From Solibacteraceae bacterium (GTDB lineage Bacteria > Acidobacteriota > Terriglobia > Bryobacterales > Bryobacteraceae), in the NCBI GenBank assembly GCA_021324015.1, contig JAJPJX010000095.1, positions 1-64,000 on the forward strand: 64,000 nucleotides of DNA. The letters run 5' to 3'. The notes beneath the pieces were generated by a model. That model was not told the DNA's origin. It searched no databases and saw only the letters and a program-made list of their open reading frames with translations. The first letter of the stretch is position 1; each line of letters opens with the position of its first letter. Positions 1 through 64,000 of the stretch are shown one piece after another. The position numbers and the translations under genes were made by a program.

Positions 1-239
1 AGAGTTCTGACGATTGGTCTTTCTTGTGCGTCCAACCAGATTGTCAAAGATCTGCGCGAATCGCCCCGAACATCTTTCGATATCCCGGGCCCCCGCGGGC
101 CTCGAATCTTGCCCGGCCCCTTGCTTTCGGGCTCAAGCCCGCCCGAGGCTTTGCCTTACGCAGACCCAGGGAAGGAACCGACGATTTCGTAGGATTGCCG
201 GCCAGAACTTCGGCCGCTGTCTACTGGTGTTTTTTCACT
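1..239. other. No gene recognised at the window edge
   Basis: This stretch lies downstream of the minus-strand MscS gene that ends at 240. Open frames across it have no recognisable domain. A short inverted repeat (CGGCC, 8-base loop, GGCCG) lies near 205-225, but on the minus strand no T-run follows it, so I do not call a terminator. Nothing else is visible. Confidence 0.5.
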
Positions 240-1355
240 TTAACAAAGGCCGTCTTCGTTTGCAACTGATCCGCGCGAGCTTTTCTGCGTTTGGCCGTCC
301 GCCGCAGGTCCACCGAACAGATACACCGTGCGCGTCGGAAAGGGCATGTCGATGCCCTCGGCGCGAAACCGCTTGAGGATACGTTTGCGCAGTTCGTGAC
401 GCACCAGGTACTGGTCCGTAAACTCCGCCACGTGACAGTTCAGGGTGAAGCCCAGCGAGGAATCGCCAAAGCCCGGATCGAAGCGCACGCTGGGCTGCGG
501 ATCTGCGAGAAGGGCGCCTCCCAATTCCGCGGCAGCCCGGAGCGCCTCTTCGAGCAGCAGGCGCTCCACCTGATCGGGGTCGCTCTGGTAGCTCACGCCG
601 ACCTGCACGGAGATGGCTATCCTTTTCTCGGGGAGGTAATAATTAGTGACCACGGCCTGCCACAGCTTGGCATTGGGAACAATGATCAGGTTGTAGGCTA
701 GGGCCCGGATGGTGGTATTGCGCCAGCTGATATCAGCGACGTAGCCTTCCTCGCCGGTGTTGAGCTTGATATAGTCGCCGGGGCGGATTTGCCCGGCTAC
801 CGCAATGTAAAACCCCGCGAACAGGTTGGAGAGGGTGTCCTGCAACGCTAGGGCGACGGCCAAGCCGCCGACGCCCAGGGCCGTGAGGATGGGGGTGACG
901 GGAATCCCGAGCTGGTTCAGCAGCACCACCAGTGCCAGGATGACCACCCCGAGTTGCGCCAGGGTCTGCGTGAGGGTTACCGGCAGCGCCCCGGACACAC
1001 CGGCGGCATAGAACCGGATGAAGTCGCGGGCCAGACGCGACGCCACGATGGTGAGGGAAAGAAACCAGAGAACTAGCAGAACGCGCCCCACCCACAAGGT
1101 GGCCCGGTGGGGCAGATCGGAAGACTGCGTGGCCAGGTGCAGTGCCAGGATCAGGACCCAGATCATAAAGGGTCCCCGAATGACATCCACCAGGGTGGGG
1201 GTGACCCGGCTGCGGCTTCGCGCCGCCCACAGATCCAGCAGCCGGAATAAAATCCGCTTCACCGCATAGCCCAGGGCCAGCGTTACCACCAGCACGCCGA
1301 GCGGGAAGATCAGCTCCATCCAGTTGTGCGCGAGGAATGCCCGGATCGCAACCAT
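240..1355 (-). CDS. MscS-family small-conductance mechanosensitive channel
   Basis: A 371-residue inner-membrane protein of the MscS family, which opens under membrane tension to release solutes on osmotic downshock. Hydrophobic segments lie at about residues 12-33, 60-80, 88-110 and 125-150. They are followed by the pore helix and the MscS middle domain: the stretch with LGVGGLAVALALQDTLSN, then PGDYIKLNTGEEGYV and NTTIRALAYNLIIVPN, is the family's beta-domain signature. The C-terminal alpha/beta domain follows, with an extra polar tail of about 25 residues. The ATG at 1355 has a GAGGGG-like ribosome site just upstream. It is divergent from the secretin gene with about 45 bases between them. 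The family assignment is firm; ion selectivity and physiological role are not readable here. Confidence 0.93.
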   Translation of the reverse strand: MVAIRAFLAHNWMELIFPLGVLVVTLALGYAVKRILFRLLDLWAARSRSRVTPTLVDVIRGPFMIWVLILALHLATQSSDLPHRATLWVGRVLLVLWFLSLTIVASRLARDFIRFYAAGVSGALPVTLTQTLAQLGVVILALVVLLNQLGIPVTPILTALGVGGLAVALALQDTLSNLFAGFYIAVAGQIRPGDYIKLNTGEEGYVADISWRNTTIRALAYNLIIVPNAKLWQAVVTNYYLPEKRIAISVQVGVSYQSDPDQVERLLLEEALRAAAELGGALLADPQPSVRFDPGFGDSSLGFTLNCHVAEFTDQYLVRHELRKRILKRFRAEGIDMPFPTRTVYLFGGPAADGQTQKSSRGSVANEDGLC

Positions 1356-1389
1356 CCCCTCATTCTCCTACTCCTCCCTATTGCACGTT

Positions 1390-1395
1390 AGGAGG
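1390..1395 (+). promoter_or_regulatory. Strong Shine-Dalgarno AGGAGG deciding the secretin start
   Basis: AGGAGG at 1390-1395 is followed by in-frame CTG codons at 1398 and 1401 and an in-frame TTG at 1416. A stop codon at 1389-1391 closes the frame upstream. Five bases separate the motif from CTG 1401 and 20 from TTG 1416, so spacing favours the CTG although CTG starts are rare. Confidence 0.5.
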
Positions 1396-1415
1396 TTCTG
1401 CTGCGTCAAACCAGT

Positions 1416-2993
1416 TTGCGGGCGATTGCACTGGTTTTGTTGCTGACGGGAATCGCGCTGGGCTCTCCGGCCGCCAAACTGGCCAAGCAGGCGCAAAAGG
1501 CGGAACAGGCCGGCCAGATTTCCAAGGCCTACCTGCTCTACGCCGAGGCCGCCGCCATGGAGCCGGACAACCAGTGGTACTGGTTGAAAAGTCTGGCCTT
1601 ACGATCCCGCGCGGCGCTTCAGTCCAAGCCCCTGCCGAAGCCTGCCCAGGGAGGGGCAGAGACACCCGCGGAGGACGTCCCCGAAATTCACTTTGACAGC
1701 CCTACGGAAAGGGACTGGGCCGAGGCGCGCAAGCCGTTGCCGCCGGCTCACCTGGACGCTCTGCCGGGGCGGAAGGACTTCGACCTCCGGGGAGATTCCA
1801 AGGTCCTGTTCGAGCGGGTGGCCCAAGCCTTCGGCCTGGATTGCGTTTTCGACGGGGAATACCAACCCGCCAAGCCCTTTCGTTTTCACATGCAGCGGGC
1901 CAGCTACCCGGAAGCGCTGCGGGCGCTCGAAGCCAGCACGGGCTCGTTCGTGGTGCCGCTTTCGAGCAAGCTGTTCCTTGTAGCCAAGGACACGCCGCAG
2001 AAGCGCAACGACGTGGAGCCGAATGTAGCCCTGAGCATGGAATTGACTCAGCCGACCACGCCCCAGGAGCTGACCGGGCTCATCACCGCGGTGCAGCAGG
2101 CAACCGGACTGCAGAAGGTCTCCTGGGACACCCAGCGCAATGTGGTGGTGATGCGAGGATCCGTCTCCAAAGTGTTGGTGGCGCAACAGGTCTTCAACGA
2201 GCTGCTAAAACCCCGCGCGCAGGTGGAAATCGACCTCCGGCTGCTGGAGATCACGCATAGCGACACGGTGCACTACGGCGTGACACTGCCCACCGCCCTG
2301 CAGTTCTTTGCCATGGCTTACAACCCCAGCATCCCGCAAGGCGTGACGAACCTGTTGGTGTTCGGCGGCGGCCAGTCGCTGATCGGGGTCGCGATCGCCG
2401 ACGCGCAACTCGCGGCCAACATGACCAACACCAACTCGCGGCTACTGCTCAGCACCCAGGTGCGAGCGGTGGACGGCCAACCGGCCAGCATCCACGTAGG
2501 GGACAAGTATCCCGTGATGACCTCGGGGTACTTCGGTCCCACCAATTTCCAGGGTCCGGGTGCCTACACGCCGCCTCCCTCGTTCACCTTCGAGGACCTG
2601 GGGCTGGAAGTCAAAGCCACTCCCAAGGTCCATGGCATGGACGAAGTGGCCATGGACTTGGAGGCGAGCTTCAAGGTCCTGAGCGGATCCGGGGTCAACG
2701 GGATCCCCATCATCGCCAGCCGGGAATTGAAGTCCACGGTGACGCTCGCCAGTGGCGAGTGGGCAGTGGTCGCCGGGCTCATGCAGGCCCAACAAGCACG
2801 GGTGCTGAGCGGCATCGCCGGGCTTTCCAGCCTGCCGCTGCTGGGCCCGTTGGTCAGAACCACGGACCGGTCCCGGGACACTAACGACGTGCTGCTTCTG
2901 GTGCGCCCACGCCTGTTGACCGCGCCCGCGAGCCAGACGGTCACGCGCACTTACTGGCTGGGATCCGAAGCCCGCCCGCTGAGCCCCCTGTAG
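1416..2993 (+). CDS. Secretin-domain protein (type II/III secretion or type IV pilus type)
   Basis: About 525 residues, predicted outer-membrane secretin subunit. After a signal peptide (hydrophobic core AIALVLLLTGIAL) comes a TPR-like helical segment (about 20-75), a proline-rich linker, an STN/N0-like domain (about 120-200), an N-domain (about 205-270; VSWDTQRNVVVMRG) and the secretin core, which ends in the usual GPLVRTTDRSRDTNDVLLLV and RPRLL strands. Secretins form multimeric gates for pili or secreted proteins. No other secretion or pilus gene is adjacent, so the system it serves is unknown. The start given is the first TTG; a CTG at 1401 is better spaced from the AGGAGG at 1390 and would add five residues to the signal peptide. 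It converges with serS, four bases apart. Confidence 0.85.
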   Translation: MRAIALVLLLTGIALGSPAAKLAKQAQKAEQAGQISKAYLLYAEAAAMEPDNQWYWLKSLALRSRAALQSKPLPKPAQGGAETPAEDVPEIHFDSPTERDWAEARKPLPPAHLDALPGRKDFDLRGDSKVLFERVAQAFGLDCVFDGEYQPAKPFRFHMQRASYPEALRALEASTGSFVVPLSSKLFLVAKDTPQKRNDVEPNVALSMELTQPTTPQELTGLITAVQQATGLQKVSWDTQRNVVVMRGSVSKVLVAQQVFNELLKPRAQVEIDLRLLEITHSDTVHYGVTLPTALQFFAMAYNPSIPQGVTNLLVFGGGQSLIGVAIADAQLAANMTNTNSRLLLSTQVRAVDGQPASIHVGDKYPVMTSGYFGPTNFQGPGAYTPPPSFTFEDLGLEVKATPKVHGMDEVAMDLEASFKVLSGSGVNGIPIIASRELKSTVTLASGEWAVVAGLMQAQQARVLSGIAGLSSLPLLGPLVRTTDRSRDTNDVLLLVRPRLLTAPASQTVTRTYWLGSEARPLSPL

Positions 2994-2997
2994 CAGC

Positions 2998-4275
2998 CTA
3001 CCAGGGCCGGGGGCGAATCACTTCCGCATTCAGGTAAGGGCGCAGCGCTTCGGGAACGATCACGCTGCCGTCCTTCTGCTGATAGTTTTCGACAATAGCC
3101 ACCCAGGTGCGGCCCACGGCCAGCCCGCTGCCATTGAGCGTGTGCACAAACTCCGCCTTGCCTTTGCCGCCCTTGAACCGGATGGAGGCCCGCCGCGCCT
3201 GAAACGCTTCAAAGTTGGAGCAGGAAGAAATCTCTTTGTAGTCGTTCTGCCCCGGCAGCCAGACCTCGATATCGTAAGTCTTGGCGGAGGAGAAGCCCAT
3301 GTCCCCGGTGGAGAGCACCACGGTCCGGAAGGGCACGCCAAGGCGGCGCAGGATATCCTCGGCATCCGCGGTGAGGCTTTCCAGCTCGCCGTAACTCTCC
3401 TCGGGCCGGGTGAATTTCACCAGCTCCACCTTCTGGAACTGGTGCTGCCGGATGATGCCGCGCACGTCCCGCCCATAGGAGCCGGCCTCGCTGCGAAAGC
3501 AGGGCGTGTAAGCGCAGAGCCGGATGGGCAGCCGCGCCGCGTCCAGGGTCTCCGCGCGAAACAGGTTGGTGACGGGCACTTCGGCGGTGGGCGCCAGCCA
3601 GAAGTCCGTTTTTTCGCACTTGAAGAGATCCTCGGCGAACTTGGGCAACTGCCCGGTGCCATACAGGCTGTCGGAGTTAATCAGAAACGGCGGCAATACC
3701 TCGGTGTAGCCGTGCTCGCGGGTGTGGACGTCGAGCATGAAGTTAATCAGCGCGCGCTCCAGCCGGGCGCCCAGGTCCCAGTAGACGGCAAAGCGGGCGC
3801 CGGTGACCTTGGCGGCGCGCTCCAGGTCCAGAATGCCCAGTTCCGGACCCAGATCCCAGTGCGCCTTGGGCGGGAAATCGAACTCCCGCGGCTGGCCCAC
3901 GCGGCGTACCTCAACATTTTCGGAGGCATCCCGTCCCACGGGCACGGACTCGTGCGGGACGTTGGGGATGCCCGCCAGCAGCTCTCGGAACGATTCGTCA
4001 AGCGCCTTGACCTGCTCGTCCAGGGCGGCAATCCGCTCCCCGATCTGGCGGATTTCCTGCTGCTGCGCGGAGGTGTCCAATCCCTGGCGGCGGAGTTGCG
4101 CGATTTCGGCACTCCCGGCGTTACGGCGCGCCTTTAGCTGCTCGGATTCCGCAATCGCCACTCGCCGCCGCTGGTCCAAATCCCGGAAACCCTCCAGGCC
4201 GGGAATATTGCCGCGGGTGGCCAGCCGTTCCGCTACCTGGTCGAAGTGGGCGCGAAAAAACGCGAGATCGTGCAT
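2998..4275 (-). CDS. serS: Seryl-tRNA synthetase
   Basis: Charges tRNA-Ser (and tRNA-Sec where present) with serine in the cytoplasm. The 425-residue length is standard. The N-terminal 100 residues are the long antiparallel coiled-coil arm that grips the tRNA. The class II core follows: motif 2 around [20 protein letters not shown] and motif 3 around [13 protein letters not shown] with PEALRPYL. The ATG at 4275 follows a GAGGAA ribosome site. A 46-residue cysteine protein starts 230 bases upstream on the same strand and may share its transcript, since no separate promoter is obvious between them. Confidence 0.97.
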
Positions 4276-4364
4276 TTCCTCATGCTAGCGCAGGCATGCG
4301 GCGGGAAGCGGAAACCAGGTTTTCGGGGAGGCGGGCGGCGGCGCCAAGGGAGAAGGAGAGACTT

Positions 4365-4505
4365 CTACTCGTCCTCGTCTTCGACGGTAACTTGTTCCAG
4401 GTCCTCGGCTTCGAAAATCTGACGGCAGTCAAGACACTCTACGTACTCGACCCCGTCACGTCGGGCGATGATCTCGGTACGGGTATGTTCACAAGCAGCC
4501 TGCAT
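4365..4505 (-). CDS. 46-residue cysteine-containing small protein, possible zinc knuckle
   Basis: A short frame read on the minus strand: ATG at 4505, TAG at 4365-4367, 46 residues. It begins [18 protein letters not shown], has a CLDC pair at residues 24-27, and ends in a very acidic tail (VTVEDEDE). C5, H7, C24 and C27 could hold one zinc ion, as in small zinc-ribbon proteins, but that is inference. A good sigma-70-like promoter lies just upstream (4523-4550). serS follows 89 bases downstream on the same strand, so co-expression with seryl-tRNA synthetase is plausible. I do not recognise a named family. No clear ribosome-binding site is seen, and the predicted transcript start leaves a leader of only about 10 bases. 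Confidence 0.6.
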
Positions 4506-4522
4506 AGAGCAAGATAGGTTTT

Positions 4523-4550
4523 ATTCTAGCCATGCCGGTTGGCTTGTCAA
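4523..4550 (-). promoter_or_regulatory. Sigma-70-type promoter for the 46-residue gene (and possibly serS)
   Basis: On the minus strand: a perfect -35 TTGACA at 4545-4550, a 16-base spacer, and -10 TAGAAT at 4523-4528. The predicted start is near 4516, about 10 bases before the ATG at 4505. Confidence 0.65.
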
Positions 4551-4632
4551 GGCCTCTGAAATGAATTTTTTGGGGGTATTCGCGCGCCGCCGGACGGCTC
4601 CCCCACCACCGGGTGGGCTGCCGGCTCTGCGT

Positions 4633-4638
4633 TACAAT
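4633..4638 (+). promoter_or_regulatory. -10-like TACAAT just before hemB
   Basis: TACAAT ends nine bases before the hemB ATG at 4648, and there is no Shine-Dalgarno sequence. Transcription from it would start two to three bases before the ATG, giving an essentially leaderless mRNA. No convincing -35 is present. Confidence 0.4.
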
Positions 4639-4647
4639 CCTAAGCAA

Positions 4648-5616
4648 ATGCCTTTTCCGATTCACCGGCCGCGCCGGCTGCGCGCAACAGAGGCCCTCCG
4701 AAACCTGGTGCGGGAGACGCGCCTCCACCCTGGGCAGTTCATTTTGCCGCTTTTTGTTTGCCCCGGCGAAGGGATCCGCAAGGAGATCGGCTCCATGCCG
4801 GGCAACTACCAAATGTCGATTGACGAACTGGTCAAGGAGTGCGCGGAGGTCCAGGCTCTGGGCATCGGCGGCGTGATCCTGTTCGGATTGCCCGAGAGCA
4901 AGGACGAGATGGCCTCCGGGGCATACGCCGACGACGGCATCGTGCAGCGCGCCGTACGCGCCATCCGGAAAGAGACTCCGCGGCTGCTGGTGGTGACCGA
5001 CGTCTGCAACTGCGAGTACACCAGCCACGGTCACTGCGGCAAGATCGTGGATGGAGACGTAGATAACGACCAGACGCTGGAATGGCTGGCGGCCTCGGCG
5101 GTCTCCCATGCGCGCGCGGGAGCGGACGTCGTGGCGCCTTCCGACATGATGGACGGGCGGGTGGCCGCCATCCGCAAGGCGCTGGACGCAGCCGGATTCC
5201 AGAAGATTCCGATTCTCTCGTACGCGGCCAAGTTCGCCTCTGTATTCTACGGGCCGTTCCGCGAAGCCGCCGAATCGGCGCCGCAGTTCGGAGACCGCCG
5301 CAGCTACCAGATGGATCCGGCCAACGGCCGGGAGGCCATGCGGGAAATCGCCCTGGATCTGGAGGAGGGCGCCGACATGATCATGGTGAAGCCGGCCTTG
5401 GCGTACCTGGATCTCATCCGGGAAGCGCGCGTGCGCTTCGACGTGCCCATCGCGGCCTATCAGGTGAGCGGCGAGTTCTCCATGATCGTGGCCGCGGCGC
5501 GCAACGGTTGGATCGACCAGGAGCGCGCCATGATGGAGACCTTGACCGCTATTCACCGGGCGGGAGCGGATATCATCCTTACCTATTTCGCCAAGCCGGC
5601 AGCGCGGCTTCTGTAA
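4648..5616 (+). CDS. hemB: Delta-aminolevulinic acid dehydratase (porphobilinogen synthase)
   Basis: Condenses two 5-aminolevulinate molecules to porphobilinogen in heme and other tetrapyrrole synthesis. 322 residues, the normal bacterial length. The active-site zinc cysteines are in [14 protein letters not shown] (C120, C122, C130). The two Schiff-base lysines are K195 (in SYAAKFAS) and K248 (in [12 protein letters not shown]). This is the cysteine-rich zinc form, not the magnesium-only form. The ATG at 4648 is chosen because family similarity starts within its first 15 residues, although the frame is open further upstream. No other heme gene is adjacent; the transketolase pair follows 88 bases downstream. 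Confidence 0.97.
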
Positions 5617-5704
5617 GCCTGTGTAACAAAGCGAACACAGCGGAGGCGGCGGCGAATCAGCGTGCGGAAGCCCCGCATCCATATGGTAGGATCGAAGCAC
5701 ACCC

Positions 5705-6526
5705 ATGCCTGAAAAGAGATCGGTGGAAGAACTGCAGGCCATCGCGAAACGCGTGCGGCGCGAGATTGTGGAAATGATCGGAGCGGCCAAGTCAGGGCAC
5801 CCGGGGGGATCGCTTTCGGCGACCGATATCGTGGTCACGTTGTACTTCGACGTGATGCGGCACAACCCCGCCAATCCGAAGTGGCCGCAGCGCGACCGCT
5901 TCATTCTCTCCAAGGGCCACGCCGCGCCGGTGTTGTACGCCACCCTGGCGGAAGCCGGCTATACGCCGGTGGATCAACTGAACACGCTGCGCAAACTCGG
6001 CTCCATGTACCAAGGGCACCCGGATGTCCGCTTTCTGCCCGCCTTGGAAGCCTCCACCGGTTCGCTGGGAGAAGGCGTTTCTTTGGCGCTCGGCATGGGC
6101 CTGGCGGCGCGCCTGAACGGCGAGACCTGGCGCACCTACGTCATGCTGGGGGACGGCGAGATCCAGGAAGGCCAGGTTTGGGAAGGCGCCATGTTCGCCG
6201 CCTATCACAAGGCGGTTAACATCTGCGCCATCGTCGACTACAACCGCATTCAACTGGACGGATTCGTCAAGGACATCATGGATGTCGAACCGTTAGCCGA
6301 TAAGTGGCGGTCCTTCGGCTGGCATGTGCTCGAGATCGACGGCCACAGCGTTCCGGCCATCCGGGCGGCATTCGCGGAGGCCGCGGCCACCAAGGGCAAG
6401 CCCACGGTCATCGTCGCCCACACCATCAAAGGCAAGGGCGTTTCGTTCATGGAGAACAATCCCAAGTTTCACGGCGTAGCGCCCACGCCGGACGAAGTGG
6501 TTCGGGCCCTCCAGGAGCTACAGTAA
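5705..6526 (+). CDS. Transketolase, N-terminal (TPP-binding) subunit
   Basis: 273 residues, the first half of a two-gene transketolase. Transfers two-carbon ketol units in the pentose phosphate pathway using thiamine diphosphate. Visible motifs: the substrate-site histidine in SGHPGGSLS near residue 35, LSKGHAAPVLYA, GSLGEGVSLALGMGLA, and the TPP/Mg motif GDGEIQEGQVWEGAMFAA, with N in DYNRIQLDG. The stop codon overlaps the start of the second subunit (TAATG at 6524-6528), so the two are translationally coupled. This split form is common in bacteria and archaea and is not a frameshift: both ends are clean. Confidence 0.95.
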   Translation: MPEKRSVEELQAIAKRVRREIVEMIGAAKSGHPGGSLSATDIVVTLYFDVMRHNPANPKWPQRDRFILSKGHAAPVLYATLAEAGYTPVDQLNTLRKLGSMYQGHPDVRFLPALEASTGSLGEGVSLALGMGLAARLNGETWRTYVMLGDGEIQEGQVWEGAMFAAYHKAVNICAIVDYNRIQLDGFVKDIMDVEPLADKWRSFGWHVLEIDGHSVPAIRAAFAEAAATKGKPTVIVAHTIKGKGVSFMENNPKFHGVAPTPDEVVRALQELQ

Positions 6527-7488
6527 TGGCGACCAAGACGAAATTCGAACTGAAGATGGGGATGGCCACGCGCGAGGCTTTCGGCAAGACGCTGGCGCAG
6601 TTGGGACGGGAGAACCGGGACATCGTTGTCCTGGACGCCGACCTCTCCAAGTCCACGTATACTTCCCTGTTTGCCAAGGAATTCCCGGACCGCTTTATTT
6701 CGTGCGGCATTGCCGAGGCGAACATGGTGGCCATCGCGGGCGGGCTGGCCTACGCCGGCAAGATTCCGTTCGCCTCCAGTTTCTCCTGCTTCCTGATGAA
6801 CAAAGGTTTCGAGCAGGCGCGGGTGACTATTGCCTATCCGGGGCTGAACGTGAAACTGGTGGGCACGCACAGCGGCATCTCGATCGGCGAGGACGGACCT
6901 TCACAGATGAGCGTCGAGGAGACCGCCCTGGCGTGTTCTCTGCCCGGTTTCGTGGTGCTCTCGCCAGCCGATGAGGTTTCTACAGCGGCGCTGGTGCGCG
7001 CCGCGGCCGCGCACGTGGGCCCCGTATTTATCCGCACCGGCCGCATGAAAGCCCCGGTCGTCTACCCGGCGGATCAGGAATTCGCGATCGGCAAAGCGGT
7101 GGAGCTGATCGACGGTTCCGACGTGAGTATCCTGGCCACGGGCCTCTTGGTGGCCGAAGCCATCCGCGCGCAGGAGGTGCTCGAAGGCGAGGGCATTTCC
7201 GCGCGGGTGATCGATGTCCATACGGTAAAGCCGCTGGACCGCGAATGCATTCGCCGCGCCGCCGAGACCGGCGCGCTGGTGGTTGCCGAGGAGCACCTGG
7301 TGGATGGCGGACTGGGTGTGCGCGTCGCGCAAGTGGTTGCGGAAACCGTTCCCTGCCCTATGGAATTTGTCGGGATTCAGGATACTTACGCCGAATCCGG
7401 CACTCCGGAGCAACTGCTCGATAAGTACGGCCTGGTGGCGCGCGACGTAGTCGCGGCGGCGCGGCGCGTCCTGGCCCGCAAACGGTAG
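6526..7488 (+). CDS. Transketolase, C-terminal (Pyr and C-domain) subunit
   Basis: 320 residues, the second half of the split transketolase. The pyrimidine-binding domain contains the catalytic glutamate region (CGIAEANMVAIAGGLA, near residue 65) and THSGISIGEDGPSQMS. The C-terminal regulatory domain has ILATGLLVAEAI and VIDVHTVKPLD, ending near VAAARRVLARKR. It forms a heteromeric enzyme with the preceding gene product, whose TAA overlaps this ATG. The histidine-kinase gene starts 25 bases downstream. Confidence 0.95.
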   Translation: MATKTKFELKMGMATREAFGKTLAQLGRENRDIVVLDADLSKSTYTSLFAKEFPDRFISCGIAEANMVAIAGGLAYAGKIPFASSFSCFLMNKGFEQARVTIAYPGLNVKLVGTHSGISIGEDGPSQMSVEETALACSLPGFVVLSPADEVSTAALVRAAAAHVGPVFIRTGRMKAPVVYPADQEFAIGKAVELIDGSDVSILATGLLVAEAIRAQEVLEGEGISARVIDVHTVKPLDRECIRRAAETGALVVAEEHLVDGGLGVRVAQVVAETVPCPMEFVGIQDTYAESGTPEQLLDKYGLVARDVVAAARRVLARKR

Positions 7489-7513
7489 GGTCCGAGCAGG
7501 ATCCGGCTCGCTC

Positions 7514-8473
7514 ATGGGCATGCAGACCCCGGGAATTCCGTCCCCGGACTTCTTTCAGCTTCTGTGGCAGCAACTGCCCGAGTGTGCCTGGGTGTTCGAT
7601 CACAACCTGGCCCTCCGCCCGGTGCGCAGCCGGGCCCCCCTTTTCGATCAACCGCCGCAAGCATTCCTGGGTTCCTCCTGGAAACGGAAGATTTCCGGGG
7701 TACTCTCCGGCCGGTTCCTCTTCCTGCGCGAACTACGGCCTGCTCCGGCTGGAGGACATTATTCCCTGGTTCACCTGCCGGTGCGGAGCGCAGACGGCCT
7801 GATCCGGTTCGCGGGCGGTTTTGCGGCGGAACTGCGCCCCGCAAGCGGTTCCACATTCGAGGAGCCGAGCCTCGATCAGCTTACCCGCGTCCTGCATGAC
7901 GACGTGGGGCAGGCGCTGAGTGTCGCGGGCCTGCAACTGGACCTGCTGCGCATGGATTTGAGCCCGCGTATCCCGGAGATCGCGGGGCGGACAGAGCAGA
8001 TACAGGCCCTCATCGAGCGCGCCATGCAGAGCATACGAGCGGTCAGCTACGAGGCCATGGACGAAGCCGGCCGGATAGGCCTGCCGAAGGCCTTGGAAAA
8101 GCTGGCTCTCCAGGCGGGCAGTGGTCTGCCGGGCGGCTTGCGGGTGCGATGCTCGCCTGGAGTGCGCGTGGGCCGTCCCGCGGGCACCGCGCTCTACCGC
8201 ATCGCGCGGCAGGCGGTAGTAAGTGCCGCCCAAAGCGCCAGTTGCTCCCGGATTGAGATACTGTTAAAGTCTTCCCGGAGCCGTCCGGTTTTGGAGATAC
8301 GCGGCCGCGAGCCCGGGCCGAGGGAACAGGCGGCATGGGATTGGCGCGACTCAGGGTGGCTGGCTCTGGAACATCGGGCAGCCCAGGCCAACATACCGCT
8401 GGTCATCCTGTCGGAGCGAGGTAAAGGGCTGCTGGTGAGAGCGCATGGTCCGCTGGCAGGTCCACCGGGATAA
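7514..8473 (+). CDS. NarX/DegS-type sensor histidine kinase with degenerate ATPase region
   Basis: 319 residues, no membrane segment, so probably cytoplasmic. Residues 1-110 form a PAS-like sensor region of unclear ligand. Residues 120-180 match the HisKA_3 dimerisation domain with phospho-acceptor H128 in VLHDDVGQALSVAGLQLDLL. The C-terminal part (220-312) follows the HATPase_c outline: ALYRIARQAVVSAAQSAS stands where the N-box should be, but the Asn is replaced by Ser, no DxGxG G1 box is seen, and the usual GxGT end is only ERGKGLLV. Autophosphorylation may therefore be lost. A NarL-type regulator starts 13 bases downstream and is the obvious partner. The start is the first ATG; a second ATG follows at codon 3. 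Confidence 0.78.
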   Translation: MGMQTPGIPSPDFFQLLWQQLPECAWVFDHNLALRPVRSRAPLFDQPPQAFLGSSWKRKISGVLSGRFLFLRELRPAPAGGHYSLVHLPVRSADGLIRFAGGFAAELRPASGSTFEEPSLDQLTRVLHDDVGQALSVAGLQLDLLRMDLSPRIPEIAGRTEQIQALIERAMQSIRAVSYEAMDEAGRIGLPKALEKLALQAGSGLPGGLRVRCSPGVRVGRPAGTALYRIARQAVVSAAQSASCSRIEILLKSSRSRPVLEIRGREPGPREQAAWDWRDSGWLALEHRAAQANIPLVILSERGKGLLVRAHGPLAGPPG

Positions 8474-8486
8474 CAGAGTAACCCGT

Positions 8487-9167
8487 ATGCCGTACACGGT
8501 TCTGCTGGCCGACGACCACCGGCTCTTGCTAGACGGGCTGCGAACCATCCTGGAACATGCGCCCGACTTTCAGGTAGTGGCGGAAGCGGAAAACGGTCAC
8601 GAGGCCGTGCAATCGTGCAAACAGTTACAGCCAGACCTAGTCGTCATGGACATCGGCCTGCCCGGGATGAACGGAGTAGAGGCCACCGTGGAGATCACCC
8701 GGCACTGCGTCAACACCAAAGTGCTGATCCTCTCGATGCATGACGACGAGAACGCGGTGGTGAGCGCGCTCCGCTCCGGAGCGCGCGGGTACGTCGTGAA
8801 GCGGGCCTCCTCGAGCGATCTGATAAACGCCTTGCGCACGGTGGCCCGGGGCGGCTCCTACCTCAGTCCGCAGGTGTCCGAACGCCTGCTGCACCGCATC
8901 CAGTGCGGCGACCTGGAGGTGCACCGTGATCGCGCCTCGCTGGAGGTGCTCTCCCCGCGCGAGTTGCAGGTGCTGCGCCTGGTGGCGGAGGGCAAGACCA
9001 GCAAGGATATCGCGGTGCTGCTTGACCTGGGTGTGCAAACCGTCCGCACCTACCGGAAGACTATGATGAAGAAGCTGGGTGTGAATAACGTCGCCGGCCT
9101 GACGCAGATGGCCCTATCGGCCGGCCTGACCAACTGGAACAAACCTGATGCAGACTCCCTGGGGTGA
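8487..9167 (+). CDS. NarL/FixJ-type response regulator
   Basis: 226 residues. The receiver domain (about 1-120) has the acidic pocket DDH at 9-11, phospho-acceptor D55 in VVMDIGLPGMNG, the conserved Ser in LILSMHDD and the Lys in GYVVKRAS. The LuxR-type helix-turn-helix spans about 155-215 (LSPRELQVLRLVAEGKTSKD, QTVRTYRKTMMKKLGV). Expected to bind DNA as a phosphorylated dimer. It follows the degenerate kinase gene and overlaps the amidohydrolase gene by 20 bases, so all three look like one transcript. ATG 8487 is preferred because the family similarity begins at MPYTVLLADDH; an in-frame GTG/ATG at 8445 would overlap the kinase gene. Confidence 0.93.
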   Translation: MPYTVLLADDHRLLLDGLRTILEHAPDFQVVAEAENGHEAVQSCKQLQPDLVVMDIGLPGMNGVEATVEITRHCVNTKVLILSMHDDENAVVSALRSGARGYVVKRASSSDLINALRTVARGGSYLSPQVSERLLHRIQCGDLEVHRDRASLEVLSPRELQVLRLVAEGKTSKDIAVLLDLGVQTVRTYRKTMMKKLGVNNVAGLTQMALSAGLTNWNKPDADSLG

Positions 9168-10071
9168 AATCCCGATTTACGACGCGCACGTACACTTCTT
9201 TTCCCACAGCTTTTTTGCTCTCCTTTCCGCTCAAAGCGGGAGACCACTGCCGGCCATGGGAGAATTCCTCGGCTGGCAGATGCCCCCGTCCGATCCCGAA
9301 GGCCTGGCCGAGATTTGGACGAAGGAGTTGGATCGCCACGGCGTGGCCCGCGCGGCCCTGATCGCCAGCATTCCTGCCGACGAGGCCTCCGTGGAAGCCG
9401 CCGTAGTGCGTTTCCCGGACCGGTTTTACGGCTACTTCATGCTGAATCCTATCGCCTCAGACGGTCTGGAGCGCCTGGAAAAAGCGCTGGCAGGCGGACG
9501 CCTGCGCGGCGTCTGCCTGTTTCCGGCGATGCACCGCTACGCCGTGCACGAGGCGCGTGTTCGCCCAGTGTTCGAAATGGCCTCCAACTACCCGGGGACG
9601 GTCGTTTTCGTACACTGCGGGGTTCTCACCGTGGGTGTGCGCCAGAAACTGGGGCTACCCTCCCCATTCGACATGCGGTTTTCGAACCCCATCGACCTGC
9701 ATGGCATCGCGCTGACGTTCCCGCAGCTTCCCTTTGTGGTGCCGCACTTCGGAGCGGGCTATTATCGGGAGGCCCTCATGCTGTGCGACCAGTGTCCCAA
9801 CGTGCACCTGGACACGTCCAGCACCAACAGTTGGATGCGCTGCCAGCCTGAGCACCTGGATCTGAACAAAGTATTCCGGCGAGCGCTGGAGGTGCTAGGG
9901 CCCCGGCGGCTGCTGTTCGGCACGGATTCCTCGTACTTCCCCCGCGGATGGCACGCACGCATCTTCGAAGCGCAGTCGCGAGCGCTATACGAACTGGGCA
10001 TAAATGAGGCGGAGGCCCGCCTGATCTTCGGCGGCAACCTCGCCCGGCTGCTTTCCTCGCAGGGAAATTGA
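9148..10071 (+). CDS. Amidohydrolase family protein (amidohydrolase_2, TIM-barrel)
   Basis: 307 residues of the metal-dependent amidohydrolase_2/ACMSD-like superfamily. Metal-ligand candidates are the HxH in YDAHVHFF near residue 10, H in VVFVHCG, H in FVVPHFGAGYY and D in FGTDSSYFPRGW. Family members hydrolyse or decarboxylate many small substrates; the substrate here cannot be read. The ATG at 9148 lies inside the end of the response-regulator gene (20-base overlap), which suggests the two-component pair controls or is controlled with this enzyme. No secretion signal, so cytoplasmic. Confidence 0.88.
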   Translation: MQTPWGEIPIYDAHVHFFSHSFFALLSAQSGRPLPAMGEFLGWQMPPSDPEGLAEIWTKELDRHGVARAALIASIPADEASVEAAVVRFPDRFYGYFMLNPIASDGLERLEKALAGGRLRGVCLFPAMHRYAVHEARVRPVFEMASNYPGTVVFVHCGVLTVGVRQKLGLPSPFDMRFSNPIDLHGIALTFPQLPFVVPHFGAGYYREALMLCDQCPNVHLDTSSTNSWMRCQPEHLDLNKVFRRALEVLGPRRLLFGTDSSYFPRGWHARIFEAQSRALYELGINEAEARLIFGGNLARLLSSQGN

Positions 10072-10105
10072 GAAGAACTCCGGGCGCCTGCCACTACGTC
10101 CCGTA

Positions 10106-10945
10106 ATGGGGATTCCGATTCGCCGCTTGCTCGCGCGGTTTGGGCCGCCGTCCACCGACAGGCTGGCGCGACTCCGGAGGGTGTTGCGTTCCGCGGTGCG
10201 TTCGCGGCGATACGCTCTTCTGCTGCGCGCCGCCGGACTGGACACTCCCGAAGCCACTTTCCGGCGGAAGACAGTACAGGAAATCCTGGCTCGCCTCCCC
10301 TGGACTTCCTACGCCGAGTATTGCCTGGCTCCCGGCGAGTTCGAGAATCGTGAGGCGCCGGAAAACCCTAGGCCGGTGCTGGCTTATCCGTTCCCTCCGG
10401 GGCCGGCCATTGTCTTTTACGATGGTCGCAGTGCCCTGCCGCGGCTCTCCCGGCATCAGACCCTGGCGGCCCGACCGGAAGCGCTCAGCGCATGGGCCCA
10501 CCGCATCCTGCGGGGAGAAATTCCGCGCCCGCCCTTGGAGCACGTCATCCTGTCCCTGGCCGGCGCGTGGGAGGGGCACCTCCCGGAAACAGGCAGAGAT
10601 CTGTTGTGGCGGGCGTTCCGGGTGCCGGTCTTTGAACAGTTTTTGGACGGAGACGGCCATGTCATGGCAGCCGAATGCGAAGCGCACGAAGGGCTGCACA
10701 TCGCGCCGGAAGCGGGTATTTTCGAGGTACGGCACGGAGAGCTGTTTCTGACGTCACTCGAGGCGCTACGCCACCCCGCCCTGCGCCTGGGCACGGGGTT
10801 CCGTGGCGAAATCGACCCGCGCGTCTGTTCCTGCGGGCGCAGCACACCTCGTCTCTGCAACCTCACTCGTGCCGCAGCCTCCCGCACCGCCGCAGACTCC
10901 CAGGCGGCGCTTGCCGAAGCTTATTTTCCGGTCAGTTTGCGCTGA
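10106..10945 (+). CDS. Truncated PaaK/CapK-like protein (AMP-ligase fold remnant)
   Basis: 279 residues. It starts with a basic helical segment, and the middle and end resemble the C-terminal half of phenylacetate-CoA ligase/CapK proteins: FRVPVFEQFLDGDGH, MAAECEAHEGLHIAPE and CSCGRSTPRL correspond to the YGxTE-region, AAECxxxxGLHI and CxCGRxxPR segments of that family. The usual ATP-binding loop (SSGTTGxP) and the final GR-lysine region are absent, so adenylate formation is doubtful. It is 34 bases after the amidohydrolase gene on the same strand and probably co-transcribed. Its last 25 bases overlap the end of the convergent coiled-coil gene. Function unknown; a binding or scaffold role for an acyl substrate is only a guess. 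Confidence 0.7.
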   Translation: MGIPIRRLLARFGPPSTDRLARLRRVLRSAVRSRRYALLLRAAGLDTPEATFRRKTVQEILARLPWTSYAEYCLAPGEFENREAPENPRPVLAYPFPPGPAIVFYDGRSALPRLSRHQTLAARPEALSAWAHRILRGEIPRPPLEHVILSLAGAWEGHLPETGRDLLWRAFRVPVFEQFLDGDGHVMAAECEAHEGLHIAPEAGIFEVRHGELFLTSLEALRHPALRLGTGFRGEIDPRVCSCGRSTPRLCNLTRAAASRTAADSQAALAEAYFPVSLR

Positions 10946-11757
10946 ATGCGCTGGGCTTGCGCCGTCAGGCTGCTGAATTGCCGCAAGTCCTCTTCGGCCA
11001 GGGCAATCGAATTCTGGATCCGCGACACGTCGATAGTGCTCATCCCCCCCACATCCGTGCGCCGGTTGTCCATCATTCCCGACAGGGTGCGGTACTGATC
11101 GGTCAGCTCCCGGTAGCGCCGCAGGATTCGGTTGAGCGTGGCCTCCTGGCGGAGGTAGATATCCTGCAAATCCGCGATGCCCTGCGTGAGCTGGCTGATG
11201 CGTTGCGAATCCGTAGTGGCTTGCTGGCGCAGCTTTTGATCCGTGATCTGGGTCTGCGTCAGGCGGTCGCTGTTGCTTTTCAACTCGCGCTGCAAGGCAT
11301 CCACCAGCCGCCGGGCGGAGGCCAGGTTGTCCGTCAGATCGGATTCGGACGCGGAGAGGCGCTGGTTTTCGGAGGTGAGTTTACCGACTTGCCCCTGGAG
11401 ATCGAGGAGATTGTTCTGCAGGTCGTTAATGGAGGCGTTGTCCCGCGCCAGGCTTTCCTGAAGGGTCTGGATGGTTTTTGCCGCTTCGACCGCCGCCTGG
11501 GCGTAAGCGCTCTCCGCCGGGCTCTTGGCCGCGGCCTCCGGAGATCCTCCGGCCACCGGAGCCTGGGCCGCGGCGCGCGCAGCCGTCAACTGCCGGTCCA
11601 ACTCGGCTGCGCGGGCCCGCAGTTGCCGCTTCTCGGCGCTTGCCTGCGCCAGGCTAAAGTTCTGTTTCCCGATGGTCCGCGCCTGCCATATAATGGTTCC
11701 GGCCGCGGCCGCGAGCACCACCGCGAACAGAAGCATCAGCCAGAACTTCGGTTTCAC
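10921..11757 (-). CDS. Membrane-anchored coiled-coil protein of unknown function
   Basis: 278 residues. One N-terminal membrane segment (about 5-23, FWLMLLFAVVLAAAAGTIIW) is followed by an almost entirely helical, Gln/Ala/Leu-rich region (about 30-275) with heptad-like spacing. An alanine/proline break lies at about 65-85. This is typical of a periplasmic or cytoplasmic coiled coil tethered to the inner membrane. No enzymatic motif is visible. It is the last gene of an apparent operon with the VWFA-related protein (four bases upstream) and the plug-less barrel, so an envelope-spanning structural role is a reasonable inference. It overlaps the PaaK-like gene tail to tail by 25 bases. Confidence 0.8.
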   Translation of the reverse strand: MKPKFWLMLLFAVVLAAAAGTIIWQARTIGKQNFSLAQASAEKRQLRARAAELDRQLTAARAAAQAPVAGGSPEAAAKSPAESAYAQAAVEAAKTIQTLQESLARDNASINDLQNNLLDLQGQVGKLTSENQRLSASESDLTDNLASARRLVDALQRELKSNSDRLTQTQITDQKLRQQATTDSQRISQLTQGIADLQDIYLRQEATLNRILRRYRELTDQYRTLSGMMDNRRTDVGGMSTIDVSRIQNSIALAEEDLRQFSSLTAQAQRIQRKLTGK

Positions 11758-11761
11758 AAGA

Positions 11762-12691
11762 TCACCTCCCTTTCAGGAAGAACAGCGTGCGGTAAGTCAG
11801 GGTGTGTTTGTCCCCCGCCTCGAGTTGCACCTGCACGCGCCTCATTCTCCGTTCCGGCACCGCCAGCGTGACACTGTAATGTGAAGAAATCAACTCCAGC
11901 ATCTGCTGCATGGCCTCGGGAATTTCCCCGCTCGACCGGCAAAAGGTGGCGGAGCCACCCGTCAAATCCGCCGCCTGCTTTAAACCGTTCTGATACGCCT
12001 CCCCCAACCGGTCATTGCGATACCGCAGATGCAGGATGAACAGGGGGGTCTGCCGCGCGGCCAGGACGGTATTCAGCTTGGAGAACTTCTCCTGAATCAG
12101 TGTCTCCGGGAAACGGCGGCTCAGGTCGTGGGTGTCGCTGGAATTAATCACCGGATTGGTGTAATCTTCGCGGTAATTCTCAATCTCGCTGTCGGTGACA
12201 TAGAGTACCGCTACGCGCACCGCGGTTTTGGTGAGGATGGAGTCGCCGAGTTGCTCGGCGGTCTCAACGGTTTCGAGAAGGCCCGCCTTGCCGCTGACAG
12301 GCAGGTTCTGGATGGCCTCCGTGACCGCCCCCCGGTCGGCGGTCGGATCCACCAGGACCTTCAGTCCGTCCTGGGCCCGCAGCACGCCAACGTAAACCTT
12401 CGGCGGCAGCTTGGAGATTCCGGCGACCAGCGCGTCCTTGGCGGGCTCCACGCGGGACAGGTCGCCCACTACGTCCAGCACCACCAGCAGCATCAGGAAG
12501 TCGCTCGGCCCTTTCACGTCCAGCACGCGGGAGTCCGCCCCACCCAGCTTGGCATGGAGGTCCTTTCCGTCCAGCGGATCGGCCGCCTTGGCGTCCACCC
12601 ACACGGGCACACGGATCTGCCGGGCCGGCATTTTCGCCGGCGGAGCCGCGAGCAAGGCCAGGCAGCAACCCGCCGCAGCCATCCACCGCAT
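11762..12691 (-). CDS. Secreted VWFA-related (acidobacterial) domain protein
   Basis: 309 residues with a signal peptide (AAAGCCLALLAAPPA). The rest follows the von Willebrand A alpha/beta pattern seen in acidobacterial VWFA-related proteins: a first strand LMLLVVLDVVGDLSR, a helix with KDALVAGISKL, VYVGVLRAQDGLKVLVD, RVAVLYVTDSEIENY and a late TPLFILHLRYRN strand, then the SGEIPEAMQQMLELISSHYS segment common in that family. The metal-site motif DxSxS is not intact (DVVGDLS), so ion-dependent ligand binding is uncertain. ATG 12691 lies 14 bases after the end of the barrel gene; four bases separate its end from the coiled-coil gene. Probably periplasmic or surface-exposed. Confidence 0.75.
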   Translation of the reverse strand: MRWMAAAGCCLALLAAPPAKMPARQIRVPVWVDAKAADPLDGKDLHAKLGGADSRVLDVKGPSDFLMLLVVLDVVGDLSRVEPAKDALVAGISKLPPKVYVGVLRAQDGLKVLVDPTADRGAVTEAIQNLPVSGKAGLLETVETAEQLGDSILTKTAVRVAVLYVTDSEIENYREDYTNPVINSSDTHDLSRRFPETLIQEKFSKLNTVLAARQTPLFILHLRYRNDRLGEAYQNGLKQAADLTGGSATFCRSSGEIPEAMQQMLELISSHYSVTLAVPERRMRRVQVQLEAGDKHTLTYRTLFFLKGR

Positions 12692-12705
12692 GTAACCGCG
12701 CAGCA

Positions 12706-15534
12706 CTAGAAGCTGAACCTCAAGCTCAGTTGGATCACCCTCCCGCCCCGGGAGCCGATGATCTTGCCGGCGTTCACGTTGGGCGCGCTGGCCGGACCGA
12801 TGACGTTGTCCGGATAGTTCCAGTTGGCATGGTTCAGAAAGTTGAAGCCGGCGGCGCTGAATTCCACGGTGCGGTCCGCCGCCAGCGCGAATCGCTTGCT
12901 GAGAGACAGGTCGAAATTTTGCGAGCCCGGGTTGTTCAGCCCCGGGATGGTGCGCGGGGCGTCGCCAATGCTGAAATCCGGCGGCTGATCGAACGCCGCC
13001 GGATTGAACCACTGCTCCGGGCCGGGGTTGGCCACGTGCGGATCGACGCCCGGGACGTAGTTCACGTGCAGCGCCTGGACGACTCCCCCGGTGTTGTTGA
13101 ACTCGGGATAAGGGTACACTGGCGTGCCGCTGTACAGGGCCGCCGTGCCACTCACCGACCATCCGTCGATCAGGTAGTGGCGCCAGTCGGGAAAATTCAG
13201 GAAGGGCTTGTTCGTGCCCACTGGCAGTTCGTACACGTACGTGAGCTGGAGTTGCTCCGGGACGTTGTAGGGACTCAGCGCCCACTCGTTCTGGCGATTG
13301 AAAAAGTCTTGCTTGCCGTACGGCCCGGAGTAGTCGTCCATCTGTTTGGAAACCTCCAGGTAGGCGCTGACGGAGAGCCCCAGGGAGGCGCGTTTCTCCA
13401 CGCGCAGGTAAGCGCCGTTGCGCTGATAGCGCCCCAGCGGATAGGAACTGTAGACGTTGAAGCCCTTGTATTGCGGATAAGGCCGCAGGGACTGGTTGAA
13501 CACCTCGTCGTTCAACTGGTCGCGGTAGGTCAGGTCGTCGAGTGGGATCGCGTTGGGGTTGGCCGCATAGTTGCCCACGAGCAGGTTTTTCCCTCCGGAG
13601 TAATGCGCGCCCAAGGTAACCAGCATGGACGCGGGAAGCTCCCGCTCCACGGACAGCGAAGCTGACTGGTAGGTAGGCAGCCGGTCGGTGCGGTCAATCA
13701 GATCCGCCACGGTATTGTTGGCCTCGTCCGGGCTCAGGTCCGGCACCGGCCCGGTGGTCGGCGGCAGTCCCGCGGAAAGCACCACCGCGGGCTGCAACTG
13801 CACGTTCGGCGAAATGAAGGTCGGGTAGAGGCTGAAGCCCTGCGTGCCCCACTGCCCGGTGTAGATCGGGATGGCGGAGTAACTGCGGGAGAAAGACCCG
13901 CGCACCACTGTTTTCGAATCATTCCAGGGGTTCCAGGCGATGCTGAAGCGGGGCTCCAGCCGGTTGTGGACGTCCTGAAACGCGGCTCCTTGCCCGTTCA
14001 CGCCGGCCGCGATCAGCGCGCCCGGGAGTCCGTTAGCCGGGTTGATGGTCTTCAGGTCCACCGTGCTTTGCCGGTTGTATTTCTCCGTCCGCGGCGTGCT
14101 GCGGTTCAGGTTCAGACCGATGGAGATGCTCAGTCCCTTGCGCACCTCGTAGTGATCGCTGGCATACAGATAGGAGGTCTGGCGCCGGAAATACGAAGGC
14201 GAGATGACGATGCTCTGCTCGGCAAATTCGGGCAGCCCCAGCAGAAAGCTGGCGAAGGCATGCCCCGTGTCGATGATGCCGGGCAGACTGGTCATGCCTG
14301 CCCCGAAGCGGAACAGGCCCGCCGGATACTGCGGCCAGAAGGTGTTCACCTGATAGGCCGCGTATTGCCCCTCGAAGCGGAGGGTATGCTTGCCGTGCCG
14401 CGTGGAGACGCCGTCGGTGAACACGTAGGTGTTGTTGGCGCTTTTCGAGATCGGGTAGGAACGCCCCATGTTCAGATACGGCGAAAGTTGGAAATAGGGG
14501 AAAGACTGGGCGCCGATGCCGTGGAGTCCCAGAAGTTGCCCGTAATCCGTGGTGTCGCCGAGATCGCCGCTTTGCGAAGCCGAGGAAGTGGCTTCCAGCG
14601 TAGCGGTGTTCACCGTCCGGGAAGTGGCGGTGAACACATATTGCATCGAACCGCGGCGGGTCTGAAACCGGCGGTCCGCAGGCCCTGGATTGGCCGCCGT
14701 GGGAAACCATTGGGCGGCCCCTTGGAATCCGTTGGAAAAAGCTAGTTCCATGGTCACGCGATGGCGCACCCGGATGGACTGGTCCACTTTGCCGATCATG
14801 CCGTTGGCGGTGTTCGTCTCCGGCGAGTTGATGAAATAGTTATTGCGGAAGAACGGGCCGATATCGGTGTTGGGCAGAGGATAATAGGGCACCGCCTTGG
14901 CGGCCACCGGGTCGATGCGGCTGGTGGGAATGCGGTTTCCGGGGAACGGGTCGCGCAGGTATTGCAGGTTGTCGACCGACACCGGCTGAGTGGGATCGTA
15001 TGCCGGGTTGGGGGCCGTAGTGTTCGGGTCGTAGATCGGGAGCGGCAATCCGGCCTGGTCGACCACGGCCGAGTAGTCGCCCGAGCGCTCCGGCACCGTG
15101 GGCACCGTCTCCAGGTAGGCGCGTGCGATGTGCTCCCGGACGCCTTCATAGGACAGCGAGAAGAACGTGCCGCTCGTGCCGTGCAGCAGGTGCGGGAGCA
15201 CCACCGGACCGGCCACGTTGAAGCCGAACTGGTTACGCCGCAGCAGCCCTTTGTGCCCGCCGTTCTGCGTGATTTCGTGCGGCACGGCATCCAGAAAGTC
15301 GTTGCGGAAATTTTCGAACAGGCGGCCATGCCACTGGCTGCGGCTGGCACGCTTGACGCCGGCGGGCGGCGGGCTGTCTGGCCGCAGACCCAGGTTGCGC
15401 GACACGATTTTGAATTCCTCCACGGCCTGCTCGATGGGGGTCTGCGGGACGGGCGCGGGTGCCTTGGATTGCGCCCATGCCGCTGCGGCACACCACGCGC
15501 ACACCCCGGCTACCGACAGAACCAGCCGCTCCAT
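12706..15534 (-). CDS. Oar-like outer-membrane beta-barrel protein lacking carboxypeptidase-like and plug domains
   Basis: 942 residues. After a signal peptide (VAGVCAWCAAAAWA) and a 40-residue linker it enters directly the segment that in Oar-like TonB-dependent receptors comes after the plug: WHGRLFENFRNDFLDA, then RRNQFGFNVAGPVVLPH. The rest is alternating beta-strand barrel, ending RVIQLSLRFSF with the terminal Phe that BamA recognises. The N-terminal carboxypeptidase-regulatory domain and the plug, both present in the second Oar-like gene of this window (32129), are missing. Such a barrel may be an open pore, an export channel, or plugged by a partner. It heads a minus-strand operon with the VWFA-related and coiled-coil genes. 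TACACT lies six bases before the ATG. Confidence 0.82.
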   Translation of the reverse strand: MERLVLSVAGVCAWCAAAAWAQSKAPAPVPQTPIEQAVEEFKIVSRNLGLRPDSPPPAGVKRASRSQWHGRLFENFRNDFLDAVPHEITQNGGHKGLLRRNQFGFNVAGPVVLPHLLHGTSGTFFSLSYEGVREHIARAYLETVPTVPERSGDYSAVVDQAGLPLPIYDPNTTAPNPAYDPTQPVSVDNLQYLRDPFPGNRIPTSRIDPVAAKAVPYYPLPNTDIGPFFRNNYFINSPETNTANGMIGKVDQSIRVRHRVTMELAFSNGFQGAAQWFPTAANPGPADRRFQTRRGSMQYVFTATSRTVNTATLEATSSASQSGDLGDTTDYGQLLGLHGIGAQSFPYFQLSPYLNMGRSYPISKSANNTYVFTDGVSTRHGKHTLRFEGQYAAYQVNTFWPQYPAGLFRFGAGMTSLPGIIDTGHAFASFLLGLPEFAEQSIVISPSYFRRQTSYLYASDHYEVRKGLSISIGLNLNRSTPRTEKYNRQSTVDLKTINPANGLPGALIAAGVNGQGAAFQDVHNRLEPRFSIAWNPWNDSKTVVRGSFSRSYSAIPIYTGQWGTQGFSLYPTFISPNVQLQPAVVLSAGLPPTTGPVPDLSPDEANNTVADLIDRTDRLPTYQSASLSVERELPASMLVTLGAHYSGGKNLLVGNYAANPNAIPLDDLTYRDQLNDEVFNQSLRPYPQYKGFNVYSSYPLGRYQRNGAYLRVEKRASLGLSVSAYLEVSKQMDDYSGPYGKQDFFNRQNEWALSPYNVPEQLQLTYVYELPVGTNKPFLNFPDWRHYLIDGWSVSGTAALYSGTPVYPYPEFNNTGGVVQALHVNYVPGVDPHVANPGPEQWFNPAAFDQPPDFSIGDAPRTIPGLNNPGSQNFDLSLSKRFALAADRTVEFSAAGFNFLNHANWNYPDNVIGPASAPNVNAGKIIGSRGGRVIQLSLRFSF

Positions 15535-15605
15535 AATTCCAGTGTACCAATCGCCTGTGAGCGGACCCGCGTTTGCGCGGCGCGCCCTGCTAATCTAACG
15601 GGAGG

Positions 15606-16634
15606 ATGAGACTAAGCGAGATCGCCGGGCGCCTGGGTGCCACGCTGCGCGGCGACGGGGACATCGAGATCACCGGAGTGGCCGGCATGGAGCATGCCGC
15701 GCCCGGACAACTTACGTTTCTGGCGAATCCGAAATATGCGCCGAAAGTGAAGCACACGCGTGCCAGCGCCATCCTGGTGGCGCCCCCGGGCGGGGACCTG
15801 CCCATCGCCAGCCTGATCTCGGAAAATCCCTACCTGGACTTCGCGCGTGCCCTGGAACTGTTTTATCAGCCTCCCCACCCGGCGCCGGGCGTGCATCCCC
15901 TGGCGTACGTGGCCCCCAGCGCCGTGATCGGCGAAGCCGCCTCTATCGGACCCTTTGTGTCGGTGGGAGAGCGCGTGCGGATCGGCCGCAACGCGGTGCT
16001 TCATCCGCATGTCGTGATCTACGAGGGCGCCGAGATCGGGGATGATTTTCTGGCTCACTCCCACGCCGTGGTGCGGGAGTTTTGCCGGGTGGGAGACCGG
16101 GTCATCCTGCAAAATGGCGTGGTGATCGGCGGCGACGGCTTCGGATTCGCCAGGCGCGCCGATGGCACGCATTACAAGATCGTACAGTCGGGCCCCGTAG
16201 TGATCGAGGACGACGTCGAAATCCAAAGCCTCACCTCCGTGGACCGCGCCACCGTGGGCGAAACCCGCGTCAAGCGGGGAGCCAAGATCGACAGCCTGGT
16301 GCAGGTGGGGCACGCCTGCGTGGTGGGGGAAGACAACATCATCTGCGCGCAGACCGGCCTGGCGGGCAGTTCCATCCTGGAACGGGACGTGCTCCTGGCC
16401 GGGCAGGTGGGGGTTTCGGGCCACCTCACCGTGCATGCCGGCGCCGTGGTGTACGCCCAAAGCGGCATCGGCGGAGACGTCCCGGCCGGCGCGCGGGTCT
16501 CCGGCTCTCCCGCCTTCGCCGCCAATGAATGGCTGCGCGCCATCACCGCCTTTCCGAAACTGCCCGAACTGCTGAAGACGGTTCGCGGACTGCAAAAGAA
16601 AGTAGAAGAACTGGAAAAGAATGCCAAACGATAA
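15606..16634 (+). CDS. lpxD: UDP-3-O-acylglucosamine N-acyltransferase
   Basis: 342 residues. Third step of lipid A synthesis: transfers a 3-hydroxyacyl chain from ACP to the 2-amino group of UDP-3-O-acyl-glucosamine. An N-terminal uridine-binding domain (GRLGATLRGDGDIEITGV) is followed by the left-handed beta-helix of hexapeptide repeats (about 100-300), with GGDGFGFARRADGTHYKI and the catalytic histidine in VQVGHACVVGEDN, then a C-terminal helix. A GGGAGG-type ribosome site precedes ATG 15606. It is divergent from the barrel gene across 71 bases and overlaps the next gene by 14 bases. It shows the organism has an outer membrane with lipid A. Confidence 0.97.
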   Translation: MRLSEIAGRLGATLRGDGDIEITGVAGMEHAAPGQLTFLANPKYAPKVKHTRASAILVAPPGGDLPIASLISENPYLDFARALELFYQPPHPAPGVHPLAYVAPSAVIGEAASIGPFVSVGERVRIGRNAVLHPHVVIYEGAEIGDDFLAHSHAVVREFCRVGDRVILQNGVVIGGDGFGFARRADGTHYKIVQSGPVVIEDDVEIQSLTSVDRATVGETRVKRGAKIDSLVQVGHACVVGEDNIICAQTGLAGSSILERDVLLAGQVGVSGHLTVHAGAVVYAQSGIGGDVPAGARVSGSPAFAANEWLRAITAFPKLPELLKTVRGLQKKVEELEKNAKR

Positions 16635-17418
16635 GCCCCACTCGGACCGCCGCCCCCTGGCGTACCTGAATTCCAATTTTCTGAACAGCCCGGATGCCCG
16701 GGCGTTGCGTATCCTGGCGGAGTATTTGGAGCCGTTCAGCCATTTCCGCAGGGAGAACATCCGGGATACGGTAGTGTTTTTCGGGTCCGCCCGCCTGCGG
16801 GAAGACGGCCCTATGGGGCACTATTACCAGGACGCGCGGACTCTCGCGCGCATGGTCACCGAGTGGGCCCGCCAGTACACCAACAACACGCACCGCTTTG
16901 TGGTCTGCACCGGCGGCGGGCCGGGCATCATGGAGGCCGCCAACCGCGGCGCGGCGGATGCCGGGGGCAAGACCATCGGCTTGAACATCGGGCTGCCGTT
17001 CGAGCAGTTGCCGAATGGCTACATCACCCCGGAATTGAGCTTCGAATTCCATTACTTCTTCATGCGCAAGCTGTGGTTCGCCTATCTGGCAAAGGCCCTG
17101 GTGGTCTTCCCGGGCGGCTTCGGCACCTTGGATGAGATGATGGAAATCCTCACTCTGACGCAGACCCAGAAGCTGGCCAAAAAGGTTACCATCCTGCTGT
17201 ACGGCTCCAAGTACTGGCGGGAGATCATCAACTTCGAAGCTCTGGTGCGCCACGGCACAATCAGTTCGAGCGACCTGGAACTGTTCCGCTACGCCGACGA
17301 TCCCCAGACGGCATTCGAGATCCTGCGCGTGGACCTGCAGAAGTACGCGCTGCAGCCCGAGCCCGAACTGCCGGCCATTGCCAAGTCGCGCCACCCCGCC
17401 AAGCCGCCAGGGGCCTAG
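16621..17418 (+). CDS. LOG-family (TIGR00730-type) Rossmann protein
   Basis: 265 residues of the LOG/lysine-decarboxylase-like family. Members characterised so far release free cytokinin bases from nucleotide 5'-monophosphates or act as AMP/nucleotide ribohydrolases. The two diagnostic motifs are present: GGGPGIMEAANRGA near residue 98 and PGGFGTLDEMMEILTLTQTQ near residue 165. The extra N-terminal 45 residues and the length put it in the longer branch. Cytoplasmic. Its ATG lies 14 bases inside lpxD, so it is translationally coupled to it, although a role in lipid A is not implied. Confidence 0.88.
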   Translation: MPNDKPHSDRRPLAYLNSNFLNSPDARALRILAEYLEPFSHFRRENIRDTVVFFGSARLREDGPMGHYYQDARTLARMVTEWARQYTNNTHRFVVCTGGGPGIMEAANRGAADAGGKTIGLNIGLPFEQLPNGYITPELSFEFHYFFMRKLWFAYLAKALVVFPGGFGTLDEMMEILTLTQTQKLAKKVTILLYGSKYWREIINFEALVRHGTISSSDLELFRYADDPQTAFEILRVDLQKYALQPEPELPAIAKSRHPAKPPGA

Positions 17419-17449
17419 ATGGTCAACATCCGCATGCGAACAGGATAGA

Positions 17450-19408
17450 ATGGTCTGGAATATGGCGGCGCGCCTGATAGCCCTCTATCGAAAGCTCGGG
17501 CGGGTCGAGAAGGTCTTTCTTTTCCTGTTGTTGTTATACGCCGGGGCGCGCCTGGCGGCGGCCGGATCGGGCCTCGCGCTGCTGGCGGGCCTGGCCGTCT
17601 ACGCGGCCGGCTTCGTGGTAGCCCTGCGCCTGGCCAAAGCGGGGATCGCCCGGCTGATCTGGCGCCTGCGCAACCGGCTCATCGTCGCCTATCTGTTCAT
17701 CGCCGTCGTCCCCATTGTCCTGATCCTGACCCTGACGGCCACCGCCCTGTACATGGTGACCGGGCAGGTGGCGGTGTACCTGGTCAGCTCGGAACTGGCG
17801 CGCCGCAACCAGGCGCTCCAGGGGATCGCCGAAATCCTGGCGCGTACGCCGGCCGGGAACCGCGTGGAAGCCCTTCGCCGGGGGGCTTCCTTCCTGAACA
17901 GCCGCTTTCCCAAGGTAGAGATGTTATTCCGGGAAAGCCAGGAGTACCGCTATCCGGAAGGATCCCGCCTGACCCACCCGCCCGCCGGCTGGAAAGACGC
18001 CAGCGGCATTATGGTCAAAGACCGGCGGCTGTATAGTTGGGCGCACGTGCTGTCCGGTGCCGCCGAGGTCACCGTGGTGGCGCCGCTGACCCACGATTTC
18101 CTGGCCGGGCTGGTTCCCGAATTGGGCGACGTGTTCTTCATCACCGACCCGAACAGCGCCCACCTGCGGGCCGGACAAGTCATGCTGGCTGACGACACGC
18201 GCAACGCCAAGGCGGATCGCGTTCCGGCCCCATTCGTCGCGGCCGATATCGTGGTGACAGGCGTAAATCCCACCCCCGTGGCGCTGTGGGAGTCCCCGGA
18301 GCGCTGGGACAGCATGGTGCTGGTGGTCCATACGCGCACCTCCGCCCTGCTGGGCATCCTGTTCGGGGGCAAAATGGATTGGGGCCAGATCATCCTGGTG
18401 ATCTTCGTGGGCGTGGTGGTCCTGTTCGTCCTTGTCGAGATTGTCTCGCTGGTGATCGGCATCTCGCTCACCCGCACCATCACCAGCGCGGTCCACCATC
18501 TTTACGAAGGCACCCAAAGAGTCAAGGAAGGCGATTTTTCTCACCGTATTCCGGTTGAGGGCAGCGACCAGCTCGCCGAACTGGGGATCTCCTTCAACAC
18601 CATGACCGAAAACCTGGAGCGCCTGATCGTGGTGGCGAAGGAGAAGGAACGCCTGCAATCGGAACTGGAGATCGCCCGCGAAGTGCAGAGCCAGCTCTTC
18701 CCCAAGCAGGCTCCCCATTTGACCAGCCTGGAGGTCACCGGCGTGTGCAACCCGGCGCGCATGGTTTCCGGAGATTATTACGATTTCCAGGACCTGGCCG
18801 AACACAAATTGGCCTTTGCCATCGGGGACGTGGCGGGAAAGGGGATCTCGGCGGCGCTGCTGATGGCCGCCATCCAATCCACCATGCGCACGCAACTGAC
18901 GGCCAGCGCGTCCGCCAGGGGGAACGGCAGCGCGCCCGGACGCCTCTCGGCGGCGGCCCTGGTATCGCTGCTGAACAAGCAGCTCTATGCCAACACCTCG
19001 GCCGAAAAGTACGCCACCTTCTACTTCGCCCTGTACGACGAAGAGACCAGCACCTTGACCTACACCAACGCGGGTCACCTGCCGCCCATCCTGCTGCACG
19101 GCGGAGTTCCCCGCATGCTGGACGTCACCGGCACGGTGGTCGGCGCATTCCCGTTTACGCGGTACGATGAAAAACAAGTCGAGCTGACCAGCGGAGACCT
19201 GGTGGTCGGCTATACGGACGGCATCACCGAACCCGAGAACGAATACGGCGAGATGTTCGGCGAGGAACGGCTGAAGGACCTGCTGGTCAAGCACGCCCGC
19301 GACGACGCGCCCGAGATCATCGCCCGGGTCATGGAGGCCGTCCAGCAGTGGACCGGGGCCGGCGAGTTGCAGGACGACATGACCATGCTGGTGGCGCGCA
19401 AGCGATGA
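17450..19408 (+). CDS. Membrane-bound SpoIIE/RsbU-type serine/threonine phosphatase with HAMP domain
   Basis: 652 residues. Two N-terminal hydrophobic segments (about 24-60), a third around 85-110, an extracytoplasmic sensor region (about 115-310), another membrane span (about 325-355, WGQIILVIFVGVVVLFVLVE), a HAMP linker, a short coiled coil and a PP2C/SpoIIE phosphatase domain from about 425. The metal-binding aspartates are in SGDYYDF, IGDVAGKGIS, GYTDGITEPE and LQDDMTML. It probably dephosphorylates an anti-sigma-factor antagonist in response to an envelope signal, but no partner gene is in the window. ATG 17450 has an AGGA site; ATG 17462 is preceded by TAGAAT ten bases away and is an alternative. 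It overlaps nnr by four bases (ATGA). Confidence 0.9.
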   Translation: MVWNMAARLIALYRKLGRVEKVFLFLLLLYAGARLAAAGSGLALLAGLAVYAAGFVVALRLAKAGIARLIWRLRNRLIVAYLFIAVVPIVLILTLTATALYMVTGQVAVYLVSSELARRNQALQGIAEILARTPAGNRVEALRRGASFLNSRFPKVEMLFRESQEYRYPEGSRLTHPPAGWKDASGIMVKDRRLYSWAHVLSGAAEVTVVAPLTHDFLAGLVPELGDVFFITDPNSAHLRAGQVMLADDTRNAKADRVPAPFVAADIVVTGVNPTPVALWESPERWDSMVLVVHTRTSALLGILFGGKMDWGQIILVIFVGVVVLFVLVEIVSLVIGISLTRTITSAVHHLYEGTQRVKEGDFSHRIPVEGSDQLAELGISFNTMTENLERLIVVAKEKERLQSELEIAREVQSQLFPKQAPHLTSLEVTGVCNPARMVSGDYYDFQDLAEHKLAFAIGDVAGKGISAALLMAAIQSTMRTQLTASASARGNGSAPGRLSAAALVSLLNKQLYANTSAEKYATFYFALYDEETSTLTYTNAGHLPPILLHGGVPRMLDVTGTVVGAFPFTRYDEKQVELTSGDLVVGYTDGITEPENEYGEMFGEERLKDLLVKHARDDAPEIIARVMEAVQQWTGAGELQDDMTMLVARKR

Positions 19409-20958
19409 AGATTCTGACCGCGGCTCAAATGCGGGAGGTGGACCGCAGAACCATCGAAAGAGGTATTCCCGGTCTGGTCCTCATGGAAAACGCCGGTCAG
19501 CGTGTGGTGGAGTTGCTGGCCGAGAAGTTCGCCCCGCTGTCCTCGCAGCGCATCGTGGTGCTCTGCGGCAAAGGAAATAACGGGGGCGACGGCATGGTGG
19601 TCGCTCGGCAGGTGTTCACGCGCTTCCGCCCCGCCCTGGATGTGGTTCTGCTGGCGCCTCCGGAGCAATTGCAGGGAGACGCCGCTGAAAACTGGCGCAT
19701 GCTGCGGGCCTGCGGTTGCCCGGTGAGCCCCGCCATCACCCCAGCCATGCATGGCGCCACGCTGGTGGTGGATGCGCTGCTGGGCACGGGGATCCGCGGA
19801 CCGGCCGAAGGCGCCGTGCTGGAGGCGATTCGCGAGATTAACCGCGGCTTTCCGCTGGCCAAAGTGGTGGCCGTGGATATCCCCTCCGGCATGCCCAGCG
19901 ATTCACCGTTTCCCGGAGGAGAACACGCGCGCGCGGACTTCACCGTGACGTTCACCGCGCCCAAGCCGGCCCAGGTGCTGGCGCCGAACTGCAACGCCGT
20001 GGGGGAACTGCGCGTGGGTGCGATCGGCAGCCCGCCGGAACTCTACGAGGCCGATCCCGGCATCACCCTCTCCCTCGTTCAGCCGCGTGAGTTCCTGCAT
20101 CTGCTCGCGCCGCGCCGCCCGGGCGCCCACAAGGGCAGCTTCGGACATGTGCTGGTCATCGGCGGCAGCCGCGGCAAAACCGGCGCCGCCGCTATGGCCG
20201 GGCTGGCGGCGTTGCGCTCCGGCGCCGGATTGGTCACGGTGGCCTCGGCGGAATCCGCTATCCCGGTTATCGCCGGGCATGCCCCCGAACTGATGACCGA
20301 GCCGCTGCCGGAAACCGACTCCGGCGGCATTTCGCTGCGGGCGTTCGACTACGGACGCTTGCCGGACATCGCCGCCAACAAGGACGTGCTGGCCATCGGA
20401 CCGGGCGTGGGTACGCATCCCGAAACCGTGGCGTTGGTGCGCCGCGCCCTGGAGGAATTCCCGCACCCCGCCGTCGTGGACGCCGATGCCCTGAACGCGC
20501 TGGCGCAAACTCCGTTTTCTGCATCCGGAAGACTGCGTGTGCTGACTCCGCATCCCGGCGAGATGGCCCGTCTCACCGGCCGCACAGTCGCGGACATCGA
20601 GGCGGACCGCGTGGAGGCCGCGCGCGGCCTGGCCACCGGGCGCCAGGTCACGCTGGTTCTCAAAGGCCAGCGCTCCCTGATCGCGTTTCCGGACGGCCGC
20701 GTGTGGATCAATCCCACGGGGACGCCCGCCATGGCCAGCGGAGGCAGCGGCGACATCCTCACCGGGCTGCTGGCCGGCTTCCTGGGCCAATTCCCCGCCG
20801 AGCCCGGCCTGGCGGTTGCCGCCGCGGTCTATCTGCACGGCCTGGCCGGAGAATGCGGCGCGCGGGAACTCGGAGAGAAACCGCTCATCGCCACAGACCT
20901 GCTGCGGTTCCTTCCCGCCGCCCTGGAGGAGTGTGCCCGTTTTCCGGACCGCCTCTGA
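19405..20958 (+). CDS. nnr: Bifunctional NAD(P)H-hydrate epimerase/dehydratase
   Basis: 517 residues. Repairs damaged NADH and NADPH hydrates. The N-terminal YjeF_N domain (about 1-215) epimerises R and S hydrates (LCGKGNNGGDGMVVARQ, VVDALLGTGIRGP, VVAVDIPSGMPS). The C-terminal ribokinase-like domain (about 225-517) is the ADP/ATP-dependent dehydratase (GGSRGKTGAAAMAGLAALRS, DADALNAL, TPHPGEMARLTG, ASGGSGDILTGLLAGFL). Both catalytic halves look intact. Its start overlaps the phosphatase gene by four bases, and its end overlaps tsaE by 26 bases; nnr-tsaE adjacency is common in bacteria. Confidence 0.95.
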   Translation: MKILTAAQMREVDRRTIERGIPGLVLMENAGQRVVELLAEKFAPLSSQRIVVLCGKGNNGGDGMVVARQVFTRFRPALDVVLLAPPEQLQGDAAENWRMLRACGCPVSPAITPAMHGATLVVDALLGTGIRGPAEGAVLEAIREINRGFPLAKVVAVDIPSGMPSDSPFPGGEHARADFTVTFTAPKPAQVLAPNCNAVGELRVGAIGSPPELYEADPGITLSLVQPREFLHLLAPRRPGAHKGSFGHVLVIGGSRGKTGAAAMAGLAALRSGAGLVTVASAESAIPVIAGHAPELMTEPLPETDSGGISLRAFDYGRLPDIAANKDVLAIGPGVGTHPETVALVRRALEEFPHPAVVDADALNALAQTPFSASGRLRVLTPHPGEMARLTGRTVADIEADRVEAARGLATGRQVTLVLKGQRSLIAFPDGRVWINPTGTPAMASGGSGDILTGLLAGFLGQFPAEPGLAVAAAVYLHGLAGECGARELGEKPLIATDLLRFLPAALEECARFPDRL

Positions 20959-21382
20959 GGAAGAGACCATCGCGCTCGGAGAAAAGCTCGCCCGGCAGTT
21001 GCCCCGGCGCGCGGTGGTGCTCCTGATCGGCAACCTGGGCGCGGGCAAGACTACGCTGGCCAAGGGCATCGTCAAAGGCCTGGAGGTCGCCGCGCCGGAG
21101 GAGGTTTCGAGCCCCACCTTCACGCTGATCCACGAATACGGCCAAAGCCGCCGGGTCTATCACATCGATTTTTACCGCTTGGAAACCGCCCGCGAGTTGG
21201 CCACGCTGGGCCTGGAGGAATTGTTCGATCGTGAGGCCGTGTTCCTGATCGAGTGGGGCGAGCGCTTTCCGGAGTACATGCCCGCCGAGCGGCTGGAAAT
21301 CCGCTTGCGCGAAGTGCAGGGAGATGAGCGTGAGATCGAAGTGACTGTGCCCGCGCCCACCCGCGGCGCGGAATTGATATAG
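20933..21382 (+). CDS. tsaE: tRNA N6-threonylcarbamoyladenosine biosynthesis ATPase
   Basis: 149 residues. Works with TsaB and TsaD to make t6A37 in ANN-decoding tRNAs. The P-loop GNLGAGKTTLAKG is at about 33-45, followed by SSPTFTLIHEY, HIDFYRLE and the conserved IEWGERFPE. GTG 20933 is the only plausible start that keeps the full N-terminus (VPVFRTASEEETIALGEKLA); the GGAGGA ribosome site at 20925-20930 lies only two to three bases away, so coupling to nnr translation is likely. The 26-base overlap with nnr is in a different frame. Confidence 0.93.
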   Translation: MPVFRTASEEETIALGEKLARQLPRRAVVLLIGNLGAGKTTLAKGIVKGLEVAAPEEVSSPTFTLIHEYGQSRRVYHIDFYRLETARELATLGLEELFDREAVFLIEWGERFPEYMPAERLEIRLREVQGDEREIEVTVPAPTRGAELI

Positions 21383-21402
21383 TCTCCGGTTTGAGATCAC
21401 CG

Positions 21403-22569
21403 ATGCTCCTCCAGCCATCCGCAAGCGTGATGATTCTACTGTTGGCCGCCGCCGGTGCCTCCGCACAACTTCGCCCGGCGGAACCCGAGTTGGTGGGCAT
21501 GTCCAGGGAGAGGTTGGCACGGGCTGGCGCGCTGCTGGAAGGCGAAGTGCGCTCCGGCCGCGTGGGGGCTGCTTCCATCCTGGTGGCGCGCCGCGAAAGG
21601 ATTGTGTTGCAAAAGGCGTTTGGCCGCCTTTCCTCGTCCCCGGGTGCCCCGCCGCTCGAGCCTGATTCGGTTTTCCTGCTGGCGTCCATCACCAAGCCGG
21701 TCACGGCCTGCGCTCTCATGCTGCTGGTCGAACACGGGCAAGTAGTGCTCAACGATCCGGTGTCGCGCTATCTTCCCGAGTTCACGGGTGGAGAGCGCGG
21801 CCACGTGCTGGTCCGCTATCTGCTCTCCCACACCTCGGGTCTGCCCGACATGCTGCCGGAGAACACCGAGTTGCGCCGGGCGCACGCGCCGCTGAGCGAA
21901 TTCGTGAAGCACACCTTCCACACGCCGCTTTTGTACCCGCCCGGTAAGGGCTTTCGCTACCAGAGCATGGGCATTCTGCTGGCCGCAGAGATCGTCGAGC
22001 GGCTGTCCGGTATGCGCCTTCGGGATTTTGAAGCCAAAGAAATCTTCGAGCCCATGGGGATGAAGGACTCCTCCCTGGGACTGGGCGGCCGCCGCATCGC
22101 CGATCTGGTCGAGTGCCAGGAAGGCCCGGGAGGAAATCGTGCCGACATTCAGAGTTTTGGGGCCAACAGCCCGTATTGGCGTGATATGGGCCATCCCTGG
22201 GGCGGTATGCACAGCAACACCCGCGATCTCGCCATCCTTTTGCAGACCTTCCTGAACGGCGGTTCCTATGCGGGCCGGCGGCTCTTCAGCCCCAACACAG
22301 TGCGCGAGATGATCACCGACCAGAACGCCGGGCTGCAGGCCCCCTGGGGACTGGGCTGGGCGCTGGGACGATCCATCGCCTGGAATGGCTTTGGCGACCT
22401 GATCTCGGCCCGTACCTTCGGGCATGTCGGCGCGACCGGCACGGCGGCCTGGGCCGACCCCGAAAGCCAACTGCTCTGCGTCATCCTGACCAACCGCCCC
22501 TACTCGATCGACGACGGCAGGCTGCTCCGGCAAGTGTCCAACGTTGTCGCCGCTTCCGTCGAAAAATGA
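21403..22569 (+). CDS. Secreted serine hydrolase of the beta-lactamase/class C (PBP4-like) family
   Basis: 388 residues. A signal peptide (SVMILLLAAAGASA) precedes a serine-hydrolase domain of the beta-lactamase/esterase/D-Ala-D-Ala peptidase superfamily. SxxK is ASITKPV near residue 95, the Tyr motif is the RYQSMG region and the late triad motif is FGHVGATGTAAW (HxG type). HxG in place of KTG, and Tyr-Gln-Ser instead of YxN, suit an esterase or peptidase of unknown substrate better than a true beta-lactamase. The start is uncertain: TTG 21391, ATG 21403 and ATG 21430 are in frame; ATG 21403 gives a normal signal peptide. It converges with mnmE. Confidence 0.87.
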   Translation: MLLQPSASVMILLLAAAGASAQLRPAEPELVGMSRERLARAGALLEGEVRSGRVGAASILVARRERIVLQKAFGRLSSSPGAPPLEPDSVFLLASITKPVTACALMLLVEHGQVVLNDPVSRYLPEFTGGERGHVLVRYLLSHTSGLPDMLPENTELRRAHAPLSEFVKHTFHTPLLYPPGKGFRYQSMGILLAAEIVERLSGMRLRDFEAKEIFEPMGMKDSSLGLGGRRIADLVECQEGPGGNRADIQSFGANSPYWRDMGHPWGGMHSNTRDLAILLQTFLNGGSYAGRRLFSPNTVREMITDQNAGLQAPWGLGWALGRSIAWNGFGDLISARTFGHVGATGTAAWADPESQLLCVILTNRPYSIDDGRLLRQVSNVVAASVEK

Positions 22570-22591
22570 TCCGGCTTGCCGGCGCCCCGTC

Positions 22592-23944
22592 CTACTTCCC
22601 GATGCAGAAGGTCGAGAAAATCCGGTTGAGGATATCGTCCGCGGTGGTGGCGCCGGTGATGGCATCGATGGGGCGCAGCGCGGCGTACAGGTCCAGCAGC
22701 AGCATCTCGTGCGGGATGCTTTCGTGCGCCGCGGTTTCTGCCTTTTCGAGATAACGCACGCACTCCTGCAACAACCGTTCGTGGCGTACGCTGGTGATGA
22801 AACTGGCCTCCTGCTCCACGGAGCCCTGCGGAGCCACGGCCTCCAGAATGGCATCGCGCAGAGCCGGGATACCCTCGCCGCTCAAGGCCGACACCGCCAC
22901 CAGACGTTCCGTGATTCCGCAGCGCCGTGGCAGATCGCTCTTGTTACCCACCAGCAGCCAGCACCCTTTGCCGCGGGCCCGTTCTATCAATTCCAGATCC
23001 TGCGCCTCCGCTGCGGCGGAGAGGTCTACCACCACCAGGGTCAGATCGGCGTCCGCCATGGCCTGAAAGCTGCGTTCGATGCCCAACGTCTCGACCAGGC
23101 CCTCACCCGGGCGGATGCCCGCCGTGTCGTAAAGTTTGACCGGGATGCCGTGGATGGCCGCCACCTCCGAGACTAGGTCCCGGGTGGTGCCCGGAATCTC
23201 CGTGACAATGGCGCGGTCCTGCTCCAGCAGGCGGTTGAACAGGCTGCTTTTGCCCACGTTCGGGCGTCCCACGATGGCCAGCGTCAGCCCGGCGCGAACC
23301 AGGTCTCCATAGGCGAAGCTGGCCGCCAGGCGCGCGACCCCTTCGCGCAGGGGCGCGAGGCGCCCCAGAATCTCCTGGGGCGAAGCTACGCTGATGTCGT
23401 CTTCGGCGAAGTCGATCCCTGCCTCCAGGAGCGCGATCAATTCTAGCATCTGCTCCTTGAGCGGGGCCAGGCGGCGGGAGACCGAGCCCTCCGCCTGCTG
23501 TGCGGCGACGCGGGCCTGATACAGGGTGGTGGCCTCGATCAGGTCGCGGATGGCCTCAGCCCGGGGCAGGTCGATGCGCCCCCGCAGGAAGGCTCGCAGC
23601 GTGAACTCGCCGGGTTCGGCCAGCCGCGCTCCGGCGGAGACGGCGCGTTCCACGCAGTGCCGAAGCACCACCGGAGAACCGTGGCAGGTGATCTCCACCA
23701 CGTCCTCGCAGGTATACGAGCGCGGCTTCTCGAAAAACGCGACCACGACTTGATCCACCAGCCGGCCTTCCGGGTCCACGAGTTCAGCCAGTTGCGAGCC
23801 CCAATTGCGCCAGACCGCTGGGTGCGGAAATCGCAGGATGCTCTCAGACACTGGCCGTGCCGACGGCCCCGAAAGACGCACAACTCCAATACCTGAACGG
23901 CCCGGAGGGGTCGAAAGGGCGACAATCGTGTCCTGAAGATCCAA
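22592..23944 (-). CDS. mnmE: tRNA uridine-5-carboxymethylaminomethyl modification GTPase
   Basis: 450 residues. With MnmG, modifies the wobble uridine of several tRNAs. The N-terminal tetrahydrofolate-binding domain ([20 protein letters not shown]) is followed by a helical domain split by the G domain: P-loop GRPNVGKS at 226-233, DTAG at 273-276 and NKSD later. The C-terminus is FCIGK, which carries the conserved active-site cysteine. The start is TTG 23944, since no ATG or GTG precedes the conserved first residues. Last gene of the rpmH-rnpA-yidD-yidC-jag-mnmE operon, nine bases after jag. Confidence 0.97.
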
Positions 23945-23953
23945 AGGCGGAAA

Positions 23954-24586
23954 CTAGCGGCGGGCGCCGTGAGCGCGGGATGGCCTTTGCCCGCGCGGAC
24001 CGCCGCGGCCCCGGTCCCGCGGGGGGCCTTCCGGCCGCCCGGAGCCCCGGAAACTGGGGGGTGGTGCCGGAGATTCCGGCAAACTGGGCATGCCGGCGGG
24101 ATATACCACCACTTGCCTGTGGATTCCCGAACCGCTGCTTTCGCTGCGCACGGCCGTATCGTTGCGCAAAGCCAGGTGAATTACGCGCCGCTCCCGGCTA
24201 TTCATGGGATTGAACCGGAACGGCTGCCCGGTGCGTTTCACCTTGTCCGCCGCGGCCGATGCGCTGAGCCGCAGTTCCTCGATGCGCAGCAGCCGGTAGT
24301 CATTGGCGTCGAAGGAGATCCGGGAATGGTCTTCGGAGGGCACGCGCAGCACCTCCATGGTCAGGTGTTCCAGGGCCAGCAGTAACTCGGCCCGGTTGGC
24401 CAGTAGCAATTCCTCATCTGGCCCGTGGAACTTGACCAGAAGCTCCGGCGTCTCGAAGTCGTCCGCGGCGGGCTGCCCGTCTTCCATTTCGTAGTTCACC
24501 CGGAAGCCGGCCAGCAGCAGCAGCCGCCGAAGAAACCCATCTAGCTCGGCTCCGACCGAGGATACGGAGTATTTGCGTTCGCTCAC
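23954..24586 (-). CDS. Jag/KhpB-type RNA-binding protein (R3H domain)
   Basis: 210 residues. Position between yidC and mnmE and the R3H motif (RxxxH in NSRERRVIHLAL, near residue 140) identify the SpoIIIJ-associated Jag/KhpB/EloR group, which bind RNA and affect cell division in Firmicutes. The preceding KH-like segment (about 50-120) is recognisable only by its pattern. The N-terminal Jag domain of the Gram-positive proteins is missing. The last 45 residues are a Gly/Arg/Pro-rich basic tail (RGRGGPRGQRPSRAHGARR), likely disordered and RNA-binding. Its ATG lies three bases after the yidC stop. Confidence 0.88.
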   Translation of the reverse strand: MSERKYSVSSVGAELDGFLRRLLLLAGFRVNYEMEDGQPAADDFETPELLVKFHGPDEELLLANRAELLLALEHLTMEVLRVPSEDHSRISFDANDYRLLRIEELRLSASAAADKVKRTGQPFRFNPMNSRERRVIHLALRNDTAVRSESSGSGIHRQVVVYPAGMPSLPESPAPPPSFRGSGRPEGPPRDRGRGGPRGQRPSRAHGARR

Positions 24587-24589
24587 CGT

Positions 24590-26305
24590 CTACTTCTTGC
24601 CACCCTTCTTCTTGGGCTGCACCGAGAGAGCCACCTCCGCAGCCACTGCGGTCTTGTTGAAAAACCACTGCTGCGCGATGCCCACCAGATTGCTGGTCAA
24701 ATAGTATAATACCAGCCCGCTCGAGAGGTTGTAGAACATGAACCCGAACACCAGCGGCATGATCATCATCATCTTCTGCTGGTTGGGATCCGGTGTCGTG
24801 CTGGGCGTCATCTTCTGCATGATGAATTGGCTGGCCACCATGATCAGCGGCAGCACTTTGATCGGCAGGGTCTCCGGCTGGGAAAGATCGGTGACCCACA
24901 GCCAGTGCGCACCGCGCATCTCCACCGACACGGTGAACACTTTGTAAAAGGCGAAGAAAAAGGGGATCTGGAGCGCCATCGGCACGCACCCGCCCATAGG
25001 GTTCACGCCGTATTTCTTGTACAACTCCATCGTTTCCTGGTTTTGGTCGGCTTTGCGGGGGTCCCGGATGCTGATGCTCTTGTACTTTTCGTTGATGGCC
25101 TTGATCTGCGGCTGGAGCGCCTGCATCTTCTTCATGGACTTCATGCTGGAGATCTTCAGGGGGAACAGCGCAAAGTTCAGGGCGATGGTCACCAGGATGA
25201 TCGCCCACCCGTAGTTCCGGACCACGTGGTCATTCACCCAGTTCACGATCAGAAACAAGGGCTTCGCCAGTAGGCCGAACCAGCCGAAGTCCACGATCTG
25301 CTCCAGCTTGGGGTTTACCGAGCGGAGAATATCGATGTCTTTGGGCCCCACGAACAGCGAAAAGCGGTTCACCGAGCCGTTGCCCACAGCCGTGCCCGCC
25401 ATCGGAATCTCCTTCTCCTCGTATGGCGTGCGCACCGAATCGGAGAACGTCACGGATTCCACCGGGCCCGGGCTGTCGGGCAGGAAAGCGGCAACGAAAT
25501 ATGTGTCTTCGACGCCGGCAAACGAGTATTGCCCGGTGAACTGCGCCGGGCCGTTCTTGGCCGCCTTGGCGGAATTCTTGACCAGCTTACCTTCGGCCGT
25601 GTTGAAGTAGAGCGTTTGGGAGGCTCCGGCGGGGTTTGGCACCGCCATATCGCCGAAGCCGCCGCGCCACTCGATCAGCGCCGGAAGCGCTTTGCCGCCG
25701 TCGCTCACTTCGGTGGAAATCTGCGAAAGATAGCTGTTTGCCTGGAACCGGAAGGTCTTGCGCGCCCGTGTCTGGCCGTTAGAGAACTCGAAGGTCACTC
25801 CCAGCCCGTCCGGATCCTTCTTGATGGCATATAGCGCCTGGTTCAGATCCACTGCAGGCTTCTGGCCGGAGAAATACAGCGAAAAGGGGGCACTGGTGGC
25901 GGAGGCGCCGTTTACCAGTTCCAGCGGCTTGCCCGAATGCGCCGCGAACTTCTTCAACAGCCAGTTATGCACCACCGCGCCGCGGTTGCTGAAAGTAATC
26001 CGATACAGGTCGGTCTCGATGAAGACGCGCTCTTCAGCCTGCGCGGAAACGGGAGGGGTGGCGGGGATCGCGGAAGCGGGCGTGGCCGCCGGAATAGCGG
26101 TGGCCGGCGCCGCAGGCGCCTTCCCCTGGGATTGCGATGCCACCGGCTTTTTCGACGGCGGCGCGATCGTCTTGTAGAAATAAGGAGTTACGAACAGGAC
26201 CGCGCCCATCAGCAGGAAGGCCAGCAGCAGCCGCAACTCCATCGACATCTCTTTGGGAGGCTCGGGCCCCCCGATCGTCATTCCGGCGTTATTTGGTTCG
26301 GCCAT
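24590..26305 (-). CDS. yidC: Membrane protein insertase YidC
   Basis: 571 residues, inserts and folds inner-membrane proteins with or without Sec. One N-terminal membrane segment (about 23-42, LRLLLAFLLMGAVLFVTPYF), an Ala/Pro-rich linker, the large periplasmic beta-sandwich domain (about 90-340), and the conserved five-helix insertase core from about 355 (FGLLAKPLFLIVNWVNDHV, NYGWAIILVTIALNFALFPL), with KKMQALQPQIKAINEKY in the cytoplasmic hairpin. The C-terminus is basic (QPKKKGGKK), which suits ribosome contact. ATG 26305 is chosen because upstream sequence is not membrane-protein-like. Confidence 0.97.
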   Translation of the reverse strand: MAEPNNAGMTIGGPEPPKEMSMELRLLLAFLLMGAVLFVTPYFYKTIAPPSKKPVASQSQGKAPAAPATAIPAATPASAIPATPPVSAQAEERVFIETDLYRITFSNRGAVVHNWLLKKFAAHSGKPLELVNGASATSAPFSLYFSGQKPAVDLNQALYAIKKDPDGLGVTFEFSNGQTRARKTFRFQANSYLSQISTEVSDGGKALPALIEWRGGFGDMAVPNPAGASQTLYFNTAEGKLVKNSAKAAKNGPAQFTGQYSFAGVEDTYFVAAFLPDSPGPVESVTFSDSVRTPYEEKEIPMAGTAVGNGSVNRFSLFVGPKDIDILRSVNPKLEQIVDFGWFGLLAKPLFLIVNWVNDHVVRNYGWAIILVTIALNFALFPLKISSMKSMKKMQALQPQIKAINEKYKSISIRDPRKADQNQETMELYKKYGVNPMGGCVPMALQIPFFFAFYKVFTVSVEMRGAHWLWVTDLSQPETLPIKVLPLIMVASQFIMQKMTPSTTPDPNQQKMMMIMPLVFGFMFYNLSSGLVLYYLTSNLVGIAQQWFFNKTAVAAEVALSVQPKKKGGKK

Positions 26306-26354
26306 GCTGTCTTGACTTCGTTCCCTATTGATCGTCACTTCCGGTAGAATGCGC

Positions 26355-26651
26355 TTACGGGACGGGGTCCAGGCCGCCCTCGTGGAACGGATGGCACTTC
26401 GCCAACCGCTTGAGCCCCATCCAGACACCTTTCGCGACCCCGTGCTTCTCCACGGCCTCACGCATATACTGCGAGCAAGTCGGATAAAAACGGCAGGCGG
26501 AAGGCAACAGGGGAGAGACCACCAACTGGTAGATTCGCAGGGTCCCGGTTACAGCCCGTTGCAGCGCTCGAACAGCCGGGCTACTTCCCGCCGGAGCACG
26601 GGAAACGAGGCCTTCAGCACGGAGCGCCGGGGATTGATGACAATGGACCAC
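26355..26651 (-). CDS. yidD: Membrane protein insertion efficiency factor YidD
   Basis: Small protein with the YidD signature: [20 protein letters not shown], then [20 protein letters not shown] and GGLDPVP at the end. Helps YidC-dependent membrane insertion, sits at the inner membrane by an amphipathic helix. The recognisable domain is only about 70 residues. The first ATG (26651) lies 100 bases inside rnpA in another frame and gives 98 residues; no ATG, GTG or TTG is seen nearer to the conserved part, so either the long form or a CTG start (for example before QRAVTG) is used. Lies between rnpA and yidC, 49 bases before yidC. Confidence 0.9.
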
Positions 26652-26893
26652 CGCGGACTCAACGATTCGAATTCCAGGCGGACGGCTTCCCGGATCCGCC
26701 GCTTGATGCGATTGCGGACCACGGCCGTACCCAGGGCGCGGGGCAGGGTGAGCCCCACCCGGCTGCCGCTGCCTTCCGGTTCCCGGACGTGGAACGCCAC
26801 AAAGAAAGGCCCCGTGAATTTGGCGCCTTGCTGGTACACTCTACGGAAATCCGAGGATCGTAACAGACGAACACGTTTCGGAAAACCAGCGAT
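26549..26893 (-). CDS. rnpA: Ribonuclease P protein component, apparent non-canonical start
   Basis: Protein subunit of RNase P, which trims the 5' end of tRNA precursors. The core RNR motif is [16 protein letters not shown]. The conserved N-terminus [20 protein letters not shown] is fully present and lies upstream of the first GTG (26839), so that GTG would delete about 18 conserved residues. The frame is closed by a TGA at 26897-26899 directly after the rpmH stop. Between that TGA and the conserved residues no ATG, GTG or TTG exists. The best candidate is ATC at 26893, nine bases after a GAGAGG site, giving 114 residues, the normal length; a CTG at 26866 is an alternative. The 3' end overlaps yidD. 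Confidence 0.88.
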
Positions 26894-26899
26894 AGATCA

Positions 26900-27049
26900 C
26901 TACCTCTCGGAGCTGACCGTCAGTTTCTTACGGCCCCGAGCGCGGCGGCGTGCCAGGACGGCTCGTCCATTCTTGGTTTGCATCCGTGACCGAAACCCGT
27001 GCGTCTTGGCGCGCCTGCGGTTATTGGGTTGAAAGGTGCGTTTCGGCAT
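26900..27049 (-). CDS. rpmH: 50S ribosomal protein L34
   Basis: 49 residues, small and very basic: [20 protein letters not shown] at the start, then [20 protein letters not shown]. This is the complete L34 pattern of the large ribosomal subunit. ATG 27049, TAG 26900-26902. First gene of the conserved rpmH-rnpA-yidD-yidC operon; its stop is followed at once by the in-frame TGA and then the rnpA coding region. A promoter with TTGCCC and TATACT lies just upstream. Confidence 0.96.
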
Positions 27050-27065
27050 TTTCGTTCAATCTACC

Positions 27066-27094
27066 AGTATAAAGCAGCCGGAGCGGAGGGGCAA
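27066..27094 (-). promoter_or_regulatory. Promoter of the rpmH operon
   Basis: On the minus strand: -35 TTGCCC at 27089-27094, a 17-base spacer, -10 TATACT at 27066-27071. The predicted start lies near 27059, leaving a leader of about 10 bases before rpmH. A perfect TTGACA also occurs farther upstream (near 27110-27115) but has no -10 at a normal distance. Confidence 0.6.
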
Positions 27095-27132
27095 CGGCGA
27101 GGCGCGACGTGTCAAAAATACACGCGTGTGCT

Positions 27133-27219
27133 TCAGCGCCCCACCGTGGGAGGAGACGAGAGCATGGAGAGGAGAAGGCTAAATACCACCAAAATGGCCA
27201 ACCCACCGGCAACCAGCAT
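27133..27219 (-). CDS. Possible 28-residue single-span membrane peptide
   Basis: A short frame upstream of rpmH: ATG 27219, TGA 27133-27135. It encodes MLVAGGLAILVVFSLLLSML plus a short polar tail SSPPTVGR. It is almost one membrane helix. An AAGGAG ribosome site ends ten bases before the ATG, which is a good match. It lies between the divergent larA-like gene and the rpmH promoter. There is no family I recognise, and with this size chance occurrence is quite possible. Confidence 0.35.
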   Translation of the reverse strand: MLVAGGLAILVVFSLLLSMLSSPPTVGR

Positions 27220-27309
27220 AGGTCCGAGACTCCTTCTTTCGCGAGGTAGTGCAATTTCGGGGCCGAACGTTTCAGCCGCGGCCTCCTTGCAGTGTGGTAC
27301 GTTGCCGGT

Positions 27310-28608
27310 ATGCGATTGGATTTGGCGTTCGGCAAAACCGGCCTGACCGTAGACCTGCCGGAGGGGTTCCAATATCGGATTCTGGAGGCGCGGTCGGCGA
27401 GGCCCCTGGGCGATCCCCAGGCTGCCATCGAAAGCGGCTTGGATCACCCTGTTGGCACGCCGCCAGTCACGGAACTGGCGCGCGGGAAGCGCAGCGCCGC
27501 CATTTCCGTTTGCGACATCACCCGGCCGGCTCCCAACCGCCAGGTCCTCCCTCCCCTGCTGCGCCGCCTGGAATCCGGCGGAATGCCGCGCGAAGGCATC
27601 ACCATCCTGATCGCCACGGGACTGCATCGCCCCGCCACCGAGGCCGAGATCCGCGAGATCTGCGGCGACTCGATTGCGGCCGCTTACCGGGTGGTGAATC
27701 ACAACGCCCGGCAACTGTCGGAGCACCGTCACCTGGGCGCCACCGCGTCCGGCACGCCGGTGTACGTGGACGAGCGCTTTGTCTCCGCCGATCTGCACAT
27801 CACTCTGGGCTTTATCGAGCCGCACCTCATGCTGGGGTATTCCGGCGGACGCAAGCTGATCGCCCCCGGGCTGGCGGCCCAGGAAACCATCAAGGTGTTG
27901 CACAGCCCCCGCTTCATGCGCGACCCGCGCGCGGTGGAAGGCTCCATCGAGGACAACCCGCTGCATCGCGAGCTGCTCGAAATTTCGCGCATGGCCCGGC
28001 ATGACTTTCTGCTGGACGTAGCTCTGGCCCGCAACCGCGCCATCGCCGGCGTGTTTGCCGGGAGCCCCCTGGAAGCCCACCGCCGCGGGGTGGAATTCGT
28101 GTCGCGGGTGATGTTGGAGACTCTGGAGGAGCCCGTGGACGCCGCCATCACGACTTCCGCCGGCTATCCCCTGGACCTGACGTTTTACCAAGCCGTTAAA
28201 GGCGTTACGGCCGCGTCGCACATCGTGAAACCGGGCGGTAAAATCCTGCTGCTGGCGGCCTGCGAGGAGGGTGCGGGCGCCCCGGAATTCCGCCGTATGC
28301 TGCTCGAAAACCCCTCCGGGAGGAAGTTCCTCGAGCATATCCGGCAGGTGCCGGAGGTGGTGGTGGACCAGTGGCAACTGGAGAAACTCGGGCTGGTCAC
28401 CGCCGCGAAGGACGTGCTCTTCTACGTGCCCGGCCTGCCGGCCGAATATCACGCCTCGTTGTGGGGAAAATCGTTTCCCACCGCAGCGGCGGCGATCCGC
28501 GCTCTGGCCGAATCGCTGCCGCCGCGAGCGACTGTGGCGGTGATTCCGGAAGGGCCTTACGTGCTGGCCAAGGCCAGTTCCGGCGACCGCGAAGCCGTAG
28601 GGGTATGA
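27310..28608 (+). CDS. LarA-like nickel-dependent racemase/epimerase (DUF2088 family)
   Basis: 432 residues. The LarA family interconverts 2-hydroxy acids using a pyridinium-3,5-bisthiocarboxylate nickel pincer cofactor. Cofactor and catalytic residues have counterparts: H106 in TGLHRP, H172 in IEPHLMLGYSGG and K182 in GRKLIAPG, plus the DITRP motif at 69-73. Lactate is only one of several known substrates of this family, so racemase specificity is open. The cofactor-making genes larB, larC and larE are not in the window. No ribosome site is obvious at ATG 27310. Two bases separate its end from convergent sodA. Confidence 0.85.
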   Translation: MRLDLAFGKTGLTVDLPEGFQYRILEARSARPLGDPQAAIESGLDHPVGTPPVTELARGKRSAAISVCDITRPAPNRQVLPPLLRRLESGGMPREGITILIATGLHRPATEAEIREICGDSIAAAYRVVNHNARQLSEHRHLGATASGTPVYVDERFVSADLHITLGFIEPHLMLGYSGGRKLIAPGLAAQETIKVLHSPRFMRDPRAVEGSIEDNPLHRELLEISRMARHDFLLDVALARNRAIAGVFAGSPLEAHRRGVEFVSRVMLETLEEPVDAAITTSAGYPLDLTFYQAVKGVTAASHIVKPGGKILLLAACEEGAGAPEFRRMLLENPSGRKFLEHIRQVPEVVVDQWQLEKLGLVTAAKDVLFYVPGLPAEYHASLWGKSFPTAAAAIRALAESLPPRATVAVIPEGPYVLAKASSGDREAVGV

Positions 28609-28609
28609 G

Positions 28610-29224
28610 TTACTTTCCCGCGTTGAAACGGTCTTCGATGGCTTTCCAGTTCACCACGTTCCACCAGGCCGCGATGTAGTCCGGCCGGCGGTTTTGATAT
28701 TTCAAATAGTAGGCGTGCTCCCACACGTCCAGGCCCATGACCGGGAACTTGCCTTCCATGATCGGACTGTCCTGGTTGGCCGTGCTGTAGATATCCAGCT
28801 TACCCGCGGCATCCTTCACCAGCCAGGCCCAGCCGGAGCCAAAGCGCGTGGCCGCCGCACCGTTGAATTTCTCCTTGAACGCGGCGAAGCCGCCGAAGGT
28901 AGCGTTGATGGCCTGGGCTAGGTTTCCGACCGGATCGCCGCCGCCCCCGGGCGTCATGATGCCCCAGAACATGGAATGATTGCTGTGGCCGCCCCCATTG
29001 TTTCGCACCGCGGTGCGGATGTTTTCCGGAACCGCCGCACAGTTGGTGGCCAGCAGTTGTTCCACGGTCAGACCGGCGAGGTTCGGGGCCGACTCCAGCG
29101 CCTTGTTCAGGTTGTTGACGTATGCGCCATGGTGTTTGCCGTGATGGATTTCCATGGTCATTTTGTCGATATGCGGCTCGAGCGCGTCAAAAGCGTAAGG
29201 CAATGGTGGCAGAGTAAATGGCAT
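28610..29224 (-). CDS. sodA: Superoxide dismutase, probably manganese type
   Basis: 204 residues; converts superoxide to oxygen and hydrogen peroxide. Metal ligands are H27 ([12 protein letters not shown]), H83 (NHSMFW), D166 and H170 ([20 protein letters not shown]). The Gln in [10 protein letters not shown] is at the position typical of manganese enzymes, where iron enzymes use a Gln elsewhere; metal use is therefore inferred as Mn. No signal peptide, so cytoplasmic. A strong AAAGGAG site precedes the ATG. It indicates oxygen exposure, notable next to the oxygen-sensitive pyruvate:ferredoxin oxidoreductase of the window. Confidence 0.95.
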
Positions 29225-29253
29225 ACGAGTCTCCTTTCAAGTCTCCTCTGAGC

Positions 29254-29288
29254 AAAAACCGTCCGGGCGCCTGAGCGTCCGGCAACGG
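29254..29288 (-). terminator. Intrinsic terminator after gatA
   Basis: On the minus strand downstream of gatA an imperfect GC-rich hairpin (CCGT..CCGG..CGC paired with GCG.CCGG.ACGG) is followed directly by TTTTT (complement of 29254-29258). It would end the dciA-like/gatC/gatA transcript before sodA, whose ATG is 30 bases further on; a sodA promoter would have to overlap it. Confidence 0.6.
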
Positions 29289-29298
29289 TCCGAAACGG

Positions 29299-30744
29299 TC
29301 ACAGGCCGGCGGCCCCGCCGGCTTTCTCGAACGCGTCGGCGAGCCGGAACATGGTCGGCTCGTCGAAGTGCCGCGTCAGAATCTGCATGCCCACGGGCAA
29401 CCCCTCCGCGGTCTTGCCGCAGGGCACGCTCAGGCACGGGATGCCGGCCAGACTTCCCGTGATGGTGAAGATGTCGGACAGATACATCTCCATGGGATCG
29501 TCGATCTTTTCCCCCAGCTTAAAAGCCGGGAACGGGGAAACCGGCGCCACCAGCACGTGCACCTGCTCGAAGGCGCGGCTGAAATCCCGCGCGATCAACG
29601 CCCGCACCTTCTGCGCCTTCAGGTAGTAGGCGTCGTAATAGCCAGCGCTCAGCACGTAAGTCCCCAGCATGATGCGCCGCTTGCATTCCGCACCGAATCC
29701 TTCGCCGCGTGTGGCCCGGTACATCTCGCTTAGCGTATCGGCTCCAACGGCCCGGCGGGTGTACCGCACGCCATCATAGCGAGCCAGGTTGGAGCTGGCT
29801 TCAGCCGTGGCGATGATGTAATAGCAGGCTATGGCGTAGTCGGTCGCCGGCAGGCTGATTTCCCGCACCTCGCAGCCTTGCTTCTTGAGCACCTCCACGC
29901 CGCGGGCGATCAGGTCCCCCGTCTCGCTCGTCAAGTTTTTTAGATACTCCACAGGCAGGCCAAGCTTCAGGCCTTTTACCTGCCCGTCCAGGGCAGCCGT
30001 GTAATCCGGTACGGGTGCCTCGGCAGAGGTGGCATCCAGGGGGTCGCGCCCGGCAATTGCGCCCAACAAGACCGCCGCATCGTGCACCGTCCGGCCAAAC
30101 GGTCCGATGTGATCCAGCGAGCTGGCGAAAGCGGTGAGCCCGTAGCGCGAAACACGCCCATAGGTCGGCGTGACGCCCACCACGCCGCAAAAGGACGCCG
30201 GTTGGCGAATGGAACCCCCCGTATCCGAGCCCAGCGAAACCACGGCCGTGCCCTGCGCGACCACCGCCGCTGAGCCGCCGCTGGACCCTCCCGGCACGCG
30301 GTCCGGCGCGATGGGGTTGCGCACCGGCCCGAAGGCCGAATTCTCATTCGAAGACCCCATGGCGAACTCGTCGCAGTTGGTCTTGCCCAGCACCAGCCCG
30401 CCGGCTTCCTCCAGGCGCGTGACAGCGGTGGCGTCGTAGGGCGGCACGTAGTGCTCGAGCAGCCGTGAACCGCAGGTGGTGCGCACCCCCTTGGTGACAA
30501 TCACGTCCTTGATCGCCACGGGCACCCCGGCGAGCGGGCCGGGGTCCTCGCCGCGGGCGATCTTTTCGTCCACCCGGGCCGCGGCGGCCAGCGCGCGCGC
30601 GGGGCAGAGGTGCAGAAAGGCGTTGGTCTTAGGGTTCTCCGCCTCGGCGAAGCGCAGGGCTTCCCGCGCCAGTTCCGCGGCGCTGAACTCGCGCGCCCGC
30701 AAACCCTGCTGGACCCGTTCAATCGTGAAGGAAGCGATCTCCAT
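29299..30744 (-). CDS. gatA: Aspartyl/glutamyl-tRNA(Asn/Gln) amidotransferase subunit A
   Basis: 481 residues, the amidase subunit of GatCAB. It frees ammonia from glutamine for converting Glu-tRNA(Gln) or Asp-tRNA(Asn). The amidase-signature triad is exactly in place: K79 (VAIKDV), S154 (PGGSSGGSAA) and S178 (GSDTGGSIRQPASFCG). It lies five bases after gatC; gatB is not in the window. The presence of GatCAB suggests that Gln- and/or Asn-tRNA are made by transamidation. Confidence 0.97.
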   Translation of the reverse strand: MEIASFTIERVQQGLRAREFSAAELAREALRFAEAENPKTNAFLHLCPARALAAAARVDEKIARGEDPGPLAGVPVAIKDVIVTKGVRTTCGSRLLEHYVPPYDATAVTRLEEAGGLVLGKTNCDEFAMGSSNENSAFGPVRNPIAPDRVPGGSSGGSAAVVAQGTAVVSLGSDTGGSIRQPASFCGVVGVTPTYGRVSRYGLTAFASSLDHIGPFGRTVHDAAVLLGAIAGRDPLDATSAEAPVPDYTAALDGQVKGLKLGLPVEYLKNLTSETGDLIARGVEVLKKQGCEVREISLPATDYAIACYYIIATAEASSNLARYDGVRYTRRAVGADTLSEMYRATRGEGFGAECKRRIMLGTYVLSAGYYDAYYLKAQKVRALIARDFSRAFEQVHVLVAPVSPFPAFKLGEKIDDPMEMYLSDIFTITGSLAGIPCLSVPCGKTAEGLPVGMQILTRHFDEPTMFRLADAFEKAGGAAGL

Positions 30745-30749
30745 GGCTC

Positions 30750-31049
30750 TCAGCGTTCGATCACCTTGGGGACCTTGAAGTGGCCGGAGCCGGCTTGCGG
30801 AGCATTGGCCAGAGCGGTCTGCTGGCCTAGAGGCGGACGCTCACAATCGGGCCGCAGCGTGGCCGTCTCTCCGGCCTCGTAGAGCACCTGCGCCATGGGC
30901 TCCACGCCGGACGTATCCAGCTCCTTGAGCCGGTCCATGTGCGCCAGAATTTCGTCCAGTTCCGCCCGCATCCGCGCCACCTCGGACCCGGTCAGTTTTA
31001 GATTCGCGAGGTCCGCGACATAGCGCACCTCTTCTTCGCTGATCTTCAC
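30750..31049 (-). CDS. gatC: Aspartyl/glutamyl-tRNA(Asn/Gln) amidotransferase subunit C
   Basis: 99 residues. Small subunit that wraps around GatA and GatB and holds the complex together. The family pattern is visible: EEEVRYVADLANLKLTGSEV at the start, then LDEILAHMDRLKELDTSGVE and a C-terminal PQAGSGHFKVPKVIE. The start is GTG 31049, which overlaps the dciA-like stop by four bases (GTGA). Directly followed by gatA. Confidence 0.95.
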   Translation of the reverse strand: MKISEEEVRYVADLANLKLTGSEVARMRAELDEILAHMDRLKELDTSGVEPMAQVLYEAGETATLRPDCERPPLGQQTALANAPQAGSGHFKVPKVIER

Positions 31050-31450
31050 GCCTGTGCCCTTTTTCGAGCCCGTTTGTAAATGCTCCGCAGAACCGGATCG
31101 GCGATCTGATCCGCCTCGTCGGCAGCCAGCAGCGGGGCCTCCGCCTGCCGGGCGCGCCCGGGCGGCCGGCGCGCCGGCACCACCCGAAACTCGACCTCTT
31201 CGACCACGCCGCTGCCGATCTGCTTATCCAGGTTGCGCAGAATCTGCCCCGTCAACGCGAACAGTTGGCGCTGCCAGACGGCATCTTCCACTTCCACGAT
31301 GAGCCGGGTACGCACCATCCGGGCGGCCCGGGTGTGCGCCGCGATCTTTTTCCCCACCGCCGGCGGCCAGGCGGCACAGGCCACCTCTTCCGCGCTGATG
31401 GGATCGCCGGGGATGTGGAGTTTCCGGATGAGCCTGCTGGCGCGTTCCAT
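31046..31450 (-). CDS. DUF721/DciA-like protein
   Basis: 134 residues. The middle part, with AAWPPAVGKKIAAHTRAARM, TRLIVEVEDAVWQRQLFAL and ILRNLDKQIGSGVVEEVEFR, is the DUF721 (DciA) fold; DciA loads the replicative helicase in bacteria lacking DnaC or DnaI. The C-terminal 45 residues are basic and probably disordered. Start chosen at ATG 31450, nine bases after a GGGAG site; an ATG at 31477 sits in a likely -10 region (TACAAT). It is the first gene of an operon with gatC and gatA. Confidence 0.83.
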   Translation of the reverse strand: MERASRLIRKLHIPGDPISAEEVACAAWPPAVGKKIAAHTRAARMVRTRLIVEVEDAVWQRQLFALTGQILRNLDKQIGSGVVEEVEFRVVPARRPPGRARQAEAPLLAADEADQIADPVLRSIYKRARKRAQA

Positions 31451-31530
31451 GTTGCCGGGACTCCCGCATTGTATCATGCGCCCGCGAAGAGCCGGCGCCG
31501 CAGCCGCTCCGCCACGTGTAAGATGAAGAA

Positions 31531-32082
31531 ATGCTTATACTTGCGTCGCAGTCGCCGCGCCGCAGCGAGATTCTCCGGCAGGCCGGCATCCCCTTCCTGG
31601 CGCGCCCCGCGGACGTGGACGAGACACCCCTCGACGGGGAGGCGCCGGAAGTCTATGTCGTGCGCCTGGCGGAGGCTAAGGCGGTAGCCGTGCCGGCGGC
31701 TCCCGGCGAGGTCGTGCTGGGCGCCGACACAACCGTAACTATCGACGGCCAGACCCTCGTCAAGCCCGCTGACGCCGCCGACGCCACGCGCATGTTGGAA
31801 CTCCTCTCCGGACGGCGCCACCGGGTGATCACCGGCATCTGCCTCAAGTCCGCGCGCGCTCTGGTGCGCGACTGCGCCATCACCCAGGTCTGGTTCGCCC
31901 GCCTCTCCGCCGCTGAGATTCAGGAGTACGTCGCCAGCGGTGAGCCCATGGACAAAGCCGGCGGGTATGCCATCCAGGGACTCGCCTCCAAGTTCGTATC
32001 TCGCATCCACGGCTGCTACTGGAACGTGGTGGGGCTCCCCGTGGCGCTGGTCTACCGGCATTTACACAAGCTGGAGAGATAG
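31531..32082 (+). CDS. maf: Maf-family nucleotide pyrophosphatase
   Basis: 183 residues. Hydrolyses nucleoside triphosphates, often dTTP, UTP or modified nucleotides, to monophosphate and pyrophosphate. The family signature is complete: SQSPRRSEIL at 6-15, GADTTVTIDGQTLVKP near 65, GRRHRVITGI and EPMDKAGGYAIQG. The last motif with DKAGGY is the YhdE-like (dTTP/UTP) form. TAAGAT lies six bases before the ATG, with GAAGAA between them. Divergent from the dciA-like gene. Confidence 0.94.
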   Translation: MLILASQSPRRSEILRQAGIPFLARPADVDETPLDGEAPEVYVVRLAEAKAVAVPAAPGEVVLGADTTVTIDGQTLVKPADAADATRMLELLSGRRHRVITGICLKSARALVRDCAITQVWFARLSAAEIQEYVASGEPMDKAGGYAIQGLASKFVSRIHGCYWNVVGLPVALVYRHLHKLER

Positions 32083-32128
32083 CCAGAGCTTTCCCGGACT
32101 GCCCGGCAGTTGGTATACTCACTCCACT

Positions 32129-35100
32129 ATGTCCAGGCCGACACTTTTGAGGTTAGTCATTGGGATTGTTGTTTTGGCCCTTCCGATCGCCGCTCAGGTA
32201 AGTACCGGAGAGCTGAGCGGCTCGGTGGTGGATTCCTCCGGCGCGAGCATCGCCAATGCTAAGGTGGTCGCCACGAATGCCGCCACCGGCGTTTCGCGCG
32301 AAGCGTTCACGGACGCGGCCGGCAGCTACGTCCTCACCTTGCTGCCGCCCGGCACCTATAACCTGGCAGCCGAAGCCAGCGGCTTTCGCCGGGTGGTGCA
32401 AAACGGCATTCCCCTCCAAGTCAACCAGCGCGCGGAAGTGAACTTCAAGCTGGAAGTCGGGCAGGTCACCGAAACCGTCGAGGTGGCCGCCGCCCCGCCC
32501 CTGCTGGAGAGCGAATCTTCTTCGCTGGGCAGCGTCATTGCGGAGCAGTTTGTCGGGGAACTCCCCCTGAACGGCCGCAATTTCGTGCAATTGGCCATCC
32601 TCTCGCCCGGCGTGAACGGGACCGGTTACAGCACCTCCGGAACCATCATGAGCGGCACTCGCCCGGATGACCGCCGGCCCGGCACCGAGTTGTTCTCCAA
32701 CGGGAACCGGGAGGGCTCGAACGATTTCCTGTATGACGGCATCGATAACAACGACCGCCTGACGCTGTCTATCGTGCTGCGGCCGGGCGTGGACGCCATC
32801 AAGGAATTCAAGGTGCAGACTAACCTGTACAGCGCCGACCTGGGCCGCAACTCCGGCGCCGTGGTGGACGTGGTGACCAAGTCCGGCACCAACGACTTCC
32901 ACGGGAGCGCTTTCGAGTTCCTGCGCAATTCCGCCATGGACGCGCGCAGCTTTTTCAACGTCAAAGGAACGCCATTTCCGTCATTCCGCTACAACCAGTT
33001 CGGCGGCTCGTTCGGCGGGCCGGTGGTGCTGCCGGGCGTCTACAACGGCAAGAACCGCACCTTCTTTTTCGTGGACTACGAAGGCTACCGGCGCACTTCC
33101 CTGAGCACGCTGACCGTGACCGTGCCGACCGTTGCCATGCGCACGGGCGATTTCAGCGCCGCCAACCGCATCTTCGATCCGCTGACCACGCGGCCCAATC
33201 CCTCGGGATCGGGATTCCTCCGCGACCAGTTCCCCGGCAACATGATCCCCGCCTCGCGCTTCGATCCGGTGATGGCGAAACTGATCAACGCCTACCCGCT
33301 GCCGCAGAACAGCAACGCCTTCAACAATTACATCTCCAACCTGCGGCAACTCCAGAACTGGGACCAGGGCGACGTGCGGGTGGACCACCAGATCAACGCC
33401 GACAACACGTTTTTTGCGCGATGGTCCATCCAGCACACTGCCACCATCGTGCCCAACACCTTCCCGGCAGTGCAGATTCCCGGCATTCCCAATCCGGTTT
33501 CCATCGGCAACGAAGATTCCTTCGCCGGCACTTCTTTTTCGCCGGACCAGCACGCCGTGGCCGACTACGTGCACATCTTCTCGCCGCGCCTGATCAACGA
33601 CTTCCGCGTCGGCTTCAACCGCTTCCTGCTGGACTACACGGCGGAGGGCGCCGCGCCCGGGGCCAACCTGGGCAACGCGCTGGGAGTGGCGAACGCCAAT
33701 TCCGAGCCGCAGCAGACCGTGTTGCCTATCTTTTCGCCGGCCAATTATGCCGGTGCCGGTGACAGCCGGTCGCTGCCGATTTTCCGGCGTGAAAACACCT
33801 TCCAATATGTGGACAACGTGACCTACACCCGGGGCCAGCACACGCTGAAATTCGGAGGCGATATCACCCGGCGGCAGATCACCGAGTATCAGACCAACCG
33901 CGGCAACGGGCGGTTTAACTTCAGCCCGGCCTTCACCAACCTGCCGGGCGTCGGCTCCACCGGCGACAGCATGGCCAGTTTTCTGCTCGGCTATCCAACC
34001 CTCATCGAACAGGACTTCACCCTGGCCTGGGTGGGCATGCGGGGCATCGAGAGCGGCGTCTATTTCGCCGATGACTGGCGCCTGGGGCGCCGGCTGACGC
34101 TCAATCTGGGTTTCCGCTGGGACTATTACAGCCCGTATAGCGAAGTCGCCAACCGCTGGGCGAACTTCAACGCCGATACGGCCACCGTGCTGATCGCCGG
34201 CCGCAACGGTGTCGGTTCCACCGCCGGCGTGAACCGCGACCTGCACGATTTCGCGCCCCGCTTCGGCTTCGCGTACCGGTTGCTGGACCACACCGTCATC
34301 CGCGGCGGCTACGGCGTCTTCTACAACCCCAACGGCAACGGCGGCGCCAACCTGCGCCTGGAACGGCACATCCCCTTCGGACCGATCTACTCCATCAGCC
34401 CGGGCGATATCAACGTGGGCCCGCGCGTCAGCGACGGTTTTCCCGCCCCGCCCACGGTCAACTTCGCCTCCGCCGACAACCCCACCGGCAGCGTCATCGG
34501 CGTGTTTCCGAATTTCAAATCCGCCTACGCGCAGCAATACAACTTCACGCTGGAGCATGAGATCGCGCCCTGGCGCACCATCATCAAGCTGGCCTACGTA
34601 GGCAACCTCGGCCGCCGGTTGGGTACCACCTTCAATCTGAACCAGCCCGTGCCGGGTCCGACCGCGCTGAACACCCGGCGCCCGTTCTACGGCGCGCGCC
34701 CGAGCCTGGCGGACATCACGTATTCGGTTTCCGACGGCCTGAGCAACTACAACGCCATGCAATTGACCGTGGAGAAGCGCTTGAGCCACGGCCTCTCCAT
34801 GCTGCTGGGCTACACCTGGGCGCACGCCATCGACAATGTGGGCACGGATTTCGGCGGCGGCAGCGGCACGCCGCAGGATCCTCGCAACCGGAACGCGGAC
34901 CGCGGCAACTCCGCCTACGACATGCGCCACCGACTGACCATCAGCTACACCTACCAACTGCCGCTGCACCTCCATAACAGCGCCGCCCGGCTGGTGCTGG
35001 GCGAGTGGCAGGTGAACGGCATCACCACCGCGCAGACCGGCCTGCCCTTTACACCGCAGTTGCAGACTCCCACAACCAACTGCTGCGCCAGCCGCCCGGA

Positions 35101-35437
35101 CCTGCTGCGCAACCCGAACCTGCCCTCCAGCCAGCGTTCCATAAGCCACTGGTTTGATCCCACCGCCTTCGGCACGCCGGCGCCTTATACTTACGGGAAC
35201 GCCGGCCGCGACATCCTCTTCGGCCCCGGACGCGTGAACTTCGACTTCTCCCTGTTCAAGGATTTCCCCATCCACGAGGCCATGAAGATCCAGTTCCGCG
35301 CCGAGTCGTTTAACGTGTTCAACACGCCGCAATTCGGACTTCCCAACGCGAGCATCGGGAACGCCCAGGCCCCGGTGATCAGTTCCATCGTGGGCAATCC
35401 GCGGCAGATGCAACTGGCTTTGCGGCTGCAATTCTAA
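32129..35437 (+). CDS. Oar-like TonB-dependent receptor with N-terminal carboxypeptidase-regulatory domain
   Basis: 1102 residues, outer membrane. Signal peptide (LVIGIVVLALPIAAQ), then the carboxypeptidase-regulatory-like domain (about 23-105; TGELSGSVVDSSGASI, YNLAAEASGFRR), a plug with the LPLNGRNFVQLAIL motif typical of acidobacterial and Myxococcus Oar-like proteins, the post-plug segment (FHGSAFEFLRNSAMDARSFF, RYNQFGGSFGGPVVLP) and a large beta barrel ending LALRLQF. These proteins are thought to handle large substrates such as proteins or glycans; the substrate is not readable. TATACT lies nine bases before ATG 32129. The bicupin gene follows at once. Confidence 0.92.
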   Translation: MSRPTLLRLVIGIVVLALPIAAQVSTGELSGSVVDSSGASIANAKVVATNAATGVSREAFTDAAGSYVLTLLPPGTYNLAAEASGFRRVVQNGIPLQVNQRAEVNFKLEVGQVTETVEVAAAPPLLESESSSLGSVIAEQFVGELPLNGRNFVQLAILSPGVNGTGYSTSGTIMSGTRPDDRRPGTELFSNGNREGSNDFLYDGIDNNDRLTLSIVLRPGVDAIKEFKVQTNLYSADLGRNSGAVVDVVTKSGTNDFHGSAFEFLRNSAMDARSFFNVKGTPFPSFRYNQFGGSFGGPVVLPGVYNGKNRTFFFVDYEGYRRTSLSTLTVTVPTVAMRTGDFSAANRIFDPLTTRPNPSGSGFLRDQFPGNMIPASRFDPVMAKLINAYPLPQNSNAFNNYISNLRQLQNWDQGDVRVDHQINADNTFFARWSIQHTATIVPNTFPAVQIPGIPNPVSIGNEDSFAGTSFSPDQHAVADYVHIFSPRLINDFRVGFNRFLLDYTAEGAAPGANLGNALGVANANSEPQQTVLPIFSPANYAGAGDSRSLPIFRRENTFQYVDNVTYTRGQHTLKFGGDITRRQITEYQTNRGNGRFNFSPAFTNLPGVGSTGDSMASFLLGYPTLIEQDFTLAWVGMRGIESGVYFADDWRLGRRLTLNLGFRWDYYSPYSEVANRWANFNADTATVLIAGRNGVGSTAGVNRDLHDFAPRFGFAYRLLDHTVIRGGYGVFYNPNGNGGANLRLERHIPFGPIYSISPGDINVGPRVSDGFPAPPTVNFASADNPTGSVIGVFPNFKSAYAQQYNFTLEHEIAPWRTIIKLAYVGNLGRRLGTTFNLNQPVPGPTALNTRRPFYGARPSLADITYSVSDGLSNYNAMQLTVEKRLSHGLSMLLGYTWAHAIDNVGTDFGGGSGTPQDPRNRNADRGNSAYDMRHRLTISYTYQLPLHLHNSAARLVLGEWQVNGITTAQTGLPFTPQLQTPTTNCCASRPDLLRNPNLPSSQRSISHWFDPTAFGTPAPYTYGNAGRDILFGPGRVNFDFSLFKDFPIHEAMKIQFRAESFNVFNTPQFGLPNASIGNAQAPVISSIVGNPRQMQLALRLQF

Positions 35438-35452
35438 GTCATGGAGAAAAAA

Positions 35453-36319
35453 ATGAGATTGGTTCTGGTCGGCGTTCTGGCGCTCGCACCCCTGCTGGCC
35501 CGGGAGCCACTGGCCCAGCGCATCGCGCACACGGATCCTTCCAGGTACCGGCCCGTTCCGCACGTCCACGCCGGTGCGGGCGAGTTGGACTTCATGGAAC
35601 TGTTCGACTCCCACGTCTTCGGGACTAATCTCATCTTTCTGCACCGTGGCGTGCTTCCTCCCGGAGGGGGCATCGGACACCACTACCATAACCAGATGGA
35701 AGAGATGTTCGTGATCTTCGACAACGAGGCCCAATTCACCATCGACGGGCGGACCTCGCTGCTGAAAGGGCCGGCAGGAGCGCCCTGCCGGATGGGCCGG
35801 TCCCACGCCATCTACAATCCCACCGACCGCCCCACGCAGTGGATGAACATCGCCGTGGGCAGCGTCAAGGGCAAGTACGATAATTTCGACTTGGGCGACG
35901 ACCGGGTGGGCGTGCCCCTCGACCCCAAGCCGGTCTTCATCACCATGCACCTCGACCGCGAACTGCTCAAACCGGTGGAAGGTATGGACGGCGGCCGGGG
36001 CGCCGTCCGCTACCGGCGGGTCCTCCAGCCGGAGGTGTTCTTCACGAACTGGGCCTATGTGGATCACCTGGTCGTCCCGCCCGGCGCCTCGGTCGGTAAG
36101 CACCGCCATATCGGCGTCGAAGAATTTTATTACGTCATCCAGGGCGAAGGCACCGCCCGGGTCAACCAGGAGTCCGCCCCCATCCACCAGGGAGACGCCG
36201 TGCCCATCCTGCTGAACGACGCCCACTCCTTCGAAAACACGGGCAGCCGGGATCTGGAGTTTCTGATCGTGGGCATCGCGCGAGAAAAAGGCAAGCTCGA
36301 CACCGAGGACCTGAAGTAG
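35453..36319 (+). CDS. Secreted bicupin protein
   Basis: 288 residues, signal peptide (LVLVGVLALAPLLA). Two cupin barrels: the first around 55-130 with HHYHNQMEEMF and a later His (GRSHAIYNPT), the second around 195-265 with GKHRHIGVEEFYYV and NDAHSF. Both keep the His-x-His, Glu and late His set, so both may bind a metal. The substrate is unknown; bicupins include oxalate decarboxylases and dioxygenases. ATG 35453 is preferred because GGAG lies six bases before it; ATG 35441 adds four residues. It begins just after the Oar-like receptor gene, so linked expression is likely. Confidence 0.82.
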   Translation: MRLVLVGVLALAPLLAREPLAQRIAHTDPSRYRPVPHVHAGAGELDFMELFDSHVFGTNLIFLHRGVLPPGGGIGHHYHNQMEEMFVIFDNEAQFTIDGRTSLLKGPAGAPCRMGRSHAIYNPTDRPTQWMNIAVGSVKGKYDNFDLGDDRVGVPLDPKPVFITMHLDRELLKPVEGMDGGRGAVRYRRVLQPEVFFTNWAYVDHLVVPPGASVGKHRHIGVEEFYYVIQGEGTARVNQESAPIHQGDAVPILLNDAHSFENTGSRDLEFLIVGIAREKGKLDTEDLK

Positions 36320-36438
36320 ACCCAACCTACTGCAAACACGCGCGTTAACGACTGAGCCGCGACCGCCGCGGAGTGCTGCCTTTAGAGAGTTTCAGACCCC
36401 CGACTGTTTTCGTGTGGATTTTTCCGACAAAGGAGTCT

Positions 36439-36444
36439 TATAAT
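36439..36444 (+). promoter_or_regulatory. -10 TATAAT upstream of the PFOR gene
   Basis: The 168 bases between the bicupin gene and the oxidoreductase hold one clear element: a perfect TATAAT at 36439-36444 in an AT-rich patch, without a good -35. It would give a leader of about 37 bases that includes the GGAGGGGAGAG ribosome site. Nothing else is recognised in the gap. Confidence 0.5.
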
Positions 36445-36487
36445 ATAGCTTAAGCAGTGAGTTCCACTTTCATAGAGGAGGGGAGAG

Positions 36488-39400
36488 TTGACCAGCCCAT
36501 CGACCCGGTCCAAAGTCACCATCGACGGCAACGAAGCAGCCGCGTACGTTGCCCACCAGATCAACGAAGTCATCGCCATTTATCCTATTACCCCGTCTTC
36601 TCCCATGGGAGAGTGGGCGGACCAATGGTCCGCCGAAAGGAAACCGAACATCTGGGGCACCGTGCCCACGGTGATCGAGATGCAGAGCGAAGGCGGAGCC
36701 GCCGGCGCCTTGCACGGAGCGCTCCAGGCGGGGTCGCTCTCGACCACGTTCACTGCGTCCCAGGGCCTGCTGCTGATGATCCCCAACATGTACAAGATCG
36801 CCGGGGAACTGACCGCCACCGTGTTTCACATTGCGGCGCGGTCGCTGGCGGCGCAGGCGCTCTCCATCTTTGGGGATCACAGCGACGTGATGGCGGCCCG
36901 CGCCACCGGTTTCGCCATGCTGGCCTCCAACTCCATCCAGGAGGTCATGGACTTTGCGTTGATTTCACAGGCCGCGAGCCTCGAGGCGCGCGTTCCGTTT
37001 CTGCACTTCTTCGACGGCTTCCGCACCTCCCACGAGGTGGCCAAAGTGGAGCAACTCACGCCGGACGATATGCGCGCCATGATGGACGAGGAGCTCATCC
37101 GGGCCCATCGCGCCCGGGCGCTGAGCCCCGACCGCCCGGTGATCCGAGGCACGGCCCAGAACCCGGACGTCTACTTCCAGGCGCGAGAGGCCGTCAACTC
37201 CTTCTATAGGGCCTGCCCCACCATCGTCCAGAACGCCATGGACAAGTTCGCCAACCTGGTAGGCAGGCAGTATCACCTGTTCGATTACGCGGGCGCGCCG
37301 GATGCCGAGCGCGTCGTCGTGCTCATGGGTTCCGGCGCTGAGGTCGCCGAGGAAGCCGTGGATTACCTGACGGCGAGCGGAGAAAAGGTCGGCTTGCTCA
37401 AAGTCCGCCTCTTCCGGCCCTTTTCGGTGGAGCATTTCGTCCACGCCCTGCCGGCCTCTGTGAAATCGATCGCGGTGCTCGACCGCACCAAGGAGCCCGG
37501 CGCCGTGGGCGAGCCGCTTTACATGGACGTGATCACTGCTTTGGTGGAAGCGCAGATTACCGGCAAACGGGTGATCGGCGGGCGCTATGGCCTCTCCTCC
37601 AAGGAGTTCACCCCAGCCATGGTGAAAGGCGTGTTCGACGAGCTCTCTAAGCCCGCCCCCAAAAACCACTTCACCATCGGCATCTACGACGACGTGACGC
37701 ACACCAGCCTGGAGTGGGACCCCAGGTTCTCCACCGAGGTCCCCGGCACCGTGCGCGCTCTGTTCTACGGCTTGGGCGCGGACGGCACCGTGGGCGCCAA
37801 CAAGAACTCCATCAAGATCATCGGCGAGGAGACGGACAACTACGCGCAGGGCTACTTCGTCTACGACTCCAAGAAGTCCGGCGCCATCACGACCTCGCAC
37901 CTGCGTTTTGGGCCCCGGCCGCTACATTCCAGCTACCTGATCACCTCGGCCAACTTTGTGGCCTGCCACCAGTTCTCGCTCCTGGAGCGGATGGAAATGC
38001 TGAAGGCCGCCGAGCCCGGGGCCACCTTCCTGCTCAACAGCCCCTACGGCCCCGAAGAGGTCTGGAACCACCTCCCCCGCACGGTGCAAAAACAGATTAT
38101 CGACAAGAAGCTGAAGTTCTACGTCATCGACGGATATCAGGTGGCCAAGGACACCGGCATGGGCGTGCGCATCAACACCATCATGCAGACCTGCTTCTTC
38201 GCCATCAGCGGCGTGCTGCCGCGCGAGGAAGCCATCGCGGCTATCAAGCACACCATTGAGAAGACTTACGGGAAGCGCGGCGAGGCGGTAGTGAAGAAGA
38301 ACTTTGCCGCCGTGGACGAGGCCCTAAGCCACCTGTACGAAGTCCAGGTGCCGGACAAGGTGACGGCGCTGTTCGATATCCGGCCGCCGGTGCCCGCCGC
38401 CGCGCCCGAGTTCGTGCAGAAGGTGACCGCGCGCATTATCGCCGGCGAGGGCGACGAACTGCCGGTCAGCGCTATGCCCATAGACGGCACCTTCCCCAGC
38501 GCCACAGCGCAGTGGGAGAAGCGCAACATCGCGCTGGAAATCCCGGTCTGGGACGAGGAGCTTTGCATCCAGTGCGGCAAGTGCGTGCTGGTGTGCCCGC
38601 ATTCGGTCATCCGCGCGAAGGTGTACGACCCGCAGCACCTCGAAGGCGCCCCGGCGGCCTTCAAGTCCACGGCGGCGCGGTGGAAAGACTTCAAGACCAT
38701 GAAGTACACGCTGCAGGTGGCCCCGGAGGATTGCACGGGCTGCACCCTGTGTGTGCAGGTCTGCCCCGCCAAGAGCAAGAGCGAGGTCAAGCACCGGGCC
38801 ATCAACATGGCGCCACAGCCGCCCATCCGCGAAGCCGAGAACGCCAATTGGGACTTCTTCCTGAAGATCCCGGAGATGGACCGCCGCGTGTTGAGCCTCA
38901 GCCAGGTCAAGGACTCGCAGTTGCTGCAGCCGCTGTTCGAGTTCTCGGGAGCCTGCTCGGGGTGCGGCGAAACCCCGTACATCAAGCTGATGACCCAACT
39001 GTTCGGGGACCGCGCGCTGATTGGCAACGCCACCGGCTGCTCCTCCATCTATGGCGGCAACCTGCCCACCACCCCGTATTGCGTGGACGCTAACGGGCGC
39101 GGTCCTTCCTGGTCCAACTCCCTGTTCGAGGACAACGCCGAGTTCGGGCTGGGCATGCGCCTGGCCATCGACAAGCAGAACGAGTATGCCCGGGAACTGC
39201 TGGCCCGGCTGGGCTCTGTGATCGGCGACGAGTTGGTCAAGGGGCTGCTGGAGGCCGATCAGAAAACCGAAGCCGGCATCGCCGATCAGCGCGAGCGCGT
39301 GAAGTTGCTGAAAGAACGGCTGGCCGGCCTCCACACTGCCGAGGCTCGAGACCTGCTCAGCCTGGCCGACGCCCTAGTGAAAAAGAGCGTCTGGATCGTG

Positions 39401-40057
39401 GGCGGCGACGGCTGGGCCTACGACATCGGCTATGGCGGCTTGGACCACGTGCTGGCGTCCGGCCGCAACGTGAACATCCTGGTGCTGGACACGGAGGTTT
39501 ACTCCAACACCGGCGGGCAGATGTCCAAAGCCACTCCTCGCGGCGCGGTGGCCAAGTTCGCCGCTGGCGGCAAGCCGGCGGCCAAGAAAGACCTGGCGCT
39601 GCTGGCGGCTAATTACGGCACCGTGTACGTGGCGCGCGTGGCCATGGGATCGAGCGACATGCACACCGTTAAGGCGTTCCTCGAAGCCGAGGCCTACGAC
39701 GGCCCGTCGATCATCATCGCCTACAGCCACTGCATCGCCCACGGTTACGACCTCGCCTTCGGTATGGAGCAGCAAAAGGCAGCGGTCAACTCCGGCTACT
39801 GGCCGCTGTTCCGCTACAATCCCAAGCTGGCGGACGAAGGCAAGAATCCCTTCCAACTGGATTCCCGCCCGCCCACCATCCCGCTGAAAAATTACGTCTA
39901 CAACGAGGCGCGCTACACCATGCTCACCAAGAGCAATCCGGAGGAAGCGCGCCGTCTGCTGGCGCTGGCGGAAGAGGACGTCAAGAGCCGCTGGAAGTTG
40001 TACGACTACATGGCGCACATGCCCGCCAACGGCGCCGATAAAGGGGGGAACCAATGA
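36488..40057 (+). CDS. nifJ: Pyruvate:ferredoxin (flavodoxin) oxidoreductase, single-chain
   Basis: 1189 residues, the full five/six-domain single-chain enzyme. Converts pyruvate and CoA to acetyl-CoA and CO2, passing electrons to ferredoxin or flavodoxin. In order: the pyrimidine-binding domain ([16 protein letters not shown]), the transketolase-like C domain, the CoA-binding/gamma domain ([18 protein letters not shown]), two 4Fe-4S sites ([12 protein letters not shown] and [12 protein letters not shown]) and the TPP domain with the third cluster ([41 protein letters not shown]). All cluster cysteines are present. The start is TTG 36488 behind GGAGGGGAG. It overlaps the next gene by four bases (ATGA). 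The enzyme is oxygen-sensitive in most hosts. Confidence 0.96.
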
Positions 40058-41070
40058 TAGACCTGTCCAAGACCATCGATCTTTCCACCAGTTACCTGGG
40101 GTTGAAGCTCAAGAATCCCCTGGTGGCCTCCGCTTCGCCGTTGTGCGAGGATATCGGCAACATCCGCCGCATGGAGGACGCGGGCGCCGCCGCCGTGGTG
40201 CTCCATTCGCTCTTCGAGGAGCAGATCGAGATTGAGAGCCAGGAACTGGACCGGTTCCTCACCGAAGGTACCGAACTCTCCGCCGAAGCCGTCACACATT
40301 TCCCCGACATGACCGGCTACAACCTGGGACCCCGCGGCTACCTGGATCACATCCGCAGGGCCAAGGAGGCCGTGCGGATCCCGATCATCGCCAGCCTCAA
40401 CGGTGTCTCCATCGGGGGCTGGCTCCAATACGCGCGTCAGATGGAACAGGCCGGCGCGGACGCGCTCGAACTGAACATCTTCTACGTGCCGGTGGACCCC
40501 GAGTTGACCGGCGAGGCCGTGGAACAGAAATACGTTGACCTGGTGCGGGAAGTCAAAGGCAGCGTAAAGATTCCGGTGGCGGTCAAGCTGGGGCCGTACT
40601 TCAGCTCCATGGCCAACATGGCCAAGCGCCTGGATGCCGCCGGCGCAGACGGCCTGGTGTTGTTCAACCGTTTCTACCAGCCGGATTTCGACCTGGAAGC
40701 CCTCGAAGTCGTCCCCAACCTGACCCTCAGCGGGCCGCACGAGATGTTGCTGCGGCTGCACTGGATCGCGGTGCTGTACGGCAATATCCGGGCCGATCTC
40801 GGACTCACTGGCGGCTGCCACGCAGCCACCGACGTCGTGAAAGCCATGATGGCCGGCGCCAAGGTGGCCATGCTGACTTCGGCCCTGCTGAAGCGCGGCA
40901 TCAGCTACCTGGAAACCCTGGTAACCGAACTGCTCATCTGGATGAGCGAGCACGAATACGACTCCATCCGCCAGATGCAAGGCAGCATGAGCCGCAACGC
41001 CGTGCCGCAGCCTTCGGCCTTCGAGCGGGCGAACTACATGAAAGTGCTCAGCTCCTACGCCGTCCGCTAG
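40054..41070 (+). CDS. Dihydroorotate dehydrogenase-like flavoprotein
   Basis: 338 residues, FMN-binding TIM barrel of the dihydroorotate/dihydropyrimidine dehydrogenase type: [20 protein letters not shown] at the start, [45 protein letters not shown] and [17 protein letters not shown]. It lacks the usual pyrimidine active-site serine or cysteine loop in recognisable form and so may not act on dihydroorotate. Its ATG overlaps the oxidoreductase stop, and this pairing recurs in other bacteria, which suggests a redox accessory role to the pyruvate oxidoreductase. That role is inference. Confidence 0.87.
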
Positions 41071-41111
41071 CCTGGCCGGCTCGCGGGAGCGGGAAGCTAA
41101 GATAGAAGGAC

Positions 41112-42455
41112 ATGGCGTCCAATTTTGCCTGGCTTCTCGCTCTCGCCGGCCTGTCGGCTGCGGCAGCAACTTCCCCGCGGGTCTTCCCTTTCGCCTACAC
41201 CCAGGAAGACCTTCCTAATGGCCTCCGCCTGGTCACGATTCCGACGGACTACCCCAACATCGTCGCGCTCTGCATCGTCGTCCAAACCGGGTCGCGGAAC
41301 GAAATAGAACCCGGCAAGACGGGGTTCGCACACCTGTTCGAGCACGTCATGTTCAAAGGCACCGAACAGTATCCTCCGGAGAAGTACGAGGCCGTGCTGA
41401 AGCGCGCGGGCGCCGCCTCCAACGCCTTTACCAGCGACGACCTGACGGCCTATCACACCACCTTCTCCAAAGAAGACCTGGAAACCATACTGGCCATGGA
41501 GGCCGACCGTTTCCAACATCTGAAATACTCTCCGGCCGAGTTCAAAACCGAAACGCTGGCCGTGCTTGGGGAATACAACAAGAACAGCGCCAATCCCCTC
41601 AACAAGCTGTTCGAGGTGCTGCGGGAAACGGCCTTCGACCGGCACACCTACAGGCACACCACCATGGGCTTCCTGAAAGACATCCAGGATATGCCCAACC
41701 AGTATGCGTACAGCTTGCAGTTCTTCGACCGCTACTACCGCCCGGAATACACCACCGTCATCGTCGCCGGGGATATCGAGACGCATTCCGTGCGCGCGCT
41801 GGTGGATCGCTACTGGGGCAACTGGAAGCGCGGCAACTACCGGGCCGCCATTCCGGCGGAACTGCCGCAACAGGGCCCGCGCACGAACCAGGTGGAATGG
41901 CCCACGCGCACGCTCCCCTGGCTGGCTGTCTCCTATCGCGGGCCGGCTTACAGCGACACGGCCAAAGACATGGTGGCGCTGGATGCGCTCTCCTACCTGG
42001 CCTTCTCGGAGAATTCGGACCTCTATCAGAAGCTGGTCATCCAGGAGCAGAAGGTGGATGTGCTGGAGGGAGACAACGAGGATCACGTGGATCCTTACCT
42101 GTTCACCGTCCTGGCCCGGGTGAAGAAACCCCAGGATGTGGCCTACGTCGAGCAGCAGGTTCTGGAGACGGTGAAGCAGTTCCGCGAGCGGGCGGTTTCG
42201 GGCGAGCGCCTGGAAGCCGTCAAGAAGCACCTTCGGTACAGCTTCAGCCTGCGGCTGGACAACAGCGAAACCGTCGCCCTGACGGTGGCCAGCTATGTGG
42301 CATTGCGCCGCACGCCGGCGACGATCGATCGCGTGTACGACTTGTACGCTCAGCTTACGCCGGACGATGTCCGGAACGCAGCGCGGCGCTACCTGGCGGA
42401 ACAGAACCGCACCATCGTCACACTCGCAACCCGCCAGGCGGGAGGTGCGAAGTGA
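41112..42455 (+). CDS. Secreted M16-family zinc peptidase, active subunit
   Basis: 447 residues with a signal peptide (LLALAGLSAAAA). The inverted zinc motif HxxEH is H74-L-F-E77-H78 (HLFEHVMFKG) and the third ligand is E154 in TLAVLGEYNKN. Two M16 domains follow the usual order (peptidase, then a C-terminal domain starting about 215). Likely a periplasmic processing or oligopeptide-degrading protease. Its partner without the motif starts four bases before its end (GTGA overlap). TAAGAT lies eight bases before ATG 41112, and AGAAGGA can serve as ribosome site. Confidence 0.93.
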   Translation: MASNFAWLLALAGLSAAAATSPRVFPFAYTQEDLPNGLRLVTIPTDYPNIVALCIVVQTGSRNEIEPGKTGFAHLFEHVMFKGTEQYPPEKYEAVLKRAGAASNAFTSDDLTAYHTTFSKEDLETILAMEADRFQHLKYSPAEFKTETLAVLGEYNKNSANPLNKLFEVLRETAFDRHTYRHTTMGFLKDIQDMPNQYAYSLQFFDRYYRPEYTTVIVAGDIETHSVRALVDRYWGNWKRGNYRAAIPAELPQQGPRTNQVEWPTRTLPWLAVSYRGPAYSDTAKDMVALDALSYLAFSENSDLYQKLVIQEQKVDVLEGDNEDHVDPYLFTVLARVKKPQDVAYVEQQVLETVKQFRERAVSGERLEAVKKHLRYSFSLRLDNSETVALTVASYVALRRTPATIDRVYDLYAQLTPDDVRNAARRYLAEQNRTIVTLATRQAGGAK

Positions 42456-43918
42456 CCCGCCTCCTCCTGTCTCTCCTGTTCGCTTCGGGGGCGTGGGCGC
42501 AAATGAAAGTGGTGACGCTGCCCAGCCGTTCCGCCCTGGTCAACATCCGGGTGGTCTGGGGCGTGGGCGCCGCCGCCGATCCGGCGGACAAGCCGGGCCT
42601 GGCTAATCTCACCGCCGCCCTGCTGGCGGACGGCGGGACACGGGAGCTCACCTACAAGCAGGTCCTGGATGCGTTGTTTCCCATGGCCGCTTCCGTCTCC
42701 AACCAGGTAGACAAGGAGATGACCACGTTTTCCGGCCAGACCCACGTGGATAATCTTACGGCCTATTACAAGCTGTTCCGCGCCATGCTGCTCGATCCGG
42801 GCTGGCGCCCGGACGATTTCCAGCGCGTGAAGGACAACACGATCAACTTCCTGCGGGTGAGCCTGCGCGGCAATAACGACGAGGAACTCGGCAAGGAAGT
42901 GCTCTACAACCTGCTGTATGAGGGCACGCCTTATGGGCACCACAACGCCGGCACGATCTCGTCCCTGGAGAAGCTGACGTTGGAGGATTGCCGGCGCTTC
43001 TATCAAACACATTATGGGCGGGCAAACCTGATCCTCGGCCTGGCGGGCGGCTATCCTCCGCCATTCCTGGAACAGATGCGCAAGGATTTCAGCGGTCTGC
43101 CGGAAGGGTCTGCCACGGGGACTCTCCCCCCGCCCCCGTCCATCAAACACACTCGCGCCGTGATCGTGGAAAAGGACACGCGGTCGGTGGCCTACTCGAT
43201 CGGCTACCCCATTGACGTGCGGCGCGGCGATCCGGACTATCCGGCCCTGCTCGTGGCGCAGTCCTACTTCGGGCAGCACCGCGAAAGCGGGGGCCTCTTG
43301 TTCCAGCGCATGCGGGAACTGCGCGGGCTGAACTACGGCGACTATGCCTATATCGAATATTTCCCGCGTGGCATGTTCCAGTTCGAGCCCAGCCCCAACC
43401 TGGCGCGGCAGCAGCAGATCTTCCAGATGTGGATTCGCCCCGTGGAGCCGCCGACCGCCAAGTTCGCCCTGCGCCTGGCCCTCTACGAACTCGACAAGCT
43501 GGTTTCCGAAGGCCTCTCCCAGGAAGCCTTCGAGCGGACGCGCGACTTCCTCGCCAAGTACGTCAATCTGCTCACCAAGACCAAAAGCGCGGAGCTGGGT
43601 TACGCCATCGACAGCTTGTACTACGGTATCCCGGACTACAACCGTTACGTCAAGAGTGCGCTGGCCAGGCTGACGCGCGAGCAGGTGAACCGGGCCATAC
43701 GCAAACATCTGCGGGCTGACCGGCTCCAGATCGTAGCCGTCTCCCGGAACGCGGAGGCGCTGCGGAGCGCGCTCGAGAGCGACGCGCCCTCGCCGATGAC
43801 CTACAACTCCCCCAAGCCGCCCGAAATCCTGGAAGAGGACCGCATTGTGGAGAAGTGGAGCCTGGGCTTGCGTCCCGAAGACATCCGGATCATCCCCGTC
43901 GAAAAGATTTTCGAGTAG
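42452..43918 (+). CDS. M16-family peptidase, non-catalytic partner
   Basis: 488 residues, signal peptide (LLLSLLFASGAWAQ). It has the M16 fold but at the zinc site the sequence is GLANLTAALLADGG, so HxxEH is absent. The second domain retains the R/Y region used to bind substrate in the partner's active site (MRELRGLNYGDYAYIEYF). This is the standard pattern of paired M16B proteases, where one subunit cuts and the other completes the site. GTG 42452 overlaps the preceding stop and has GGGAGG seven bases upstream. Its last 29 bases overlap prmA on the other strand. Confidence 0.92.
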   Translation: MTRLLLSLLFASGAWAQMKVVTLPSRSALVNIRVVWGVGAAADPADKPGLANLTAALLADGGTRELTYKQVLDALFPMAASVSNQVDKEMTTFSGQTHVDNLTAYYKLFRAMLLDPGWRPDDFQRVKDNTINFLRVSLRGNNDEELGKEVLYNLLYEGTPYGHHNAGTISSLEKLTLEDCRRFYQTHYGRANLILGLAGGYPPPFLEQMRKDFSGLPEGSATGTLPPPPSIKHTRAVIVEKDTRSVAYSIGYPIDVRRGDPDYPALLVAQSYFGQHRESGGLLFQRMRELRGLNYGDYAYIEYFPRGMFQFEPSPNLARQQQIFQMWIRPVEPPTAKFALRLALYELDKLVSEGLSQEAFERTRDFLAKYVNLLTKTKSAELGYAIDSLYYGIPDYNRYVKSALARLTREQVNRAIRKHLRADRLQIVAVSRNAEALRSALESDAPSPMTYNSPKPPEILEEDRIVEKWSLGLRPEDIRIIPVEKIFE

Positions 43919-44705
43919 CCACCAGCGCCCAACTGCCCTTGAAGCGGGTTCCCTCTATCTCCGCCCCAGCCTTTGTCATGGCGGCCTGGATGTCGGCGAT
44001 CTCGTTGCGCTCGAATCCGCTGACCAGCGCCAGAGACCCGGGTCGCAGGATGCGCAGCAGATCCGCCGCCAGCTCCATGGTGACCTCCGGGCTGATGTTC
44101 GCCACCACCAGGTCGGCCGAGCCCGCCGCCATGGCTCCCACCGATCCCACGAAAAAGCGTACCGGCACCGGCGAAACCTCCGTGTTGCGGGCGGCCACCT
44201 CCACCGCCACCGGATCCACGTCGCAAGCGTAGATCGCCGCGGCCCGCAGATGGCCCGCCGCCAGTGCCAGAATCCCTGACCCCGTGCCTACGTCCACCAC
44301 CGCCATATCCGGCTGCACGTGCTCTTCCAGCGCCTCCAGGCATAGCCGGGTCGTCTCGTGAATGCCGGTGCCGAAAGCCAGGCCGGGGTTTACGGTGATG
44401 CGGAAACGCCCCTCGGGAGCGGGATCGTCGCGCCATTCCGGCACCAGGTAAAAGCGGGAGCCCACCGGCAGCGGTTCCCACTTCTCCCGCGAGAATTCCA
44501 CCCAATCGCGGTCCTCTTCCACCCGCAGGCGGGCGCCGAAGGCGCGGAACTGCTTCCGTAGCCGGTCCGCGCCGGCCTGGTCGTCGAAAAACGCCCGGAT
44601 GTGGTTCGCGTCGAGTTCCACCACGCCGCAACAGCCCTGCTCCCACAATTCCGCAATCAGAAGATCCTTGTGCTTTGCGCGACACTCCAGTTCCAGGGAA
44701 AACAT
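43890..44705 (-). CDS. prmA: Ribosomal protein L11 methyltransferase
   Basis: 271 residues. Trimethylates ribosomal protein L11 with SAM. An N-terminal L11-binding domain (about 1-80) is followed by the Rossmann methyltransferase: GLAFGTGIHETTRLCLEAL, the SAM site AVVDVGTGSGILALAAGH, YACDVDPVAVEVA and DLVVANISPEV (the NxxP-like catalytic segment). ATG 44705 is preferred to a TTG two codons upstream. It is divergent from the aldolase gene with 36 bases between them and converges with the M16 pair. Confidence 0.93.
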   Translation of the reverse strand: MFSLELECRAKHKDLLIAELWEQGCCGVVELDANHIRAFFDDQAGADRLRKQFRAFGARLRVEEDRDWVEFSREKWEPLPVGSRFYLVPEWRDDPAPEGRFRITVNPGLAFGTGIHETTRLCLEALEEHVQPDMAVVDVGTGSGILALAAGHLRAAAIYACDVDPVAVEVAARNTEVSPVPVRFFVGSVGAMAAGSADLVVANISPEVTMELAADLLRILRPGSLALVSGFERNEIADIQAAMTKAGAEIEGTRFKGSWALVATRKSFRRG

Positions 44706-44741
44706 CCGCAACCTCGCGTGGTGTATCGTGAAATTTCGAGA

Positions 44742-45626
44742 ATGAAACTACAAGGCATTTTCCCGCCGATCACCACGCCTTTCGATCACAACGGGAACCT
44801 GTACGCTGCCAAGCTACAGCATAACCTGGAAAAATGGAACCGGACTACTCTATCCGGATATGTCGTTTGCGGCTCTACCGGCGAAAGCGTCATGCTCACG
44901 GCCGAGGAGAAAGTCACGCTCTGGGAACTGGTGGCCAAGCACGCCGCCGCGGACAAGCTGCTCATCGCGGGCACCGGGGTAGAGAGCGTCCGGGAGACCG
45001 TGTGCCTCACCAACCGGGCGGCGGAAATGGGGTACAAGGCCGCCATGGTGCGCACCCCCCACTATTACAAAAACCTGCTCCACCGCGCCGACGCGCAGAT
45101 GCTCTACTACCGCGCAGTCGCCGACCAGTCCCGCATCCCGCTGATTATCTACAACTGGCCCCAGACCACCGGTGTGGACATCCCGGCGGAGGCGGTGGCG
45201 CAGCTCTCCGCCCACCCCAACATCATCGCCGTCAAGGAAAGCTCCGGAAACCTGGAAAAGGTGATGCAGATGCTGCGCGAGGTGCAGCCGGGATTTCAGG
45301 TGTTGGTAGGATCGGCAACCACCCTGTGGCCTTCTCTGCTCATGGGGGCCTGCGGCGCCATTCTGGCCTTCGCCAACGCGGCGCCTTACGCCACTATCGC
45401 CATCTGGGAGGCCTACCGCACCCGCGAGGAGGAAGCCGGGCGCGACTGGCAGAACCGCATCGCCCCCGCCGTGGTCCTGGTGACCTCCCGCTACGGCGTT
45501 CCCGGCCTGAAGTACGCCATGGACCTCAACGGCTACTACGGCGGACCGCCCCGTCTGCCGCTCTCGGTCCCGCCCCCGGCCGCCAAGGCGGAAATCGAAC
45601 AGGCCTTCCAGGACCTCAAGGGCTGA
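44742..45626 (+). CDS. DHDPS/N-acetylneuraminate-lyase family aldolase
   Basis: 294 residues, TIM-barrel class I aldolase. The Schiff-base lysine is in IIAVKESSG near residue 165, the catalytic Tyr in IYNWPQTTG near 138, and the substrate-binding CGSTGESVMLTAEE near 43. True dihydrodipicolinate synthase has GTTGE and YNVP; here GSTGE and YNWP point to a different 2-keto acid substrate (a sugar-acid lyase or similar). It lies next to the D-malate/tartrate-like dehydrogenase, on the opposite strand, five bases apart at their ends. Substrate cannot be decided. Confidence 0.88.
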   Translation: MKLQGIFPPITTPFDHNGNLYAAKLQHNLEKWNRTTLSGYVVCGSTGESVMLTAEEKVTLWELVAKHAAADKLLIAGTGVESVRETVCLTNRAAEMGYKAAMVRTPHYYKNLLHRADAQMLYYRAVADQSRIPLIIYNWPQTTGVDIPAEAVAQLSAHPNIIAVKESSGNLEKVMQMLREVQPGFQVLVGSATTLWPSLLMGACGAILAFANAAPYATIAIWEAYRTREEEAGRDWQNRIAPAVVLVTSRYGVPGLKYAMDLNGYYGGPPRLPLSVPPPAAKAEIEQAFQDLKG

Positions 45627-45631
45627 CCCGG

Positions 45632-46696
45632 CTATCCCAGCTTCTCCAGAACGGCGTCGGTCACTTCCTGCGTGGTGCTGGCGCCGCCCAGGTCCGGTGT
45701 CCGCGCCTTGCCGTCTGCGAGCACGGCGGCCACCGCGCGCTCCACGGCGGCGGCGCCTTGCGCCTCTCCCAGGTGTTCCAGCATCATGCCCGCGCTCAGG
45801 ATGGTGGCCAGCGGGTTCACGATGCCCTTGCCCGCGATGTCCGGCGCCGACCCGTGCACCGGTTCGAACATGGACGGAAAACGCCGCGAAGGATCGATAT
45901 TGGCGCTCGCCGCCAGCCCCATACTGCCCACGATGATGGCCGAGAGGTCGCTCAGAATGTCGCCGAACAGATTTGAGGCCACCACCACGTCGAAACTTTC
46001 CGGCCGGCGAATGAAGTTCATGGCCGCGGCGTCCACCAGCAGCGATTCGGTCTCGATGTCCGGAAACTCCGCCGCCACCGCCTGGAAGGTGCGGTCCCAC
46101 AACACCATCCCGTAGCCCTGCGCGTTGGACTTGGTGATGGAAGTGACCCGCCGCTTTTTGTTCCGCTTCACCGCCAGTTCGAAAGCGTGCCGCACGACCC
46201 GCTCGATGCCCCGCCGGGTGAACACCGCTGTCTGGATGGCTACTTCTTCCGGCTGATGGCTGTAGACGAAGCCGCCCACCTGCGCATACTCGCCTTCGGT
46301 ATTCTCCCGGACCACCACCAGGTCGATCTGTTCGCCCCTGCGCAGCGCCAGCGGCGATTGCACCCCCGGATAGAGCACTGCCGGGCGGACGTTGGCATAC
46401 TGGTCGAAAGCCCGGCGGATCGGCAGCAGCAGCCCGTTCAGGGTGGTGTGGTCCGGAATATCCGGATGGCCCACCGCCCCCAGCAGAATCGCGTCGCAGG
46501 GTTGCAGCAGATCCAGGGCGCCGGCCGGCATCATGCGCCCCCAGCGGAAGTAGTGCGCGGATCCCCAGTCGAAATCCTGAAACGCAAAAGTGAATTTTTG
46601 CCGCCGGGCGACCTCCTCCAACACGCGCTTGGCTTGAGGGATCACCTCCTGCCCCACGCCGTCTCCGGCGATGACCGCGATCGTGAATGTTTGCAT
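45632..46696 (-). CDS. D-malate/tartrate-type decarboxylating dehydrogenase
   Basis: 354 residues of the isocitrate/isopropylmalate dehydrogenase family. The N-terminal IAVIAGDGVGQEVIPQA and the divalent-metal/NAD site NLFGDILSDLSAIIVGSMGL, then FEPVHGSAPDIAGKGI, are clear. The phrase LGAVGHPDIPDHTTLNGLLL and the set FPSMFEPVHGSAPDIAG look like the DmlA/tartrate dehydrogenase branch rather than LeuB. Likely oxidises D-malate or tartrate to pyruvate or oxaloglycolate with NAD. ATG 46696 is chosen; TTG 46705 is possible. TAGAAT lies eight bases before the ATG. Downstream of tag in the same direction. Confidence 0.88.
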   Translation of the reverse strand: MQTFTIAVIAGDGVGQEVIPQAKRVLEEVARRQKFTFAFQDFDWGSAHYFRWGRMMPAGALDLLQPCDAILLGAVGHPDIPDHTTLNGLLLPIRRAFDQYANVRPAVLYPGVQSPLALRRGEQIDLVVVRENTEGEYAQVGGFVYSHQPEEVAIQTAVFTRRGIERVVRHAFELAVKRNKKRRVTSITKSNAQGYGMVLWDRTFQAVAAEFPDIETESLLVDAAAMNFIRRPESFDVVVASNLFGDILSDLSAIIVGSMGLAASANIDPSRRFPSMFEPVHGSAPDIAGKGIVNPLATILSAGMMLEHLGEAQGAAAVERAVAAVLADGKARTPDLGGASTTQEVTDAVLEKLG

Positions 46697-46724
46697 CGTT
46701 TCCAATTCTAGCCTGAGGGCCGTC

Positions 46725-47300
46725 TCAGCCGGTCTGGCGGTAGCGGAAGCAGCTCACCAGGTGGTCGTTGACCATGCCGGCGGCCTGCATAAAGGCATAG
46801 CAGATGGTCGAACCCACGAAACGGAAGCCGCGCCGTGCGAGGTCCCGGCTCATGGCGTCCGACTCCGGAGTGCGCGCGGGGACCTCCGCTGAGGTCCGCC
46901 AGCGGTTGCGTCGCGTGCTGCCGCCTGTAAACTGCCAGATATAGGCGCTGAAGGAGCCGAACTCCCGCTGCACCTCCAGGAAGGATTGCGCGTTCCGGAT
47001 CACGGCATGGATCTTCAGCCGGTTGCGCACAATGCCCGGGTCCGCGAGGAGTGCGTTCACCTTGTCTGCTCCGTATCGGGAAATCGCCCTGGGATCGAAG
47101 TGGTCGAAGACGGCACGATACCGCTCCCTCTTGCGCAGAATCGTCTCCCAACTCAAGCCCGCCTGTGCGCCCTCGAGCGACAGGAGTTCAAACAGGGCGT
47201 GGTCCTCGCGCAGGGGAACACCCCATTCTTCATCGTGATAGCGGACCATCGGATCGCTTTTCGCCCATGCACAGCGCCGAACCCTGGCATTCACACCCAT
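46725..47300 (-). CDS. tag: DNA-3-methyladenine glycosylase I
   Basis: 191 residues. Removes 3-methyladenine from alkylated DNA. Near the start are the zinc-site Cys (RRCAWAKSDPMVRYHDEEWG) and His; later ELLSLEGAQAGLSWETILRK and, near the end, FRFVGSTICYAFMQAAGMVN with the conserved Cys and His of the same zinc finger. Length and motif order are standard for Tag. TAATAT lies nine bases before the ATG with no ribosome site, so a leaderless transcript is likely. It is followed by the dehydrogenase gene. Confidence 0.95.
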   Translation of the reverse strand: MGVNARVRRCAWAKSDPMVRYHDEEWGVPLREDHALFELLSLEGAQAGLSWETILRKRERYRAVFDHFDPRAISRYGADKVNALLADPGIVRNRLKIHAVIRNAQSFLEVQREFGSFSAYIWQFTGGSTRRNRWRTSAEVPARTPESDAMSRDLARRGFRFVGSTICYAFMQAAGMVNDHLVSCFRYRQTG

Positions 47301-47542
47301 ATCAGATAAATATTAGCCTTGTTTTGATCGGCTTAGAACGAGGTTCGGCAATTCGCGGAAAGGCCGCCGGAAACAATGAATGCGGGAGGCCAAATACATG
47401 CAATCATCTCTGCAAACTTCGCGGGTAAGACAATCGCTCGCACGGTGCGAAATGCACGAGGCAGAGATAGCAGTACCTTTAGCCTATCGAATGAGCATCG
47501 AACCGATAGTACCGATAGACATTCCCGCCGGCTGTGAAGGTA
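47301..47542. other. Intergenic stretch between tag and the PilZ gene
   Basis: No gene is evident. There is a short tandem repeat, ACCGATAG at 47502-47509 and 47511-47518. The region is lower in GC than its neighbours. A promoter for the PilZ gene begins at 47543. Confidence 0.5.
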
Positions 47543-47572
47543 TTGACGAACGTTAATTCTGTTAATTAGATT
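47543..47572 (+). promoter_or_regulatory. Promoter for the PilZ gene
   Basis: -35 TTGACG at 47543-47548, an 18-base spacer, and -10 TAGATT at 47567-47572. The -10 ends nine bases before the GTG at 47582, so the transcript would start at or one or two bases before the start codon. Confidence 0.5.
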
Positions 47573-47581
47573 ACAGGTACA

Positions 47582-47908
47582 GTGGAACAGCGACGAACGA
47601 GGCGATTCAGCCTACGACTGCCTCTGGCCATCACCCGGACCGGAACCTCCCGCGTGACCCAGAGCGGTGTGACCAGGAATATTAGTTCGGGAGGCGTGCT
47701 GTTTACCTCCGATCTGGAGCCCGACGTCGGCGGAACCCTCGAATACGTCATCACTCTGAGCAGCCAGAAAGAACATCCGGTAAGTCTGCGGTGCATGGGC
47801 AAGGTGGTGCGCTCGGAAAAGTTGAATCCCGAGATCGCCAACGGCAGCGGTTCGTTTGCTGTGGCGGTCACGCTCGAACGATACGAATTCCTGCGCACCG
47901 ACCACTGA
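47582..47908 (+). CDS. PilZ-domain protein (likely cyclic di-GMP binder)
   Basis: 108 residues. A single PilZ domain: the RxxxR-type start (EQRRTRRFSLRLPLAITR), then RNISSGGVLFTSD with the N/D-x-S-x-x-G part of the motif, followed by alternating beta strands. Basic N-terminus and NxSxxG are those used to bind cyclic di-GMP. Start is GTG 47582, no ribosome site, with a -10-like element nine bases before it. The partner process is not visible; a secretin lies far away at 1.4 kb. Confidence 0.85.
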   Translation: MEQRRTRRFSLRLPLAITRTGTSRVTQSGVTRNISSGGVLFTSDLEPDVGGTLEYVITLSSQKEHPVSLRCMGKVVRSEKLNPEIANGSGSFAVAVTLERYEFLRTDH

Positions 47909-47995
47909 GTCCCGGTCTTCCGCAAGTTCTCCCGCTCCTGATCCTTCTTTGCTATATTCGAGGGGAACAGATAGCAAAGAAAAGGCGAAAAAAGC

Positions 47996-50362
47996 ATGAA
48001 TCTCAGCCTGGATTTTCCGGAATTCCCGGCCCCCTCTGCTTTGGTACACCCCCAGGGGCTGGAGGCCGCTCTAACCAGTCTTCGCACGGTCATGCACAGC
48101 CCGGATTCGCCGGTGCGCGCCATCCGGCATGAGCCCGCCGCGCCGGGCGTCTATGCGGAGTTGCCGGAAGCCATCGAGCCTAGCCTGCGCCAGTCGCTCG
48201 ACCGGCGGGGCATCCGGCAGCTTTACTGCCACCAGGCGGAGGCGTATCGGGAAGCCTCTGCCGGACGGAACGTGGTGGTGGTCACACCTACGGCCAGTGG
48301 CAAAACCCTCTGCTACAACCTGCCGGTGCTCGATCTCCTGCTTCGGGACCCGGGCGCCCGCTCCATGTACCTGTTTCCGACCAAGGCGCTCGCCGAAGAC
48401 CAGTTGCACGAGTTGCAGAGCGCCATCGACGACCTGGGCGCCGGCATCCGAGCCTTCACCTACGACGGAGATACCCCTCAGGACGCGCGCAAAGCCATCC
48501 GGCAGCGCGCCAATATCGTGCTCACCAACCCGGACATGCTGCACGCCGGCATTCTGCCGCACCACACCCGCTGGGCGAAGCTGTTCGAGAACCTGCGCTT
48601 CCTGGTCATCGATGAACTGCACTACTATCGCGGCGTGTACGGCAGCCACCTGGCCAATCTGCTGCGGCGGCTGAAGCGCATCTGCGAGTTCTATGGGTCC
48701 AAACCCGTCTTCCTGTGCTCCTCGGCGACCATCGCCAATCCCCGGGAACTGGCGCAGGCGCTGACCGGAGAGGACTTCCAGGTCGTGGACCGCAACGGCG
48801 CGCCGCGCGGAGAGAAGTTTTTCGTTTTCTACAATCCACCGGTGGTGAACCGGCAGTTGGGCATCCGCCGCAGCTACATCCACGAAACCCGGCGCCTGGC
48901 CCTCGAATTCATCGAGCGCCGGTTGCAGACGCTGGTCTTCGCCAACAACCGCCTGGCCACCGAAGTGCTCGTTACCTATCTGAAAGACGCTTGCGAGAGA
49001 GGGCCCTGGCCGCGCGATGTCGTGCGCGGCTATCGCGGCGGCTACCTGCCGCGCGAGAGGCGGGAAATCGAACGGCTGCTGCGGCAGGGAGACATCCGCG
49101 CCGTGGTCGCCACCAACGCGCTGGAACTGGGCATCGATATCGGCTCGCTGGACGCCGTGGTGATGGCCGGCTATCCGGGCACCATCGCCTCCACCTGGCA
49201 GCGCGCCGGGCGGGCGGGCCGCCGCCAGGGTGCTTCGGCCGCGGTGCTGGTGGCTTCCAGCGCGCCCGTGGATCAGTACATCGTCGAGCACCCCGAATAC
49301 TTCTTCGGCCGCTCTCCGGAGCACGCCTATATCAACGCCGACAATCTGGAGATTCTGCTGGCGCACCTGAAGTGCGCCGCCTTCGAACTCCCGATCCGGG
49401 AGAGCGAACAGTTCGGCCGGCATCCGGTGGCCGAGCTGTGCCGCTACCTGGAAGAGTCCGGCTTATTGCACTACTCGGCCGGCGCCTGGCACTGGACTTC
49501 GGAAACCTATCCGGCGGACGCCACCAGCCTGCGGGCCGTGACCAGCGACAATTTCGTGGTTGTGGACACTACCGGCGAGCCCCAGGTGATCGGCGAAGTC
49601 TCCTTCCCGGCGGCGCTCACCAGCTTGCACGAAAAAGCCATCTACCTGCACGAAGCACGCCAGTATCACGTGGAGCGCTTCGATTACGAGGAGCGCAAGG
49701 CCTACGTGCGGCGCGTGGAGTGCGACTATTACACCGACGCCATCGACTACACCAAGGTGCAGGTGCTCGAGGAGGTCCAGGGAGAGGCCCTGGGCGGGGC
49801 GCGCAAGGCGCACGGCGACGTGCGGGTGAACCGCCAGATCGTCGGCTTCAAGAAGATCAAGTTCTACACCCACGAAAACGTGGGCGCCGGAAACCTGTCC
49901 ATGCCCGAGCAGGAAATGCACACCACCGCGTTCTGGCTGCACTTCCCGGCCGCATTTCTGGCGCGCTTCGCGGACCTGACACCCACCGAGAAGCAGAGCG
50001 GGCTGGCCGGACTGGGCAACGCGCTGCGCACGGTGGCTTCCCTGCTGCTGATGTGCGACCCGCATGACCTGGGGACCGCCCTAAGCGAGGAAATCGCCGG
50101 CGGGCTGGGCGCTTTTGCGCCGAACCTGTACCTGTACGACAACTATCCGGGAGGGGTCGGGCAGAGTGCGCCGCTATTTCGCCTCGCGCCCCGGCTGCTG
50201 GCCCAGACCGCCGAACTGCTGGCCGGCTGCGCGTGCGAAGCCGGCTGCCCTTCCTGCGTGGGACCGGCGGGCGAAATTGGGGAACGAGGCAAGGAAACTG
50301 CCGCGCGCTTCTTGCGGGAACTGCTGGCGGAGTTTCCGGACTCCGCGCCTAACGCTTCTTAA
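47996..50362 (+). CDS. DEAD/DEAH-box helicase with DUF1998 (MrfA/YprA type)
   Basis: 788 residues. Superfamily 2 helicase: Walker A TPTASGKT at 97-104, Walker B DELHYYRG, C-terminal helicase motifs VATNALELGIDIGSLDAVV and QRAGRAGRRQGASA. The DUF1998 part carries the zinc cysteines in CACEAGCPSCVG near the end. MrfA from Bacillus unwinds DNA and acts in repair of mitomycin-C adducts; repair is thus a likely role. TATATT at 47953 is a candidate -10, followed by a leader with AAAGAAAAGGCG. Last 14 bases overlap the gene on the other strand. Confidence 0.93.
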   Translation: MNLSLDFPEFPAPSALVHPQGLEAALTSLRTVMHSPDSPVRAIRHEPAAPGVYAELPEAIEPSLRQSLDRRGIRQLYCHQAEAYREASAGRNVVVVTPTASGKTLCYNLPVLDLLLRDPGARSMYLFPTKALAEDQLHELQSAIDDLGAGIRAFTYDGDTPQDARKAIRQRANIVLTNPDMLHAGILPHHTRWAKLFENLRFLVIDELHYYRGVYGSHLANLLRRLKRICEFYGSKPVFLCSSATIANPRELAQALTGEDFQVVDRNGAPRGEKFFVFYNPPVVNRQLGIRRSYIHETRRLALEFIERRLQTLVFANNRLATEVLVTYLKDACERGPWPRDVVRGYRGGYLPRERREIERLLRQGDIRAVVATNALELGIDIGSLDAVVMAGYPGTIASTWQRAGRAGRRQGASAAVLVASSAPVDQYIVEHPEYFFGRSPEHAYINADNLEILLAHLKCAAFELPIRESEQFGRHPVAELCRYLEESGLLHYSAGAWHWTSETYPADATSLRAVTSDNFVVVDTTGEPQVIGEVSFPAALTSLHEKAIYLHEARQYHVERFDYEERKAYVRRVECDYYTDAIDYTKVQVLEEVQGEALGGARKAHGDVRVNRQIVGFKKIKFYTHENVGAGNLSMPEQEMHTTAFWLHFPAAFLARFADLTPTEKQSGLAGLGNALRTVASLLLMCDPHDLGTALSEEIAGGLGAFAPNLYLYDNYPGGVGQSAPLFRLAPRLLAQTAELLAGCACEAGCPSCVGPAGEIGERGKETAARFLRELLAEFPDSAPNAS

Positions 50363-51098
50363 GCTGTTCCGGGAAGACCGCGTAGCCGTCCGGTGGCGGA
50401 TACAGGGAGTAGAGCAGTTCCAGGCGGCGCCGCAGGTAGCGGCTGGCCATCTGCCGGGGGCCGGTTTCCACGTCGATGTCGCAGCAGGTGCCGTGCAGGT
50501 ACAGCGTGAGGGTGTCGATAAATGACTGCCGGGCATAGTCCCGGAAAAGCTTGGTTTCCTTGCGGACGTTGGCCTGGCGCCGCACCAGCGCCTGCTTCAG
50601 GTGCCAGCTCCGCTCATCCACTTCGCCATGCACCTCGGCGCCGAGTTCCTCCCGCAGCACACGGGCGAAACGCTCCTGGGCGTCCGGCGTCCAGCGCTCG
50701 ACCACCAACTCCCCCACGGCGTAGTAAAAGGTGTAATGATAATCCGCAATGTCCTCGTCCTTGATAGCGAACACCAAGGTTTCCTTATGGCCTCCGCTCA
50801 CCCGGGACGTGGCCACCCATCGTCCTTCCGCCGGCTTCTCGAAATTCACGAAATCGGCGCCCCGGCTGTTGCCCTTTTCCAGGTACGGCACCAGCACGAT
50901 TCCCACCGGCGGGAGCAGAGCGGAGATCAGCGGCGGAATGGCGGCAATGGGGTCCTGCAGATAGTGCCGCAGGTCCTCTTCGGCTAGCGGGACGGTCGAG
51001 AAGTAGGAAAACGTGTTGCTGATCGGAATCAAGTCGGAGGCGAAGCGCGTGACGAAGTCCTCCACCGTCAACTTGGCCCGGTCGATTGCGATGGACAT
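50349..51098 (-). CDS. Protein of unknown function, 249 residues
   Basis: No domain I can name. It starts MSIAIDRAKLTVEDFVTRFA and is a cytoplasmic, charged, alpha/beta-looking protein. The middle has GIVLVPYLEKGNSRGADFVN and DYHYTFYYAVGELVVERW, the C-terminus is helical and basic (RYLRRRLELLYSLYPPPDG). The HGTCCDIDVETG segment has two adjacent cysteines. It overlaps the helicase gene tail to tail by 14 bases and is divergent from lpxB by 68 bases. Base use is like its neighbours. No promoter is obvious. Confidence 0.75.
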   Translation of the reverse strand: MSIAIDRAKLTVEDFVTRFASDLIPISNTFSYFSTVPLAEEDLRHYLQDPIAAIPPLISALLPPVGIVLVPYLEKGNSRGADFVNFEKPAEGRWVATSRVSGGHKETLVFAIKDEDIADYHYTFYYAVGELVVERWTPDAQERFARVLREELGAEVHGEVDERSWHLKQALVRRQANVRKETKLFRDYARQSFIDTLTLYLHGTCCDIDVETGPRQMASRYLRRRLELLYSLYPPPDGYAVFPEQLKKR

Positions 51099-51152
51099 TC
51101 CGGTGCTTCGATTGTAACAGTAGCGGCTTGTGGTGGGCTAATCCCGTCCTGT

Positions 51153-51158
51153 TAGACT
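51153..51158 (+). promoter_or_regulatory. -10-like TAGACT before lpxB
   Basis: TAGACT ends eight bases before the lpxB ATG at 51167. TTGTGG lies 19 bases upstream of it as a poor -35. No ribosome site precedes the ATG. Confidence 0.35.
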
Positions 51159-51166
51159 TGGCTTAG

Positions 51167-52315
51167 ATGGGAAGGCAGATCCTGATTTCGGCGGGCGAAG
51201 CGTCCGGGGATCTTTACGCCGGAATGCTGGTGGAACAACTGCGGCGCGCCTGGCCGGACGCAGAGTTCTTCGGGTGCACCGGGCCGCGGTTGCGGGAGGC
51301 CGGGGTCCGCACCGTAGTGGACGCCGCCAGCCTGGCGGTGGTCGGCCTGGTGGAGGTGGTCTGCCATATCCCCCGAATCTACCGGGAATACCGCAAGCTG
51401 CTGGCGGTGGCGCGGCAAAACCCGCCCGATCTGGCCATCCTTACGGATTCTCCGGACTTCCATCTGCGGGTCGCCAAAGCGCTGCACGGCCAAGGTATCC
51501 CCGTGGTGTACCTGGTCGCGCCGCAGGCGTGGGCCTGGCGGAAAGGCCGCCTGCCCCACATGCGCCGCACCCTCGCGCGCCTGCTGTGCATCTTCCCATT
51601 TGAAGAAGAATTCTTCCGGAATCATGGACTTAACGCCAGCTATATCGGCCATCCGCTGGCCGGCAGGGTGAAACCGGCGCTCTCCCGGGACGAGTTTTTT
51701 AAGAAACACAGACTGCCGCTCAGCCGTCCCCTAATTGCGGTGTTACCTGGAAGCCGGCGCGGGGAAGCGGCGCGGCATCTGCCAGCGCTGCTGGATGCGG
51801 TGGAACGGATCTACGGCGCGCAGGCGGCCAGTTTCGTATTGCCGGCATCGGTCACCACGGGCGCGGCTTTTTTTCGGGATCGGATTGGCACGGCCCCCAT
51901 CCAAGTGATTGAAGGCGAAAGCTGGGACGCCATAGCCCACGCGGACCTGGCCCTGGCAGCCAGCGGCACCGTTACGGTCGAAGCCGCGCTGCTGGGAACG
52001 CCCCTGGTGACGTTCTACCGGGTGACGGCTATAAGCTGGGTTCTGGGCCGGCTGCTCGTGCGGGTGCCTTTTTATTCGATGGTGAACCTGATTGCGGGGC
52101 GGGCCGCCGTCCCGGAGTTGATGCAGACGCAGATGACCGGAGAACGCCTGGCGCGCGAGGCGCTGAACCTGCTGCGGGACCAAGCCGCGCGCGAACGGAT
52201 GCGCGCGGACCTGGCCGAAGTGGCCCGCAAGCTCTTCGCCGGCGAGGGCGCCATGGTGCGCGCCGCGCGGATCGTTCAAGAATTGATGGAGGAGCAAGTT
52301 GCCCATGTTTCGTAA
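51167..52315 (+). CDS. lpxB: Lipid-A-disaccharide synthase
   Basis: 382 residues, glycosyltransferase family 19. Joins UDP-diacyl-glucosamine with lipid X to form the lipid A disaccharide at the inner membrane. Visible: SAGEASGDLYAGMLVEQL at the start, DSPDFHLRVAKALHGQGI, LVAPQAWAWRKGRLP, YIGHPLAGR, VLPGSRRGEAARHLPALL and ALAASGTVTVEAALLGTP in the UDP-sugar site. Its last 11 bases overlap the next gene. With lpxD it shows a standard lipid A pathway. Confidence 0.96.
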   Translation: MGRQILISAGEASGDLYAGMLVEQLRRAWPDAEFFGCTGPRLREAGVRTVVDAASLAVVGLVEVVCHIPRIYREYRKLLAVARQNPPDLAILTDSPDFHLRVAKALHGQGIPVVYLVAPQAWAWRKGRLPHMRRTLARLLCIFPFEEEFFRNHGLNASYIGHPLAGRVKPALSRDEFFKKHRLPLSRPLIAVLPGSRRGEAARHLPALLDAVERIYGAQAASFVLPASVTTGAAFFRDRIGTAPIQVIEGESWDAIAHADLALAASGTVTVEAALLGTPLVTFYRVTAISWVLGRLLVRVPFYSMVNLIAGRAAVPELMQTQMTGERLAREALNLLRDQAARERMRADLAEVARKLFAGEGAMVRAARIVQELMEEQVAHVS

Positions 52316-54278
52316 GCTGTGGATCGTGCTGGCTATCGCGGCGGCAGCCGCTCCGGCGCCGGCGCAGGAGCGCCGTGCGCGCATCCACGTGGACCACTAC
52401 GTTATCGACGCCGAGGTGCAGCCCCGCACCCAGTCGCTGATCGCCAAGGCCACCGTGCGCTTTGTTCCGCTGGACGACAACATCAACTCGGTTTCCTTCG
52501 AGCTCAACAACGCGCTGAACGTCTCCCGGGTAGTACTGGTCGTAGACGGCAAAGAAAAGCAGATCCCCGCCTCGCGCTCGCAGCAGGATTTCTCCGTGCG
52601 GCTGAGCTTCGACGAGTACCTGGCGAAGGGCCAACCTGTCCAGGTGACCTTAAACTATGATGGGCACCTGACCGGAAATGAGGATTCTCCGGTCTACGGC
52701 ATCAAGTTCGCCGCCATCCACGACGACTATGCCTTCCTGCTGTACCCGGCGCGCTGGTTCCCTATTAATGGATACACCACGGATCGCTACTCCGCGGAGA
52801 TGAACATCACGGTGCCTTCCGGGTACCGCGTGCTGGGCAGTGGCGTCGACACGCACCAGGCGGCGGGGGACAAAGTGGTCTACAGCTTCCGCTTCGAGCA
52901 TCCGTCTTTCCCTGGCAGCCTCGCGGTAGTCAAGGATCAGGGCTCCCAAGCCAGCGCCGAAGGCGTGACCACCACGCTGTTCTTCCGCGGCCAGGAGAAG
53001 GAGATGGCCAACGTCTACGGGCAGGAGACCGGGAAGATCATGAGCTACCTGACGGGCATGTTCGGCACTCCCCCCTACGCCAACCTGAGCCTGGTGGAGA
53101 CCGAAGACGGCGCACCCAACGGATATGCCGCTCCCGGGCTGATTTTCCTGAATCCGCACGCCATCGGGCGGCAGGTGAGCAGCAAACTCCTGGCCAACCA
53201 GATCTCGCGGCAATGGTGGGGCGTGCTGCTGTCGCCCGTCACGCGCAACCATCTCTGGCTGGCGAACGGCCTGGCCGCCTACTCCGAGATGTTGTGGGAA
53301 GAGCACGTCAACGGGCCGCAATCCATGGAAACTGTCTACCGCGACGCCATGGTGGAGGCGCTCACCATCGACAATGTGCCCATCATCCAGTCCGCGCGGC
53401 TGGAAGACTATTCGCCGGAATTGTGGGCTCTTACCGGCAGCAAGGGCGCGACCGTGCTGAACATGCTTCGCTACGTGATCGGAGACCAGGCGTTTTTCCA
53501 GACGCTCAAGGATTTCCCGGGACGGTACGCCTGGAAACCGGTCTCCACCGACGATTTCCGCAAAGTAGCGGAGGATGCCTCCAAGCAGGACCTGGGCTAC
53601 TTCTTCATCCAATGGATCGAATCCAGCGGTGCCCCGGAATTTAAGCTCGAATACACCATTTTCCGCACCCAAAAGGGCTTCCGCGTGGTGGGCAAGGTCT
53701 CCCAGGACTTGGACACCTTCCGCATGCCGGTGGACCTGAAGATCGAAACCGAGGGCAACCCGGAAACCAAGCGCGTGGAGGTAGTGGGCACTTCCTCGGA
53801 GTTCTCCGTGGATACGTTCGGCAAGCCTAAGTCGGTGATCCTGGACCCGAACAACCGGGTACTGCGCTTTAACAACCAGGTACGCCTGGCCGTCGCCGTC
53901 CGCAAGGGCGAGCAGTTCGCCGAGGTGAGTGAATTCGGGGAGGCTTTGAAACAATATCAGAGAGCGCTCGAAGCCAACCGCAACAGTTCCCTCGCGCACT
54001 ACCGGATCGCGGAGATCTTCTTCCTTCAGAACAACTACCAATCAGCGGCCAACGAATTCCGCGCGGCGCTGGACGGCGACCTGGAGCCGAAGTGGACCGA
54101 AGTCTGGTCGCACATCAGCCTGGGCAAGATTTTCGACATCACCGGCCAGCGCGACCGGGCCGTGAACGAGTATCAACTGGCCGTGCGCACCAAGGACAAC
54201 ACGCAGAACGCGCAGGAAGAAGCCGCGAAGTTTCTGAAAACCCCATACGAACGCCAGAAACGGGCCGACAGCGATTAG
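52305..54278 (+). CDS. M1 aminopeptidase-like protein with no catalytic metal site, plus C-terminal TPR
   Basis: 657 residues, secreted (signal peptide LAIAAAAAPAPAQE). The M1 fold is followed closely: N-terminal beta domain, then the segment TPPYANLSLVETEDGAPNGY and the position of the zinc motif. Where active enzymes have HExxH, here is NQISR (298-302, in ANQISRQWWG); where they have WLNEGFA, here is WLANGLA, so the third ligand Glu is Asn321. All four metal/catalytic residues are gone. TPR-like repeats (about 540-640) follow. Likely a scaffold or binding protein. ATG 52305 follows GGAGGAG by ten bases. Confidence 0.88.
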   Translation: MFRKLWIVLAIAAAAAPAPAQERRARIHVDHYVIDAEVQPRTQSLIAKATVRFVPLDDNINSVSFELNNALNVSRVVLVVDGKEKQIPASRSQQDFSVRLSFDEYLAKGQPVQVTLNYDGHLTGNEDSPVYGIKFAAIHDDYAFLLYPARWFPINGYTTDRYSAEMNITVPSGYRVLGSGVDTHQAAGDKVVYSFRFEHPSFPGSLAVVKDQGSQASAEGVTTTLFFRGQEKEMANVYGQETGKIMSYLTGMFGTPPYANLSLVETEDGAPNGYAAPGLIFLNPHAIGRQVSSKLLANQISRQWWGVLLSPVTRNHLWLANGLAAYSEMLWEEHVNGPQSMETVYRDAMVEALTIDNVPIIQSARLEDYSPELWALTGSKGATVLNMLRYVIGDQAFFQTLKDFPGRYAWKPVSTDDFRKVAEDASKQDLGYFFIQWIESSGAPEFKLEYTIFRTQKGFRVVGKVSQDLDTFRMPVDLKIETEGNPETKRVEVVGTSSEFSVDTFGKPKSVILDPNNRVLRFNNQVRLAVAVRKGEQFAEVSEFGEALKQYQRALEANRNSSLAHYRIAEIFFLQNNYQSAANEFRAALDGDLEPKWTEVWSHISLGKIFDITGQRDRAVNEYQLAVRTKDNTQNAQEEAAKFLKTPYERQKRADSD

Positions 54279-54313
54279 GCGCCGCCGGTGCACATTTCCC
54301 CGCGCGGCGCGCC
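54278..54313 (+). terminator. Possible hairpin after the M1-like gene
   Basis: An inverted repeat GGCGCCGC ... GCGGCGCGCC directly follows the stop codon. It lacks a T-run, so Rho-independent function is doubtful. Confidence 0.3.
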
Positions 54314-54410
54314 ACCGTGCTTGCGCACACAAGCCAAGTGGTCGGAGAGTAACCAAAGCCAGGAAAAATTCATCTTCTAAGTGATCATTTATTTTTACAG
54401 GAGTTCATCC

Positions 54411-54734
54411 ATGAAGATGAAGTTATTGGTTGCGTTTGCCGCGGCTGGGCTGTCCGTCGCCGCCGCCAAGAGTTACGATATTTCGCTTTCCCAGGCTGTG
54501 CGCGTTGGCAGCACGCAGTTGCCGCCCGGCACGTATAAGCTGAAGGTGGAAGCCTCCAAGGTCACGCTGATGGATCCGAACACCGGGCGTACGGTGACGG
54601 CGGATGCCAAGGTGAGCACCGCGGACAAGAAGTACGACCACACCGCCATCGTCTCCAAGAAGGTCGATGGAGCCGACCACATCGACGAAATCGACCTCGG
54701 CGGCACCAAAACCAAGATCCAATTCAACGACTAG
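54411..54734 (+). CDS. Small secreted protein of unknown function
   Basis: 107 residues. A signal peptide (LLVAFAAAGLSVAAA) is followed by an about 87-residue mature part of alternating strands: YDISLSQAVRVGSTQLPPGT, YKLKVEASKVTLMD and HIDEIDLGGTKTKIQF. It looks like a small beta sandwich, predicted periplasmic or surface. No catalytic motif or cysteine. CAGGAG lies nine bases before ATG 54411. I do not recognise the family; small secreted beta proteins of this kind occur in Acidobacteriota genomes. Confidence 0.8.
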   Translation: MKMKLLVAFAAAGLSVAAAKSYDISLSQAVRVGSTQLPPGTYKLKVEASKVTLMDPNTGRTVTADAKVSTADKKYDHTAIVSKKVDGADHIDEIDLGGTKTKIQFND

Positions 54735-54804
54735 CTCAGGATGCAATGAGGGGGCGGGGCCACCGCTCCCTCGCGAAGCAGCCAGCGGGGCCTGCTATCG
54801 CCTG

Positions 54805-55263
54805 CTAGTTGTGAAGCTTGCTCAGCTTCTTGCGGATCTCCGCAGCGTTCTTGGCATCCGGCTCCAATTCCAGATACTTACTGAAAGCTTCTTTGGCGGC
54901 TTTGGAGTCTTTTTGCTTCTCTTCCACCTCGCCCAGCCGCAGCCAGGCTTCGGCGTAACCGTTGTTCCACTTGGTGGCCTCGCGGAAGCGCTGCGCCGCG
55001 GCCCGATAGCTGCCCTTCTTGAAATAGAAGTTGCCGATCTGAAGCTCTTTGGTCGCCTGTAGCGGGTTGAAAGAATATTCCTTGACTGCCAGAGATTCGT
55101 CTTCCTCGGGCGGCGCCTGCTCGATGACCGGCCCTGACGGTGGTTGTGCTTTCTGATCCTTGCCGCGCTGCTTGAGTTCCGGCTGCTTGCTCTGATCCTT
55201 CTGCGCCGCCAGCGGCAGCGCACAAAGCGCCGCGGCCAACAAGACAGAAACCCCGCGTGACAT
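54805..55263 (-). CDS. Secreted TPR protein
   Basis: 152 residues. Signal peptide (SVLLAAALCALPLAAQ), a charged Gln/Pro/Lys linker (about 20-55), then two TPR units (about 63-145; LQIGNFYFKKGSYRAAAQRF and AEAWLRLGEVEEKQKDSKAA, ending LELEPDAKNAAEIRKKL). Probably periplasmic protein-protein interaction module, similar to the TPR part of BamD or YbgF without being either. TATAAT lies six bases before the ATG, in the divergent promoter region shared with uvrC. Confidence 0.85.
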   Translation of the reverse strand: MSRGVSVLLAAALCALPLAAQKDQSKQPELKQRGKDQKAQPPSGPVIEQAPPEEDESLAVKEYSFNPLQATKELQIGNFYFKKGSYRAAAQRFREATKWNNGYAEAWLRLGEVEEKQKDSKAAKEAFSKYLELEPDAKNAAEIRKKLSKLHN

Positions 55264-55289
55264 AATTCTATTATAGCCATCTGGCTCCG
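55264..55289. promoter_or_regulatory. 26-base divergent promoter region with overlapping -10 elements
   Basis: Only 26 bases separate the TPR ATG (55263, minus) from the uvrC ATG (55290, plus). On the minus strand a perfect TATAAT covers 55270-55275; on the plus strand TATTAT covers 55269-55274. The two -10s overlap almost fully, so RNA polymerase can serve only one direction at a time, and both -35 regions must lie in the opposite gene. Confidence 0.55.
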
Positions 55290-57098
55290 ATGGATCTCCG
55301 CGAGAAAGTAGCGACCCTGCCCGCCGCGCCTGGGGTGTACCTCTACAAAGACGCCGGAGAGCGGGTAATCTACGTGGGCAAAGCCAAGAACCTGCGCAGC
55401 CGCGTGCGCAGCTATTTCTCAGAGGAGCGCCTGGCCGACGCCAAAACAGGCACCCTGCTCTCCGAAGCGCGCGACCTGGATTACATCCTGGTGGATAACG
55501 AAAAGGAGGCGCTGGCGCTCGAAAACAACCTGATCAAGCAGTGGCAGCCGCGCTTCAACGTGCTGCTGCGGGACGACAAGACCTATCCCTACATCAAGCT
55601 GACCCAGGAGAAATACCCGCGCGTCTATGTCACGCGGCGGCTGCGCAAGGACGGCGCCAGCTATTTCGGACCTTATTTTCCGGCTAACCTGGCCCACCGC
55701 CTGGTGCACTTCATCCACCGCCACTTCCAGGTGCCTTCCTGCAAAGTGGACCTCACGCGGTATCACCCCAAGCCCTGCCTGCAATATCACATTCATCGCT
55801 GCCTGGGGCCCTGCGTGGAAGGCCTGACCACGGAAGGTGCGTACGCCGAAGCCGTGCGCGACGTCAAGCTCTTCCTGGAAGGGCGGCACGCCGACCTGGC
55901 AAAGGAGTTGCGGGCCCGCATGCAGCAGGCCGCCGACGAGACGCGCTTCGAGGAGGCGGCTTCCCTGCGCGACCTGCTGGCCACGGTGGAGGAGATGGAC
56001 GAACGGCAGAAAATGGCTGCGGCCAAGGGCGACGACATCGACATCTTCGCCAGCTATGCCGAACCCCCGTTGGTGGCCGCCAACGTCTTCCACCTGCGCA
56101 ACGGACAGATCGTGGACCGCCGCGAGTTCTTCTGGGAAGACCAGGAGGAGTTCGACCAGCCGCAGTTCTTCTCCGCCCTGCTCAAGCAGATCTACCTGGA
56201 CCAACACTACATCCCGGCGGCCATCCACGTGCCAGTGGACTTCGAGGACCGCGAAGCCCTGGAAGACCTGCTCTCGGAGAAGCGCAACCGGAAAGTGGAG
56301 ATCCACACGCCTCAGCGGGGCCAGAAGAAGGCCCTGCTGGACCTGGTCCAAACCAACGCCAAGCACAGCTTCGAGGCCCGCTTCCGCGTGCTCAGACCGT
56401 CCTCGCGGGCCATTCAGGAGGCCCTGCAGGACGCCCTAGGCCTGCCGGAGCCGCCGAAACGGATCGAGTGCTTCGACGTCTCGCACATCCAGGGTACCGA
56501 CAAGGTGGCCAGCATGGTGGTTTGGGAAGACGGCCGGATGAAGAAGTCCGACTACCGCAAATTCATCATCAAGACCGTGGTGGGCAACGACGATTTCGCC
56601 AGCATGCGGGAGGTAGTCACGCGGCGCTATGCGCGGCTCCAGGAGGAGAAGCGGCCGATGCCCGGCCTGGTGCTGATCGATGGCGGCATCGGCCAGTTGC
56701 ACGCCGCCGCGGAAGCGCTGGAGGAGACCGGTGTGATCAACCAGCCGCTGGCTTCCATCGCCAAGCGTGAAGAGATCATTTACGTGCTGGGCCAGGAGGA
56801 CGAGCCCGTGGTGCTGGACCGCTTCTCACCGATCCTGCACCTGGTGCAGTCCATCCGGGACGAGGCGCACCGCTTCGCGGTCACGTTCCACCGCACGCGC
56901 CGCAACGCCCAGCGTCTCACCTCGGAACTGGAACAGGTTCCGGGCGTCGGCGAGCGGACCGTGCGCAAGCTGCTACAGCAGTTCGGCAGCCTGGAACTGG
57001 TGCGCTCCGCCTCCGAAGACGCGCTGGCGCAAGTGGTGGGCCGGGCGGCGGCCCGAAAAATCCGCCAGTTCTACGAACCGCAGGTGCCTGCGGGTTAG
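55290..57098 (+). CDS. uvrC: Excinuclease ABC subunit C
   Basis: 602 residues. Makes both incisions in nucleotide excision repair. GIY-YIG nuclease at the N-terminus (GVYLYKDAGERVIYVGKAKN), cysteine region (CKVDLTRYHPKPCLQYHIHR with C..GPC), the UVR helical motif around 200-235, the RNase H-like nuclease domain with RIECFDVSHIQGTDKVAS and GLVLIDGGIGQLHAA, and the C-terminal helix-hairpin-helix (VPGVGERTVRKLLQQFG). Standard and intact. The ATG is close to the shared divergent promoter. Confidence 0.97.
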   Translation: MDLREKVATLPAAPGVYLYKDAGERVIYVGKAKNLRSRVRSYFSEERLADAKTGTLLSEARDLDYILVDNEKEALALENNLIKQWQPRFNVLLRDDKTYPYIKLTQEKYPRVYVTRRLRKDGASYFGPYFPANLAHRLVHFIHRHFQVPSCKVDLTRYHPKPCLQYHIHRCLGPCVEGLTTEGAYAEAVRDVKLFLEGRHADLAKELRARMQQAADETRFEEAASLRDLLATVEEMDERQKMAAAKGDDIDIFASYAEPPLVAANVFHLRNGQIVDRREFFWEDQEEFDQPQFFSALLKQIYLDQHYIPAAIHVPVDFEDREALEDLLSEKRNRKVEIHTPQRGQKKALLDLVQTNAKHSFEARFRVLRPSSRAIQEALQDALGLPEPPKRIECFDVSHIQGTDKVASMVVWEDGRMKKSDYRKFIIKTVVGNDDFASMREVVTRRYARLQEEKRPMPGLVLIDGGIGQLHAAAEALEETGVINQPLASIAKREEIIYVLGQEDEPVVLDRFSPILHLVQSIRDEAHRFAVTFHRTRRNAQRLTSELEQVPGVGERTVRKLLQQFGSLELVRSASEDALAQVVGRAAARKIRQFYEPQVPAG

Positions 57099-57116
57099 TT
57101 TGGCGGCCCCTCCACG

Positions 57117-57857
57117 CTACCGGCCGGCGGCCAGGCGGAAGGCCAGAGGCTCCGGCAGGCCCGCCTGGCGGATTCTTCCTTGGGCCGCCGCGATGTCGTA
57201 GGGCTGGCGGTGATAGAACAGGAACTGGTCCGCGGGGTCGTAGATTACGTAGGCGGCGCGCGCATCCCCGTCGCGGGGCTGGCCCACCGAGCCCGGATTC
57301 ACCAGGTAGAGACAGTCCGGATCGATGTCCAGCAATTGCCGTGCTGCCTGGGGGCCGGTCTTGCCGACGGTCTCGATCCGCGAATGGTTCCAGATGAATC
57401 CGCCTTGCAGATGGGTATGCCCGAAGAAGGTCACCCGCGCACTGATGTAGGAGAAGGCCGCAACGGCGTCGGCCGCTCCGACCAGGTACTCGTCTTCATC
57501 CAGTGGAGAGCCGTGCACCATCTGGAAGCCGGCCACGGCGCAGGGACCCTTGGGCAGGTTGCGGATGAAGGCGGCGTTGTCGGGCCGAAGTTCCCGCTGG
57601 GTCCACAGGGCTGCGGCCTTGGCCACGGGGTTGAACCACTCCAGGTCTTCCATGCCCACCGAGGCGCGGTCGTGATTGCCCCGTACGATGACGTGTACGT
57701 TCTTGCGCGCCCAGTCGGTGACGGCGTTGGGATCGGCGCCGTAACCAACCAGGTCGCCGCAGCAGAGGATCTGGTCGTATTGACCCGCGGTGGCGTCCAG
57801 GACCGCCTGTAAGGCCTCCCAGTTGGCATGGATGTCGCTCACGATCAGGTAGCGCAC
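57117..57857 (-). CDS. Calcineurin-like metallophosphoesterase (cytoplasmic)
   Basis: 246 residues. All metal motifs: SDIHANWEAL near residue 7, CGDLVGYGADPN near 35, RGNHDRA near 59, MVHGSP near 113 and FGHTHLQGG near 148. No signal or membrane segment. The short-chain YfcE/MJ0936-like group acts on phosphodiesters or diadenosine polyphosphates; the substrate is unknown. It is downstream of the membrane-bound metallophosphoesterase gene by ten bases, in the same direction. Confidence 0.9.
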   Translation of the reverse strand: MRYLIVSDIHANWEALQAVLDATAGQYDQILCCGDLVGYGADPNAVTDWARKNVHVIVRGNHDRASVGMEDLEWFNPVAKAAALWTQRELRPDNAAFIRNLPKGPCAVAGFQMVHGSPLDEDEYLVGAADAVAAFSYISARVTFFGHTHLQGGFIWNHSRIETVGKTGPQAARQLLDIDPDCLYLVNPGSVGQPRDGDARAAYVIYDPADQFLFYHRQPYDIAAAQGRIRQAGLPEPLAFRLAAGR

Positions 57858-57867
57858 GCGCCGCGAA

Positions 57868-59037
57868 CTACGCCTTTCTCAAACGCAGGACCGTAATTTC
57901 CGGGGGAGCGCCGAGGCGGACGGGAATGCCGATCGTGCCGATGCCCCGGGTCACGTAGGCGCGCGCGGCGCCCTCCGCGTACGGCCCGTAGACGAACGGT
58001 GTCCAGAAGCGCGCCGGATTGATCGACTGATCCAGAATCTCGACCGTGACCTGCCCCCCGTGGGTATGCCCGGAAAGCATTAGATTGTATCCCTTGCGGG
58101 CGGCCACCGGAAACACGTCGGGGTTGTGGGAGAGCAGCACATTCAGCGCTCCCGGAGCGAGCAGACGCTCGGCTCCCTGCAAATACTCCCGCCGGTGGCT
58201 GCTCCGCTGGTAATCCACGCCGGCCAGATTCAGGATGCTGCCGCCAAACCGGAGAGCGGCCGCCTCCTGCCGCAGAAACCGGATGCCCAGCCGGGCCCCG
58301 TGTTCGGCGGCGTACTCTTCCACGCGGGCGTACCGCTCGTGGTTCCCCATGCAGCCGAAGATGCCGCCATCCACGCGCAGCCGCGCCAGTTGGCGCAGGC
58401 ACGCATCCAGCGGATCTCCAGCCGAAGAGATCAGGTCGCCCGTCACCAGGGCCAGGTGGCAGCGCGTCTGGTTGGCGGCATCGATCACGCGCGCAAATTC
58501 GGACTCGCTCAGGAAGGCACTCAGGTGAATATCGCTGATCTGCAGCAGGCGCAGACCCGCCAGGTCCTTGGGGAGGCCCGGAATGGCGATGTCCCGTTCC
58601 AGAACATGGAAATCCGTGCGCTGCACCAGTGCGCCGTAGCCCACCACCAGGAAGGGAGAAGCCACCAGTGCGCCTCCCGCGGCGTGCATCAATTGACGTC
58701 GGGCCGGGTCAAAGGATGGGGGAGCGATCCGGCGGGAGAGGAATTGGAAGATTTTCCACAACCCATAGCTGGCCGCCGAGACGCCCAGCCAGCCGTACAC
58801 CACGCCGCCGCTGACAGAAGCCAGCCGGGCGGACATCCGCACCTTTCCGGCCATGTGCGCCAGGTTCAGCAGCAGGCCCAGGCCCAGCCCGGCATAGATA
58901 GCCAGAAGCAGCACGCGCGTCACCCGGCCGCCCTTCCGGGACAGCCGGCGGGAGGCCACGGCCAGCGCCTCGCGCCAGATGCACCACTGCACCACAAGGA
59001 GCGCGGCCAGAGAAACAAAATCAGTCAAGTGGTGCAA
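57868..59037 (-). CDS. Membrane-bound metallophosphoesterase (YkuE/YaeI-like)
   Basis: 389 residues. Three or four hydrophobic segments in the first 125 residues (SLAALLVVQWCIWREAL, VTRVLLLAIYAGLGLGLLL, ASFLVVGYGA-like stretch) precede a catalytic domain from about 155: QISDIHLSAFLSES, VTGDLISSAGDPLDACL, GCMGNHERYARVEEYAAEHG, LLSHNPDVFP and LSGHTHGGQV. In the YkuE/YaeI family such enzymes hydrolyse UDP-sugar lipid intermediates or other phosphodiesters; the exact substrate is unknown. An arginine-rich stretch precedes the anchor. Confidence 0.89.
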   Translation of the reverse strand: MHHLTDFVSLAALLVVQWCIWREALAVASRRLSRKGGRVTRVLLLAIYAGLGLGLLLNLAHMAGKVRMSARLASVSGGVVYGWLGVSAASYGLWKIFQFLSRRIAPPSFDPARRQLMHAAGGALVASPFLVVGYGALVQRTDFHVLERDIAIPGLPKDLAGLRLLQISDIHLSAFLSESEFARVIDAANQTRCHLALVTGDLISSAGDPLDACLRQLARLRVDGGIFGCMGNHERYARVEEYAAEHGARLGIRFLRQEAAALRFGGSILNLAGVDYQRSSHRREYLQGAERLLAPGALNVLLSHNPDVFPVAARKGYNLMLSGHTHGGQVTVEILDQSINPARFWTPFVYGPYAEGAARAYVTRGIGTIGIPVRLGAPPEITVLRLRKA

Positions 59038-59073
59038 ACCAGATCCTCGGGTACAGACTGCAGACTTTCTATT

Positions 59074-59835
59074 TTACCCGAGCCGTTCCCCACCTTGCTC
59101 CCCCGCTACGGCCAGCCAGGCATGAAACACGATGGCGGCGGCCGCCAGGCCCGCGGTCTCGGCGCGCAGGATCAGCGGGCCGAGCGACACCCCCGCCCAA
59201 CCAGCGGCTTTCAGCAGGCCGCGCTCACCAGGGCTCCAGCCCCCTTCCGGGCCGGTGAGCAGCGTGACCTCCCCGCAGCCGGGGCGCTCCGGCGCCGCGG
59301 GCAACGCCGTCAGAAGCGGCGGTGCGCCCGGCTCTTCTTCGAGGTAATACCGCAGGCGGGACGCCGCGGCGGAGCATTCCGCCAGGCGCACGGGCGCATG
59401 AATCTCGGTCAGACTCGGGCGCCGGGATTGCTGGCTGCTTTCGCGCGCGATCTTCCGCCAGCGCTCGACGCGTTTCCGGGCCGCCTCCAGGAGCCCCTTT
59501 TCGCTGCGCTCCGCCTCCACCGGCAGAATGGCCGCGACGCCCAACTCGGTGGCCTTTTCCACCAGCCACTCGAAGCGATCGAACTTGATGAGCGCGGCGC
59601 ACAGCAGAATGCGCACCGGCAGCGCCGGGGCATTTACGGGTTCGATCACCCGGAAGGCCACGCGGTCCCTGGCCACCTCCCGGATCTCGGCCAGGTACAC
59701 GGCGTGGTTGTCGCAAATCTCGTAGCACTGGCCCGGCGCGGCGCGCAGCACGCGGGCCAGGTGCGTGGCTTCCTCGCCCCGCAGCTCGGCCTCGCCCGCC
59801 ACCACGCGGTCCACGAAGAAGCGCCGTCTGGCCAT
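59074..59835 (-). CDS. rsmE: 16S rRNA (uracil-1498-N3)-methyltransferase
   Basis: 253 residues, SPOUT family. Methylates U1498 of 16S rRNA. N-terminal PUA-like domain with RRFFVDRVVAGEAELRGEEA and HLARVLRAAPGQ; the knotted C-terminal domain carries LVEKATELGVAAILPVEAER, TGPEGGWSPGERGLL and LGPLILRAETA, the SAM site. ATG 59835 gives the full domain; the frame is open further upstream but without similarity. TACCGT lies six bases before the ATG. Confidence 0.95.
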   Translation of the reverse strand: MARRRFFVDRVVAGEAELRGEEATHLARVLRAAPGQCYEICDNHAVYLAEIREVARDRVAFRVIEPVNAPALPVRILLCAALIKFDRFEWLVEKATELGVAAILPVEAERSEKGLLEAARKRVERWRKIARESSQQSRRPSLTEIHAPVRLAECSAAASRLRYYLEEEPGAPPLLTALPAAPERPGCGEVTLLTGPEGGWSPGERGLLKAAGWAGVSLGPLILRAETAGLAAAAIVFHAWLAVAGEQGGERLG

Positions 59836-59887
59836 ACCCGTACGGTAGCAAAGGAGGCGGGAAGCGCGTGTTCTACAATGGCGGGTG

Positions 59888-60493
59888 ATGATCGCTTTGC
59901 TCGACGGCGTGCTGGTGGAAAAGCATCCCAACCAGGCGATTGTGAATGTGGCGGGCGTGGGCTACGACGTGACCATCCCGGTTTCCACGTACTCCAAGCT
60001 GCCCGAAACGGGCTCCGCCGTGCGCCTGCGCGTCTATACCCACGTGCGCGAGGATACCCTGGCGCTCTACGGATTTCTCTCGCCGGACGAGCGGGCGCTC
60101 TTCGAGAAGCTGATCTCGGTCAGCGGCATCGGTCCGAAGATGGCCGTGGCGGTGCTTTCCGGGATCGACGCGGCGGACCTGATACTGGTGATCCGGCGGG
60201 GCGAAGTGGAGCGCCTGGTGCGCATCCCCGGCGTGGGGAAGAAGACCGCCGAGCGCATGGTGCTGGAACTGCGGGATAAGCTGCCCGCGCCCGCCGGCGC
60301 GGAAGCGGCCGCCCCGGCCGGGGGGCAGGCGGCCCTCACCGCCATCGAGCAGGATGTCCTTTCGGCGCTCCTGAACCTGGGCTGCGCGCGGCCCGCCGCG
60401 GAGACTGCCGTGCGCAAGGCCAAAACCGCCGCCGGTGCGGCGCCTGCTGATTTCGAAGACCTCTTCCGGCGTGCTCTGGAACTGGTACGTTAA
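59888..60493 (+). CDS. ruvA: Holliday junction branch migration protein RuvA
   Basis: 201 residues. Binds four-way junctions and targets RuvB. Domain I starts IALLDGVLVEKHPNQAIVNV; domain II has the two helix-hairpin-helix motifs (ISVSGIGPKMAVAVLSGI and IPGVGKKTAERMVLEL), domain III (about 155-201) contacts RuvB. TACAAT ends eight bases before ATG 59888 (a GTG precedes it). It is 12 bases from ruvB. ruvC is not in the window. Confidence 0.97.
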   Translation: MIALLDGVLVEKHPNQAIVNVAGVGYDVTIPVSTYSKLPETGSAVRLRVYTHVREDTLALYGFLSPDERALFEKLISVSGIGPKMAVAVLSGIDAADLILVIRRGEVERLVRIPGVGKKTAERMVLELRDKLPAPAGAEAAAPAGGQAALTAIEQDVLSALLNLGCARPAAETAVRKAKTAAGAAPADFEDLFRRALELVR

Positions 60494-60505
60494 GCTGGAA
60501 GATAC

Positions 60506-61534
60506 ATGTCTGACCGCAGACTGGTTTCCGGCGCGCTCCAGGAAGAGGAGGCCCAGTTCGAAGCCGGCCTCCGTCCCCGGCGCCTGGCGGATTTCACCGG
60601 CCAGAACAAGCTGAAGGAAAACCTGGCCATCGCCATCGAGGCGGCGCGCCTGCGCGGCGAAGCCATGGACCACGTGCTGCTCTACGGCCCCCCGGGCCTG
60701 GGAAAAACCACGCTGGCCTCCATCATCGCCGAAGAGCTGGAAGTTCCCTTCACGACCACCTCCGGTCCGGTGCTGCAAAAGAAGCTGGATTTGACCGGCA
60801 TCCTGAGCAACATCCGCGCGCGGCAGGTTTTTTTCGTGGATGAGATCCACCGGCTGATGCCGGACGTGGAGGAGATGCTGTATTCGGCGCTGGAGGACTT
60901 CCGTGTGGATATCCTGATCGGCGCCGGCCCGGGAGCGCGCACGCATTCGCTGCCCATGCCCCGCTTCACGGCCATCGGCGCCACTACGCGACAGGGCCTG
61001 GTCAGCGCGCCGCTGCGCGGCCGCTTCGGCCTGGTGCTGCGGCTGGACCCCTACGGCGTGCCCGAGTTGCAGCGCATCGTGCAGCGCTCCGCGCGCCTGC
61101 TGAGCATCGAGATCGAGGCGGACGCCGCCGAAGAGATCGCCCGCCGCTGCCGGGGCACTCCGCGCATCGCCAACCGGCTGCTGCGGCGCGTGCGCGACTA
61201 CGCGCAGGTCCGCGCGGACGGGCGCATCACCCGCCCGGTGGCGCAGACGGCGCTGAACCTGCTTGAAGTGGACCGTTTCGGGCTGGACGAAATCGACCAG
61301 AAGATCATGCTCACCATCCTGGAGAAATATCGCGGCGGGCCGGTGGGAGTGAACACCATCGCCGCCTCCATCTCCGAAGAGGCCGATACCATCGAAGAAG
61401 TGTACGAACCCTACCTCATTCAGCTCGGTTTTCTGAACCGGACGCCGCGCGGCCGGGTGGCGACTGAACTGGCGTTCGAGTATTTCCAGGTGCAGCGCAA
61501 AACGCGCAACGGCGACCAGCCGGCCCTGTTTTGA
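60506..61534 (+). CDS. ruvB: Holliday junction branch migration ATPase RuvB
   Basis: 342 residues, AAA+ motor. Walker [12 protein letters not shown] at 61-71, Walker B with [20 protein letters not shown], sensor 1 and the arginine finger in [18 protein letters not shown]; a winged-helix domain ends the protein ([15 protein letters not shown]). An AGCTGGAAG ribosome site precedes the ATG. The N-terminal 15 residues ([20 protein letters not shown]) match the family. Follows ruvA by 12 bases. Confidence 0.98.
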
Positions 61535-61539
61535 GTCCC

Positions 61540-62040
61540 ATGAAAACCATCTTCCTCGGGCTGGGGTCGAACGTGGGCCGCCGCGAAGAGATGTTGCAGG
61601 CGGCCATCGACGCGCTCCACAGTCCCGAACTGCGCGTGCGGCGGATTTCTCCGGTGTACGAAACCGAGCCCTTGGAAATGCGGAATCAGCGCTGGTTTCT
61701 GAACCTGGTGGTGGAAGCCGAAACCAGCCTGTTTCCGCGCCAATTGCTGTTCCGCATTTTGAAGGTCGAGGCGAGGCTGGGCCGGAAGCGCCTGGGGCCC
61801 AACGGGCCGCGCACCATCGACATCGACATCCTGTTCTACGGCCAGACGATCCTCCACACCACCGACCTGGTGGTGCCGCATCCGCGCCTGGCAAGCCGGC
61901 GGTTCGTGCTCGCACCCATGGCCGACCTGGCGCCGGAATGGCGTGACCCGGTGACGCGCCGCAGCATGAGCCAACTTCTGGACGCAGTGAGCGGTCAGGA
62001 GATCCGCAAGACGGATTTCCAGCCGGTGCTACACTCGTAG
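61540..62040 (+). CDS. folK: 2-amino-4-hydroxy-6-hydroxymethyldihydropteridine pyrophosphokinase
   Basis: 166 residues. Transfers pyrophosphate from ATP to 6-hydroxymethyl-7,8-dihydropterin in folate synthesis. The family pattern is full: FLGLGSNVGRREEMLQAAID, RRISPVYETEPL, NQRWFLNLVVEAET, GRKRLGPNGPRTIDIDILFY and VVPHPRLASRRFVLAPMADL. ATG 61540 lies five bases after ruvB; TTG 61531 is an alternative. The neighbour ruvB is unrelated, and no other folate gene is present. Confidence 0.96.
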   Translation: MKTIFLGLGSNVGRREEMLQAAIDALHSPELRVRRISPVYETEPLEMRNQRWFLNLVVEAETSLFPRQLLFRILKVEARLGRKRLGPNGPRTIDIDILFYGQTILHTTDLVVPHPRLASRRFVLAPMADLAPEWRDPVTRRSMSQLLDAVSGQEIRKTDFQPVLHS

Positions 62041-62044
62041 GTCT

Positions 62045-62830
62045 ATGCACCGCGGGTTGGCGCTCCTGGTTCTGGCCGGCTGCCTGGCCGCGCAGCCGCG
62101 CCACCAACTGAACGACGGAGACGCGCACGGCGATCCGCCGTATCTTCTGGAGGACGGGTGGACTCCCCTGCTCAACGGCCGCGATCTTTCCGGGTGGCAC
62201 GGGCTGGGCTCGGGCCCCAACGATTGGTTCACCACCACCGCGATTCTCTGGGAGCGCCTGCTGGGGCCAACACGCCTTTCGGCGGTTCCCCGCCCCGGCG
62301 GCCGGATTCTGAACGGCCCGCGCGGCCGGACGGTCAACCTGGTGACCGACCAGAAGTTCGGCGACGTGGAGCTTTACCTGGAATTCATGATCCCCAAGGG
62401 TTCCAACTCGGGCGTGTATCTGCACGGCCTCTACGAAGTGCAGGTTTTTGACAGCTACGGCTCCACCGAACCGCTGACCTCGTCCGACTGCGGCGGCATC
62501 TACCACCGCTGGATCAACAACCGTGGCGTGGGCGGGTCGGCGCCCAGCCGGAACGCCTGCCGCCGTCCGGGTGAATGGCAATCCTTCCAGATCTGGTTCC
62601 GCGCGCCCCGCTTCGACGCCTCCGGGAAGAAAGTGGAAAGCGCGAAGTTCCTGCGCGTGCTCCAGAACGGGCTTTCCATCCAGAAAGACGTCGAGGTGGA
62701 CGGACCCACACGCGCCGCCATGGAGATTCCGGAGGCCCCCACCAATCCCCTCATGCTCCAGGGCGATCACGGACCGGTGGCCTACCGCAACATCTACATC
62801 CGGCCACTCCGGGAAATCATCGAACGATAG
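62045..62830 (+). CDS. Secreted DUF1080 (3-keto-disaccharide hydrolase-type) protein
   Basis: 261 residues. Short signal peptide (LALLVLAGCLAAQP; the Cys at 12 could be a lipidation site). DUF1080 is a concanavalin-like beta-sandwich often found in Planctomycetes and Acidobacteriota: GWTPLLNGRDLSGWHGLG at the start, GSNSGVYLHGLYEVQVFDSY, YRNIYIRPLREI at the end. Members act on 3-keto-glucosides or related glycans; the substrate is not clear. TACACT lies nine bases before ATG 62045. It converges with the esterase gene, ten bases apart. Confidence 0.88.
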   Translation: MHRGLALLVLAGCLAAQPRHQLNDGDAHGDPPYLLEDGWTPLLNGRDLSGWHGLGSGPNDWFTTTAILWERLLGPTRLSAVPRPGGRILNGPRGRTVNLVTDQKFGDVELYLEFMIPKGSNSGVYLHGLYEVQVFDSYGSTEPLTSSDCGGIYHRWINNRGVGGSAPSRNACRRPGEWQSFQIWFRAPRFDASGKKVESAKFLRVLQNGLSIQKDVEVDGPTRAAMEIPEAPTNPLMLQGDHGPVAYRNIYIRPLREIIER

Positions 62831-62840
62831 GGCCGGCGCG

Positions 62841-64000
62841 CTATTCGCGGCTGTAAATCTTCACCCGGTAGTACGGCTTGTCCTTCTCGGCCGGATCCAT
62901 TTCGTAAGTCTGCTGCATTTTGCCCGGGTCGTAGTCTCTCCACAGCCAGGCCATCTCCTCCGGCAGTTCGGCGCTGCCGTGGGCGGGATTGTGAGTGCCG
63001 TGGCCGAAGCTGAAGTGGAAGTCGTAGCCCCGCATCTTCAGAGAGTTGGCCATTTGAATGTTTTGCAGGGGCCAGCTTCCGTGGTTATTCTCCAGGTCTT
63101 CGGAGCCGTCCTGCAGCCAGACGCGGATATTGCGCTTGGGCTGCTTGCGGATCATGAAGGGGAACACGTTGCCCCCGTCGAGTTCGCCCGGATGCCATTG
63201 AATGCTGGTGAAGCTGCCGATCCAGGAGAGCACCCGGCTGAACTCCTCCGGCTTCCACCAGGCCGCGTTGAACGAACAGATGCCGCCCGAGGACAGCCCG
63301 GCGATAGCGCGGCTGTAGCCATCCTTCCGCAGATTGTATTTCTGCGCCACCTCGGGCAGGATCTCCTCCAACAGGAAGCGGGCGTAGCGGTCCGTGACGG
63401 TGTCGTATTCGATGCTCCGCATGGCCTTGTCGCCGACCTTTCCCGGATCCAGAAAGACGTGGATCATCACGGGAATCTTCTGCTCGTAGGTCAGGTTGTC
63501 GAACACGATCTGCGCCCGCCACTTCTCGCGGTCGGCCAGATTGTGGCCGTCCTGCCAGACCATGACGGCAGCGGGCGTCGCGGGGTTGTACTGCGCCGGC
63601 ACATAGATCCAGTAGTCGCTTTGCATGCCGTCGTAGATCCGGCTGGTGTGCACCCGTTTCTCGGACAACGTGCCGCGCGGCACACCGGGATGCTCGTAGG
63701 AATCCGCGCCGAAAGCCGGCACATCGTTCCTGCCGCCGAACCGCGCCCCGCCGATCACGTAGTGAAACCAGTGCGCCTGGCCGGTTTTGAGCTGGCCCGA
63801 AGTGAACCACAGGTCGGAGCCCTTCAGGCGGGTCATTTTTGCGAAGGGGGCGTCATCCACGAACAGTTCGGGGGCCTCACGGCTTTCCACGGCCCAGATA
63901 AAGTCCGGGCCTTGGCCGAGCACGGCGGTGCCCTTCTTGACCTCCGCCTCCCCCAGGGAAGCCAGCAAGGCTTCCCGAAAAGCCGCACTCGGATGGCGGC
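62841..64000 (-). CDS. Secreted-type esterase (enterochelin-esterase/IroE-like), cut by window end
   Basis: At least 386 residues; the frame is open to the window end, so the start (and a likely signal peptide) lies beyond it. TTG 63968 is unlikely to be the real start. An N-terminal CBM48/IsoF-like beta domain (about 20-110) precedes an alpha/beta hydrolase of the esterase D family: nucleophile in AIAGLSSGGICSFNAAWW, then WLQDGSEDLENNHGSW and the catalytic His in GHGTHNPAHG. Related proteins hydrolyse siderophores or acetylated sugars. Converges with the DUF1080 gene, so a carbohydrate-ester role is possible. Confidence 0.88.
   Translation of the reverse strand, partial: RHPSAAFREALLASLGEAEVKKGTAVLGQGPDFIWAVESREAPELFVDDAPFAKMTRLKGSDLWFTSGQLKTGQAHWFHYVIGGARFGGRNDVPAFGADSYEHPGVPRGTLSEKRVHTSRIYDGMQSDYWIYVPAQYNPATPAAVMVWQDGHNLADREKWRAQIVFDNLTYEQKIPVMIHVFLDPGKVGDKAMRSIEYDTVTDRYARFLLEEILPEVAQKYNLRKDGYSRAIAGLSSGGICSFNAAWWKPEEFSRVLSWIGSFTSIQWHPGELDGGNVFPFMIRKQPKRNIRVWLQDGSEDLENNHGSWPLQNIQMANSLKMRGYDFHFSFGHGTHNPAHGSAELPEEMAWLWRDYDPGKMQQTYEMDPAEKDKPYYRVKIYSRE

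Follow-up and report, generated by a model that had tools for sequence, protein, structure and literature searches.

Background

The plug lodged inside the barrel is among the defining features of TonB-dependent receptors (TBDTs), and in the Oar type of these proteins, represented by Oar of Myxococcus, a carboxypeptidase-like domain (CarboxypepD_reg) is followed by the plug and by the barrel. Laboratory removal of the plug breaks function in Oar and in FpvAI, according to the available portions of the two reports (PMC6434023, PMC10994204). In Myxococcus xanthus, cells made less of an engineered plug-less Oar, which was delivered to the outer membrane and failed to secrete PopC, and the variant without both the plug and the N-terminal extension did not accumulate (available portion of PMC6434023). 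A soluble plug supplied in trans partly rescues plug-less FpvAI in the accessible text of PMC10994204. The reverse case, plug genes with incomplete barrels, is described for cyanobacterial TBDTs in what is accessible of PMC2771747, and SusC structures lacking the plug are ascribed to plug displacement in vitro in the available part of PMC7782687. Among other barrels, plug-free homologues of Wzi lying near polysaccharide-export proteins have been proposed as export pores (PMC9603273, in the part available). The literature searched, whose coverage is partial and especially so for subscription papers, describes no natural plug-less TBDT lineage.

Here we examine an Oar-type barrel gene found in the window, that is, the whole stretch of 64,000 nucleotides analysed (contig JAJPJX010000095.1 of the Solibacteraceae assembly GCA_021324015.1), and compare it with its orthologues, with the plugged paralogues of the source genome and with the genes that accompany it.

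Architecture of the barrel protein

The gene (12706..15534, minus strand) encodes a plug-less Oar-type barrel protein of 942 amino acids that matches the outer-membrane barrel family PF25183 with an E value of 1.8e-146 (490 bits against a cut-off of 30), residues 67-935 covering positions 8-838 of the 838 in the profile, nearly end to end. A signal peptide of approximately residues 1-21 (15472..15534, minus), with the cleavage at AWA/QS judged by eye from the sequence, opens the protein, and the N-terminus is hydrophobic in its relatives too. The barrel domain, delimited by structural alignment and conservation to residues 66-942 (12709..15339, minus), ends in the aromatic residue F942, which is invariant in the 42 plug-less barrel sequences. 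About 44 residues lie between the putative cleavage site (around residue 21) and the barrel, in good agreement with the initial annotation, which had placed the start of the mature protein 40 residues before the post-plug segment. Neither the CarboxypepD_reg families PF13620 and PF13715 nor POTRA matched the 942-aa protein at E <= 0.1, and a PDB sequence search with this barrel as query gave nothing at E <= 1.

In front of the barrel ATG the frame is open for only 20 codons (962 open in total). The next gene upstream is lpxD (15606..16634, plus; TIGR01853, E = 1.6e-99), a divergent neighbour outside the set of genes considered here. It is read from the opposite strand, and 71 bases separate its start codon from that of the barrel gene, so that no upstream exon-like gene exists.

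By our own count from the DSSP list, the AlphaFold2 model, built with 42 sequences (pLDDT 84.7, pTM 0.78), has a barrel of 22 strands that spans residues 69-941, and a helix (residues 33-47) followed by a linker, both of low confidence, comes before it. The best 50 PDB matches found by Foldseek are all TBDTs, and the 50 matches listed by VIA-align are TBDT structures or models as well (Z between 19.0 and 23.7). In 49 of these 50 matches the aligned range opens at residues 63-67 of the model, the exception being a modelled FhuA with a range from residue 42, and on the side of the TBDT chains it starts, for example, at FhuA 158, BtuB 134 and Cir 162, positions that we take to lie just past the plug. 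Since the ranges start after the plugs, a full barrel is predicted and a plug is not. The first 60 residues, where the initial annotation had left room for a hidden plug, hold no plug fold in the AlphaFold2 model or in the VIA-align results.

Conservation of lumen-facing and lipid-facing positions did not differ significantly (p = 0.24). The extracellular loops make up about 494 of the 942 residues in our own topology, and their conservation in the plug-less barrel was 0.60 as against 0.53 in the strands, the same figures being 0.50/0.54 and 0.61/0.59 in two plugged control families (a third, present in only 3 of 81 genomes, was left out). Loop conservation seemed special when compared with one control family but not with the second, and was dropped as a special sign.

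Absence of the plug and controls

The absence of the plug is unreadable from Pfam, because the Pfam Plug family (PF07715) fails to match even the second, plugged Oar-like receptor of the window (31940-35437, plus), which carries PF13620 and the whole barrel from profile position 1. The plug was tested by means of a home-made profile derived from 26 plugged paralogues of the same genome (L016, L023 and L025 were left out) and by structure. This profile scored 170 bits on the second receptor, which thus has both of the domains missing from the barrel protein, as had been claimed from the window alone, and gave no match on the 942-aa protein. It likewise matched none of the 106 orthologous barrel copies that have their N-terminal part, from 103 other genomes, and the plug is absent by profile from 3 further copies (G011, G017 and G035). 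The plugged control frames come, with few exceptions, from further genomes of the same family, and the profile matched 30 of 31 in one set (L205 lying outside it) and all 18 of the other (48 of 49 together), and the sole control missed, L204, is cut at a contig end. The census comprised 104 other genomes, 102 from the search of 200 genomes of the order and 2 from other families of the phylum. G004, with the C-terminal part alone, stands outside the N-terminus count, the fragmentary orthologues in G103, G108, G114, G173, G191 and G199 stand outside the census, and G175 was removed from the barrel tally as its match is a plugged paralogue (L176). Copies L034 (internal TGA), L073 and L142 (internal stop in both) were counted by frame only and are absent from alignment A1.

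Ahead of the last plug element the protein counts 35 residues, compared with 162-474 in the frames of 29 paralogues (210-281 in 22 of them, the counts including codons before the true starts), and its N-terminal part falls approximately 200 residues short of that in most of these paralogues. The stretch that holds the TonB box in plugged relatives is absent, and a crude, self-made TonB-box-like pattern, which misses many plugged receptors and would overlook an unusual box, occurred in none of the 42 plug-less N-termini and in 14 of 26 plugged segments. A separate plug gene was searched for in six frames in 84 loci and in the window (ORFs of at least 40 codons, E <= 0.01; the flanks of L114-L173 were not part of the search), and none was found beside the barrel. 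The seven frames matched are other receptor-like frames of 458-1202 aa, namely the second receptor of the window and frames on L054, L066, L071, L079 (weak), L081 and L101, and a plug gene next door was consequently rejected for the 84 loci and the window. The initial annotation had named an upstream exon-like gene in relatives as a mark of truncation, and neither the divergent lpxD nor the searched loci gave any sign of one.

One scrap of the plug has been kept. Residues 34-48 (15391..15435, minus), with the motif AVEEFKxxTRxL, were recognised by HHalign and conservation as a retained plug element: in local mode they align with the DAIxEFKVxT element of the plug profile (probability 89%, pairwise E = 2e-6, 15 columns), a short match that is weak in forced global mode, where the probability is only 14%. 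Conservation peaks over residues 36-52 (mean majority fraction of 0.67) between variable flanks with values of 0.34 and 0.36, and the low-confidence helix of the AlphaFold2 model lies over the element. The remainder of the plug's conserved end (SAEYGRxxGGxxxxxxKSGTN) has given way to a variable linker in the plug-less protein. A retained scrap with the rest replaced points to descent of the plug-less barrel from a plugged receptor. The proposal that the barrel lacks both the carboxypeptidase-like and the plug domain therefore stands for the domains, both being absent, and needs correcting for this 15-residue element. Our guess is that the scrap has been kept for contact with the partner protein described below.

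The plug profile also gives a view of the other receptors of the source genome. The genome, of 8.2 Mb, gives 141 matches (with 150 of 175 candidates scored), which amounts to a very large set of Oar-type receptors, several of which are divided between two frames or interrupted by the end of a contig. One unusual receptor, L237 (C39:11500-17500 of the source genome, minus; also L016), is a 1117-aa frame with a barrel and without a match to the plug profile, in which a long glycine-rich segment (GGGFGGRGGG...) occupies the place of the plug and the start looks carboxypeptidase-like by eye.

Conservation, origin and selective constraints

The barrel is matched at E <= 1e-90 in 113 of the 200 genomes of the order (the plugged paralogue in G175 included), mostly with 43-67% identity, and the paralogues of the source genome matched over most of the query reach at most 33%. 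Carriers include Bryobacterales bacterium F-183 and several metagenome genomes of Bryobacteraceae, and the length and N-terminus of the plug-less form are kept in more than 100 genomes. In a quick tree of 60 rows the plug-less copies make up one side of a branch with 100% SH-aLRT, within which L094 and L095, the copies that belong to other families of the phylum, split from the remaining 26 at 92%. A single ancient loss of the plug is the simplest account of these data. In 11 close pairs dN/dS ranged between 0.045 and 0.172 for the barrel gene and between 0.106 and 0.235 for the gene following it, and with values this low the plug-less barrel is no relic.

Most genomes have a single copy, with two each in G003, G059 and G195, and tandem duplication was observed at L096 (G003) and L098 (G059). 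In-frame stops were seen in L034 (G177, TGA) and L142 (G195, TAA), which may be recent decay or assembly errors.

The VWA partner and the other neighbouring genes

The next gene (11762..12706, minus) encodes a secreted VWA-fold protein (VWA_2, E = 3.2e-6) with a signal-like N-terminus. Its GTG start overlaps the TAG stop of the barrel gene by one base, and an in-frame ATG at 12691 is an alternative start. The fold is that of the AlphaFold2 model (pLDDT 92.5), which aligns with VWA structures at Z between 16.4 and 18.6 among the 50 matches listed. Canonical VWA domains have a metal site of the form DxSxS...D. D76 and D170 are invariant in 38 sequences of the partner, but T, A, S or V stands at position +2 and in most cases D or E at +4, so that the site is non-canonical and integrin-like binding is not implied. 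A loop at residues 170-201 of window:11762-12700 (12098..12193, minus, from the alignment), following the strand of the conserved D170, gathers 14 of the 23 invariant positions of the 38 sequences, and the pLDDT of the model dips to 59 at residues 181-190. TIGR03436 scores 32.4 bits on this protein, below its family cut-off of 81.25.

Among the 98 testable copies, that is, those with an intact barrel 3' end and at least 1000 bases downstream, the VWA gene follows the barrel directly in 96, with a median gap of 20 bases. Both exceptions are first copies of tandem duplicates: in G059 the one VWA gene comes after the second barrel copy, and in G003 the contig ends inside the second copy, while on a different contig the VWA gene follows the end of a barrel. 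Across the 200 genomes, 111 of which are matched by the VWA profile, 110 have both genes, 87 have neither and 3 have a single one. In the three (G117, G140 and G193) the contig stops where the other gene should be, and G117 still shows the beginning of its VWA gene, which scores 51 bits. In a wider sample of the phylum the VWA profile matches 4 of 396 genomes at E <= 1e-30, namely the source genome, a second member of its family and two members of other families, and both of the latter have a plug-less barrel in front of the VWA gene. The question raised by the initial annotation, whether plug-less forms are conserved together with their VWA-related neighbour, is answered by this pairing in the affirmative.

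For the third gene, which encodes a coiled-coil protein with an N-terminal hydrophobic stretch (10921..11757, minus; weak coiled-coil-type matches below the cut-off), the same expectation held in part: its C-terminal segment is conserved (alignment A3) and it is frequent, being present in 49 of the 69 copies testable with at least 2200 bases downstream, but it is not obligate. Its profile finds none in the other 20, and the downstream genes vary by eye in the 11 such loci that were opened. The coiled-coil gene was accordingly rejected as an obligate third member and is a companion rather than a core part.

Two further observations concern the surroundings. The divergent lpxD stands upstream of the barrel in many relatives, not in all (loci with it include L034, L035, L061, L084, L087, L105 and L108-L112), and a TIGR00730-family gene is often found behind lpxD. 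At the other end, a 279-aa frame (window 10106-10945, plus) runs opposite to the coiled-coil gene, overlapping its 3' end, and bears a weak likeness, far below the cut-off, to the C-terminal part of AMP-dependent CoA ligases.

Proposed function and alternatives

We propose that the protein is a TonB-independent outer-membrane pore or scaffold that is gated or loaded by the VWA protein, a reading to which we give about an even chance. The lineage would be a single ancient offshoot of Oar-type TBDTs that kept the 22-strand barrel whole and lost the parts for coupling to TonB and for closing the pore, namely the carboxypeptidase-like domain, the TonB-box region and nearly all of the plug. A protein that lacks both the plug and the TonB-box region offers TonB no ordinary point at which to pull. 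Given that the two genes are almost always paired, the VWA protein is the obvious candidate for whatever closes, fills or uses the barrel, which is inherited with it and probably depends on it. Acting from the periplasmic side, the VWA protein may have assumed the plug's role and now gate the barrel, occupy it or load it. We infer a physical complex of the two, together with its pore state and transport direction; the conserved VWA loop (residues 170-201), a candidate barrel contact, and the N-terminal EEFKxQTRxLGLR segment of the barrel protein would be the likely sites where they meet, and in many species the coiled-coil protein might tether the pair across the periplasm. In its most specific form, that the lineage traded a TonB-pulled plug for the VWA protein and became a two-component TonB-independent gate or translocon in which that segment and that loop constitute the gate, the proposal is tentative and we lean against it. 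Counting against a VWA-gated barrel is the fact that 87 of the 200 genomes of the order manage without the pair, and the co-inheritance of the two genes could alternatively reflect a shared pathway without contact. Further points against it are the failure of the engineered plug-less Oar, the non-canonical metal site, the brevity of the plug-element match and the two conservation tests, in which neither the lumen nor the loops gave a signal in favour of a pore or of a special surface.

The near-strict pairing, and the overlap or close spacing of the two genes, would also fit an export channel, with the VWA protein, or one of its domains, as the cargo that passes through the barrel to the surface in the style of two-partner secretion. 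Precedents for export exist, Oar being needed for PopC secretion in M. xanthus (PMC6434023, available portion) and plug-free Wzi homologues having been proposed as export barrels (PMC9603273, available portion), but the engineered plug-less Oar does not secrete in the former report. Moreover, no passenger, repeat or surface anchor was recognised by eye in the VWA protein, whose compact fold would require unfolding or a wide pore, and we consider export unlikely. In a role other than that of a pore, long extracellular loops would fold inward, the barrel protein would serve at the surface as a receptor or a scaffold for adhesion, and the VWA protein would act as its clamp, either in the periplasm or at the surface. 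Such a role would fit a barrel with more than half of its residues in well-conserved extracellular loops and a partner of VWA fold, a common binding fold. One plugged control family equals that loop conservation, and this role appears to us improbable, although together with export it is the main rival.

Two other explanations concern the absence of the plug itself. Supply of the plug in trans by a separate gene has a model in FpvAI, whose soluble plug restores the plug-less receptor (in-trans complementation as reported in the accessible part of PMC10994204), but the 84 loci have no such gene beside the barrel, and of the three short-frame genome matches examined one is a degenerate fragment and the other two read through into a barrel and break off at, or close to, the end of a contig, which leaves this explanation very little weight. 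That the protein is a truncated, frameshifted or decaying receptor, or one with a wrongly placed start, is what its N-terminal shortfall relative to the paralogues might suggest. The same length and N-terminus in so many genomes, purifying selection, a signal peptide of its own and the 20 open codons upstream reject this possibility and refute it for practical purposes.

A lineage in which the plug was lost naturally and long ago, and in which strong selection has kept the barrel beside one constant partner, suggests that such a barrel can be put to other use in the absence of TonB, and it is a direct test case for the necessity of the plug as well as for the way in which a TBDT barrel becomes a pore or scaffold with another gate. 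For a group that is common among soil bacteria, the pairing also provides the first genetic partner of proteins that would pass in family searches for ordinary receptors, or for VWA proteins of an unknown kind.

Comparison with known systems

TpsB proteins of two-partner secretion are POTRA-bearing 16-strand barrels, and the protein described here, with its 22-strand TBDT barrel and no POTRA match, is not of that kind. Among TBDTs, the 22-strand fold is present in the model and the plug domain is absent, and within the Oar subclass PF25183 is present and the N-terminal CarboxypepD_reg is absent. It thus shares with Oar-type transporters the barrel family, the number of strands and an end-to-end match to the barrel profile, and differs from them in the lack of the carboxypeptidase-like domain, the TonB-box region and the plug and in its near-constant VWA partner gene. 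The partner in turn resembles TIGR03436, the VWA-domain proteins of Acidobacteriota, in its weak match and in the VWA fold of its model, and departs from it in the score below cut-off, in the non-canonical metal site and perhaps also in its highly conserved loop of the NPVINSSDxxDLSRRFP type.

On paper the engineered plug-less TBDTs, Oar delta-plug and the FpvAI barrel, have the same architecture as our protein, the Oar variant without plug and N-terminal extension being the most similar of the engineered forms, but they are laboratory deletions that lose function, whereas the protein of the window belongs to a natural lineage under purifying selection. Wzi offers a parallel of another sort, since its barrel, normally occluded by a plug, has natural plug-free relatives, as TBDTs have in the present lineage, although it has 18 strands, an alpha-helical plug and other partners. 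Taken together, the precedents of Oar, FpvAI and Wzi suggest that the loss of a plug needs compensation and make a gate supplied in trans and an export pore both plausible outcomes for a barrel of this kind.
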